A stretch of DNA of 42,934 nt from the NCBI GenBank assembly GCA_016210495.1, contig JACQUC010000278.1, positions 1 to 42,934 on the forward strand. Direction: 5' to 3'. The position numbers and the translations under genes are program-made. Within the stretch, counting starts at the first letter, position 1; each line of letters begins with the position of its first letter. The notes below the pieces were generated by a model. It did not search any database. It was given only the letters and a program-made list of their open reading frames with translations, and was not told the DNA's origin. This DNA is from Chloroflexota bacterium (lineage in GTDB: Bacteria > Chloroflexota > FW602-bin22 > JACPRP01). Positions 1-42,934 of this stretch are shown here, piece by piece.

Positions 1-1
1 C

Positions 2-142
2 ACCGAAGCGAAGACGCACGGCAAGCAGGTCGCGCACGAGATGGTGTATATGCAGTGGCAGAAGGATGCCGCCGGCAAGCTGGTCACGAAGATCGTGTGG
101 CCCGCGGCGGCTAAATCGGCGAGCGGGCAGTTGCGCAAATAG
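2..142 (+). CDS. C-terminal end of a branched-chain amino acid-type ABC transporter substrate-binding protein (partial)
   Basis: Only the last 46 residues and a TAG stop are inside the window, in the frame opening at base 2; the start lies to the left. The tail reads VYMQWQ followed by a lysine-rich turn and IVWPAAA. This matches the closing strand of periplasmic/lipoprotein LivK-type proteins, which typically end with a WQ...VWP element. The next reading frame begins 5 bases after the stop and belongs to a LivF-type ATPase, which supports the assignment to a branched-chain amino acid (Liv/HAAT) system. The substrate cannot be told from this fragment. Confidence 0.6.
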   Translation, partial: TEAKTHGKQVAHEMVYMQWQKDAAGKLVTKIVWPAAAKSASGQLRK

Positions 143-146
143 ATGA

Positions 147-452
147 GTGTTGAGTGGCGGCGAGCAGCAGATGGCGGCCATCGCACGGGGCTTGATGAGC
201 AAGCCAAGGGTATTGATGCTTGACGAGCTGTCCCTGGGCCTGTCTCCCGTGATGACGATGAACGTGTTTGAGGTGATCCGCAGGCTCAAGCAGCAGCAGA
301 TCACGCTGCTGCTGGTCGAGCAGAACGTGCAGATGGCGCTAGCCGTCAGCGACGATGCCTATGTGCTAAGCAACGGCCGCATCGAGGTCGAGGGGGCAGC
401 GAGGAAGGTGCGTGAGATGGAGGCGGTGCGGAAGGCGTATCTGGGTTTGTGA
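147..452 (+). pseudogene. livF: 5'-truncated LivF-type ABC transporter ATPase
   Basis: The 101 residues open directly on the ABC signature (LSGGEQQM) and continue through Walker B (VLMLDELSLGLSP), the switch histidine region (LLLVEQNVQMAL) and a normal C-terminus. LivF proteins are usually about 235 residues, with the signature near residue 130. The whole first half, with Walker A and the Q-loop, is therefore absent, and no in-frame upstream sequence encodes it because the binding-protein stop lies 5 bases away. Walker B has DELS where DEPS is usual. Without Walker A the product should not bind ATP. Likely a deletion remnant; an assembly or binning error at the contig level would look the same. 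Confidence 0.8.
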
Positions 453-500
453 AGGGTCCCTTGCGAAAATACAGAAAATCAGCCAACCGCAAAGGCACAA

Positions 501-529
501 TTGACACTCCTCGCACCTTCCCTTATTAT
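501..529 (+). promoter_or_regulatory. Sigma-70-type promoter of the toxin-antitoxin operon
   Basis: TTGACA (501-506) and TATTAT (524-529) are separated by 17 bases, a near-consensus pair placed 38 bases before the antitoxin start. Transcription should begin near base 536. Confidence 0.65.
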
Positions 530-544
530 TGAACTGAACGATTG

Positions 545-554
545 ATTGATCAAT
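545..554. promoter_or_regulatory. Palindrome in the toxin-antitoxin leader, possible autoregulatory operator
   Basis: ATTGATCAAT is a perfect 10-base palindrome lying just after the predicted transcription start and before the antitoxin start. Phd/YefM antitoxins commonly bind short palindromes at their own promoter, so this is a candidate site; binding is inferred. Confidence 0.35.
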
Positions 555-566
555 TGGGGACGTTTT

Positions 567-980
567 TTGCAAGTGAAGAGAAGCGTCAGACGGGTTGCTG
601 CTACCGAAGTGAAGACTCACTTCGGCCGGATTGTACAAGATGTGGCTGCCACGGGGACCACGATAATAATACAGACCCGAGGGCAAGATCAAGCCGCCAT
701 AATTAGCCTACAAGACCTCGACCGGCTTTTGCCCTCTCAGGAGGGATCTCCCCGGAGCGAGCGCGAGAGGGTTCGTGATGCCCTTCGATCTGCGGGCATG
801 CTGCGGGAGCTTCCGCAAGAAGTACGTGAACGGGCGGCTGATTACGACGCTCGCCACTCCCCGATAGAGCAAGAACGAATACTTCGCGAGCTGCGCGGGC
901 TCAAGCTTGAACCCCCTCTATCTGAAGTTATCATCGAGAGCCGAAATGGCCCGTACGCTGAGTTGGCGGATAAGGAGTAA
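567..980 (+). CDS. Phd/YefM-family antitoxin
   Basis: A protein of about 137 residues. Its N-terminal half has the Phd/YefM fold pattern: VAATEVKTHFGRIVQDV, then a strand with IIIQTRGQDQAAIISLQDLDRLL. The second half is charged and helical, as expected for the toxin-wrapping tail. It probably represses its own promoter and neutralises the PIN-type toxin whose start lies 2 bases downstream. The start is uncertain: TTG at 567 has GGGGA six bases upstream, while GTG at 573 and TTG at 546 are alternatives; the last would put the palindrome inside the gene. At about 137 residues it is longer than many Phd proteins (70-90). Confidence 0.75.
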   Translation: MQVKRSVRRVAATEVKTHFGRIVQDVAATGTTIIIQTRGQDQAAIISLQDLDRLLPSQEGSPRSERERVRDALRSAGMLRELPQEVRERAADYDARHSPIEQERILRELRGLKLEPPLSEVIIESRNGPYAELADKE

Positions 981-982
981 GG

Positions 983-1454
983 GTGGCCTTGTACCTGGAC
1001 TCCAGCGCGGTCGTGAAGTACTACGTTAGCGAGCCGGGCAGTAGCTGGGTGCGCTCGCGAATCGACGGGACCGATGTTGTCCTGCTCTCGGAGATCACGG
1101 TGGTCGAGGTGGCTGCTGCTCTGGGCATCCTGAGAAGGATGGGACGGATCAGTGCGCGTCAGCGACAGGCTCTGTGGACCAAGTTACGAGCGGGATTTGG
1201 CCACTGGATACGAGCTGATGCCTATCGGCAGAGAGGCTGTTTTCGAGGCGGCCGAACTGTGCAACAAGCATCCCCTGAAGGCTTATGATGCCGTTCAACT
1301 CGCTACGTGCCTGGCTTTGCTGGATTCGTTCGTGGCGCAGGGTATCTCGCTCGTTTTTGTGTCAGCGGACGACGCTCTGGTTGCAGCCGGGCGTGCCGAA
1401 GGCATCACCGTGGACAATCCTTGCTGGCATACGGAACTGGACACGTCTGACTAG
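983..1454 (+). pseudogene. vapC: VapC-like PIN-domain ribonuclease toxin, frameshifted
   Basis: Two overlapping frames together give one PIN domain. The first (from GTG 983) holds LYLDSSAVVKYY with the first acidic residue, and EITVVEVAAAL with the conserved glutamate. The second supplies LKAYDAVQLA and FVSADDALV, the remaining acidic residues, and ends at 1454. Removing one G from the run at 1192-1194 joins them seamlessly into a protein of about 156 residues (reading LRADLATGYEL across the join), a normal VapC size. As written, the frame stops after 101 residues, without the second half of the active site. It starts 2 bases after the antitoxin stop, so the two were a translationally linked pair. 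A sequencing error in the G run is the alternative. Confidence 0.8.
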
Positions 1455-1668
1455 TTTCTAGTGCGAATTGGCAGTGATGCCCACCCCCGCCCAGGGCGAG
1501 GCAACCTCGCCGCTACGCTTTTCTATTCTGCACCGGTAAGCAGCTAGCATTGGCCCGCCAGGGTCCATGGGACTGGCTTCTCATGTTATGTCAAGCACTT
1601 AGGCCTCTCGGCGAGCCATTGACTGACGGTGTATAATGCGTTCTGACTAATTGAGTGGGAGGAGTAAG

Positions 1669-2580
1669 TTGTCAAGGCGCACCAGAACTGTCACCGTCCT
1701 CGTTATCGCAACGTTTATGTTCTCCTTGTTATCATTCCTGGATATCGCCGTTTCATCGCATGTGGTGCGGGCGGAGCCGGGGCCGAACCTGCTGGTGAAC
1801 CCCGACTTCGAGGGAGGTATGCGCAGAACCAGTCTGTCATCTTGGACGGCCGACGGATGGTACCCGTGGTTTCGGCCGCACGCGGCCAGCGATCCGCCCG
1901 GCGTCAACTGGGAGCCGGAGTTCGGCATCATCAGAGACAGACCGGGCCAGGCGCACAGCGGCGCACAAAGCCAGCGCTGGTTTAACACCTGGGCCATTCA
2001 CGACGCCGGCATTGCGCAGCAGGTGAAAGTGCCGCGAGGCTCCAAGGTCACGTTCAATGTCTGGGTCTTCAGTTGGTCCAGCCAGAATGACCAGTGGGCG
2101 GTGTCCGAAGCCAGGTACGACAAGTGGGTGGGCATCGATCCCAACGGCGGCACCGATCCGTTTTCCGGCAACGTGCAGTGGACGAACCCCGATGCCACGA
2201 TGGACAGGTGGCTACAGTTGAGCATCTCGGCGATGGCCAGAGGCGATTCCGTCACGGTATTCGTGCGAGGCAGGCCCCACTTTTCGGTGAAGAACAATAA
2301 CATCTTAGTCGACGATGCCTTCTTGACTGCCACTCCACCGGAGCCGGCGCCGGCACCGGCCTTCGCCACGCCTGAAAGCGCACCTTCGCAGGCTCCAGCG
2401 CTTTCGGATGTGGCATCCGAGCCAGCCGAGGAAATGGCTGCCGAGCCGGACGAGACAACAACTCTGGAGCCTGCAACGGTCGAATCTTCCGAGACGCCGG
2501 CTATCGAAACCGACGAACAGGAAGCGCCTGCCACAGAGGACCCTGAGGAGGTGCCGGGCGAGGACGAGGGCCAGCAGTAG
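1669..2580 (+). CDS. Secreted carbohydrate-binding-like (jelly-roll) protein with acidic Pro/Glu tail
   Basis: About 303 residues, starting at TTG 1669 with GGGAGGAG 5-12 bases upstream. Residues 1-35 form a signal peptide: basic start (RRTRT), hydrophobic core, and an AEP cleavage region. Residues 40-225 begin NLLVNPDFEGG, alternate tryptophan-rich strands, and end with a strand reading ILVDDAFLTA. That is the pattern of CBM4/9-like galactose-binding jelly rolls found in exported bacterial proteins. Residues 230-303 are a low-complexity tail of Pro, Ala, Glu and Thr, probably an extended cell-surface stalk. No catalytic motif is visible. Function beyond surface or glycan binding is unknown. 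The TATAAT at 1632 is not paired with a good -35 box. Confidence 0.7.
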   Translation: MSRRTRTVTVLVIATFMFSLLSFLDIAVSSHVVRAEPGPNLLVNPDFEGGMRRTSLSSWTADGWYPWFRPHAASDPPGVNWEPEFGIIRDRPGQAHSGAQSQRWFNTWAIHDAGIAQQVKVPRGSKVTFNVWVFSWSSQNDQWAVSEARYDKWVGIDPNGGTDPFSGNVQWTNPDATMDRWLQLSISAMARGDSVTVFVRGRPHFSVKNNNILVDDAFLTATPPEPAPAPAFATPESAPSQAPALSDVASEPAEEMAAEPDETTTLEPATVESSETPAIETDEQEAPATEDPEEVPGEDEGQQ

Positions 2581-2701
2581 GTCGCGGCCAGGGCTTCTTC
2601 CGGATGCCAGGTCGAAGTCTCTGTCCGCCGGTGGCACATATCTTGAAGCAAAGTAAGCCATCGTGGTAGTCCCGGTGATCATTTGGTCCAGGTGGTTGGC
2701 T

Positions 2702-3733
2702 ATGAGGATAGCTCAGCTCAGCCCGCTATGGGAGAGGGTGCCGCCGCCGGCCTACGGTGGCACCGAAGGCGTGGTGCACTTGCTGACCGAGGGATTGGTC
2801 CGTCGTGGCCACGAAGTGACGCTGTTCGCTTCCGGCGACTCGGTTACATCGGCCAGGCTGCGATCGGTGTTGCCCAGCAGCCTGAGAACTGCTTCGTTTA
2901 TCCAAGATTCACGACCGTACGAGTGGGTGCATGTGGCAGAGGCATTGCAGGAGGCCGGTAGCTTCGATATCATTCACAACCATAGCGGCGAACTCCCGAT
3001 GGTAGTGAGTTCTTTGTTCACGACGCCGATGCTGAGCACGATGCACTGCATCATTACGCCGGATACCAAGGTCGTTTGGGATAGCTACCGTGGCTACTAC
3101 AACACCATTAGCTGGGCCGAGCGGAAGTCGATGCCGACTATCCGGAACAGCAACTTCGTCGGCGTGGTGTACAACGGGATCGACGTGTCATCCTTTCCGT
3201 ATCGGGCAGACAAGGAGGATTATCTGCTCTACCTTGGCCGTGTAGCCCCCGAAAAAGGCACGCATCTGGCAATTGACGCCGCCAAGCGGCTGGGCAAGAA
3301 GCTGCTGATCGCCGGAAAGGTAGATCGGGTGGACAGGGATTACTTCATCAGAGAGGTTGATCCCCTGATCGACGGCAAGCTGATTCACTTCCTGGGCGAA
3401 GCGAATGCCCAGTGGAAACGGGAGCTCTGCGCGCGAGCGTCGGTCGTGTTGATGCCCATCGTGTGGGAGGAGCCTTTTGGCCTCGTGATGGTAGAAGCTA
3501 TGGCGTGTGGCACGCCTGTCATTTCCTTCAACCGCGGGGCCGCGGCCGAGCTGATAGCAGATGGAGAGACGGGCTACCTGGTGGCAGACGTCGATGGCAT
3601 GGTGGAGGCCGTTCGCCGCCTGGACAGCATCGATCCGAGTCGCTGCCGACAGCACGTAGCGGACCATTTCGATGCGGCACGGATGGTCGACGGGTACGTC
3701 GAGGTGTATGAGCGGATTCTCGCTTCGGGGTAG
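2702..3733 (+). CDS. GT4-family glycosyltransferase
   Basis: A 343-residue GT-B glycosyltransferase that should transfer a sugar from a nucleotide donor to a glycan or lipid acceptor at the inner membrane face. It opens with IAQLSPLWERVPPPAYGGTE, the glycine-rich acceptor/donor loop of this family. A second Rossmann domain begins near YLLYLGRVAPEKG (about residue 180) and carries the E-x7-E element in WEEPFGLVMVEAMACGTPV (about residues 254-272). The start at ATG 2702 has AGGTGG six bases upstream; an in-frame start 13 codons earlier lacks this. The acceptor is unknown. It stands downstream of an exported surface protein, perhaps in the same transcript. Confidence 0.88.
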   Translation: MRIAQLSPLWERVPPPAYGGTEGVVHLLTEGLVRRGHEVTLFASGDSVTSARLRSVLPSSLRTASFIQDSRPYEWVHVAEALQEAGSFDIIHNHSGELPMVVSSLFTTPMLSTMHCIITPDTKVVWDSYRGYYNTISWAERKSMPTIRNSNFVGVVYNGIDVSSFPYRADKEDYLLYLGRVAPEKGTHLAIDAAKRLGKKLLIAGKVDRVDRDYFIREVDPLIDGKLIHFLGEANAQWKRELCARASVVLMPIVWEEPFGLVMVEAMACGTPVISFNRGAAAELIADGETGYLVADVDGMVEAVRRLDSIDPSRCRQHVADHFDAARMVDGYVEVYERILASG

Positions 3734-3744
3734 CGAGGGGACGG

Positions 3745-3859
3745 CCCTCACCCTAACCCTCTCCCAGAGGGAGAGGGGACTCACCCTAAGCCAACCCTAA
3801 GCCTCTCCCGGAGCGAGATGCGGCTCAGTCTAACCGTTCTTCCCAGTGGGAGAGGGGAC
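3745..3859. repeat. CTCTCCC/GGGAGAGGGG hairpin repeat, one good and two degenerate units
   Basis: CCCTCACCCTAACCCTCTCC is followed by a short loop and GGGAGAGGGGAC (3745-3780). Further degenerate units run to about 3859. The same element recurs at 10821, 13238, 29256 and 29347. The last unit overlaps the 3' end of the P-type ATPase gene on the other strand. Confidence 0.75.
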
Positions 3860-6595
3860 AAGGGTGCTGCGCAGAACACGCTTGCCGATTTCACCGCCGA
3901 TCAGCGCGGTGCTGGAAACGAGGATAAGCACCAGCCAGTCGTCCGGACCGAGCGCGGTGACCCGGAAGATGTCTTGCAGGAACGGGATGTAAAGCACGGC
4001 CATTTGGAGAAGGATCGAGGACACGACCGCCAGCAGCAGCCAGCGGTTTCGAAACGGGCCTACTGCGAAGATCGAGTGCTTCTCCGATCGACAGTTAAAG
4101 GCGTTGAACATCTCGAACATAACCAGCAGCGTGAACGCCATGGTCCGCGCCTCGACGACGTCCCCCGTAGCCTGTAACTTCCAGACAAAGACGGGCAACG
4201 TACCCGCGGCCATTAGCAGGGCTACCAAGCCGATGAGCATCGTCACCCCGGGAGTAAACACGCTCTCCCCAGCGGGGCGTGGTGGCCGGCGCATAATATC
4301 GGGGTCCGGCGGGTCGATACCAAGAGCAAGCGCCGGCAGGCCATCTGTGACCAGGTTGACCCAAAGGATCTGTGTCGTTAGGAGTGGCAAGGGCAAACCT
4401 ACCAGGCCGGCGACGAGGACGATGAGAATCTCGCCGACGTTGCTCGACAGAAGATAGGCCAGGTACTTCTTGACGTTGTCATATATCGCTCTGCCTTCTT
4501 CCACCGCCGCCACGATAGTTGCGAAGTTGTCGTCGGCCAGCACCATGTCCGCCGCTTCCTTGGTGACGTCTGTGCCGGTTATCCCCATCGCGACGCCGAT
4601 AGCGGCGGACCGCAGCGCCGGTGCATCGTTGATCCCGTCGCCCGTCATGGCTGCCACGTGACCCGTGTGCTGTAGCGTCTGCACGATGCGCAGCTTGTGC
4701 TCGGGTGAGACCCTGGCGTAAACCGCGATGTCGCCGACCTGTTTTATGAACTCCTCGTCGCGAAGCCCGTCCAGCTCAGTGCCGGTGAGAGTCAAGTCGT
4801 CTTCTTTGAGCAAGCCCAGTTCCCTGGCCACGGCGACCGCCGTGAGCTTGTGGTCGCCGGTGATCATTACCGAACGGATGCCGGCGTCTTCGGCACGTAG
4901 AAGGGCGGCCCTCGCTTCTTCGCGCGGAGGGTCGACCTTGCCGACAAGGGCGACAAAGGTTAGCCTCCGCTCGACGTTTTCTTCCGTCAGTTCTAGGTGC
5001 GGGGAAGGAAGCTCGCGGTACGCAAACCCCAAAACGCGCAGGGCTCGGCTCGCCATGTCCTCGTTCTCGGCCAGGATTCTGCGCCTGACCTCGTCGCTCA
5101 GGAACAGAGCCTGGCCGCCAAGCCAGTAGTGCGTGCAGTGCTGGAGCACGACCTCGGGCGCGCCTTTCATGCAGACCAGAACAGAATCGGCGGGGGTGCG
5201 GTGGACGGTGGTCATTCTTTTCCTGGCCGAGCTGAAGGGAATCTCCCCAGTGCGGGGGTAGTCGATCCGCGCCGGCTCCGGCTCGTGACCTGCTTTGGCC
5301 GCCATAACGAGGAGCGCACCCTCTGTGGGATCGCCAACAACGTGATGCCTACCCTTTTCGTCGCGCAGCAAATGCGCGTCGTTACATAGAACGGCGATCC
5401 GTGATAGCAGGGCTAGGCCCCCATCCTTTACGGCGCTCTGGTCGTTCAGGCGAAACTCTCCGATGGGCTCGTAGCCCACGCCGGTGACCGATATAACCTG
5501 TTCCCCCATCCAAATGCGCCGTACGGTCATCTCGTTCTTGGTGAGGGTACCGGTCTTGTCCGAGCAGATGATGGTCGTGGAGCCCAGCGTCTCCACGGCG
5601 GGAAGCTTGCGGATGATGGCGTGGCGCCGAGCCATGCGCTGAACGCCGATGGTCAAGGCGCCGGTGACGACGGCGGGGAGCGCCTCTGGTACAGCGGCCA
5701 CGGCTAGACTCAGACCCCAGAGGAACATCGCCAGTAAGTGCTCTCCGCGCAGGAGTCCCAGGCCCACGACCAAGACCACAATGGCTAAGCTGCCAAGGCC
5801 AAGCTTCCGGCCGATCTCACCCATACGCGATTCGAGTGGTGTATGTTCATCCTCCGCCGCCTGCACCAGGTGTGCGATCTTGCCAAACTCCGTGCGCATT
5901 CCCGTCGCGAAGGTCACCGCCACACCCCGGCCGTAAATTACCGTGGTTCCAGCGAACACAACGTTCGTCATGTCGGCCAGAGGTGTTTCGGCAGGGATCT
6001 CTCTGACGTCTTTCTCGACGGCCTCCGACTCACCCGTGAACGCCGACTGATCGACCTTCAGATTGTATTCTTCGATGAGCCTTCCGTCCGCTGGCGCCCG
6101 ATCCCCCGTGGCGAGCAGGACGATGTCTCCCGGCACCACCTCGCGCGCGGGCACTTTCTGCTCCTCGCCGTCTCTCACCACGCTCGCGACAGGGGCCGAC
6201 ATTCTTTTCAAAGCGTCGAGCGCCCGGGAAGCACGAAACTCCTGGACGAATCCGAGGAACGCAGAGACGACCACGATAAACATGATCACCGCCGCGTCGA
6301 GAAACTCGCCCACGATCACCGAAATGCCGGTGGCTATCAGGAGCAGCACCATAAGGAATTCCTTGAACTGGTGAAGGAAGATGAGAAGTGGCGACTTGTC
6401 GCCCTCTTTGCGCAACTCGTTGGGGCCGAACTCGTCGAGGCGCCTCAGCGCCTCGACAGTGCTCAGTCCATCACGCCCCGAGCCCAGTTCTTCCAAGGTC
6501 TGCTCTACGCTTCTGGCGTGCCACGGGATTTCGGTTGGCACGATCTCAGCCGGCAAGTGCGCTGCCTTCAATGACCTAGCAGTCTCCCCATCCAC
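3830..6595 (-). CDS. P2A-type cation (Ca2+) transporting ATPase
   Basis: A 921-residue membrane ATPase expected to pump Ca2+ out of the cytoplasm. Visible in order: N-terminal cation ATPase domain, actuator loop with TGES (near residue 188), phosphorylation site DKTGTLT (near 346), nucleotide-binding domain, hinge GDGINDAP (near 652) and six C-terminal membrane segments. Ion-site residues match the SERCA pattern: PEALP in M4, SSNVGE in M5, NLVTDG in M6, and a glutamate in [11 protein letters not shown] in M8. These favour Ca2+ over Mg2+ or Mn2+. The start is GTG at 6593-6595. The gene converges with the glycosyltransferase. Its last ten residues ([10 protein letters not shown]) are encoded by a copy of an intergenic hairpin repeat, so the C-terminus is probably extended compared with relatives. 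Confidence 0.93.
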
Positions 6596-6997
6596 AGGTA
6601 TCGTTCTTGATTACCGCAAAATCTGTGCCCTGTGTTAGCTATCAGCTTTCAGCTATCAGGGGCTGTTCGAGTGCGGAGACGGCCAGGTGATCGTGGGCTT
6701 ATGCTGTGGCTAGGCACTGTTGAGGCTGGCGTGGTACAGCAAGGGCGCGCGCACCCTGAAGAGGTGCGGCTACGGGTGGACGTGTCCGCGCGACACGTGT
6801 GCTCGCCATCGACCAAATGCGAGGCAGGTGTGGGCACAGGAGGAGGTGCGCGCCTGCGCCCGCGCGCGGCGGGCAAGACTGTCTACGCGCTGCAGACGGA
6901 AAGCATAGGACCTGCCAACAGTGCCGCCAGCCTTGTAATCGGCTTTGCCACTCAGTATAATGAGAGCCGACGCGAAGGGGCGATGAAAGGAGGACGT
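6596..6997. other. Gene-free stretch with a direct repeat and a hairpin repeat
   Basis: AGCTATCAG occurs twice (6637-6645 and 6651-6659). A hairpin repeat of the GGCTACGGG family lies at 6751-6780. The reading frame of the following nitroreductase is open through this stretch, but the residues are low-complexity and do not resemble protein. No convincing promoter was found. Confidence 0.5.
6751..6780 (+). repeat. Hairpin repeat with GGCTACGGG tail, copy 1
   Basis: GCACC, a short loop and GGTGC are followed by GGCTACGGGTGGA. Other copies: 26129-26157 and 28043-28072 on this strand, and 26218-26246 inverted. Stem sequences differ, while the tail is kept. Confidence 0.65.
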
Positions 6998-8191
6998 ATG
7001 CCGGATATCGACGATGCAGCATACCTCAAGGAAGCAGGTCGCAAGATCATAACGACCCGCAAGAGCGTGCGAAAGTATTCCCCCGAGCCCGTGGCTGATG
7101 AGGCCATTACGACGATGTTGGAGGCGGCGCGCTGGGCACCCTCCGGCGAAAACAGCCAGTGCTGGCGTTTTGTCGTAGTCAGGGATCCGGAGACGAAGAA
7201 GCGACTGGGCGAGCTGGCGCGGGCTGGAAGCGGCCGTCGTTTTACGGCCGAGTATATCGCGGAAAAGACGGCCACCCGGTTTGCCACGCTAAAAGACGAG
7301 GCGGAAAAAGAGCGCATATTCAAGCAACTGACTTCCGGCGCGGTTTCAGCGTTCTTGGGCCAGGCGCCGGTGATTATCGTCGTCTGTGGCAAGATGGACG
7401 TCTGGGACCTGCCCTTTGATGCTTCCGCTGCCACTGAAAACGCGGTTCTGATGGCCAATGCTATGGGCCTGGGGACGTGCTGGGTAGTTGCCCCGGTGGA
7501 AGATGTGCGGGACGAGGAACTGGTCAGGCAATTGCTGGGCGTGCCTACCGGTTTCAAGGTGATGTTCACCGTGGCCGTGGGCTACCCGAATCGCATCCCG
7601 GGCCCCCGTCCGCGCAAACCGCTCGATGAGCTGGTTTTCTACGAGCGCTTCGGCAACGTGGTGGAGGAGACTGTGCCCCCGGGCATCAGAATCGAGCCGC
7701 AGGACGACAGGGCGGTGCCCAGCGATTACCTGAACGGCCTGGTCTTCGAGCTCCTCAAACAGTTCTGGAACGAGCGCGGCGGCGGGACGCGGTTTCGAGC
7801 GTGCACTCTGGGGTGGGACTCCTTCGAGCCCTTCCGGGAGGAGCTGACCGCCGGCAAAGAAGTGGAATCCAGCGCCCAAATCGTGCGCGATTTCCTAACG
7901 CGAAGGAACGTGTTGGCGGATTTCAAATGCCAGTTGCAAGAGAGCACCGAAATGGAGGGCTCGGAGCTCTTCAGCCGTGTTCAACTCGTCGAGCTGGCGA
8001 TGAAAGGCTGTGGGCATCTGGGGATCGAGAAGAAGCTCGTGGACGTGGGGATAGCGCCGTACACGTGCCTTTGTGCGAACACCTTCTCCTACGCCATCAA
8101 GAAATCTCAGGGCATCTGGACCGAGCTGTCCTCGATCAAGATCGACGGCGACGAATGTCGGGTTACTCTGGTGTTGCTGTTGCCGAAATGA
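6998..8191 (+). CDS. Nitroreductase-family FMN oxidoreductase with extra C-terminal domain
   Basis: 397 residues, starting at ATG 6998 with AAAGGAGG four bases upstream. Residues 1-225 are a nitroreductase domain: RKSVRKYSPEPV (FMN phosphate contact), WAPSGENSQCWRF, NAVLMANAMGLGTCW and VAVGYP. Such enzymes reduce nitro groups, quinones or other electron-poor substrates with NAD(P)H. Residues 240-397 form a second domain I do not recognise. It contains LAMKGCGHLG and APYTCLCANTF with conserved-looking cysteines, and ends in a strand-rich segment. Nitroreductases are usually 170-250 residues, so this is a fusion. The stop overlaps the start of the MmgE/PrpD gene by ATGA, implying translational coupling. 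Substrate unknown. Confidence 0.82.
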   Translation: MPDIDDAAYLKEAGRKIITTRKSVRKYSPEPVADEAITTMLEAARWAPSGENSQCWRFVVVRDPETKKRLGELARAGSGRRFTAEYIAEKTATRFATLKDEAEKERIFKQLTSGAVSAFLGQAPVIIVVCGKMDVWDLPFDASAATENAVLMANAMGLGTCWVVAPVEDVRDEELVRQLLGVPTGFKVMFTVAVGYPNRIPGPRPRKPLDELVFYERFGNVVEETVPPGIRIEPQDDRAVPSDYLNGLVFELLKQFWNERGGGTRFRACTLGWDSFEPFREELTAGKEVESSAQIVRDFLTRRNVLADFKCQLQESTEMEGSELFSRVQLVELAMKGCGHLGIEKKLVDVGIAPYTCLCANTFSYAIKKSQGIWTELSSIKIDGDECRVTLVLLLPK

Positions 8192-9555
8192 TTGGGATCA
8201 CGTCGAAACTGGCGAAGTTCGTAGCAGAAACGAAGTTCACCTCTCTCCCGGCGGTGGCCGTCGGGGAGGCGAAGAAGCATATTTTGGATTGCCTGGGGGT
8301 TACGCTGGCGGGCTCGAGGGAAGAGCCATCCAGGATCGTGGCCGACTTCGTGCGGGAGTCTGGGGGCAATCCTCAGGCTTCAGTGCTTGGCACCGGATTC
8401 ACGACGTCGGCGTCTGACGCCGCGCTGGCCAATGGCACGGCTGCCCACGTGCTGGATTTCGACGACGTTAGCTGGAGCTTGACAGGCCATCCCAGTGCGT
8501 CGATGCTCCCGGCTATACTGGCCGTAGCCGAGCAAACGGGCGCCTCTGGTAAGGATGTTCTTCTGGCCTACGTCTTGGCCCTGGAGGTTGCGGGCAAGCT
8601 GGGGGCGGGCACAAATCCAGCGCACTACGAGCTGGGCTGGCACGCGACAATTACGCTGGGGTCTTTGGGAGCTGCGGCGGCCGCTGCGAAGCTCCTGGAC
8701 CTGGATCGGGATCGTACTGCTATTGCCCTGGGCATTGGCGCTTCTGAAGCCAGCGGGTTGCGACAGAATTTCGGCACGATGACCAAATCTTTGCACGCGG
8801 GGATGGCGGCGCGCAACGGGGTGATGGCGGCGGCCCTGGCGAGAAGCGGCTTCACCGCCGACAGAAGCATCCTGGAGAGCAGGTTCGGCTTCTTCAACGT
8901 CCTCTGCCGAGGGGTATACGACGAGGCCAAGATAGTTGGCCATCTAGGGGACCCCTTCGATGTGCTCTCACCAGGAGTTGGCTTCAAGCAGTACCCGTCG
9001 TGCCACGGCACCCACTGGGCGCTGGACGCAGCCATCGGGTTGGCCTGGGAGCACGACATAGCCCCAGCGCAGGTGCAAGCCATCGAGTGCATCATCCCCG
9101 ACTTGTTCGCGCAAATGCTGATTCATTCCGATCCGCGGTCGGGACTGGAAGGCAAGTTCAGCATGGAGTTCTGTATGGCCGTCGCCTTGCTGGACAGAGC
9201 CGCCGGCCTTCGGCAGTTCTCCGATGCTAGGGTACAGGCTCCCGATGTTCGCGAGCTGATGAAGAAGGTGAAGGTCGTCATCGACCGCGAGTCGAGCGAG
9301 GCGGGGCGCACTTCCAATTTCAGCCATGTCACGCTACGCCTGAACGATGGCAGGACGCTCGCTCGCCGCGTCGACGTTCCGAAGGGAATGCCCGAGTGCC
9401 CGCTCACGATGGACGAGGTGGTGGACAAGTATCGGGACTGCGCCGGCCTCGTGCTCGCGCGAGGAGATGTGGAGAGGTCCATCGACATGATAACTGGCTT
9501 GGATGAGCAGAGGGACCTTTCGAAGTTGATGAACCTGATGCGGGCCGTGGACTAA
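8188..9555 (+). CDS. MmgE/PrpD family protein
   Basis: 455 residues, starting at ATG 8188, which overlaps the preceding stop (ATGA). It follows the MmgE/PrpD pattern from end to end: AKKHILDCLGVTLAG near residue 30, NGTAAHVLDFDDV near 85, GWHATITLGSLGAAAAAAKL near 150, MTKSLHAGMAARNGVMAA near 200, and VGFKQYPSCHGTHWALDA near 265. PrpD is 2-methylcitrate dehydratase. The wider family also has cis-aconitate decarboxylase and many uncharacterised members. No prpB or prpC lies nearby, so a methylcitrate role is not supported. The tight coupling to the nitroreductase fusion suggests the two act on one pathway. Confidence 0.88.
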   Translation: MIGITSKLAKFVAETKFTSLPAVAVGEAKKHILDCLGVTLAGSREEPSRIVADFVRESGGNPQASVLGTGFTTSASDAALANGTAAHVLDFDDVSWSLTGHPSASMLPAILAVAEQTGASGKDVLLAYVLALEVAGKLGAGTNPAHYELGWHATITLGSLGAAAAAAKLLDLDRDRTAIALGIGASEASGLRQNFGTMTKSLHAGMAARNGVMAAALARSGFTADRSILESRFGFFNVLCRGVYDEAKIVGHLGDPFDVLSPGVGFKQYPSCHGTHWALDAAIGLAWEHDIAPAQVQAIECIIPDLFAQMLIHSDPRSGLEGKFSMEFCMAVALLDRAAGLRQFSDARVQAPDVRELMKKVKVVIDRESSEAGRTSNFSHVTLRLNDGRTLARRVDVPKGMPECPLTMDEVVDKYRDCAGLVLARGDVERSIDMITGLDEQRDLSKLMNLMRAVD

Positions 9556-9562
9556 TCTAATC

Positions 9563-9586
9563 TAGGGGCGACCGGCCGTCGCCCGG
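9563..9586. repeat. Palindromic repeat of the TAGGGGCG family
   Basis: TAGGGGCGACCGGCCGTCGC is an imperfect palindrome just after the PrpD stop. It resembles the units at 13344, 13475, 18787 and 35327, which all start or end with TAGGGGCG or CGCCCCTA. Confidence 0.5.
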
Positions 9587-9624
9587 CGAACATTAACCAG
9601 TGTCGTTCTTGGAGAAGGGTCGTT

Positions 9625-10749
9625 ATGTCATCACTACGTTTCCTGACCGCTGGCGAGTCGCACGGCCCGGCGTTGGCGGCCATCGTCGAAGGGATGCCCG
9701 CCGGAGTTGCTCTCGACGAGGGAATCATCACTCGCGACCTCCGGCGCCGGCAGGAGGGCTACGGGAGAGGGGGCCGGATGAAGATCGAGCGCGACGAGGC
9801 GGAGATCCTGGGCGGCGTGCTGGCGGGCCGCACCAGTGGTGCCCCCATTGCGTTGCGAGTCGAGAACAAGGACTGGGCCAACTGGAAGGGCAAAGAGGTG
9901 CCCCCGCAGACCATACCGCGGCCGGGACACGCCGATCTCGCGGGCAAGCTCAAGCACGGCCACGAGGAGTTCCGTGTTGTGGCCGAGCGCGCCAGCGCCC
10001 GGGCTACCGCGATGCTGGTAGCCGCTGGTGCAGTCGCCAGGGCTCTGATGACCGAGCTTGGTATCTCTGTCTACAGCCAGGTGATCGCCATAGGCACTGT
10101 CAAGGCCAATCCGGTGGCGATGCCCTTGCCGCAGCTTATGGAGCGCCTGGAGGCGTCGTCTTTGCGCTGCCCAGATTCGGAGGCCGAAGCAGCCATGCGG
10201 CAGGCCATCGACGAGGCACGGGACGCTGGCGACTCGCTTGGGGGCGTCTTCGAGGTCACTGCCATTGGCGTTCCGCCCGGCCTCGGCAGCTACACGCATT
10301 GGGACCGGCGCCTCGACGGGCGTCTGGCTCAGGCGATGATGAGCATTCCCGCCATCAAGGGCGTGGAGATCGGCGATGGGTTCGCGATAGCAGCCAAGAT
10401 GGGTACCCAGGCCCACGACGAGCTCTTCTATCGCGACGGTAGAATCTGCCGGGTGTCCAATCGCGCCGGGGGTATCGAGGGCGGCGTGAGCAATGGCGAG
10501 CCTATCATCGTGCGGGCGGCCATGAAGCCGATTCCGACCACGGTGGCCCCCCAGCGCTCCGTGGACATCGCCACGCGGCAGGAGACTCAGACGAAGTACC
10601 AGCGGTCCGACGTGTGCGCCGTGCCGGCGGCCGCGGTTGTCGGGGAGGCGATGATGGCATGGGTGCTGGCGGACGCTTTACTGGAGAAGTTTGGCGGCGA
10701 CAACTTAGCGGACGTGAAGGTCGCGCTGGAGAGGTATCTGACAACATAG
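9625..10749 (+). CDS. aroC: Chorismate synthase
   Basis: 374 residues, the usual length. The enzyme converts 5-enolpyruvylshikimate-3-phosphate to chorismate with reduced FMN, the last common step to the aromatic amino acids. Signature elements are clear: [11 protein letters not shown] at the N-terminus, [28 protein letters not shown] with ERASAR after it, [13 protein letters not shown], and [13 protein letters not shown] followed by MKPIPT and [29 protein letters not shown] has an alanine where most relatives have E or D. No other shikimate gene is adjacent, so it is an isolated housekeeping gene. GGAGAAGGG lies a few bases before the ATG. Confidence 0.96.
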
Positions 10750-10820
10750 CAATTGCAGCCTGCCGGGGCGAGGGTGAATCGGCTTTGCGAGCGGAAATTC
10801 GATTGCGTACGAGGGAACGA

Positions 10821-10858
10821 CCCTCACCCTAACCCTCTCCCTGGAAGGTAGAGGGGAC
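10821..10858. repeat. CTCTCCC hairpin repeat, copy 2
   Basis: CCCTCACCCTAACCCTCTCC with a loop and TAGAGGGGAC. It is the same element as at 3745, here between aroC and the MFS gene. Confidence 0.7.
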
Positions 10859-10917
10859 AATGCGCGCGGCCTTGCTTGCTAGCTAGCTAACTGGTATTGC
10901 GTTAGCTTGATGCGCGT

Positions 10918-10940
10918 GGGGCAGGTTTCAAACCTGCTCC
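10918..10940. repeat. GTTTCAAAC-core palindrome
   Basis: GCAGGTTT and AAACCTGC pair around a single C (10921-10937). Palindromes with the same centre occur at 18748-18774 and 33235-33267. No T-tract follows, so it is not a typical terminator. Confidence 0.5.
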
Positions 10941-10998
10941 GAAAGACCGCACGTTTGGCGCCAGATCATTTGGCCACACGCGAGTTAGGAGCGGCGAC

Positions 10999-12366
10999 AT
11001 GATAGCTCAGCGGCCCGCCTCAGGCGGGCCAAAGCCCCGTTTCTTCTACGGGTGGATCATACTCGCCTCGACGTTCACCACCCTTTTTATGGCCACGGGG
11101 ATGCAGTACAGCTTCGGCGTGTTCTTCAAGCCAATTTTGAACGAGTTCGGCTGGGACCGAGCCTCACTTTCCCTGGCAGCCTCGATCAACGCGATGGTCT
11201 ACGGCTCCCTGCAGCCGCTCATAGGCAAGATCATAGACGAGCGCGGCCCACGGCCCGTGATGATCACGTGTGGCATCGTGATGTCCGCCGGGATCGCGGC
11301 CATCAGCCTGACGAGCGATCTGTGGGTCATCTACGTTGCCTACGGCGTGGTCGCCGCCTCCGGGGTCGCAGGTCTCACTGTGGTCAGCACCTCAGCGTTG
11401 GTGGTACGATGGTTCGTGAAGCGCCGAGGCATGGCGCTGAGCGTCGCCGGGGCCGGCTTCGCCGCTGGACAGCTCTTCATCATTCCCGTAGCCGCCTACG
11501 TTATTATGCTATTCGGCTGGCGCAACGCCGCCGTGATACTTGGGGGATTTCTTGGGATCGTCGTGCTTCCCCTGGCCATCTGGGTAATGAAATCCGACCC
11601 TGAGAAGATGGGCTGGCTGCCCGACGGCGAGCGGCTTGACTCAAGCGCCGGGTCGAGCGCCGCGCGGGGGAAGTCGATCACGGCATATTCCTCCGCCCAC
11701 GGTGTAGCGACGCGGGCGGGCGCGAGGACGCCAGCCGGGAATGCCGACAACGCCCCGCCGGTGCCAATCAGGCGACTCGTCAGAACCAGGACCTTCTGGC
11801 TGCTTTGCGGCGGCTTCTACGTCTGTGGCTTCACCGCGAGCCTGGTTCTGACCCACCTGCCGGCCTCGGTGACAGACAGGGGAATGTCGGAGATGGTGGC
11901 CGCCAACGCCATCGGCATCATCGGCCTCGCCGCCACGGTCTCCGCCCTGGCCGTTGGCACGCTGTCAGACTTCACGGGAAGGAAGAACCCCCTGGCTGGG
12001 ATATATGGTTTGCGTGGCCTGGCGCTCTTACTATTGATTAGCGTGGTGAGTGACGTTCCAAGCCTCTATCTTTTTGCCCTACTTTTTGGCATGTCCAGGG
12101 CGGCCACGATACCGCTGACATCGGGCCTGATCGGGGACATCTACGGGCGGCGGTCCATCGGCATAACCTACGGCCTCATTCTCTTTGCCCATCAGGTTGG
12201 GGCAGCTATGGGCAGCTATATGGCCGGCGCCTTCTACGACGCGACGGGGAGCTATTTCTGGGCGTTTTTCACGGCCTCGATGCTGGGTTTCTTCGCCGCC
12301 GTGTGCTCCTATCTGATCAAAGAAGAGCGTAAGGTACGGGAGCCTTCGCTGGCGCCCTCGCGCTAG
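10999..12366 (+). CDS. Major facilitator superfamily transporter
   Basis: 455 residues with twelve predicted membrane segments in two halves. The first half shows FFYGWIILASTF at the N-terminus, then GKIIDERGPRPVM (the MFS loop 2-3 motif) and RRGMALSVAGAGFAAGQ. The arrangement resembles monocarboxylate/oxalate-formate antiporter-like MFS proteins, which move small organic acids. A hydrophilic loop of about 45 residues rich in Ser, Ala and Gly (around 215-260) joins the halves and is longer than usual. The final segments carry GDIYGRRSIGITYG. It overlaps the convergent amidohydrolase gene by four bases. Substrate not determined. Confidence 0.88.
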   Translation: MIAQRPASGGPKPRFFYGWIILASTFTTLFMATGMQYSFGVFFKPILNEFGWDRASLSLAASINAMVYGSLQPLIGKIIDERGPRPVMITCGIVMSAGIAAISLTSDLWVIYVAYGVVAASGVAGLTVVSTSALVVRWFVKRRGMALSVAGAGFAAGQLFIIPVAAYVIMLFGWRNAAVILGGFLGIVVLPLAIWVMKSDPEKMGWLPDGERLDSSAGSSAARGKSITAYSSAHGVATRAGARTPAGNADNAPPVPIRRLVRTRTFWLLCGGFYVCGFTASLVLTHLPASVTDRGMSEMVAANAIGIIGLAATVSALAVGTLSDFTGRKNPLAGIYGLRGLALLLLISVVSDVPSLYLFALLFGMSRAATIPLTSGLIGDIYGRRSIGITYGLILFAHQVGAAMGSYMAGAFYDATGSYFWAFFTASMLGFFAAVCSYLIKEERKVREPSLAPSR

Positions 12367-13190
12367 CTGAGCCCCAGGATACTGGCCGCATTTCCCCCGA
12401 GGATCTTCTCTTTGGCCCGCTCGCTAAGGGGCAGGTTTCTGATGGCCTCGATGTTTCGTTTGACCTGGGGGACGGAGGGCCAGTCGGAGCCGAAGATGAC
12501 TTTGTCTGCGATGCACTCCAGGTCGGGGAAGTAGCTCAGGAGCTTCTGGGGCGGGAGGCCGGCGATCTCCATGTAGACATTCTCGTGCAGGCTCGCCAGA
12601 TGGAAGGCGGCGTCGTACCAGAAGCCCCGGCCACTGTGGGACATGATCAGCGTGAGGTCCGGGAAGTCGACGGCGATCTCGTCGATGAAGAGCGGATCGC
12701 CATGCTTTAGCCGCGTGCCGGCGAAGACCGATGAGCCCGTGTGAAACATGACAGGTATTTGTAGCTGGTCGGCCTTGGCGTAGAGAGCGTACAAGTTGCT
12801 GTCGTGAGGGTAAAACAGGTGATAAGGGGGGAGGATCTTGACGCCCTTGAAGCCTAGCCCGCGCACACAGCGTTCTAATTCCTGGGCGGGGTTGTTTTCG
12901 AGATACGGATTGATGTTGGCGAAGGGGATGAAGAAGTCGATGTCCCGGCAGAGCTCCGCCGTCCTGTCGTTGGACATCACGCCGGCGGTGATGGGGCTCA
13001 TCTCTGCCAGGGCGACGACATAGTCGACTCCGGCGTCGCGGAAGAATCTGCGCGCGCCCGCGCGATTGAGGGTGCCGTCGATGAAGGACTGCGCCGGCTC
13101 AGGGAGGCCGGGCTGCATCCAGTCGACGACGTGGGGGTACCACACCTCGTATACGCTCGCGTGTACGTGGAAGTCGATGACGGGGGCCAT
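12363..13190 (-). CDS. Amidohydrolase-2 family metal-dependent hydrolase/decarboxylase
   Basis: About 275 residues of a TIM-barrel amidohydrolase. Metal-site elements are present: IDFHVHAS at the start, FKGVKILPPYH in the middle, VMFHTGSS and LIMSHSGRG with further histidines, and IFGSDWPSV with the catalytic aspartate. Members of this family include aminocarboxymuconate-semialdehyde decarboxylase-like and 4-oxalomesaconate hydratase-like enzymes, so a role in aromatic or organic-acid breakdown is possible but not shown. ATG at 13190 has AGGA nine bases upstream; an in-frame ATG at 13217 is the alternative. It converges on the MFS transporter, sharing four bases with it. Confidence 0.85.
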   Translation of the reverse strand: MAPVIDFHVHASVYEVWYPHVVDWMQPGLPEPAQSFIDGTLNRAGARRFFRDAGVDYVVALAEMSPITAGVMSNDRTAELCRDIDFFIPFANINPYLENNPAQELERCVRGLGFKGVKILPPYHLFYPHDSNLYALYAKADQLQIPVMFHTGSSVFAGTRLKHGDPLFIDEIAVDFPDLTLIMSHSGRGFWYDAAFHLASLHENVYMEIAGLPPQKLLSYFPDLECIADKVIFGSDWPSVPQVKRNIEAIRNLPLSERAKEKILGGNAASILGLS

Positions 13191-13237
13191 GTGAATTGGT
13201 CCTATGTTATGTTGCATTATGGCTAACTAAGGGACGA

Positions 13238-13276
13238 CCCTCACCCTGTCCCATCTCCCCAGAAGGGAGAGGGGAC
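13238..13276. repeat. CTCTCCC hairpin repeat, copy 3
   Basis: CCCTCACCCTGTCCCATCTC, then a loop and AGGGAGAGGGGAC. It lies upstream of the amidohydrolase gene. Confidence 0.65.
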
Positions 13277-13341
13277 AGGACGCATCGTCCTCATAGGTAT
13301 CAGCCTAAGCAATGCTGACGCCTGAAGGCGCTCGATCATCG

Positions 13342-13504
13342 TAATGTAGGGGCGAACGGCGTTCGCCCGCGTCGTTGGTACGAAGATGCAAGAAATCGGC
13401 GCGAACATTGACGAGGGGCATCGGGCCGACGTTTTGCACGCTGGACGGGCGTCTGGGTCGGATCGAGAGCCCGCGTGGGCGAACGCCGTTCGCCCCTACG
13501 TTAT
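13342..13504. repeat. Inverted pair of palindromic repeats around a 100-base core (MITE-like)
   Basis: TAATGTAGGGGCGAACGGCG and onward (13342-13371) returns as its reverse complement at 13472-13504. Each arm is itself a palindrome (GGGCGAACGGCGTTCGCCC). The core has no reading frame. The element fills much of the 375-base gap between the amidohydrolase and aldehyde oxidoreductase genes; the rest of that gap shows nothing else. The layout resembles a small non-autonomous transposable element; mobility is inferred. Confidence 0.55.
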
Positions 13505-13565
13505 TTGCGTCCCCGGCCGCCGTTGGATAGATCGGTATTGACCCAGGGCCGGGCTGGGCTCAAGG

Positions 13566-15491
13566 CTATCTGAGCCCCAACTTGTCGAGCTTCGCTCTAG
13601 TCGGGACGCCTCGAGCGATGTCCCACCCCCGTTCTTCGTAATACGAGTCCAGTAGCTTCTCGACGTCCTGGGGTGTCACAGCCTTTGTCTTGAAATAGTC
13701 TGAGAGCCGCAACTCCTTGTCGCCGAACTTGATGGGCTGCGTCAGCCATTTCTCGGGAAAGCGATCCTGCCGCCTGTCGAAACCCTCTCGCACGTTGGCG
13801 AATTTGTAAATGTTGAAGGCGCGGTCCGCGGACTCGACCAGCTCTTCGGGCGTCGTCTCCAGGCCCGTGGCGGCCGTGTAAAGCTGTGCGCAGGTGCTGG
13901 CGTCGTAGAGGCGCGAGCTTTGCAAACGAAAGCAGAGGCCCAGGCAGTTCAGCACCGTGCACCAGTTTTCGTAGTGCGCCAGGTAGCGGCCCAGGTTTTC
14001 ACCGCCTGGCTCGAGCGCAACGCGCTGGATGGCTTCCCCGGTGAAGCCCATCCGCCGGGCCATCTTGGCGAAGAACTCCGGCCCCCGCCCCAACGCGACG
14101 GTAAGCCCTCCCGCCGGCATGTCGTGTGCTCCTCTGGGGTTCGTGGCCTGCCCGAGCGTCTCGACGCCCAGGGTGATTCTCGGATCGAAGTCCGGGTCGC
14201 CGCCCTTTATGTGTATGGCATATTTCTCCGAGCCCCTGCCGATGCGCCTGATGGCCTCCAGCCACCCTCCGGCCAGTATCTCACCTAAGCCCTCGCGCCG
14301 CATCACCTGCTCGAGCAGCACCTTTGTCGTCTGATAGCCGGGGATAAGGGGAAGCCCACCCGTGTCCGACGCCGTGATGATGCCCCGGTTGTAGAGCTCC
14401 ATCGCCCAATCGACCAGGGCGCTGAAACCCATCGCGTCGATGCCGTAGCGATTGGCCATATCCAGGTTGGCCATTGCCTGGTCGAGACCTTCAGCCCCGC
14501 ACTTCATGCCGAACGCCAGCACGGAAATGAGGCCCAGAGATACGCTGGTGCATTGCCCGGCGTGCTCGCCCTCTCTCAGCTCGACGACCGCCTTGTCGCC
14601 CGCCATGCACGAAGTGCAGGCTAGCGTTCGACGCTTCATCTGCTCATAGAGGTGTGCGCCAAATCGCTCCATTACTTCGTTTTCCGGATAGACCTCGGCG
14701 CCGTTGTTGCGGATGAAGTGGCCGGCTTTGGCCCAGACCGGCAGAATGAAGTGCAGGCCGAGCCTGGTCCAGTTGTCGCGCAGCGGGTCCTGCCGATGGT
14801 TCTCCGTGAGCTTGTCCACGATGCTCATAAAGCCCTTGCGGTCGGCAACGCGCAGCCCTCTCGAGCCGTAGACGGCGATGGCCTTGAGGTTCTTGGCCCC
14901 AAACACGCCGCCGAGGGTGCGGCCCAAGGTGGCGCACTTGTCGATGAGCACGAGGCTAATGTTGACCCCGTTCTCCCCCGCCGGCCCGGTGCAGGCGATG
15001 ACGAACTTTCCGCCGAGCCTTCGGCTCAGCTCGTCCGTGGCCTGGTAGATGTCCTTGCCCCAGATGAAGTCGGCATCACAAAGCTCGACGTCGTCGTCCG
15101 CGATTTTCAGGAAGACGGGGTTGTCGGCCCTGCCCGTGATGACGAGGTGGTCGTAGCCAGCCCACTTGAGCATCGAGCTCAGTCGGGTGCTGCCCACCGC
15201 CGCACCGATAACGCCCGTGGCCGGGCATTTGTAGGTGGCGAACGACTTGTCAGCGCAGGGTGCCAGCGTGCCGCCAAGGACGCCCGCGCCGATGACGATG
15301 AGGCTATCGGAGGCGTAGGCGTCAGCGTGCGGCCGTGTCTCGTCGAGCGCCAGCTTTGCGTTGTAGCCCCAGCCACCGATGACGCTGCGAGCAAGCCCGA
15401 TATCCAGTGGCTCGCTGGTAACCCTGCCTGTCGAAAGGTCAACGCGCAGGACTCTTCCCGCGTACCCTTTGCCTGTTATCATTGGCTTCAC
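13566..15491 (-). CDS. aor: Aldehyde ferredoxin oxidoreductase (tungsten/molybdenum enzyme)
   Basis: About 641 residues, the usual size. The family oxidises aldehydes to acids with ferredoxin as acceptor, using a bis-pterin tungsten or molybdenum centre and one [4Fe-4S] cluster. The N-terminus reads ITGKGYAGRVLRVDLSTG, then GGWGYNAKLALDE, TGVIGAAVGSTRLSS and GRTLGGVFGAKNLKAIAV. Cluster ligands: CTSC is present, but the third position of the expected C-x2-C-x3-C is aspartate (CTSCMAGD); the distal ligand is in NCLGLC. The start GTG 15491 overlaps the ferredoxin stop (GTGA) and has GAAGGA upstream; ATG 15482 is the alternative. The open frame continues upstream, but those residues are the ferredoxin gene read out of frame. 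Substrate unknown. Confidence 0.9.
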   Translation of the reverse strand: MKPMITGKGYAGRVLRVDLSTGRVTSEPLDIGLARSVIGGWGYNAKLALDETRPHADAYASDSLIVIGAGVLGGTLAPCADKSFATYKCPATGVIGAAVGSTRLSSMLKWAGYDHLVITGRADNPVFLKIADDDVELCDADFIWGKDIYQATDELSRRLGGKFVIACTGPAGENGVNISLVLIDKCATLGRTLGGVFGAKNLKAIAVYGSRGLRVADRKGFMSIVDKLTENHRQDPLRDNWTRLGLHFILPVWAKAGHFIRNNGAEVYPENEVMERFGAHLYEQMKRRTLACTSCMAGDKAVVELREGEHAGQCTSVSLGLISVLAFGMKCGAEGLDQAMANLDMANRYGIDAMGFSALVDWAMELYNRGIITASDTGGLPLIPGYQTTKVLLEQVMRREGLGEILAGGWLEAIRRIGRGSEKYAIHIKGGDPDFDPRITLGVETLGQATNPRGAHDMPAGGLTVALGRGPEFFAKMARRMGFTGEAIQRVALEPGGENLGRYLAHYENWCTVLNCLGLCFRLQSSRLYDASTCAQLYTAATGLETTPEELVESADRAFNIYKFANVREGFDRRQDRFPEKWLTQPIKFGDKELRLSDYFKTKAVTPQDVEKLLDSYYEERGWDIARGVPTRAKLDKLGLR

Positions 15492-15742
15492 GCGCCATCC
15501 TTCGTCTTGAGCGCCCCGTAGCCGCAGTGCAGGACGCAAATGCCGCAGGCCGTACATTCCGGCGTAAACGTGACGATGTTGCCATTGCCCGCAACGCCAT
15601 CGACCGGCTCGATCAGGATGCGCGCCTTGCTCGGATTGAACTCGCGGCGAAACGCCAGCGAGCAGCGCAACTGGCAGATCAAGCAGCCGGTGCACAGCTC
15701 GGCGTTTATACTGTACAATTCCAGCGGATTTCTTCTCGCCAT
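15488..15742 (-). CDS. Dicluster [4Fe-4S] ferredoxin, electron carrier of the aldehyde oxidoreductase
   Basis: 84 residues, starting at ATG 15742 with GAGGAGA just upstream. Two C-x2-C-x2-C-x3-C motifs are present: CTGCLICQLRC near residue 17 and CTACGICVLHC near residue 60, spaced more widely than in minimal clostridial ferredoxins. The last cysteine of each motif lacks the usual following proline. The stop overlaps the oxidoreductase start, so the two are coupled. It most likely passes electrons between the enzyme and the wider ferredoxin pool, like the small subunits of some AOR operons. Confidence 0.88.
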   Translation of the reverse strand: MARRNPLELYSINAELCTGCLICQLRCSLAFRREFNPSKARILIEPVDGVAGNGNIVTFTPECTACGICVLHCGYGALKTKDGA

Positions 15743-15799
15743 ATCTCTCCTCAACAACAGGTGCAGGAGCGCGGAGACCCTCGCGGGGTCCGGTTCGGC

Positions 15800-15933
15800 C
15801 GCAAAGAGCGCAGAGGGTCTGAACCACTGATTGACGCAGATTACCGGATTACGCAGACTACCACATCGCGGAGATTCCGTATCTGGGAAATCCACTAATC
15901 TGCTGGATCTGCGGTTCAGACTCCTTTGCGTCC
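15800..15933. repeat. Fold-back (imperfect inverted repeat) element upstream of the ferredoxin/AOR operon
   Basis: GCAAAGAGCGCAGAGGGTCT plus GAACC on the left pairs with GGTTCAGACTCCTTTGC on the right (15913-15930). A second internal pair is CAGATTA / TAATCTG. The arms enclose about 80 bases with no frame. It sits within the 318-base gap between the ferredoxin start and the T-box promoter; apart from it I see nothing there. Confidence 0.55.
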
Positions 15934-16060
15934 TTCCCTCGCTCGCTACTGTCAACGAGTGAAGGATCCGTCCTCCGCAGTAAATAACGCCTCAGCGGTA
16001 TCTTACCCCGGATATCTTTTCGCCGTCAAGTTCAGTAAAACGGATCTCAGAGTAAAACTA

Positions 16061-16090
16061 TTGACTTTTCAACCGTCGTTGTGGTAGAAT
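16061..16090 (+). promoter_or_regulatory. Promoter of the T-box leader
   Basis: TTGACT (16061-16066) and TAGAAT (16085-16090) are separated by 18 bases, with a TG two bases before the -10 box. Transcription should start near 16097, just ahead of the leader's first stem. Confidence 0.75.
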
Positions 16091-16096
16091 GCCTGC

Positions 16097-16455
16097 AAGT
16101 TAATAGCGTATCGACTGTGAACAGGACTAGTAGGCATCCAGCGAGGTTCAGAGAGTCGGGTTTGGTGTGAGCCGATACCGGCGCAGATGTCCAAATGGAC
16201 CTGGGAGTTGCCAACCGAAAGCCCGTACTGTTGCGAGTAGGCTTGGCCGGAGTTACCACCGTTATCCGGGTGAAGAGTATCGGCCGCAGATCCTTGCCCG
16301 TAGTCCGTGTCGATGTTGGAAGGATGAGGTGGTCCCGTACTCGAGATAAGTGAGGTACTGCTTCTCAGTCTGGTATCCTATGGAGAAGCAGCCTAATTAG
16401 GGTGGCACCACGGGTGCGTATAACGCTCCGTCCCTTTGGGGAACGGAGCTTTTTC
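16097..16455 (+). ncRNA. T-box leader, tRNA-Trp-type, upstream of an M24 peptidase
   Basis: A T-box leader senses uncharged tRNA and decides between termination and read-through. The T-box itself, TTAGGGTGGCACCACGGG, is at 16397-16414, directly before an intrinsic terminator. Stem I is recognisable: AGTA at 16129-16132, paired segments GG-CATC with GATG-T-CC and GCG-A-GGT with ACC-GG-CGC, an AGAGAG bulge at 16150-16155, and the distal loop TTTGGTGTGAG at 16161-16171. The specifier region after the stem reads AAA-TGG-ACC (16193-16201), so the specifier is TGG (Trp). The antiterminator bulge TGGC would pair with a GCCA end, which fits the G discriminator of tRNA-Trp. A Stem III-like segment with GAGTAGGC and CCGTTA follows. 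Confidence 0.88.
16425..16454 (+). terminator. Intrinsic terminator of the T-box leader
   Basis: GCTCCGTCCC (16425-16434) pairs with GGGGAACGGAGC (16438-16449), followed by TTTTT. Its 5' arm starts 11 bases after the T-box sequence, as expected for a transcription-controlling T-box. Confidence 0.88.
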
Positions 16456-16502
16456 ATTTGGCGGGCGTAACGGGTCACTCGAGGAAACGGAGGGCAGGGG
16501 AC

Positions 16503-17750
16503 GTGGTAGCGATATACAAAGAGCGGCTTGCCAGACTCAGAGAGGATATGGAGAGGGTCGGCCTCGACGCTCTGCTATCGATGCATCCGATCAACCAGTA
16601 CTATCTGACGGGCACCGCACAGTACCAGATTCTCGTCGTGACCAAGGTTGCGGATCCCGTTATTCTGGTGAAGAGAAACATCGAGCGAGCCAGGGCCGAG
16701 TCCTGGTTGCCGGATATTCGCCCGCTAGGAGATGTGCGCGAGGATCTGGTGGATCTGGCCCGCGAGATGGACCTCAGAAATCGCCGCATCGGCATCGAAT
16801 TCGGACTCACGACGGCCGCGGCGCTGAAGGAAACCGAGACAATCCTCCCCTCCTGCCACTTCGTGGATTCCGATGGGGTGTGGCTGCACTGCCGCAAGAT
16901 CAAACAGCCCGAGGAGATCGCGAAGCTGCGACGGGCTCAGAGCATCGTGGACGAGGTCCACGCCGACATGCCGCAGATACTTGTCGAGGGCGCGCGCGAG
17001 GTCGACGTGGTGGCCGAGCTGGATTATCGCTTGAAGAAGCTGGGTAGCGAGGCGATGCCGTTCTTCTTCGGCACCGGGGGCCGGCCTATGGCCTGGCGTG
17101 CGACCACGCGGCTGATCTCTGGCGCCGACGGCGCGACGCCGACCGACTATCCCGTCGTCGGCGGAGCCGGGCTGAGCCCAGCCACACCTCACGGTCCGTC
17201 CACGAAGATCATTCAGCCTGGCGAACAGTTCAGCATCGACATCATGGCGGTGGTCGAGGGCTATCACGCCGATTCGGGCCGCACCTATTTCGTGGGTGAA
17301 CCCTCCCGCCGACTCAGAGACATGTACATGACGGCGCTCTACGCGGAGAGGGTTTTCATCGATGGCGCCAGGCCGGGCGTCGTCGTCGGCGATCTGGTCA
17401 AGAAGGTGGTCAGTTATGTCGAGGCAAGAGGCTACGGCGACTATTTTATGGGGCCGCGTCCCCACAACAGCAGCGTGATCGGACATGGGGTTGGCCTTTA
17501 CATCAATGAGTATCCCTTCGTTTCGGCGTCCGTGCGTGAGGTTCTGCGCCCGGGCATGGTCATCGCCGTAGAGCCGAAGGTCGTAGTGCCCGAAGTCGGC
17601 TGCGTTGAAGTCGAGGATACGGTGGTGATCACCGAAAGTGGGTGCGAGCTGCTATCTAATGCGCCCAAGGAGCTGGATGAGGTGATCCTGCCTGCCTATG
17701 GCCACGATAGATCAGCTTTTGCAGAAGCGGCCGGGTTTAGAACCTTCTAG
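16503..17750 (+). CDS. M24-family metallopeptidase (Xaa-Pro dipeptidase/creatinase-like)
   Basis: About 415 residues. Residues 1-140 are a creatinase N-terminal domain (LDALLSMHPINQYYLTG). The pita-bread domain carries all five metal ligands expected of M24: the two aspartates in SIDIMAVVEGYHADSGRTY, the histidine in IGHGVGLY, and glutamates in VIAVEPK and CVEVEDTV. An upstream histidine in TPHGP matches the substrate-side residue. Such enzymes split Xaa-Pro or related amide bonds in the cytoplasm. GTG 16503 has GGAGGGCAGGGG just upstream and lies beyond the leader terminator; a TTG at 16458 is in frame but sits next to the terminator. Expression is predicted to rise when tRNA-Trp is uncharged, which is unusual for a peptidase. 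Confidence 0.88.
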   Translation: MVAIYKERLARLREDMERVGLDALLSMHPINQYYLTGTAQYQILVVTKVADPVILVKRNIERARAESWLPDIRPLGDVREDLVDLAREMDLRNRRIGIEFGLTTAAALKETETILPSCHFVDSDGVWLHCRKIKQPEEIAKLRRAQSIVDEVHADMPQILVEGAREVDVVAELDYRLKKLGSEAMPFFFGTGGRPMAWRATTRLISGADGATPTDYPVVGGAGLSPATPHGPSTKIIQPGEQFSIDIMAVVEGYHADSGRTYFVGEPSRRLRDMYMTALYAERVFIDGARPGVVVGDLVKKVVSYVEARGYGDYFMGPRPHNSSVIGHGVGLYINEYPFVSASVREVLRPGMVIAVEPKVVVPEVGCVEVEDTVVITESGCELLSNAPKELDEVILPAYGHDRSAFAEAAGFRTF

Positions 17751-17847
17751 CTCGGCCCCACGTATGTACTTTTGGACGCGGAGATCGTATAATATACTCA
17801 ATAAGTACTTGCACAATTATAGCCCTTACTTGGGGGAGGTTGATGGG

Positions 17848-18414
17848 ATGGCGGGGGACGATTTCAATGCCTTGGACGCGGTCAATATTGGCATAGAAAA
17901 CGAGAAGAGCGGACATAGCTTCTACACCGCCGCTGCAGCTATGACTTCTGATCCACACGGTAAGGAGATGTTCACGAAACTGGCCAACGACGAGTTGGCC
18001 CACCTGTACTGGTTGATGACCGTGCGTCAATCGTTGTTGGCAACCGGCAGCTTCGATCCGGAGGCTCAGAAAGAGGCGGAGGAAAAGGGCAAAGGCGTGG
18101 CGAACGCCATCTTCCCCAGACCCGCGACAGCCAAAGCAGGGGTCAAAGTCGACACGCGTGAACTCGATGCACTGCGAAGAGGGATCGACGGTGAGAAGAG
18201 GGCCGTGGCGCTGTACAGGGAGGCAGCCGAAAAGACCACGGATGCCAGTGGCAAGGCCCTGTTTGCCAAACTGGCCGAGTGGGAAGAGGACCACATCAGG
18301 CTGCTAGAGGCGGAGTACGATTACATCACCAATACCGGGTTGTACTTCGGCGTGTCGGAGTTTATTCTGGAGGGCCCTGAATATCTCACGTGGTGGCGCC
18401 GGAAGTCAGTTTAG
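17848..18414 (+). CDS. Ferritin-like/rubrerythrin-family protein
   Basis: 188 residues, ATG 17848 with GGGGGAGG eight bases upstream. It is a two-part ferritin-like four-helix protein. The first half has IENEKSGHSFY and KLANDELAHLYWL; the second has GIDGEKRAVALYREAAE and KLAEWEEDHIRLLEAEYDY. These give the repeated E...E-x2-H di-iron pattern. No rubredoxin-like C-x2-C domain is present, so it is the shorter form. Rubrerythrin-type proteins reduce peroxide or store iron in anaerobes. A linker of about 40 residues between the halves is Lys/Glu/Ala-rich. It lies 97 bases after the peptidase gene and may be in the same transcript; TATAAT at 17788 lacks a paired -35 box. Confidence 0.82.
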   Translation: MAGDDFNALDAVNIGIENEKSGHSFYTAAAAMTSDPHGKEMFTKLANDELAHLYWLMTVRQSLLATGSFDPEAQKEAEEKGKGVANAIFPRPATAKAGVKVDTRELDALRRGIDGEKRAVALYREAAEKTTDASGKALFAKLAEWEEDHIRLLEAEYDYITNTGLYFGVSEFILEGPEYLTWWRRKSV

Positions 18415-18448
18415 CGCTCTAGCCGCCGAGCATTTGGACTACACTCTA

Positions 18449-18477
18449 TTGACAAGAAGCAGTTCTGATGCTATACT
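18449..18477 (+). promoter_or_regulatory. Strong extended -10 promoter of an unassigned RNA
   Basis: TTGACA (18449-18454), 17 bases, then TATACT (18472-18477) preceded by TGC. This is one of the closest matches to consensus in the window. Transcription should start near 18484. Confidence 0.8.
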
Positions 18478-18544
18478 TGCGTCATGGCGTCGGTCAACGG
18501 ACCGATAGGCCTACACTTCTTCGTAGCAAGGAGGTAGCAGGTCT

Positions 18545-18604
18545 ATGTGCCCGATGTTGAAGAAACCGCACTTGCTCTACGGAGTTTGGCAAGTAGATAT
18601 CTAA
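18545..18604 (+). CDS. Possible 19-residue small protein inside the unassigned RNA
   Basis: ATG 18545 is preceded by AAGGAGG at 18529-18535 (nine-base spacing) and ends at TAA 18602. The product would be MCPMLKKPHLLYGVWQVDI. The ribosome-binding site is strong, but the frame is short and could arise by chance in a structured RNA. It is followed directly by the most stable hairpin of the RNA (18606-18627). No known family recognised. Confidence 0.25.
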   Translation: MCPMLKKPHLLYGVWQVDI

Positions 18605-18747
18605 TGCCCTGCTCCTGGGAGCAGGGCCCAATGACCTCAGGCTAGCCCCACTTAAGAGGTGGCCGGCACTGGATATGTGCCTCGAGCCCCAGGAGACGGG
18701 TCTGAATGACCAGCGGGGTGATGTCCTGATAATTCAAGAAAAAGCAG

Positions 18748-18782
18748 AGCCCCACGTTTTCAAAACGTGGGGCTTTGTTTTC
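18748..18782. terminator. Intrinsic terminator, probably bidirectional
   Basis: AGCCCCACGTTTT and AAAACGTGGGGCT pair perfectly around one C (18748-18774), with T-rich sequence after and A-rich sequence before. It can end the RNA to its left and the minus-strand HEAT-like gene to its right. Its GTTTTCAAAAC centre resembles palindromes at 10921 and 33235, so it may derive from a repeat. Confidence 0.8.
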
Positions 18783-18786
18783 CCCA

Positions 18787-18808
18787 GGGGCGCGATCAAT
18801 CGCGCCCC
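18787..18808. repeat. GGGGCGCGAT palindromic repeat, copy 1
   Basis: GGGGCGCGAT-CA-ATCGCGCCCC, a near-perfect palindrome between the terminator and the stop of the HEAT-like gene. A second copy is at 35327-35346, right after the acyl-CoA synthetase gene. Confidence 0.65.
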
Positions 18809-19356
18809 TACCGCTGCGCCCAGGCCAGGAGTCTTGTGAGGGCGTTCGTTACGTCAGGCTCCGCCGCAGACACCGCTTCCCTGACCATGTGCTCGTCCCG
18901 CACGAGCTGCCGGCCCATGGTTGACAGGGCGTTGATGGATTCGATTATGCTCACCCGCTTGCGCACATCTATCTCGCGGTTGAGCATACTCGCCAAGAAA
19001 TGCCTGGTGAAATTGGATCCCCAGCCCATGTGCAGCAGGGTTTCCACCGCTGGTATCCAGAGCCAGTTCGGGAACCGCTCCGGAGACCTGGCGATGGCCT
19101 CGAGAGAAACACGCGCTGTGACCCCAGCGGCCAGGAGCCCAAGGGCACTGATGGCGCCACGCAACACCAGGGGATGCCGCTCCCGCCAAAGGCGCGTGGT
19201 CAAAGTCTGTGCTATCTTGTCCCGCTCACGATCGTCGAGGGCTTCGGCGATGTCCTTCAGTTGCTTGATCGATTCGAGGAATACCTTCCCGTCGCCTTTT
19301 CCCAGGCGCTCCACAAGCTGCTCCTCTGGCTGGTCGTCACGCTCCCATTCACTCAT
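18808..19356 (-). CDS. HEAT-like helical repeat protein of unknown function
   Basis: 182 residues, ATG 19356 with AGGGGG seven bases upstream. The N-terminus is acidic and charged (SEWERDDQPEEQLVERLGKG). The rest is all-helical with repeated amphipathic pairs: LKDIAEALDDRERDKIAQTL, then LVLRGAISALGLLAAGVT, IPAVETLLHMGW and VRKRVSIIESINALS. This is typical of HEAT/Armadillo-like solenoids that serve as protein-binding scaffolds. No catalytic residues are visible. The acetyltransferase gene ends 17 bases upstream on the same strand, so the two probably form an operon. Function unknown. Confidence 0.7.
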   Translation of the reverse strand: MSEWERDDQPEEQLVERLGKGDGKVFLESIKQLKDIAEALDDRERDKIAQTLTTRLWRERHPLVLRGAISALGLLAAGVTARVSLEAIARSPERFPNWLWIPAVETLLHMGWGSNFTRHFLASMLNREIDVRKRVSIIESINALSTMGRQLVRDEHMVREAVSAAEPDVTNALTRLLAWAQR

Positions 19357-19373
19357 CCCAATCCCCCTGTGAC

Positions 19374-19916
19374 TCACCCTTGCCCCGTCTGACGTAGCTG
19401 TTCGAATTCTGCGCGGAGCAAGCCCATCGTCAGTACGTCGCAGTACTTGCCGCCATAGTAATGATGCTCGCGCCACGCACCTTCCTGCCGAAAACCGCAC
19501 CGCCGGTAGCAGGCGATACCCCTCAAGTTGAAGTCGAACACGTAGAGGTATACTTTGTGCAGGTTCATCTGATCGAAGCCAAAGGCGCTGAGGGCCTTTA
19601 CAGCATCGGTGCCGTAGCCCTTGCCCCAGTACTCTTTCTCACCGATGGCGATCCTGAGCTCTGCGTTGAGGCATCTTCGGTTGATCCTGTGCAGTCCCGT
19701 GCTGCCAATGTGCTGGCCGTTTTCGGCCTCGATGGCCAGGTAAAGGTCGTCAGACGAGGCCGTCTGGCGCTCGATGATCGCCTGCTCCTGCGCCATAGAA
19801 ACCGGGTAAGTGGCCGGAAGATACTCTACCACGGCGGGGTCGTTGAACCATCTGTGGCAACGCTCCACATCGCTTCTTTCCAGGGCGCGCAAGAGTACCT
19901 TGTCACCTCGTATCAC
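19374..19916 (-). CDS. GNAT-family N-acetyltransferase (RimJ/RimL-like)
   Basis: 180 residues, full length for the RimJ/RimL group. The N-terminus reads VLLRALERSDVERCHRWFND, the standard opening of these enzymes. The acetyl-CoA pyrophosphate loop is in GEKEYWGKGYGTDAVKAL (the Q/R-x2-G-x-G/A motif, here WGKGYG). The C-terminal core shows LHKVYLYVFDFNLRGIACYRRCGFRQEG, ending in the usual CGF. Such enzymes acetylate protein N-termini or small amines with acetyl-CoA. The target is unknown. Confidence 0.88.
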   Translation of the reverse strand: MIRGDKVLLRALERSDVERCHRWFNDPAVVEYLPATYPVSMAQEQAIIERQTASSDDLYLAIEAENGQHIGSTGLHRINRRCLNAELRIAIGEKEYWGKGYGTDAVKALSAFGFDQMNLHKVYLYVFDFNLRGIACYRRCGFRQEGAWREHHYYGGKYCDVLTMGLLRAEFEQLRQTGQG

Positions 19917-20132
19917 AGGACAGTGCCTCCAAGTGCCAGAACGCGTCGTCGGTTCGCCGCCGAGTTATTGTACCTGATACGCCACAGGCTGACAAGGACG
20001 GCAGACGAGACGAGAGAGCGGACGTATCGGACCGAAGCAGACGTATCGGACGAAGCCGCCGCGCCGTTGACACGGTTGCGGCGAGGTTCTAAGATAGCCG
20101 CAGTCCTGGCAGTGGGCCGCAGGAGTTGCGTA

Positions 20133-21602
20133 GTGACCCTTCGAGAGGTAGTTCATCGGCTCGGGCGGGCATTTCAGTTTGCCCCCATTCTGCTACCGCT
20201 TTGCGTTTTGCTGGTAACAGCACCGGTGCTGGAGCCGCCGCTGCGACTCCTAAGAGAGGCCGACGGGAAATTCGCTCGGAAGGAGTTTGCCCTCGCCTTG
20301 GACGGGTATGCGTCGCTCGCCACCGTGGCCCCAAGGTCTGCGCTCCCCCATTTAAGGCTGGGGCAGGTTCACCTCGCCAAAGCTCGCTACGACGAGGCTC
20401 AGGCCGAGTACGACAAGGCACTGGCTCTGGATCCTGGCAGCATACAGGCGCTGGCCGGTCTTGGCAGCGCGCTGGTAGAAGCAGGTAGGTACGGCGAAAG
20501 CATTTTCGTTCTGCAACGGGCACTGGCGGGGCAGCCAGGCCTGGCTGAGGCGCGTTACCATCTCGGCTTAGCCTTGATGCGCTCCAATAACGTGGCACAG
20601 GCGGGCGAACAGTTCCAAGTGTTATTGGCGCAAGCTGGCGATAGCTCCCACCATCGGCTGTGGCGCCAGAGGACGCACTATCGCCTGGCGCAGATTGTCC
20701 TTAGCGAACGTCCTGATGTCGCCGTCGCCCACCTGCAGGAAGCCGCTTCAGATCAGGCGGATGCAGAGGTCGCGGAGCAGGCGGCTCTGCTTCTCCCCAC
20801 CGCTCGCGCAGTATCACTCCATCAAGACCGGCCGGCGTACGCGGCCGCTCTGGCGGGACAGGCGTTGCTGAGGGTACAGGAGACATCGCTGGCGCGACAG
20901 CAGCTCGAAAAGGCTGTCGGCCTCGATCCGAGCTACGTGGATGCGCTGGCCTACCTGGGCTACGCATATTGGCTAGGCGGCGCAGGGGGAAAGGCAGTGG
21001 ATGTTCTCGCCAGGGCTGTGGCGCTGGAGCCGCGCGCCCCGGTGGCGCAGTACTTCCTGGGCTTTGTCCTCGCCCGGATGGACCGTCTGGAGGCGGCGCT
21101 GGTCGAGCTGGAGCGCGCGGCGCGCCTCGATCCCGACAACACCTACCTTTGGATCGAGCTGGCAGGAGTGTTGGCCGCCAGAGGGGACTACGCACGGGCC
21201 GAGGTGCTGTTCGAGCGCGCCGGAGGGCTGGCTACTGACAGTGCCGACGTCCAGCTCCTCGTGGCCAAGTTCTACCTGGACCGCTTCTATATGGTAGAAC
21301 AAGGCCTAGCCGTGGCCAGGGCAGCGGCGGAAAAGTGGCCTGAAAATGCCGAGGTGGCAAGCGAGCTTGGCTGGGCACTTTATGTCAACCGGCGGCCGGA
21401 GGACGCGCGGGACGCTTTGCGGAAAGCCGTGCAGCTCGCTCCTGACCTGCCCGAGCCGCACTATCGCCTGGGCGTCGTGCTCGAACAGCTCGGCGGTCTG
21501 GCAGAGGCTGCCGTGGAGTACCGTCGCGCCGTCGACCTGGATCGTGGCACGAAGCTGTCGGAAAGAGCGAGGGAGGCGCTGAGGGGACTGGGGGGGAGAT
21601 AG
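20133..21602 (+). CDS. Membrane-anchored TPR-repeat protein
   Basis: 489 residues, starting at GTG 20133 with AGGAG seven bases upstream. The frame stays open far upstream, but that part is antisense to the acetyltransferase and does not look like protein. Residues 10-40 hold one hydrophobic segment (FAPILLPLCVLLVTAPVL), a signal anchor. The remainder is a tandem array of about ten tetratricopeptide repeats. Clear units include ARYDEAQAEYDKALALDPGS, GRYGESIFVLQRALAGQPGL and RLEAALVELERAARLDPDN. TPR arrays scaffold protein complexes, here outside the cytoplasm. It is the first gene of a long plus-strand run, although the next gene has its own promoter. Confidence 0.85.
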   Translation: MTLREVVHRLGRAFQFAPILLPLCVLLVTAPVLEPPLRLLREADGKFARKEFALALDGYASLATVAPRSALPHLRLGQVHLAKARYDEAQAEYDKALALDPGSIQALAGLGSALVEAGRYGESIFVLQRALAGQPGLAEARYHLGLALMRSNNVAQAGEQFQVLLAQAGDSSHHRLWRQRTHYRLAQIVLSERPDVAVAHLQEAASDQADAEVAEQAALLLPTARAVSLHQDRPAYAAALAGQALLRVQETSLARQQLEKAVGLDPSYVDALAYLGYAYWLGGAGGKAVDVLARAVALEPRAPVAQYFLGFVLARMDRLEAALVELERAARLDPDNTYLWIELAGVLAARGDYARAEVLFERAGGLATDSADVQLLVAKFYLDRFYMVEQGLAVARAAAEKWPENAEVASELGWALYVNRRPEDARDALRKAVQLAPDLPEPHYRLGVVLEQLGGLAEAAVEYRRAVDLDRGTKLSERAREALRGLGGR

Positions 21603-21615
21603 CGGAACCCCACGT

Positions 21616-21645
21616 TTGGTTTCTGCCGGTTTCCTATGTTATAAT
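21616..21645 (+). promoter_or_regulatory. Promoter of the csoR-like/thioredoxin genes
   Basis: TTGGTT (21616-21621), 18 bases, TATAAT (21640-21645). It lies 35 bases before the CsoR-like start. The -10 box is consensus, the -35 box only partly so. Confidence 0.55.
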
Positions 21646-21680
21646 GGCGATTGGGCAGCATGGATTGGTAGGGAGAAACG

Positions 21681-21941
21681 GTGGTCACCAACAAGAAGGA
21701 TATGGGCGACAGATTGCGGCGCGTCGAGGGCCAGGTGCGCGGCATTCAAAAGATGCTGGAAGAGGACCGGCCTTGCGACGAGATCATCACTCAGCTCATG
21801 GCCGCACGAGCTGCCCTCGACCAGGTTGGCATCTCTATCATCGCCAAATACGTGCGCGATTGCGCTCGGATTCAACCGGGTGAGGCGGACGAGAATCAGT
21901 CGCTCGAGCGCGCGCTGTCGCTGTTCTTGAGATTGTCCTGA
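21681..21941 (+). CDS. CsoR/FrmR-family transcriptional repressor with altered metal site
   Basis: 86 residues, GTG 21681 with AGGGAG upstream. It has the all-helical DUF156 fold: DMGDRLRRVEGQVRGIQKML (DNA-contact helix), then CDEIITQLMAARAALDQVG and IIAKYVRDCARI. CsoR copper sensors use Cys-His-Cys; here both cysteines are present, but the histidine position of H-x3-C is tyrosine (YVRDC). Loss of that histidine with both cysteines kept is also known for CstR-type persulfide sensors, so a sulfur or redox role is possible. It is the first gene of a run with thioredoxin, 50 bases apart, and probably controls its own promoter. Confidence 0.82.
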   Translation: MVTNKKDMGDRLRRVEGQVRGIQKMLEEDRPCDEIITQLMAARAALDQVGISIIAKYVRDCARIQPGEADENQSLERALSLFLRLS

Positions 21942-21991
21942 TGCGAGAAGCGTCGTCTTTTTAGTCTTTCGGAGGGAGGCAGAGTAGCACA

Positions 21992-22321
21992 ATGAGCAAC
22001 GCCATTGAGGTGTCTGACGCTGATTTCCAGGCCGAGGTGGTGGAGTCGTCCACGCCGGTGCTGGTTGATTTTTGGGCGGCCTGGTGCGGCCCTTGCAAGG
22101 CGATTGCGCCCATCGTCGACGAGCTGGCCGCCGAGTACGCCGACAAGCTCAAGGTCACTAAGTTAGATGTGGACAGAAACCCAAATACCGCTGGCCAGTT
22201 TGGCGTAATGAGCATTCCAACGTTGATTCTTTTCAAGGAGGGCAAGCCGGCAGAGCGACTGGTGGGATACATGCCCAAGGACCAGTTGCGCAAGGCTATT
22301 TCCAAGCACGTACCGGCTTAA
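21992..22321 (+). CDS. trxA: Thioredoxin
   Basis: 109 residues, the standard length. The active site is WCGPCK (near residue 32), with the buried aspartate in VLVDFWAAW and the cis-proline in MSIPTLILFKEG. The C-terminal helix is QLRKAISKHV. Thioredoxin keeps cytoplasmic protein thiols reduced and donates electrons to reductases. GGAGGGAGG lies about 13 bases upstream of the ATG. It follows the CsoR-like regulator closely, which suggests redox or sulfur-stress control of this copy. No thioredoxin reductase is nearby. Confidence 0.95.
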   Translation: MSNAIEVSDADFQAEVVESSTPVLVDFWAAWCGPCKAIAPIVDELAAEYADKLKVTKLDVDRNPNTAGQFGVMSIPTLILFKEGKPAERLVGYMPKDQLRKAISKHVPA

Positions 22322-22368
22322 GGCGTTCTTGATCGATCGAGCCCACGATGGGCGAGGGGAGTCGAGCT

Positions 22369-22947
22369 ATGGAGGATCGGCCCGGGCAGCGCATTGCGTA
22401 CGCGGCCATAGCGGTACTTGGTTTTCTCCTGGTGGCGGGCGTCCTGGTGTTTGTGACATCACAGCGCCCGAGCCGGCCCCTGGAAGTGGTATCCCCTACT
22501 AGCGTGCCCGACGCGAAATCTCGCTGGATCAAGGTGTACGTCAGCGGCGAGGTGGCTCGGCCGGGAGTATACACCCTCGCCGACGACGACCGCATCGACG
22601 ACGCTGTCACCGCCGCAGGCGGCCCGACCGAGGACGCCGATCTCAACAGGGTCAACCTGGCGGTCCGCGTCCGCGACCAGATGCAGATCCACGTTCCGAA
22701 GCAAGGGACAAGCGCTGACCTGCCCGGCCTTGTAGGCCTCCCTTCTCAGTTGGCGAAGATCAACATCAATTCCGCCGGCATCTCCGAGCTCGATACGCTG
22801 CCCGGTATCGGGCAGGTCACCGCGCGTAGAATCATCGCGTACCGCCAGGAGAAAGGCCCTTTCAGATCCATCGAGGACCTCAAAGAAACCAAACTTGTGA
22901 ACAACGCGACCTACGAAAGGATCAAGGATCTGATCGAGGCTCGCTAG
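22369..22947 (+). CDS. comEA: ComEA-like DNA-binding protein (SLBB plus helix-hairpin-helix)
   Basis: 192 residues, ATG 22369 with AGGGGAG eight bases upstream; an ATG at 22348 is the alternative. An N-terminal hydrophobic segment (YAAIAVLGFLLVAGVLVFV) anchors the protein. An SLBB domain follows (KVYVSGEVARPGVYTL to DQMQIHVPKQG, about residues 57-118). The C-terminus has tandem helix-hairpin-helix motifs: KININSAGISELDTLPGIG and ARRIIAYRQEKGPFRSIEDL. This order is that of ComEA, which binds incoming DNA outside the membrane during natural transformation. No comEC is adjacent. The flavoprotein start lies 19 bases downstream. Confidence 0.9.
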   Translation: MEDRPGQRIAYAAIAVLGFLLVAGVLVFVTSQRPSRPLEVVSPTSVPDAKSRWIKVYVSGEVARPGVYTLADDDRIDDAVTAAGGPTEDADLNRVNLAVRVRDQMQIHVPKQGTSADLPGLVGLPSQLAKININSAGISELDTLPGIGQVTARRIIAYRQEKGPFRSIEDLKETKLVNNATYERIKDLIEAR

Positions 22948-22966
22948 TGCTGATCAGGAGGGAATC

Positions 22967-24619
22967 GTGCAGAGACTTTTCGACAACTCCATTGAGGTCG
23001 ACGTGCTCGTCGTCGGCGGCGCGCTGACGGGCCTGTACGCGGGCATTCGCGCCAAAGAGGCCGGTGCCCGGACGCTTGTGGTCGACAAAGCGACCTCGGG
23101 GAAGAGCGGGTGCGTAGCCTTCGCCGGTGGCGACGTCACACTGGTGTTGCCAGAGGACGAGTTCGACGCCTACGTCCGCCAGTACGAGTCTCTGGGCCAG
23201 GGGCTGGTGGATCGCGGCTGGATCAAGTTCACGCTCGCGGAAACGCTCGACCGGGTAATGGAGCTGGACGCCTGGGGTGTGCCTTTCGAGAAGGATAGCG
23301 CCGGTCGTTTTGCGCGCAAGGGCGGGCGCGGCGGCGCGGCGCCCTCCGCCGTGGTCACGGGCCCGGCGCTGCTGGACGCCGCGAAGCGCGCGGCGAAGCA
23401 GAGAGGTCTCGAGTTCCTCAATAAGGTGATGGTGACTCATTTGCTGGTGGGCGACGGACGCGTAGCGGGCGCGGCCGGCTTCAACGTCGAAACGGGCGAG
23501 ACCTACCTGCTCAAGGCGGGTGCGGTCGTGTGCGTTGCGGGCCCCTGCGCCTTCAAGAGCACGTACATCGGCCATCGCATGTGCACGGGCGACGGTACCG
23601 CGGCGGCCTACCGCTGCGGGGCGGAGCTGGAGTCGATGGAGTTCGCCGTCGGCCACAACTCCGGGCCCCGCGAGTACGACATCGCCGGCCTGGCCCGCTT
23701 CGTGGCGATGGGGGCCAGGTTCGTCAACCGTGAAGGCTATGCCTTTATGGGCGATTACAGCCCGGAACTGAAGGACAAAGCGCCCTTCGGGGCGCTGGCC
23801 AGAGCGATGGCGATGGAGGTGAAGGCCGGGCGCGGCCCGATCTACTTCGACATGACGGCCATCAACGCGGCGGACTACGAGCTGTCGCGCAAGATCGTCA
23901 CGCACACCTTCAAGACGCTGGACCGCGCCGGGGTCGACCTGCGGCGGGACCGGGTGGAGTGGATTCCCACCTTCCAGGGCAACATGGGCTGTCGCGGTGG
24001 CCTGCGCATCGGCAAGGATTTCTCGACGACGATTCCCGGCTTGTTCACCGGCGGGGACACGGGCGCGATTCCCTGGTACGGCGCCGAGGCCGGGTACCAC
24101 GGCATCAACCTGGCCTGGTGCTGCATCTCCGGCCACCACGCGGGCATCAACGCGGCGCGGTGGGCGCGCGGGGCCGACCGTCCGCGCGTGGACGACGAGC
24201 AGGCCGCCGACGTTCACCGCGCGATCCTCGCGCCGCTGCGCCGGGGCACCGGCAAGTCGCCCGACGACGTGATTCTGGCTGTGCAGCAGACGCTGATCCC
24301 TTACGACGTGGTGATCCTCAAGCACGAAGACCGTTTGAAGCGCGCGCTGGCGGCGATGGTACAGGAGCGGCGCGAGTGCGAGGAAACCGTGCGGGCCGAG
24401 GACTCCCACGACCTGGTGAAGGCGCACGAGGCGGCCAACATGTGCCTGGTTGGCGAGATGATCCTGCGGGCATCGCTCCTGCGCACCGAGAGCCGGGGCA
24501 CACACTATCGCGAGGACTATCCCCAACCCGACGACGAGTGGCTGAAGATAGTCTGCTTCAAAGACGACGGGGGTGAGATGAGGTTTTGGACCGAGCCCCT
24601 GGTGCACACGCAATTCTAG
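22967..24619 (+). CDS. FAD-dependent oxidoreductase of the fumarate reductase/AprA-like type
   Basis: 550 residues, GTG 22967 with AGGAGGG four bases upstream. The N-terminal dinucleotide fold reads VDVLVVGGALTGLYAGIRA, where the last G of the usual G-x-G-x-x-G is kept, then ARTLVVDKA. The FAD-domain closing motif is IPGLFTGGDTGA (near residue 355), followed by GINLAWCCISGHHAG. The capping and helical domains follow the succinate dehydrogenase/fumarate reductase/adenylylsulfate reductase alpha-subunit plan. The usual covalent-FAD histidine motif is absent (SGKSGCVAFAGG instead). It is followed after 14 bases by a dicluster ferredoxin, an arrangement like AprA/AprB. Reaction and substrate are not known. 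Confidence 0.85.
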   Translation: MQRLFDNSIEVDVLVVGGALTGLYAGIRAKEAGARTLVVDKATSGKSGCVAFAGGDVTLVLPEDEFDAYVRQYESLGQGLVDRGWIKFTLAETLDRVMELDAWGVPFEKDSAGRFARKGGRGGAAPSAVVTGPALLDAAKRAAKQRGLEFLNKVMVTHLLVGDGRVAGAAGFNVETGETYLLKAGAVVCVAGPCAFKSTYIGHRMCTGDGTAAAYRCGAELESMEFAVGHNSGPREYDIAGLARFVAMGARFVNREGYAFMGDYSPELKDKAPFGALARAMAMEVKAGRGPIYFDMTAINAADYELSRKIVTHTFKTLDRAGVDLRRDRVEWIPTFQGNMGCRGGLRIGKDFSTTIPGLFTGGDTGAIPWYGAEAGYHGINLAWCCISGHHAGINAARWARGADRPRVDDEQAADVHRAILAPLRRGTGKSPDDVILAVQQTLIPYDVVILKHEDRLKRALAAMVQERRECEETVRAEDSHDLVKAHEAANMCLVGEMILRASLLRTESRGTHYREDYPQPDDEWLKIVCFKDDGGEMRFWTEPLVHTQF

Positions 24620-24633
24620 GAGGTAACGCCGCG

Positions 24634-24855
24634 ATGGGCATCAAGACGATAGACGAAGGCACCTGCACCGGCTGCGCCATCTGCGTCGCCTCGTGCCCGA
24701 TGGACGTGATCCGGATGACCCCCGACCGCCGCAAGGCGGCTATCCGCTATCCCCTGGACTGCATGACCTGCTACAACTGCGAGCGTGACTGCCCCGAGGA
24801 GGGCACGATCACGATCGGGCCGGAGCGGGCGAGGTATGTTCCGTTGCCGTGGTAA
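24634..24855 (+). CDS. Dicluster [4Fe-4S] ferredoxin, partner of the flavoprotein
   Basis: 73 residues, ATG 24634 with AGGAGG overlapping the flavoprotein stop. Two complete cluster motifs: CTGCAICVASCP (near residue 11) and CMTCYNCERDCP (near residue 43), each with C-x2-C-x2-C-x3-C-P. It should hand electrons to or from the FAD protein. AprB has the same cluster pair but is longer, with a C-terminal tail missing here. Confidence 0.9.
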   Translation: MGIKTIDEGTCTGCAICVASCPMDVIRMTPDRRKAAIRYPLDCMTCYNCERDCPEEGTITIGPERARYVPLPW

Positions 24856-25002
24856 GCGCGCGTGCAGACCGCCCAAACGTCAATCTCGCCTCCCCTGAAG
24901 GCGGTCAGGGCGAAGGCGCAGCCCCTCGCGCATAGAAGCTCCCGTGACGAACAACCGTGCTTCTGCTACTCTTGCTGCGAACGCGGGCTAGGAGGTGTAG
25001 AT

Positions 25003-25908
25003 GTGGCCGTCCCAGACTACGAGCGGCTCATGCTCCCGCTGCTGAAGCTTGCCAGCGATGGCATGGATCATACTCTCGGCGAAGCGATCGAGAAACTGGC
25101 GGCGTTGTTTGGCCTGACCGACGAGGACAGAAAAGAAAGGCTGCCCAGCGGTGCACAGGCCAAGTTTGACAACAGGGTTGGGTGGGCCAGAACCTATCTG
25201 AAGAAAGCTGGGCTCCTCGAGAGCGCCGCTCGGGGAACGTTCCGGACCACCAAGCGTGGTCTGGAAGTACTGGCTGGAGAGCCGACCTCGCTCGACAACA
25301 AGTTTCTGAGGCAATTCCCTGAGTTCTTGGAGTTCCAAGGGGTTTCGCGGCGAGCAGGCAAGCATGAGGAAGAAGTCGAGCCAGCGGGCCAGACGCCGCA
25401 GGAGATCTTGGAGCTTGGATACCAGAACCTCAGGCGCAACCTGGCGCAAGAACTTCTCGAGCGGGCCAAGAAGTCGTCGGCGCGGCGTTTTGAAGAACTC
25501 GTGGTCGATTTGCTGGTGGCTATGGGCTACGGTGGATCGAGGAAGGATGCCGGGCAAGCCATTGGCCGCAGTGGCGACGGCGGCATTGATGGCATCATCA
25601 AAGAAGACAAGCTTGGTCTGGATGTGGTCTGTATCCAGGCGAAGAAGTGGGAAGCCAACGTGGGACGGCCAATCGTGCAAGGCTTTGCCGGGAGCCTGGA
25701 TGGCCAGAGGGCGAAGAAGGGCGTGCTGATCACCACATCACAATTCTCTCAAGATGCCAAGGACTACGTGAGCCGGATCGAAAAGAAGATTGTCCTGATC
25801 GACGGTGAGGAACTGGCACAGTTGATGATCGACCACGGAATAGGCGTGACCGAGGTGTCAACTTACACCGTGAAACGAATTGACCTTGACTATTTCGGGG
25901 AGGAATAG
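25003..25908 (+). CDS. mrr: Mrr-type restriction endonuclease
   Basis: 301 residues, very close to the usual Mrr length. GTG 25003 has GGAGG seven bases upstream; the frame is open further up but not protein-like. Residues 1-95 are the Mrr N-terminal winged-helix domain (PDYERLMLPLLKLASDG, GWARTYLKKAGLLES). Residues 160-280 are the catalytic PD-(D/E)xK domain: RRFEELVVDLLVAMGYGG, then GDGGIDGII with the catalytic aspartate, and CIQAKKW with the Q-x-K. The end reads GVLITTSQFSQDAKDYV. Mrr cleaves methylated or otherwise modified foreign DNA (type IV-like). No methyltransferase is adjacent, as expected for this type. Confidence 0.93.
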   Translation: MAVPDYERLMLPLLKLASDGMDHTLGEAIEKLAALFGLTDEDRKERLPSGAQAKFDNRVGWARTYLKKAGLLESAARGTFRTTKRGLEVLAGEPTSLDNKFLRQFPEFLEFQGVSRRAGKHEEEVEPAGQTPQEILELGYQNLRRNLAQELLERAKKSSARRFEELVVDLLVAMGYGGSRKDAGQAIGRSGDGGIDGIIKEDKLGLDVVCIQAKKWEANVGRPIVQGFAGSLDGQRAKKGVLITTSQFSQDAKDYVSRIEKKIVLIDGEELAQLMIDHGIGVTEVSTYTVKRIDLDYFGEE

Positions 25909-26128
25909 GACAAGCTGGGGCTGCACACGCAACCAAGGGCCTTAGACGGCGGCGGCAAGCCGTCGCACTCCACAACGTGAGGCTTTCTGACCTGTACGCG
26001 TGGCCTGACCTAGGTGGGAATGGGCTGCTCTTGCCGATAGCCCTTGGCAAGATCGGGGTGGGGAGGCGGGGAATGGCGTGGGTGCTGCGGAGCGTTGCGG
26101 GAAGTGTGGGTAAGGCAGACGGGCTACG

Positions 26129-26157
26129 CGCACCTGTAAGAGGTGCGGCTACGGGTA
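26129..26157 (+). repeat. Hairpin repeat with GGCTACGGG tail, copy 2
   Basis: CGCACCT, a short loop and AGGTGCG, then GCTACGGGT. The second arm and tail are nearly identical to 6761-6777. Confidence 0.65.
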
Positions 26158-26217
26158 TTTGGGCGGGGATTGCGGAGGGCAGTGGCGCCTGGCAGCTAGC
26201 GGTATGGCATACGGGCG

Positions 26218-26246
26218 CCCCCGTAGCCGCTCCGCCTTGCGGAGCG
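26218..26246 (-). repeat. Hairpin repeat with GGCTACGGG tail, inverted copy 3
   Basis: On the minus strand it reads CGCTCCGCAAGGCGGAGCGG followed by CTACGGGG. The stem is a different sequence, the tail is the same. Confidence 0.6.
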
Positions 26247-26351
26247 CTGGGCGGGGGACCTGCGGCGCGAGCCCGGAGGGCGAGGCGGCACCGCATCAAG
26301 AGACACGGAGGGTACCCGGCTCGCGGACCGAACGCGGCACACTAGCCGCTC

Positions 26352-27248
26352 CTACGGCGCCGTCCGAGGCCGGCGCCGCGCCCTGTAGGCGCGCCAGGCG
26401 AAGATGAACAACGCGACGATGGGAATCAGCCACCAGAGGAAGACGACGAGCACGATCACCACGTCCGCAAGCCGCTGCATGACCAGGAGCGAGGCGTCCC
26501 AGGCCTGAGCAGCCGTTTCGAGGGGCTTCCAGCCCGACTTGCCGCGACCGGCGAAGGCTTCCGGGACCAGTGAGATCGTGATGGTGGACATCTCCGTGCG
26601 GCGGCTTAGGAAGTTCATCCGGCCCTGAATCTTCTCGATCTGACCTCTGATGCTCGTCAGCTCGCGCTGTACCGCCAGGATGTCCTCGACGCGCTCAGCC
26701 CTATCCAGAATGCGCAGCAGGGCGGCCTCTGTGGCCCGGAGGTTGCGCGACTGGGACTCCAGGTCCGTGAACTCCTCGGTGACGTCCTGGGTCGTGCCGT
26801 TTTCGGTCTCTACTTTGATGGCCAGCCGGCGAATCTGCTGGATGCTGTTCTCGTAAGCCGCCGAGGGCACCTGAATGACTACGTTCGCCACCATCCGCTC
26901 GCCCTCGAAGCGGCTGTTGGACTGGGCGACGAAGCCGCCCGCCGACGTCGCGATGTCGCGCACGGCGTTGAGGCTGTTCTCGACGTCCTTGACCACGATA
27001 GATAGCGTGGCCGTGCGGATGATCATACGGTCCCAGGACGCTACCTGGCTTCCCGGCGCCGCAGACTGGCCAGCATCCGTTGCGCGAGGCGCTGCGGCGG
27101 GTGCCTGTGCCTTCGACTCACCGCCAACTCTCGCGGCCCCGCCTGAGGGCGGTGGCGAGCTCGGCGCCACCTGGGGCGCCGCCGGTGCACAGGCGGCAAC
27201 GGACACGACCAAAGACATCAGGACCAGCAATGCTACCAACTTCCACAT
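26352..27248 (-). CDS. DUF4349 lipoprotein
   Basis: 298 residues, ATG 27248 with AAAGGAG about nine bases upstream. An N-terminal lipoprotein signal ends in the lipobox VAAC (near residue 20), followed by an Ala/Pro/Ser/Gly-rich linker. The DUF4349 core starts near residue 74 (RMIIRTATLSIVVKDVENSL) and includes GGFVAQSNSRFEGERM and a long coiled coil (DLESQSRNLRATEAALLRIL to VQRELTSIRGQIEKIQGRM). A C-terminal membrane segment (VVIVLVVFLWWLIPIVALFIF) and basic tail (RAYRARRRPR) complete the usual DUF4349 plan. Function unknown; likely an envelope protein. The AT-rich stretch upstream has no clear promoter pair. Confidence 0.88.
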   Translation of the reverse strand: MWKLVALLVLMSLVVSVAACAPAAPQVAPSSPPPSGGAARVGGESKAQAPAAAPRATDAGQSAAPGSQVASWDRMIIRTATLSIVVKDVENSLNAVRDIATSAGGFVAQSNSRFEGERMVANVVIQVPSAAYENSIQQIRRLAIKVETENGTTQDVTEEFTDLESQSRNLRATEAALLRILDRAERVEDILAVQRELTSIRGQIEKIQGRMNFLSRRTEMSTITISLVPEAFAGRGKSGWKPLETAAQAWDASLLVMQRLADVVIVLVVFLWWLIPIVALFIFAWRAYRARRRPRTAP

Positions 27249-27577
27249 TCCCCCAACTCCTTTCGATCTATCCCGTACGACGAGCAGGATCCCGGTTTCT
27301 CGATTATTAGACGAATCAGGGATGGGAAAGGTTCCGTGTTCTAGCGACAGGGTTGAGCCAATATTGGGTCAGTCTAGAGCGATGGACAGCTCTACCCCAC
27401 CCCAGCGGGGGACAAGCCGCCCGCACTACGTTCCTGAAACCGGCGTGTCCCGACCGTTAGTGAGCTGACCGGCAGACGCCGTGTCAGCCAAATCGTCTTA
27501 GCGCGTGGCCTGGGCTGTGAAGAATAAGGTCACTGGCAGGCTGGCGGCTAGGGCTAGAGGACTGGAGGTACATGCCG
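27249..27577. other. Gene-free stretch between DUF4349 and HicB-like genes
   Basis: No credible reading frame on either strand; in particular no HicA-like frame next to the HicB-like gene. Nothing else recognised. Confidence 0.5.
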
Positions 27578-27805
27578 TCAGGCGGCCACCTCAATCACGA
27601 TGGCCTGTGGATGCTTTCGCTCCTCGGGAATCGGTCGGCCCAGGTCCTTCAAGGACAGCAAGTAGCCCTCAATCGCTTCCCGCGCATTAGAGATTGCTTC
27701 CTCTATTGTTTCCCCTTCGGTGTTGCAACCTGGCAGCGCGGGGACGCTCACAACATAACCCCCTTCTTCTTCGTCAGGCGTGATCAACAATGTGTACTCT
27801 CTCAT
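27578..27805 (-). CDS. HicB-like antitoxin-family protein (orphan)
   Basis: 75 residues, ATG 27805 with GGAGAGG six bases upstream. It is the compact HicB fold: EYTLLITPDEEEGGYVVSVP, then ALPGCNTEGETIEEAISNAR and EAIEGYLLSL, ending IPEERKHPQ. HicB normally neutralises the mRNA interferase HicA and represses the operon. Here no HicA frame lies on either side, and there is no obvious C-terminal DNA-binding domain. It is therefore an orphan or a stand-alone relative of the family. It has its own promoter with a small inverted repeat over the -10 box. Confidence 0.85.
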   Translation of the reverse strand: MREYTLLITPDEEEGGYVVSVPALPGCNTEGETIEEAISNAREAIEGYLLSLKDLGRPIPEERKHPQAIVIEVAA

Positions 27806-27826
27806 AGCAGCCTCTCCAGTTGATCC

Positions 27827-27855
27827 ATCATAGCACACTATGGTGGTTTCAACAA
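27827..27855 (-). promoter_or_regulatory. Promoter of the HicB-like gene with overlapping inverted repeat
   Basis: On the minus strand: TTGTTG, 17 bases, then TGC and TATGAT. CATAG-CACA-CTATG (27829-27842) overlaps the -10 region and is a candidate operator; protein binding is inferred. Confidence 0.55.
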
Positions 27856-28328
27856 TTCATCGTGAACACTCCGGGGCTTGCGCGTGGTGTCCTCAGCGGG
27901 CAAGCAACTGGGGACGGCAGATCGACCTGTAGCCGGCCTGCTCCGCAGGACGCACCCTTGCTGTACCAGGCCGGGGCGAAGATGGCCTCGCCACGCCACG
28001 CGCCCGCCTTCGCTCAGGCGTCTCGGCACTCGAACAAGCACGCGTCCGCCTCAGGCGGACGGCTACGGGTGGATGCGCCCTGATCGTAGCAACCACTCAT
28101 GCCACGCAACAGAGAATGCACAGCCCCGGTGCACACTCTTCCCAGGATCAGAATCGGGCAATCCATGCGCACCTTCGAACCCTGTGAAGTTGCGCACTCG
28201 GGCGAACACTACCGCACCCGGCCAGCTAGAACTAAGGTTGATTCTATGGTATCATTCGTGACCTGGGGGAGATACTTTGGTTGGCAGGATGACGCTTCCA
28301 AGCACGTGTTTGACCTGGAGGGTATAAC
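27856..28328. other. 473-base gene-free stretch upstream of the GlsB-like gene
   Basis: Contains one GGCTACGGG-type hairpin repeat (28043-28072). Reading frames present are short, out of step with codon use, and not protein-like. No good promoter pair was found for the downstream gene. Confidence 0.5.
28043..28072 (+). repeat. Hairpin repeat with GGCTACGGG tail, copy 4
   Basis: CGTCCGCC-TCA-GGCGGACG followed by GCTACGGGTGG. Stem differs from the other copies, tail conserved. Confidence 0.65.
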
Positions 28329-28658
28329 GTGGGAGTAGTAATTGGTCTCTTAGTTTTGCTGCTGATCGTCGTCGTTGCGATGTGGATCACGACGCAAGTG
28401 GTCGGGATCCTGATTACCTTGTTCCTGGCGGGGCTTATCGGCTGGGTGGCCGATGCCATCGTGCCCGGGCGGTTGCCTTGGGGATGGCTGGGGGCGATCT
28501 TGGCCGGGCTGTTGGGAAGCTGGCTCGGGACCTGGCTGTTCGGGCACATCGGGCCGTCCTTCTTCGGCATCGCCATCATCCCGGCCATCCTGGGCGCGAT
28601 TATTCTGGCCCTGGCCCTCGAGGTGCTGGGGAAGCTGTTTGCGTCGAAGGGATATTAG
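28329..28658 (+). CDS. GlsB/YeaQ/YmgE-family membrane protein
   Basis: 109 residues, GTG 28329 with GGAGGG six bases upstream. Four hydrophobic segments rich in Gly, Leu and Ile: VVIGLLVLLLIVVVAMWI, a second reading VGILITLFLAGLIGWVADAI, a third with WGWLGAILAGLLGSWLG, and a last FFGIAIIPAILGAIILALAL. The central GLIGWVADAIVPG is typical of the transglycosylase-associated/GlsB family, usually 80-90 residues. These are small stress-associated membrane proteins of unclear function. It converges on the carbonic anhydrase gene, two bases apart. Confidence 0.85.
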   Translation: MGVVIGLLVLLLIVVVAMWITTQVVGILITLFLAGLIGWVADAIVPGRLPWGWLGAILAGLLGSWLGTWLFGHIGPSFFGIAIIPAILGAIILALALEVLGKLFASKGY

Positions 28659-28660
28659 AC

Positions 28661-29188
28661 CTACTCCGGCACGTGCCACAGCGAGCGCTTGTAGTCCCGC
28701 GCCCGAACGACGTAGTCTTCGGCGGAGCGGACGATTGCCGCGAGCTCTTCGTCAGTCACCTGGCGCACGACTTTGCCGGGCAGTCCGACCACGAGCGAGC
28801 GCGGCGGAATCGCCGTGTCCTCGGTCACGAGCGCTCCGGCACCGATGATGCTGCCCTCGCCGACTACCGCACGGTTCATGATGATGGCCCCGATGCCGAT
28901 CAGCACCTGGTCGTGGACGGTAGCGGCATGCACCACGGCGCCGTGACCCATGACCACGCCCTTCCCCAGCTTCGTCGGTTGCCCGATGTCCGCGTGGACC
29001 AGACAGCGGTCCTGGATGCTGCACCCGGCGCCGATGGTGATCCTGGCGCTGTCGCCGCGGATCACGGCGTTGAACCAGACGCTGACGTCCCTAGCGATGT
29101 GCACGTCGCCCACGACGTACACGCCGTCGGCAATAAAGACGCTGGGATGAACGCGAGGAGTGAATCCTTTGACAGATAGCAGTGGCAT
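28661..29188 (-). CDS. Gamma-class carbonic anhydrase family protein
   Basis: 175 residues, ATG 29188 with GGAGG six bases upstream. It is a left-handed beta-helix built from hexapeptide repeats (VHPSVFIADGVYVVGDVHIA and onward). The three zinc histidines of the gamma class are in place: CLVHADIG, VVMGHGAVVHA gives the other two. RGDSARITIGAGCSIQDRC matches the usual R-G-D and Q-D elements. The acidic loop of the Methanosarcina Cam enzyme is missing, as in the YrdA/CaiE-like group, so CO2 hydration is possible but not certain. Confidence 0.9.
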   Translation of the reverse strand: MPLLSVKGFTPRVHPSVFIADGVYVVGDVHIARDVSVWFNAVIRGDSARITIGAGCSIQDRCLVHADIGQPTKLGKGVVMGHGAVVHAATVHDQVLIGIGAIIMNRAVVGEGSIIGAGALVTEDTAIPPRSLVVGLPGKVVRQVTDEELAAIVRSAEDYVVRARDYKRSLWHVPE

Positions 29189-29255
29189 GTTCGGCCTCCA
29201 CAAGCGGTTGGGCGACGAGGCGCGTTCTGAAGCAAACGAATATGCTCTCGATTAT

Positions 29256-29384
29256 CCCTTCTCCCTTTCGCAAAAGGGAGAGGGGAGGGTGAGGGTTCGC
29301 CCGTTCGTCTAAGTTGAGACGCCTTCTACGTTCCAGCGTCGGGTCACCCTCACCCTGCCTCTCCCTCAAGCGTGAGGGAGAGGA
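29256..29384. repeat. Two CTCTCCC hairpin repeats, copies 4 and 5
   Basis: CCCTTCTCCC with AAAGGGAGAGGGGAGGGTGA (29256-29295) and CCCTCACCCTGCCTCTCCC with GTGAGGGAGAGG (29347-29384) lie between the carbonic anhydrase and aminotransferase genes. Confidence 0.7.
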
Positions 29385-29403
29385 GATTACTTGGCTAGGG
29401 CAA

Positions 29404-30714
<1,311 letters not shown>

Positions 30715-30772
30715 GTAACACCTCAACTCAACCATAACAAAAGAGGTCTGAAAGTGTCAAGGAAAATGACAA

Positions 30773-30793
30773 CGGGGGCATGTTTATGCCCCC
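30773..30793. repeat. Palindrome between the propeller and aminotransferase genes
   Basis: CGGGGGCAT-GTT-TATGCCCC with one more C-G pair forms a 9-pair stem. No T-tract follows directly on either strand, so it is a weak terminator candidate at best. Confidence 0.4.
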
Positions 30794-30833
30794 GCGATGT
30801 GAACTCATTTAGCAGGCGCTTGATCGTACCCTT

Positions 30834-32717
30834 CTAACGCACTGCTGGCCTCCCGGACAAACCGGGGATCTCCGGGGTAGTCCCCGCCGGGATGCGGTAG
30901 ATATGTCCGTCGCCTGCCAGCGGGCCTGACGTCGGACTATCGGCGACGAAGACGTTGCCCGCCGGGTCCAGCGCCAGGTTTGTCACCGAGGCGAAGTCGA
31001 GCACCTCGTCCTGGTAGGCCGGATCGATGCACCTGGTTGCATACACGTCCTGCACGTCGGCCTCGACATTGTACCGAAGCACGGTGGACAGATTCCCGGA
31101 CCGATCGGCCACGAAGATCGTATTGATGCGGTCAGACGCTATGGCCATCGGGCCATTCACGTTAATGGCCGTGGGCTGCGCCCTGGCATCTGTGGCCTCT
31201 CTCACCGTGGCGATCTTAGCGACCGCGCCGCTCTCGGCAATGTACAGGTCGTCGCGGACGAAGGCCAGCCCGGAGATGCCTTTTCCGTCCGACGTGCGTC
31301 CCACCTCTTCGATCGCCTGTGTGTCGGTGGCCGGGTCCACAATACGCTTGATCTCGCCGCTGCCCGTGAAGCCTATGTAGATATTCCCGTCGCGACCGAC
31401 GGCAACCGCCGACGGTCGACTCGCCCCTAATCGGGCCTCGGGAGCCAGCAGCACCGGGTCGAGCAGCAAACCCGCTTCAGTGTTCGCCTGGAGACGCCAG
31501 ACCCCCTGACTATCCGCCGACTTGTCGGGCACGTAGACAAAGCCATCTCGGGGATCGTAGGCCATCTGGCCCGCCGAAGCTCCCAACGCCACGCAAGTAC
31601 GCTCGCTTAGCTGGAAGTAGCCTTCCCCATCGGCGTCAAGTCGGCACAGCTCTGTGCCCTGGACAGCGGCCCAAAGGTGGTTGCCCACCCAGACCGTCGA
31701 CTCTGGTGCGGCCAGATCGTCCGCGAAGAGCGCGGTATTGCCGGGCACTTTCCAGACGACGGCCTGGAGAGGCGCAGATACCCCGCTCGGGTCGTCCCCC
31801 ACGTAAAGCCCCCCACTGGCGTCCAGCGCCAGCGACTCGATATTCACGAACGCCGTCGCCGCGCCCGTCGCCAACGTCCCCGCGCTAGCAAGGACTGCTT
31901 GGGCGCCGCTGCTGACGACGTATTGTACGACTACCGAACCAGTCGGTGTGCTGTTGCCGATGTACAGCACGTCGTTACGGTCGGAGACGATGGTGTCAGG
32001 AGACGGCGCGACGATCCCGGTCAACTGCGGCTTCGCCCCCTTCGCCACAGTCGCCTGTGGGATCCTGGTTATCCCCCTGTCCTCGACGAGGTACAGGTCG
32101 GCGCCGACGAAGGCCATCCCAGCTACCTTTTTCCCGGTCGAAGCACGGCCGACAACCTGCACAACCCAACTTCCTTGCCCTGGAGTGGTGATTCGTTTGA
32201 TATCGCCGCTTTGTGAGAAGCCAACGTAGAGGTTGCCATCCGGCCCGAGCGCGACGGCCTTGGGGCGCATTTGGCCCAGGCGAGCCCTCGGCGCCAGCAG
32301 CACCGCGCCACCAACCGTCTCTGTGATCGGGTCAAACTGCAGACGCCACACACCCTGGCTGTTCCCCGAATGGTCGGGTAAATAGACGAGGTTGTTCAAC
32401 GAGTCGAATGCCGGCTGGCCCGGCGAGACGGCGGCCAGATTGCACGTCGCTCGGTTCACGGCGAACGTGCCCGCCGCTGTAACATCCAGTCGGCAGAAGC
32501 CTCTGTCGTGTTCGGCGACCCACAGGTGGTTGCCCATCCATACGGCACCCCTGGCGCCCGTGAGCTGAGTCGCGTACAGCGTGCCCACCGCCGCCTCCGC
32601 GGGCAGTGCGGACGGTACGATAAGCGAGAATACGATGGCCAACATCACGACAATTGTTCGCCACTTGCCGAAAGGCGCTGACCGTGAACCACTTGTGCTT
32701 ACACGTCCTCGAGTCAT
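30834..32717 (-). CDS. Secreted beta-propeller protein with internally duplicated halves
   Basis: 627 residues, ATG 32717 preceded by AAGGAGG with eight-base spacing. Residues 1-40 are a signal peptide (IVVMLAIVFSLIVPSALPAEA). The mature part has two homologous halves of about 280 residues. Each contains the series GNHLW, a CRLD strand, QGVWRLQ, VLLAP-ARLG, a P-AVA-G-DGN-Y-GF strand ending in IKRI, and a GLAF/GMAF-DLY strand. The repeats resemble NHL/SMP-30-like beta-propellers. No enzymatic residues are evident. It is probably a surface or secreted ligand-binding protein. It is separated from the aminotransferase by about 120 bases. Confidence 0.78.
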   Translation of the reverse strand: MTRGRVSTSGSRSAPFGKWRTIVVMLAIVFSLIVPSALPAEAAVGTLYATQLTGARGAVWMGNHLWVAEHDRGFCRLDVTAAGTFAVNRATCNLAAVSPGQPAFDSLNNLVYLPDHSGNSQGVWRLQFDPITETVGGAVLLAPRARLGQMRPKAVALGPDGNLYVGFSQSGDIKRITTPGQGSWVVQVVGRASTGKKVAGMAFVGADLYLVEDRGITRIPQATVAKGAKPQLTGIVAPSPDTIVSDRNDVLYIGNSTPTGSVVVQYVVSSGAQAVLASAGTLATGAATAFVNIESLALDASGGLYVGDDPSGVSAPLQAVVWKVPGNTALFADDLAAPESTVWVGNHLWAAVQGTELCRLDADGEGYFQLSERTCVALGASAGQMAYDPRDGFVYVPDKSADSQGVWRLQANTEAGLLLDPVLLAPEARLGASRPSAVAVGRDGNIYIGFTGSGEIKRIVDPATDTQAIEEVGRTSDGKGISGLAFVRDDLYIAESGAVAKIATVREATDARAQPTAINVNGPMAIASDRINTIFVADRSGNLSTVLRYNVEADVQDVYATRCIDPAYQDEVLDFASVTNLALDPAGNVFVADSPTSGPLAGDGHIYRIPAGTTPEIPGLSGRPAVR

Positions 32718-33294
32718 TTGGTCGACCTCCTTCAGATCGAATGATGAGCTCCAACTCGACCACGCCACATTCGCCGAATCGGGCGTGCCCGCCAGCAAGT
32801 GCTGGCGGTGCTGCCGCACGCAGCAGGCCAGAGCAACCGTCGCCGAACGTAACCCTGTCAAACCGAAGCTGCCAAAGTACTGTCCACCCTCCGAAAACTA
32901 ATTGGACACCAAACGACACCTAGTCTGCTTCAGCATAACGAGCACCCCGAGCAGAGAATAGTATGTAGCAATTTCGTCTCTTGGGGAATGCTGGCAGGTG
33001 TTAGCCGTCTACCATCGTTGGTCTCCCACTCCTGCGTCAATCCGCCCCTAGCATAAGACCTACGGAGTGTGGCTCGGAAGAGGTCGGAATCGAATGTAAA
33101 AGGGGATGACAGGTAAATCCTAGGACGTAAGTATCAATCCCTACATTTTCAGGATACCGCAGGAATGCCGGTTTGTCAACGAAGCCGAGGTATGCCATGT
33201 TGCCTATGAGATAGGCCATTTGGCCTATGTTATGAGACCGACTCGGTTTCCAAAACCGAGTCGGTCTGGCGGTTTAGCCGAGGCGCTAAAACTA
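32718..33294. other. Gene-free stretch with two hairpins upstream of the acyl-CoA synthetase
   Basis: CCGCCAGC-AAGT-GCTGGCGG is at 32789-32808, in the propeller gene's leader. A 15-base perfect inverted repeat with a 3-base loop, AGACCGACTCGGTTT and its complement, spans 33235-33267. Neither has a T-tract. No reading frame in between is protein-like. Confidence 0.6.
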
Positions 33295-33323
33295 TTGACG
33301 CGGGTCTCCACGGATGCTACCAT
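33295..33323 (+). promoter_or_regulatory. Promoter of the acyl-CoA synthetase gene
   Basis: TTGACG (33295-33300), 17 bases, then TACCAT (33318-33323) with TGC directly before it (extended -10). It lies about 50 bases ahead of the start codon. Confidence 0.6.
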
Positions 33324-33371
33324 CTGCGCGTGTGGAGACTTTGTTGTCAAGGTGCATCAGAGGAGGGTTGG

Positions 33372-35327
33372 ATGGGCGAAAGCGCAGTAGGTGGACGAGA
33401 TATTGTGTGGCGGCCGAGCCGGGAGTTTAGTGACGGCAGTCGTCTCCATCGTTTCATGGCAGACCACGGCATCGAGACGTTTCAGAAGTTGCTCGACCGC
33501 GCCGCAAGAGACCCAGAATGGTTTTGGGACGCGGTCGTCAAGGACCTCGATCTCGAATGGTACGAGCCCTACGAGCGAGTGGTCGATCTGTCACATGGGA
33601 TTCCCTGGGCGCGCTGGTTCGTCGGCGGCAAGTTCAACTACGTACACAACGCCGTCGACAAGCACGCCGCGTCCTCTCGCCGCAACAAGCTGGCGCTCAT
33701 CTGGGAGGGCGAAGACGGAGAGGTGCGCAAGCTCACCTACTGGGAGCTCTGGGCCGAAACGAACCGTCTGGCGAACGGCCTCAAGGCCCTTGGCGTGGGC
33801 AAGGGCCACCGCGTCGGCATCTTTATGCCGATGACCCCAGAGGTAGCCATCGCCTCGCTCGCCTGTTCTAAGATCGGCGCCATCTACACCCCCATCTTCT
33901 CGGGCTACAGCGCGCCGGCGGTGGCCTCGCGCTTGCAGGACTGCGAGGCCAGTCTACTGATCACGGCGGACGGGTTTTATCGGCGCGGCAACGTCGTGCC
34001 GATGAAAGAGACGGCCGATGCGGCAGCCGCGCAGGTGCCGACGCTGGAGCATATGCTAGTTTACCGGCGGCTGGGCCGCGAGGTACCCTGGCAGGAGGGT
34101 CGGGACATCGCCTGGGAGGACCTGGTGCCACAGCAGCCTCGTGAGTACGTAACCGAAGAGACCGACGCCGAAGATCCTTTTATGATTATCTACACCTCCG
34201 GAACGACAGGTCGGCCCAAGGGCGCGCTGCACGTCCACTGCGGCTTCCCCATCAAGGGCGCCCAGGACATGGCGCACTGCTTCGACATCCAGGAAGAAGA
34301 TATCCTGTTCTGGCTAACCGACATGGGCTGGATGATGGGCCCGTGGCTGATCATTGGCGCGCTGACCCTTGGCAGCACGGCCTTTCTTTACGAAGGCACG
34401 CCCGACCACCCCGGTCCGGATCGGCTGTGGGACATGGTCGAGCGGCACGGCATCACCGCGCTGGGCATCTCGCCGACCGCCATTCGCGCGCTGATGGCGC
34501 GTGGCGAGGACTGGGTGCGGCGGCACGACCTCAGCACGTTGCGCATACTGGGCTCGACAGGAGAGCCGTGGAATCCCGACCCGTACATGTGGTTCATGGA
34601 GGTTGTCGGCGGCGGGAGATGCCCCATTATCAACTATTCCGGGGGCACGGAGATATCCGGCGGCATCGTCTGCTGCAATCCCCTGACCCCGCTCAAACCC
34701 TGCTCGTTTTCGGGGCCTGTTCCGGGCATCGACGCCGATGTCGTCGACGAGCAGGGCGCGCCCGTGCGCGGCGTCGTGGGCGAGTTGGTGATTCGCCAGC
34801 CGTGGCCCGGCATGACGCGGGGGTTCTGGAAGGACCCGGACCGCTACGTCGAGACCTACTGGTCGCGCTGGCCCGATGTATGGGTACACGGCGACTGGGC
34901 ACTCATCGACGAGGACGGCTTCTGGTTCATCCAGGGACGGTCGGACGACACCATCAAGATTGCCGGCAAGCGGCTGGGCCCGGCCGAGGTGGAATCGGCG
35001 GCTGTGGCGCACCCTGCCGTCCAGGAGGCCGCGGCCATCGGCGTGCCCCACGAACTGAAGGGCGAAGCCGTAGTCTGCTTCGTCGTGCTCCGGCCGGGCC
35101 AGGAGCCCACCGATGCCCTGCGCGAGGAGATAAAGGACACCGTGGCACGACAGATTGGCAAGCCCCTGCGCCCGGATACGGTCAAGTTTGTGCGCGACCT
35201 GCCCAAGACACGCAACGCCAAGATCATGCGCCGCGTGATCAAAGCCAGCTACTTGGGCAAAGATACCGGCGATCTATCGTCCCTCGAAAACCCCGCGGCC
35301 GTCGAGGAGATCGCCAAAGCCAGGTAG
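33372..35327 (+). CDS. acs: AMP-forming acyl-CoA synthetase (acetyl-CoA synthetase-like)
   Basis: 651 residues, ATG 33372 with AGGAGGG five bases upstream. The enzyme activates a short carboxylic acid with ATP to the acyl-AMP and then the CoA thioester. Motifs: nucleotide loop YTSGTTGRPKG near residue 275, the substrate-pocket region DMGWMMGPW near 317, YSGGTEISGG near 423, the hinge with GDWAL and DGFWFIQGRSDDTIKIAGKR near 510-540, and the catalytic lysine region KTRNAKIMRR near 620 (KTRSGKIMRR in acetyl-CoA synthetase). The N-terminal linker domain matches the longer Acs class. The substrate may be acetate, propionate or a related acid. Confidence 0.93.
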   Translation: MGESAVGGRDIVWRPSREFSDGSRLHRFMADHGIETFQKLLDRAARDPEWFWDAVVKDLDLEWYEPYERVVDLSHGIPWARWFVGGKFNYVHNAVDKHAASSRRNKLALIWEGEDGEVRKLTYWELWAETNRLANGLKALGVGKGHRVGIFMPMTPEVAIASLACSKIGAIYTPIFSGYSAPAVASRLQDCEASLLITADGFYRRGNVVPMKETADAAAAQVPTLEHMLVYRRLGREVPWQEGRDIAWEDLVPQQPREYVTEETDAEDPFMIIYTSGTTGRPKGALHVHCGFPIKGAQDMAHCFDIQEEDILFWLTDMGWMMGPWLIIGALTLGSTAFLYEGTPDHPGPDRLWDMVERHGITALGISPTAIRALMARGEDWVRRHDLSTLRILGSTGEPWNPDPYMWFMEVVGGGRCPIINYSGGTEISGGIVCCNPLTPLKPCSFSGPVPGIDADVVDEQGAPVRGVVGELVIRQPWPGMTRGFWKDPDRYVETYWSRWPDVWVHGDWALIDEDGFWFIQGRSDDTIKIAGKRLGPAEVESAAVAHPAVQEAAAIGVPHELKGEAVVCFVVLRPGQEPTDALREEIKDTVARQIGKPLRPDTVKFVRDLPKTRNAKIMRRVIKASYLGKDTGDLSSLENPAAVEEIAKAR

Positions 35328-35346
35328 GGCGCGATTAATCGCGCCC
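35327..35346. repeat. GGGCGCGAT palindromic repeat, copy 2
   Basis: GGGCGCGATTAATCGCGCCC is a perfect 20-base palindrome that starts on the last base of the acyl-CoA synthetase stop. It is followed by CTAC and matches the unit at 18787. Confidence 0.65.
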
Positions 35347-35391
35347 CTACTCGCCGTACACCTGTTTTATGAAGCCCGTGTCTTCGAGCTC
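35347..35391 (-). pseudogene. Remnant of a substrate-binding protein C-terminus (copy 1)
   Basis: Fifteen codons read ELEDTGFIKQVYGE and stop. The same C-terminus occurs in a longer remnant 70 bases to the right (35461). It is too short to be a gene. Confidence 0.55.
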
Positions 35392-35460
35392 TTAGCAGCT
35401 TTTGTATAGCAAGACGACGAAGCCAGCGCCTGGCAACTCTATGGTGTCCGACTCGGCCAG

Positions 35461-35640
35461 CTATTCCCCGTACACCTGTTTGATGAAACCGCTGTCTTCC
35501 AGCCCCTTCATGATCCGCTGGTCGAGAAAGCTCTCTGCTTTCGCCTCTTTCGCCTTGGGATTCTCCCGCGCGGTCTCCTGCAGCATAGCCTGCACTGCTT
35601 TGACGCTAGCCTGCCCTGACCATGCGGCCACGTTTGAAAC
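35461..35640 (-). pseudogene. Remnant of an NMT1/SsuA-type ABC substrate-binding protein C-terminus (copy 2)
   Basis: About 60 codons read AWSGQASVKAVQAM, then LQETARENPKAKEAKAESFL and DQRIMKGLEDSGFIKQVYGE, then TAG. That is the helical C-terminus of NMT1/THI5-like binding proteins. Stop codons lie just upstream in frame (near 35650), and no N-terminal part exists because the bicupin gene occupies the next bases. It is a truncated relic. Confidence 0.65.
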
Positions 35641-35669
35641 TTTATGTCAACTATGCTGGGTTACGTCCG

Positions 35670-36728
35670 CTAGCGCCTGTATGTCCAGGGCGGCAGTCTC
35701 ATCTCGACGCCAGACTTGGCCAACTCCTCTTCGAACATGGAGCGTATCTCGCGGTCCTCGTCTTCGTACTCGATCTGCTGGCCGCCGCTGTCGCGGAACT
35801 TGCGCGCCCACTCGCCGTGCATTTGGAACTCGGGGCTGCCCCAACGCAAGGCCAGATACCGGGCCGGCGTGGGGCCGGTGTTGAAGTGTTGGTGGTACCA
35901 CATATCGGGGGGACTTAGCATGCTCCCGTCCTCCCAGTCAATCCGCGTCTTGGGGCCGCCCTGCTCCAGCCAAAGGAGGGAATACCCTTTGCCCGCGAGG
36001 ATGACCACGTGCGCTCCGGCCTGATGGCGATGCCCTTTCTTATAGGTGCCAAGCGGAAACTCAGATATATGGGCACACATAGCGTTGCCTGCGATCGAAA
36101 AGGTGATGTTGGTGCCGCCCGCTCCGCGCTGCTTCCACTCGAGCAGCTTGAACGTCTTCGCGTCGGGCACGAAGTTGGTCCTCCAATATCGGCCTCCCAG
36201 AGACCGCCCCTGGCCGCTGAAGTAATCATCCTGGGTGTTGTAGCGGTCTGCGAAGATGAAGTCGTTGCTGAAAATGAAGTCGTCGTTGTGGAACAGGTTG
36301 ATGATCATAGGGGCACTCGTCACCCCTAGCAGGCGCGCGGGTTTGGTGCCATCCGCGTTGAAGTGCTGGTGCCACGAGTTCAAAGGCGGCGAGAACACGC
36401 TTCCCTCGTTCCACTCCACCGTCTGCTTTCCTTTTCCAGGCTGCCAGATCGTGGTCGCTCCTCGCCCGCACACGACGTAGATCAATTCCTCGAACATATG
36501 GCGCTCGGGGGCGAGATTCCCTCCGGGGCCGATCTCCATCACCCGGGCGTCGTCCTCCTCCTGGTCGGAAAGGTTGATGAAGCAGCCGCCGTCCCCAATT
36601 CTGGCCCAGGGTTTGAGTTCGACGGTGCGCAGGTTGGGGATGTGATAGCCCTTATAGACAGGGATTCCCTCTTCCTTCTGCCATTTCTCGTAGGTGGTGA
36701 GTTCCATGTCTCCGGTGGTCATGGGCAT
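35670..36728 (-). CDS. Bicupin protein
   Basis: 352 residues, starting at 36728 with AAGGAGAG six bases upstream. It has two cupin domains. The first (about 60-140) has PGGNLAPERHMFEELIYVV and later NSWHQHFN. The second (about 225-310) has LGTYKKGHRHQAGAHVVILAGKG and MWYHQHFN. The H-x-H/E/H pattern in both suggests metal sites. Gentisate dioxygenase-like and other bicupins act on aromatic or organic acids, but exact activity is unknown. It is flanked by the remnant of a binding protein and the TctCAB transporter, both on the same strand, hinting at organic-acid metabolism. Confidence 0.82.
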   Translation of the reverse strand: MPMTTGDMELTTYEKWQKEEGIPVYKGYHIPNLRTVELKPWARIGDGGCFINLSDQEEDDARVMEIGPGGNLAPERHMFEELIYVVCGRGATTIWQPGKGKQTVEWNEGSVFSPPLNSWHQHFNADGTKPARLLGVTSAPMIINLFHNDDFIFSNDFIFADRYNTQDDYFSGQGRSLGGRYWRTNFVPDAKTFKLLEWKQRGAGGTNITFSIAGNAMCAHISEFPLGTYKKGHRHQAGAHVVILAGKGYSLLWLEQGGPKTRIDWEDGSMLSPPDMWYHQHFNTGPTPARYLALRWGSPEFQMHGEWARKFRDSGGQQIEYEDEDREIRSMFEEELAKSGVEMRLPPWTYRR

Positions 36729-36816
36729 TGTAGGCTCTCCTTAGGCAAGAACTGTACTCGGATGAATAGCGGGCCGACCTACCGACCTTCACCCAAGGTA
36801 CTTGATCGTGCTAGGT

Positions 36817-36845
36817 ACGATAGCACAGGTGCGCTAAGCTGTCAA
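36817..36845 (-). promoter_or_regulatory. Promoter of the bicupin gene with an inverted repeat over the -10 box
   Basis: On the minus strand: TTGACA (36840-36845), 17 bases, TGC plus TATCGT (36817-36822). GTGCTA-GGTACGA-TAGCAC (36808-36826) covers the -10 box and may be an operator. The bicupin therefore has its own start and need not be transcribed with tctB. Confidence 0.6.
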
Positions 36846-36878
36846 CACGGGCACGCTTACGCGCACGTCTATTCCCAG

Positions 36879-37496
36879 CTAGCGTCCAATGATGGCGCTA
36901 CGGATGGGCTCCAACAGGTACGAATCGAACGACTGAAGCCCAATGGATTCGGCGATCAATCCGCCGGGAAACGGGATGGCCAGCGCGAAGTCAAACACGA
37001 GCAGGAAGAAAATGTAGGTCAGTATTCCAAGCACCACGCTGATCTTCCAGCGCTCTCCGGCGCCGTGCCTCAGAAAGCCGTAGGTCAGAAGAGCAGATCC
37101 GACCTTGAAGCCCAAAAGCCAGATGCCGAGGACGAACACGACGACCCAAATGGAGATAGACAGTGTACGTTGCCGAGCCAGCCTCTGGTGGCCGCCGGTT
37201 TCCGGGTAGCGGCCTGGGACGTCGCCCGGCTGCCCGGGCAGAATTGGCCCGCCGAGGGCGTTCTCGATCGTGTCCATAAGGCCGCGGCTTGCTGGATTGG
37301 CGGAAGCAGCCGATGATGCTCTAACACCGCGAAGGGAAAGGACAAGCTGCAGGAGCGCCAGGCCCAGCACGGGAATCCCGATCGTCCACGGAAACAACCG
37401 GGCGCGAATAGCCCAGTCCCGAGCGACCCAAACGGCGAGGGCCACCAACACCACTACGACAACGCTGAAAGCTAGATCAGCCGCGACCCGCGACAA
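36879..37496 (-). CDS. tctB: TctB-like small membrane subunit of a tripartite tricarboxylate transporter
   Basis: About 205 residues with four membrane segments. TTG 37496 is taken as start because AAGGAGG lies six bases upstream; it falls inside the end of tctA, giving a 20-base overlap. Segments: LAFSVVVVVLVALAVWVA, IGIPVLGLALLQLVL, WVVVFVLGIWLLGFKVGSAL, and VVLGILTYIFFLLVFDFALA. A hydrophilic loop of about 60 residues separates segments 2 and 3. TctB proteins are poorly conserved, so identity rests mainly on position after tctA. The system imports citrate-like or other carboxylates. Confidence 0.82.
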   Translation of the reverse strand: MSRVAADLAFSVVVVVLVALAVWVARDWAIRARLFPWTIGIPVLGLALLQLVLSLRGVRASSAASANPASRGLMDTIENALGGPILPGQPGDVPGRYPETGGHQRLARQRTLSISIWVVVFVLGIWLLGFKVGSALLTYGFLRHGAGERWKISVVLGILTYIFFLLVFDFALAIPFPGGLIAESIGLQSFDSYLLEPIRSAIIGR

Positions 37497-38985
37497 TCCC
37501 ACCCTCCTTCGAGCCAGAACGCTGCAAAACAACCCGGCGTATCGTCGGCGCAAGGATGATTGCCAGCCCCACGAGGAAGATGGCGACGACCATAGGCCTG
37601 AGCAAGAACGAGAACTCGTAGCGCGTGTACGAGATGAACAGATTCTTTTCGATGAGGGTGCCCAGGACGAGGCCCAGGATCAACGGGGGACGCGGCCAGT
37701 CTAGGTATACCATCAGCAGGCCGATGAACCCGAAGAGCAGCGTTACCACTACGGCGGCGAGCGAGTTCGAGTCTGCATAGCTGCCAAGAAAGACCATCAG
37801 AAGAATCGCCGGAATGACAAGGGCGCCGCGCACGTAGGTGATCTTGACCAGATGCTTCAAAACGAGGAAGCACACGCCCACGGTGATAACGTTGGACAGA
37901 ACGATGAGCCACACGAACGAGAAAGTAAGGCTCAGGTGAGTCGTCAGCATACTCGGCCCAGGCACCAGACCCTGGATCAAGAAGGCCCCCAGTAGGATGG
38001 CCATTGAAACACTGCCGGGTACGCCGAAAGCGATGGTGGGAATGATGGCTCCGCCCTCTTTCGAGTTGTTTGCCGCGCCCGGACCGAGCACACCGCGCAC
38101 GTCGCCGTGGCCAAAGCGGCTCTTGTCAGAGGCGCTCTGGACGGCGTGGGCGTAAGCTAGCCATTGCGCGACTGCTCCGCCGAGGCCAGGAACGATGCCG
38201 ATGAAGGTACCGATCATACTGCAACGCAGGGTGACACCCCAATGGATGAAGGTGTCTTTGCAGCCCTGCCAGACGCCGCTCAACTGTCCGGGCGCCTTTT
38301 CGGCGATGCTGGTTCTCTTAACCCACATTTCGACGATTTCAGGGATTGCGAAAAGGCCAGCGGTTACAGGAACGAGGCCGAGACCCTCCCAGAGGCTCAG
38401 TTGTCCGAAGGTGTAGCGTTGGACCCCCGATTGAGGATCGAGGCCTACCATAGCCAGCATCAATCCCAACCCTCCGCTGACGGCCCCTTTGAGCTTGTTC
38501 TCCCCGCTGAGTGCCGCTACAAAAGTGAGGCCGAGAAGAGCGAGGGCGAAGAACTCTGGCGAGCCGAAAGCTAGCACCAACGGTCGGACGATGGGTATCG
38601 CCGCGGCAAGCACGAACGCGCCGAACACGGCGCCGACCAATGAGCTCATTAGCGCCGCTCCAAGGGCACGTCCGGCCTCGCCGTTCTTGGTCATAGGATG
38701 CCCGTCGACGATGGTGGCCGCCGAAGTGCCTTCGCCGGGAACGCCGAAGAGAACCGAGGTGATGTCTCCCGTCGTCGCCGTGACCGAAATCATGCCCAGC
38801 AGGAAGGCGAAGGCCTCCACCGGCTTCATGTCGAAGACAAAAGGGAGCATCAGGGCCAGGGCAACCGGGCCTCCCAGGCCCGGGAGGATGCCCACTGCGA
38901 ATCCCACGGCAATACCAATCAGCATCAAGGGAAACGCGGGGATCGTGAACACCTGTAGCAGGCCCGAGATGAAGGCCTCTACCAT
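37477..38985 (-). CDS. tctA: TctA-like large membrane subunit of a tripartite tricarboxylate transporter
   Basis: 502 residues, the usual length, with about twelve membrane segments. Family signatures: GFAVGILPGLGGPVALALML near residue 25, TGDITSVLFGVPGEGTSAAT near 73, DGHPMTKNGEAGRALGAAL near 93, and the second copy of the loop in GTFIGIVPGLGGAVAQWLAY near 255 with a further GPGAANNSKEGGAIIPTIAFGVPGS near 305. It forms the main channel for solute and ion symport. It starts 9 bases after the tctC stop and overlaps tctB, so the three form one operon in the order C-A-B. Confidence 0.95.
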   Translation of the reverse strand: MVEAFISGLLQVFTIPAFPLMLIGIAVGFAVGILPGLGGPVALALMLPFVFDMKPVEAFAFLLGMISVTATTGDITSVLFGVPGEGTSAATIVDGHPMTKNGEAGRALGAALMSSLVGAVFGAFVLAAAIPIVRPLVLAFGSPEFFALALLGLTFVAALSGENKLKGAVSGGLGLMLAMVGLDPQSGVQRYTFGQLSLWEGLGLVPVTAGLFAIPEIVEMWVKRTSIAEKAPGQLSGVWQGCKDTFIHWGVTLRCSMIGTFIGIVPGLGGAVAQWLAYAHAVQSASDKSRFGHGDVRGVLGPGAANNSKEGGAIIPTIAFGVPGSVSMAILLGAFLIQGLVPGPSMLTTHLSLTFSFVWLIVLSNVITVGVCFLVLKHLVKITYVRGALVIPAILLMVFLGSYADSNSLAAVVVTLLFGFIGLLMVYLDWPRPPLILGLVLGTLIEKNLFISYTRYEFSFLLRPMVVAIFLVGLAIILAPTIRRVVLQRSGSKEGGIVAGRG

Positions 38986-38994
38986 AGCGCGCCT

Positions 38995-40188
38995 CTATTG
39001 CGGCATTTGCTGCAATTTTGTCTTGATCGCCGCGGGCATCGCAAGATACTCGACAATGAGCTTGCCAATCTGATCACCGCCGAGCGCCGAGATGTCCAGC
39101 TTCGCTTTTTCCGCTTCGGCCAGAAACTCCTTGTCCGCCATCGTCTTGGCGAAGGCCGCGCTCAACGCCATCGCTCGGTCTTTGGGAACGTCAGGGCCGA
39201 CGGCGTAGAGACGTCCGAACTGGTTGGGGCTGATGGTTCCGAAGCGAAGGAGCTGGCGCTGCTCATCGTTCTTAGCGAAGGTCAAGATGCCGGGCAGGTT
39301 TGGGAGGTCTTTTATAGGCTCCTCGGTGAATCGCGCGAGAATCAGCCACTTACCACTATCGAGCTCGGCACGGTTGGCGGATCTCAGCGAGGTCCAGTTG
39401 TTGACGTAGCCGTCGACTTCGCCCTGCTCCATCGCGAGGCGAATCTGAGTGGTACCGTCGTAGCCAGTCACCATCTTGATCTTGGCGCCAAGCACTTCGC
39501 GCACTGCCACGGGCAGGGCAACCTGGGGCGAGCCGGGGGCTGTGCCACCGATGACCAACTGCTTACCGTTTGGGCCGATGGTGTCGTCAAGCTTGGCGAT
39601 GCCCGAGGCCTTGGTTACGACCAGGAGCGGCTGGTCGACACTGGGAACGCCGAGGTACTGGAACTTGGGCGCGTCAAACTCCACCCCCTGTGCGCCGACA
39701 AGCTGCTGGTTGACGAGCCCGCCGCTGAAGTTGATGATGACGGTGCCATCCTTGGGGGCGGCCTTGTAGACGAAGTTGGTGGCCACCAAGGTGCCACCCC
39801 CGGGCATGTTCTCGACGATCATATTCGGGTTGCCGGGAATGAACTTGCCGATGAAGCGCGCGATCAGGCGCGAATAGGTGTCGTAGCCGCCGCCGGCAGA
39901 GGTGCCGACGATGATCTTCACCGTCTTGCCGCGGTAGAAATCGGCCACCGCCTTCTCGTCAATGGCTGGCAGGGCGGGCTTCGCCGCTGCGGCCGGCGTG
40001 GCCGCCAGCTTGGGCACAGGAGTGGCGACCGCCAGCACCGTTGGCGCTGGCGCCGGTGCCACGGCCGGTCCGGTGGTTGCTACCGGCTTAGCCGGCGTTG
40101 GCGTTGGGGCAGCGGAAGCACAGGCGGCAAGGACGACCAAGGCGATGGTGATGGTGCACAGGAGGCCAGAGATCGAAGTCTTCGGCAT
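38995..40188 (-). CDS. tctC: TctC-like substrate-binding lipoprotein
   Basis: 397 residues, ATG 40188 with AAGGAG seven bases upstream. A lipoprotein signal ends in the lipobox LAAC (near residue 23), followed by about 60 residues of Pro/Ala/Thr/Val linker. The binding domain begins DFYRGKTVKIIVGTSAGGGYD and continues PGNPNMIVENMPGGGTLVAT, the standard TctC/Bug ligand-loop region. Bug proteins bind carboxylates such as citrate, glutamate or aromatic acids. The lipid anchor plus long linker fits a Gram-positive-like or Chloroflexota envelope rather than a free periplasm. It has a strong own promoter at 40262-40290. Confidence 0.93.
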   Translation of the reverse strand: MPKTSISGLLCTITIALVVLAACASAAPTPTPAKPVATTGPAVAPAPAPTVLAVATPVPKLAATPAAAAKPALPAIDEKAVADFYRGKTVKIIVGTSAGGGYDTYSRLIARFIGKFIPGNPNMIVENMPGGGTLVATNFVYKAAPKDGTVIINFSGGLVNQQLVGAQGVEFDAPKFQYLGVPSVDQPLLVVTKASGIAKLDDTIGPNGKQLVIGGTAPGSPQVALPVAVREVLGAKIKMVTGYDGTTQIRLAMEQGEVDGYVNNWTSLRSANRAELDSGKWLILARFTEEPIKDLPNLPGILTFAKNDEQRQLLRFGTISPNQFGRLYAVGPDVPKDRAMALSAAFAKTMADKEFLAEAEKAKLDISALGGDQIGKLIVEYLAMPAAIKTKLQQMPQ

Positions 40189-40261
40189 GAGGAAACTCCT
40201 TCCGGGCTTAGTTTGGCGGGAAGCTGTGACGTGCTGCTCGGCCAGTCGGCTGAGTATGCGG

Positions 40262-40290
40262 ATTATAGCATTCGTGCTGGGGGAAGTCAA
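40262..40290 (-). promoter_or_regulatory. Promoter of the tctCAB operon
   Basis: On the minus strand: TTGACT (40285-40290), 17 bases, TGC plus TATAAT (40262-40267). A consensus extended -10 promoter about 70 bases before the tctC start. Confidence 0.8.
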
Positions 40291-40320
40291 GCACGATTTG
40301 GCTTGGCGCAAGTGCTTGAC
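40286..40320. promoter_or_regulatory. Perfect 9-base inverted repeat spanning both -35 boxes of a divergent promoter pair
   Basis: GTCAAGCAC (40286-40294) and GTGCTTGAC (40312-40320) are exact reverse complements, 17 bases apart. The left arm overlaps the tctC -35 box and the right arm the plus-strand -35 box. This is a good layout for a dimeric regulator controlling both directions; no regulator gene is nearby. Confidence 0.5.
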
Positions 40321-40344
40321 AAAAGGAGAGCAATAGAATATATT
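40316..40344 (+). promoter_or_regulatory. Divergent plus-strand promoter
   Basis: TTGACA (40316-40321), 17 bases, TATATT (40339-40344). It faces away from the tctC promoter and points at the NMT1-type binding protein gene, 730 bases downstream. Confidence 0.65.
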
Positions 40345-41072
40345 ACGTACAGATTAGGGCTAAGACTCTTGACGCCAAAGTCGCTGCGATCCAAAGATGG
40401 ATGCGGGGCGTTCAGGTCGGTTTTTGGAATCGATCTAGCCAACCAATTGTCAGCAGGTTTCTCCTTCGATGGCGGGACGAGGTTGTGGGCTTTGGGTGTC
40501 AAGCGGCGGCGTGCACTCGCCGGCAATCAGACAAAATCGTCGGCTGTGAGCCCCGTGATGGTGTTCCCCAAGGTGGTCCTTCTGCTTTTCTCCCACAGCT
40601 ATCAGCTTCGCCGCAACTGCCTCCCCAGGAGGCACAGGACCAACCGAGCTGGTGCTCCACTCATAAGAACTAACTGGTTGATGACCAGTGCTTTGTTTCC
40701 GTTATGTTGCTAACCTGTCACCGTGAGTCCTTTCTCTAAGGCCGAAGGGTTTCGCTCCCTAGGGGGAAAGATTCATTGCCTACGCTGCACTCCGGCTCAG
40801 AATTTCACACATATTGCAAGGGCCTGTAGCAACACTGCGCAGCAGCGCAGGCTGCTCCATCCCCTGCCTGGTTTAGCCTGGCAGTGGCATCCGGAGACGC
40901 CGTCGACCTTCAGCCACTATGGCGGGAAGATGTCGTCGATTATGGCTTAGATCCGAAAATCTGGATACGAAAGGAGGTTACCGAGAACACCGGGATAAAT
41001 GGCCCGCTATCACAGTCTCACTTATACCACCTACGGGGCGCCAGTTCAAATATGGAGGAGGTATCGAACCCA
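40345..41072 (+). other. Long untranslated or decayed region before the binding-protein gene
   Basis: About 730 bases follow the promoter without a convincing gene. The binding-protein frame is open from 40884, and the residues WREDVVDYGLDPKIW near 40917-40961 look protein-like, perhaps the tail of a lost gene. AAAGGAGG at 40969-40976 leads to no good start. No terminator is evident. Confidence 0.4.
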
Positions 41073-42185
41073 ATGGGAAGATTAGCTCAACTAGCATCGA
41101 CCGTCTTGGTTCTCGCGACGCTGGTGGTTCTATCCATCAGTTGCACTCCTGCTGCACCAGCCCCAGCGCCAACCCAACCAGCCGCCAAATCTGCTGAGCC
41201 GGCGAAGCCTGTCGCCCAGCCTACCCCAGTTCCAGCCCCAACCAAGGCGCCCGAGCCGACTAAGCCTGCTGCTCCCACGCCCATCGCGAAAGAGGTTCCC
41301 GAGCAGTCAAAGCTTACGGTCGGCGCCCTGCCCATTTCCTCTCTCGCGCCCTTCTATATAGCCGAGATGAAAGGCTGGTACAAGGATGAGGGGATAACCA
41401 TCGGAACAACTCCACAGTTTGGAAATCAGGGAATGGCTATTCTAGAGTCTGGCAAGATGGACCTGAACTTTGCCGACGTCGTCGGTACTATCACCGTGCT
41501 GTCGGAAGGATTCAAGTTCGTGGTCGTCGCGCCCGCTTCCAGCGCTCGCGATGCTCCGCCTGACTCCTCGGCGCTGGCCGTGCTGAAAGATTCGGGGGTC
41601 AAGCGGCCGAAAGACCTCGAGGGCAAGCGTGTGGCCGTCGACGCACTGCGAGGCATGAACTGGGCGTACGTGCGCCTTTTGGTCCAGAAAGACGGCGGCG
41701 ATCCCACCAAAGTCAACTTCGTCGAGCTGCCGCCTCCGCAAATGCCCGATACTCTCCTCAACAAGCAAGTCGACGCGGCCAACGTTATGGAGCCGGCTCA
41801 TTCGCTGCTCTTGGGCACAGGGAAAGTTGATGTTATGTCCTATCCTCTTGTGGGCACCCAGCCCAAGATGGACATCTCAATGATCGTAGCCCGCGAGGAC
41901 TGGGCGAAGAACAACCCCATTACCTTGAGGAATTTCCTGCGCGCCTACGGCAAAGCCATCGACTTCATCAATCAGAACGAGGCCGAGGCCCGCAAAGCAG
42001 TCGCCGAGTACGCCAAGCTCGATCCATCTGTCGCCGGCAAGATGAACCTTAACGCCTTCAGACGGCAAGTGCAGCCCGATCAGATGGAAAAGACGATGGA
42101 GCTAATGATCCAGAACGGCTGGCTCAAGGAGAAGATCGACATCAAAAAAGGCATCTGGCCTACCGCGCTCAACTTACCCAGGTAA
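41073..42185 (+). CDS. NMT1/SsuA-type ABC transporter substrate-binding lipoprotein
   Basis: 370 residues, ATG 41073 with GGAGGAGGT ten bases upstream. The signal ends in lipobox SISC (near residue 24), followed by a Pro/Ala/Thr/Lys linker of about 55 residues. The binding domain opens LTVGALPISSLAPFYIAEMK and GWYKDEGITIG, as in NMT1/THI5/TauA proteins, then has LEGKRVAVDALRGMNWAYVR and ends with a helical tail (QMEKTMELMIQNGWLKEKID). Ligands of this family include sulfonates, pyrimidine precursors, nitrate and aromatic acids; none can be chosen here. The permease and ATPase genes are not on this side, so partners must lie elsewhere. Confidence 0.9.
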   Translation: MGRLAQLASTVLVLATLVVLSISCTPAAPAPAPTQPAAKSAEPAKPVAQPTPVPAPTKAPEPTKPAAPTPIAKEVPEQSKLTVGALPISSLAPFYIAEMKGWYKDEGITIGTTPQFGNQGMAILESGKMDLNFADVVGTITVLSEGFKFVVVAPASSARDAPPDSSALAVLKDSGVKRPKDLEGKRVAVDALRGMNWAYVRLLVQKDGGDPTKVNFVELPPPQMPDTLLNKQVDAANVMEPAHSLLLGTGKVDVMSYPLVGTQPKMDISMIVAREDWAKNNPITLRNFLRAYGKAIDFINQNEAEARKAVAEYAKLDPSVAGKMNLNAFRRQVQPDQMEKTMELMIQNGWLKEKIDIKKGIWPTALNLPR

Positions 42186-42204
42186 TCCGAATCTATGACG
42201 TGCT

Positions 42205-42240
42205 GCGCCCCCGACTTCTCGCCTCGGGGGCGCGCAGTTT
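42205..42240 (+). terminator. Terminator-like hairpin after the binding-protein gene
   Basis: GCGCCCCCGA (42205-42214) and TCGGGGGCGC (42224-42233) form a ten-pair stem, followed by GCAGTTT. The T-tract is short, but the position 20 bases after the stop fits a terminator. It also faces the minus-strand cytochrome gene. Confidence 0.6.
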
Positions 42241-42370
42241 ATCGTATGAGACACACGATCTCTCGCGTGCATAGCTACGGATTACTTCCTCCAAAGTTGC
42301 CGTGTCTTGTTTCCGAGTGGTATTCAAGACACTCCACTTTTCGTCCTCCGAATACCTTTGTGCGGTTGCC

Positions 42371-42934
42371 TTACGGCTTTGCGTCGGTTGGCAGCACGTG
42401 GTTGAAGATCTTGTTGAGGATGTCCTCATGCAACTTCGTCGTGCTCGCCAGCCCGTTAGCGTCGATGACCTGCTGCCAGAAGGTCAGACTATCCATTTCT
42501 CGGTGGCAGCCCTCGCAGGAGTTGTCTTTAGATATGCGCTCCTGCTCGCGTTTCGTAAAGGCGCGTGCGCCAATGTGAGAGGTTTGTTGGAGCTGGTTCC
42601 CCTCCTCGTCGACCATGCGGTCGAAAGGCAGATCGACGTTCCAGCCCCGCTCCCGCATCAGCGGCACCTCGGACCCCAGCCCCAGCGCCCTGGGATTGCT
42701 GTGGCAGGATTCACAACTCCTCGCCTGCTTCGTCGTCGCGTGCGGCGAGATGGGATTCATCGCAAAGGCCAGCGCCTTGCCACCTGAGCCCGCGCCAATC
42801 TCCAGCGCCTGGTTGAGCGACAGCACCTCGCCATTCGGCCCAATCCGGCTGAACAATACCTGCCCCCCAGGCACAAAGGGCGATACCCGGCCCCTCGAGT
42901 TCACCCCCAGCGGCGGATCTTCCCAGCGGGTGTA
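42371..42934 (-). CDS. Multiheme c-type cytochrome, C-terminal part (cut by window edge)
   Basis: 187 residues to the window end, in an open frame that continues past it. Two haem-binding motifs are visible, CESCH and CEGCH, with further histidines (NPISPHATTK, HIGARAFTKREQE) that could be distal ligands. The pattern of HATTK-x5-CxxCH is typical of multihaem cytochromes with spaced haems. A GTG at 42904 is in frame, but TACACCCGCTGG and onward continue upstream as normal protein, so the true start is outside. It would act outside the cytoplasm in electron transfer. Length and number of haems are unknown. Confidence 0.8.
   Translation of the reverse strand, partial: YTRWEDPPLGVNSRGRVSPFVPGGQVLFSRIGPNGEVLSLNQALEIGAGSGGKALAFAMNPISPHATTKQARSCESCHSNPRALGLGSEVPLMRERGWNVDLPFDRMVDEEGNQLQQTSHIGARAFTKREQERISKDNSCEGCHREMDSLTFWQQVIDANGLASTTKLHEDILNKIFNHVLPTDAKP

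Follow-up and report, generated by a model that had tools for sequence, protein, structure and literature searches.

T-boxes precede trpE and trpB-like genes in Dehalococcoides, and Trp-class T-boxes located before NSS and ABC transporters have been tabulated as well (Wels et al. 2008, PMC2494555). The main text of that article contains no word starting with 'peptid' (0 occurrences), and in the part of the open PMC literature within our reach we found no T-box ahead of an M24 peptidase; an earlier mention is possible. In the window analysed here (the whole stretch of 42,934 bases), a T-box leader stands in front of a gene for an M24 metallohydrolase, and this pairing is known from two genomes only, the second being a Chloroflexi MAG (G001, locus L001). 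The elements found in the window are the following.

16061..16090, + strand: sigma-70-like promoter TTGACT-18-TAGAAT (motif scan; a similar promoter lies at the same place in L001)
16108..16438, + strand: T-box leader (RF00230), 95.8 bits
16103..16213, + strand: Stem I of the Trp type, with AGTA bulge, CAGAGAG and GGTG loop (Trp-leader model, 103.5 bits)
16129-16132, + strand: AGTA (sequence read with the RF00230 alignment)
16149-16155, + strand: CAGAGAG (read in the same way)
16164-16167, + strand: GGTG loop (read in the same way)
16196-16198, + strand: specifier codon UGG, Trp, TGG in DNA (RF00230 alignment, Trp-leader model)
16399-16409, + strand: T-box sequence AGGGTGGCACC / AGGGUGGCACC (RF00230 alignment)
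16403-16406, + strand: bulge UGGC, which expects discriminator G73 (RF00230 alignment, motif scan)
16399..16435, + strand: T-box and antiterminator (folding, -12.9 kcal/mol)
16425..16454, + strand: intrinsic terminator hairpin and T run (folding, -18.7 kcal/mol, z -4.8)
16503..17750, + strand: M24 metallohydrolase of 415 aa, with D246, D257, H328, E357 and E371, and Asn335 at the second-His position (Pfam, alignment, structure model)

The Rfam covariance scan matched RF00230 over its full length (model 1-219, E 6.1e-20), with a score exceeding the curated cut-off of 93 bits by a margin of 2.8 bits only; RF00230 was the single Rfam family above cut-off in the window. Promoter, Stem I with AGTA and AGAGAG, T-box and terminator, all named in the first-pass annotation, were located at 16061-16454. 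The promoter motif alone is a weak indication, because the 2.6 kb region holds four such sites against 1.0 expected in shuffles; in L001 a promoter-like TTGACT-17-TATACT precedes Stem I at the equivalent position. Following the specifier TGG, the sequence reads A-CC-TGG-GAG. The antiterminator and the terminator share the segment CCGUCCC and are mutually exclusive. An unconstrained fold of 16330-16470 formed the terminator and not the antiterminator, as expected without tRNA. A simple terminator scan of the region did not include the hairpin at 16425-16454 among its listed sites. The terminator ends 48 bases before the GTG start of the M24 gene. These observations confirm the T-box leader, which is probably of the transcription-attenuating type.

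Its amino acid class was approached by comparison with other T-boxes. Within the class of G001, strict parsing succeeded for 99 T-boxes of 115 loci, the window included, and left 16 unparsed. A bulge C was present in all 26 T-boxes with a TGG specifier, the window among them, versus one of the 73 with other specifiers (L026); the Fisher p value of this association, 5e-23, is overstated, since the sequences are related. A looser parse added two more cases of TGG with bulge C, L001 and L071. L069, a non-TGG locus outside the strict parse, has two motifs, the first of which shows a bulge C too. The rule is imperfect, because L058 pairs TGG with a bulge U. According to the first-pass annotation, the TGGC bulge agrees with the G discriminator of tRNA-Trp; the bulge would match G73. 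No tRNA-Trp was detected in the window or among the 24 tRNA matches of the incomplete MAG G001. A Stem I covariance model prepared from 25 Trp leaders, from which the window and L001 were excluded, as was L119 for an insert, gave 103.5 bits for the window and 108.1 bits for L001, and 32.8-66.9 bits for 16 non-Trp T-boxes scored alongside; in the same model L058 reached 99.6 bits and seven others in that run 25-48 bits. The predicted specificity for tryptophan thus draws support from three sides: the UGG codon in Stem I, the bulge sequence UGGC, and the scores of the Trp-leader model. The score near the Rfam cut-off could be taken to mean that this is not a Trp T-box, the true specifier being another codon or the match arising by chance, but with E of 6e-20, a covariance fit that itself gives UGG as the specifier, the high Trp-leader score and a leader in L001 that reads alike, such a view is hardly conceivable.

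Two further observations concern T-boxes of other classes. The motif scan showed Leu-specifier leaders in which a single specifier stem is followed by a pair of T-box motifs, spaced 76-188 bases from each other (L002, L013, L034, L035, L048, L052, L056, L066, L069, L074, L091, L099 and L114), as if the antiterminator module had been doubled. Eight Met-specifier T-boxes were parsed in the set formed by the class of G001 and the window; at L004:1501-2000 (- strand) of G001, a SAM riboswitch (RF00162) is placed directly 5' of a Met-specifier T-box, both before thrC.

The usual targets of Trp T-boxes in this lineage are different. The class of G001 comprises 29 genomes with 129 T-box matches, of which 114 were examined (109 of the 124 outside G001); the other 15 score at most 56.1 bits, and one of them, G005:C50, lies directly before a trpS match. 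Among the 109, 27 carry a TGG specifier, and the first gene behind them is trpS in 13 cases, trpE in nine, trpD in two, trpB2 in two and a gene for an ABC substrate-binding protein in one (L058). This number is a lower bound because of the unexamined matches and of unparsed specifiers: motif parses gave none for eight of the 114, six of which (L025, L105, L109, L110, L112, L118) match the Trp model at 25-47 bits with no TGG at the specifier place, while L089 and L117 show neither a Trp-model match nor a parsed specifier. An M24 gene comes first behind none of the 27 (0/27), so that the M24 target is a departure common to two genomes, and the first-pass annotation was right to call it unexpected. 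The T-box of L058 (2682-2791, - strand), with bulge UGGU instead of UGGC, precedes a gene for a periplasmic binding protein (Peripla_BP_6), and the locus also holds a frame resembling, by eye, a LivH-type permease.

Stem I of the window is 84% identical to that of the trpD leader of G009 and 81% identical to that of the M24 leader of L001. The closeness to the trpD leader indicates that the M24 leader is of trp stock. In the leader tree, the branches among these three are weakly supported, and for this reason the timing of the leader's change of gene, once or twice, is not fixed.

The second instance came to light when species genomes were scanned by pattern for M24 relatives: 69 stretches were matched and one, L001, was confirmed. 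Its M24 protein is 73% identical to that of the window, the gene being cut by the contig end, and the T-box ahead of it has a TGG specifier, a UGGC bulge, promoter-like hexamers and a terminator; its RF00230 score is 80.5 bits, below the cut-off of 93. Thus, in the one ortholog leader examined, the TGG specifier suggested as worth looking for is present. Folding gives an alternative terminator and antiterminator in both leaders. The upstream neighbour in L001 is an alpha/beta hydrolase gene, preceded by a thymidylate-kinase-like frame (by eye), whereas the window has a gene for aldehyde ferredoxin oxidoreductase there, on the opposite strand; the window's upstream genes (12370-15322) match contig C95 of G001, and the T-box and M24 gene of G001 are on C89. 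Four further M24 proteins (P0002-P0005) show 71-76% identity to the window protein. Among 400 genomes drawn from the phylum and searched at E 1e-85, a cut at which distant M24 proteins would be missed, a relative appeared in G001 only; no T-box match was found near the other M24 relatives of the class detected at E 1e-40 (G009:C47, G001:C99), and no relative was found in viral contigs.

The first-pass annotation had conceded that its proposal would fall if, in related genomes, the leader preceded a tryptophan gene and the peptidase were a recent arrival. Kinship to trp leaders is indeed evident; a recent chance arrival is contradicted by recurrence of the pairing at 73% protein identity in a second genome with different upstream genes. 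A related possibility is that the M24 gene replaced a lost trp operon and retained its leader, so that regulation by tryptophan persists without use. Besides the kinship just described, the gene content of G001 speaks for it, as no match was found there for any of four markers that most of the 29 genomes in the class possess: trpA (25 genomes), IGPS (25), the N-domain of TrpE (25) and chorismate synthase, AroC (27). For the TrpB-related model, G001 yields four partial weak matches only (best E 9e-6) and no full-length TrpB; some match to this model, those of G001 included, occurs in 27 of the 29. G001 has two full-length trpS matches. However, the MAG is incomplete, as its 24 tRNA matches serve 13 amino acids and none was found for seven, Trp among them; the missing trp genes are therefore weak evidence, and a loss of tryptophan synthesis in G001 is only suggestive. 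Against the relic view, specifier, bulge, terminator and antiterminator have been kept in both genomes despite the changed neighbourhood, and we find it distinctly improbable that the leader is a relic. The window organism need not be a Trp auxotroph, a point against the salvage explanation favoured below, because chorismate synthase is encoded by aroC at 9625-10749, on the strand of the M24 gene and 5.4 kb upstream.

The M24 gene starts with GTG at 16503, with a G-rich site ahead, and is followed by a rubrerythrin-type gene (PF02915). Farther downstream, the window contains a promoter-like site at 18449-18477 (11/12 match), no listed ORF of 100 aa between 18415 and 18766, and, by eye, a palindrome with a T run at about 18745-18779; the segment 18449-18780 is a possible small RNA or leader, and has no Rfam match above cut-off.

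The product of 16503-17750 combines the Pfam domains M24 and Creatinase_N. The structure model (pLDDT 93.2) has X-Pro peptidases as its best fold matches, with 5cdl of D. radiodurans at the top (TM 0.92 by target), and the five metal-ligand positions are present and conserved in the alignment. Domains, fold and ligand positions place the protein in the M24 fold; that D246, D257, H328, E357 and E371 bind metal we take over from M24 enzymes generally. The protein falls outside PepQ, with 150.6 bits against a cut-off of 630 in the archaeal PepQ model NF040821, and with Asn335 in place of the second active-site His (GHGVGLxxHE). This His matters for activity; in 5cdl and 5giu it is the residue with which Asn335 aligns. 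Since Asn replaces this residue of the closest solved peptidase, 'Xaa-Pro dipeptidase' should be understood as a fold-level name only. We know of no characterised member of this M24 branch. The enzyme is probably cytosolic, no signal peptide being evident by eye.

Instead of a peptidase, the gene might encode a hydrolase of some Trp derivative or an enzyme of indole metabolism, an explanation whose RNA part is the same as in the one we prefer and which overlaps the amide half of the latter. M24-fold creatinase, ectoine hydrolase and DMSP lyase perform non-peptide chemistry, and the fold matches of the model include DoeA, creatinase and DddP. In alignment group A1, Asn occupies the second-His position in all seven covering members, the window included, and a WR-containing insert is confined to this group (8 of 102 aligned proteins, all A1). 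Nevertheless, sequence matches to peptidases are stronger, and Asn or Asp at the second-His position is common among the 102 aligned M24 relatives (Asn 37, Asp 29, His 35, gap 1), and we regard a non-peptidase function as unlikely, although still a serious rival.

Another explanation would keep the peptidase and widen the signal. Tryptophan is a rare residue, and tRNA-Trp may therefore run short early; low charged tRNA-Trp could then report general amino-acid hunger, and the M24 enzyme, as a broad dipeptidase, would recycle peptides of mixed content rather than Trp in particular, with the RNA working as in the main explanation. That X-Pro peptidases are the best fold matches agrees with such a role. 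Against it, the other T-boxes of G001 fit their targets (Leu with ilvD, Ile with ileS, Thr with thrS), Met with thrC being indirect, and a general sensor seems to us unlikely, although worth retaining.

We favour the explanation, with a probability of roughly 0.6, that a tRNA-Trp-sensing T-box, kin to the trp leaders of the lineage, controls the M24 hydrolase and couples tryptophan hunger to salvage. It builds on the RNA anatomy, the Trp class, the M24 pairing in two genomes, the fold and the ligand positions as observed; sensing of tRNA and antitermination are transferred from the known T-box mechanism. In Stem I, UGG would be read by the CCA anticodon of uncharged tRNA-Trp, and the UGGC bulge would pair with the GCCA end of this tRNA, stabilizing the antiterminator. 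With the antiterminator held, transcription would read through into the M24 gene, and with charged tRNA-Trp the terminator would remain. Acting on a peptide or amide taken up by the cell, the M24 enzyme would then release tryptophan, or else an indolyl amino acid precursor, and salvage would thus be switched on by tryptophan hunger. Salvage of tryptophan from such a source is the most likely role of the predicted hydrolase, and the first-pass proposal that the enzyme recovers Trp from peptides, or acts on a Trp derivative, fits as a putative function. More tentatively, the Trp T-box might have moved from synthesis to salvage, with synthesis either lost or demoted and the leader captured by a Trp-dedicated Asn-type M24 hydrolase of an undescribed substrate class; we put this forward as a speculative possibility.

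A T-box specifier codon names an amino acid, and can therefore help to assign a role to a vaguely named enzyme; here it would point the M24 branch at tryptophan supply. A leader of the trp kind whose target is a hydrolase, and not synthesis or charging, suggests that T-box regulons may reach into amino-acid salvage. With the Trp T-boxes of Dehalococcoides, so far as they are described in PMC2494555, our leader has phylum, Trp class and leader RNA in common, whereas their targets are trpE and trpB-like genes and that of the window is an M24 metallohydrolase. The transporter-associated Trp T-boxes tabulated there, and that of L058 before Peripla_BP_6, concern outside supply and not synthesis, as that of the window probably does, but they drive transporters and the window leader a hydrolase. 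On the protein side, the Xaa-Pro peptidase of D. radiodurans (5cdl, 5giu) shares the fold and the five ligand positions with the window M24 protein, which differs from it in being only 29-30% identical, in having Asn for the second aligned His, and in carrying an insert before the PHG motif.
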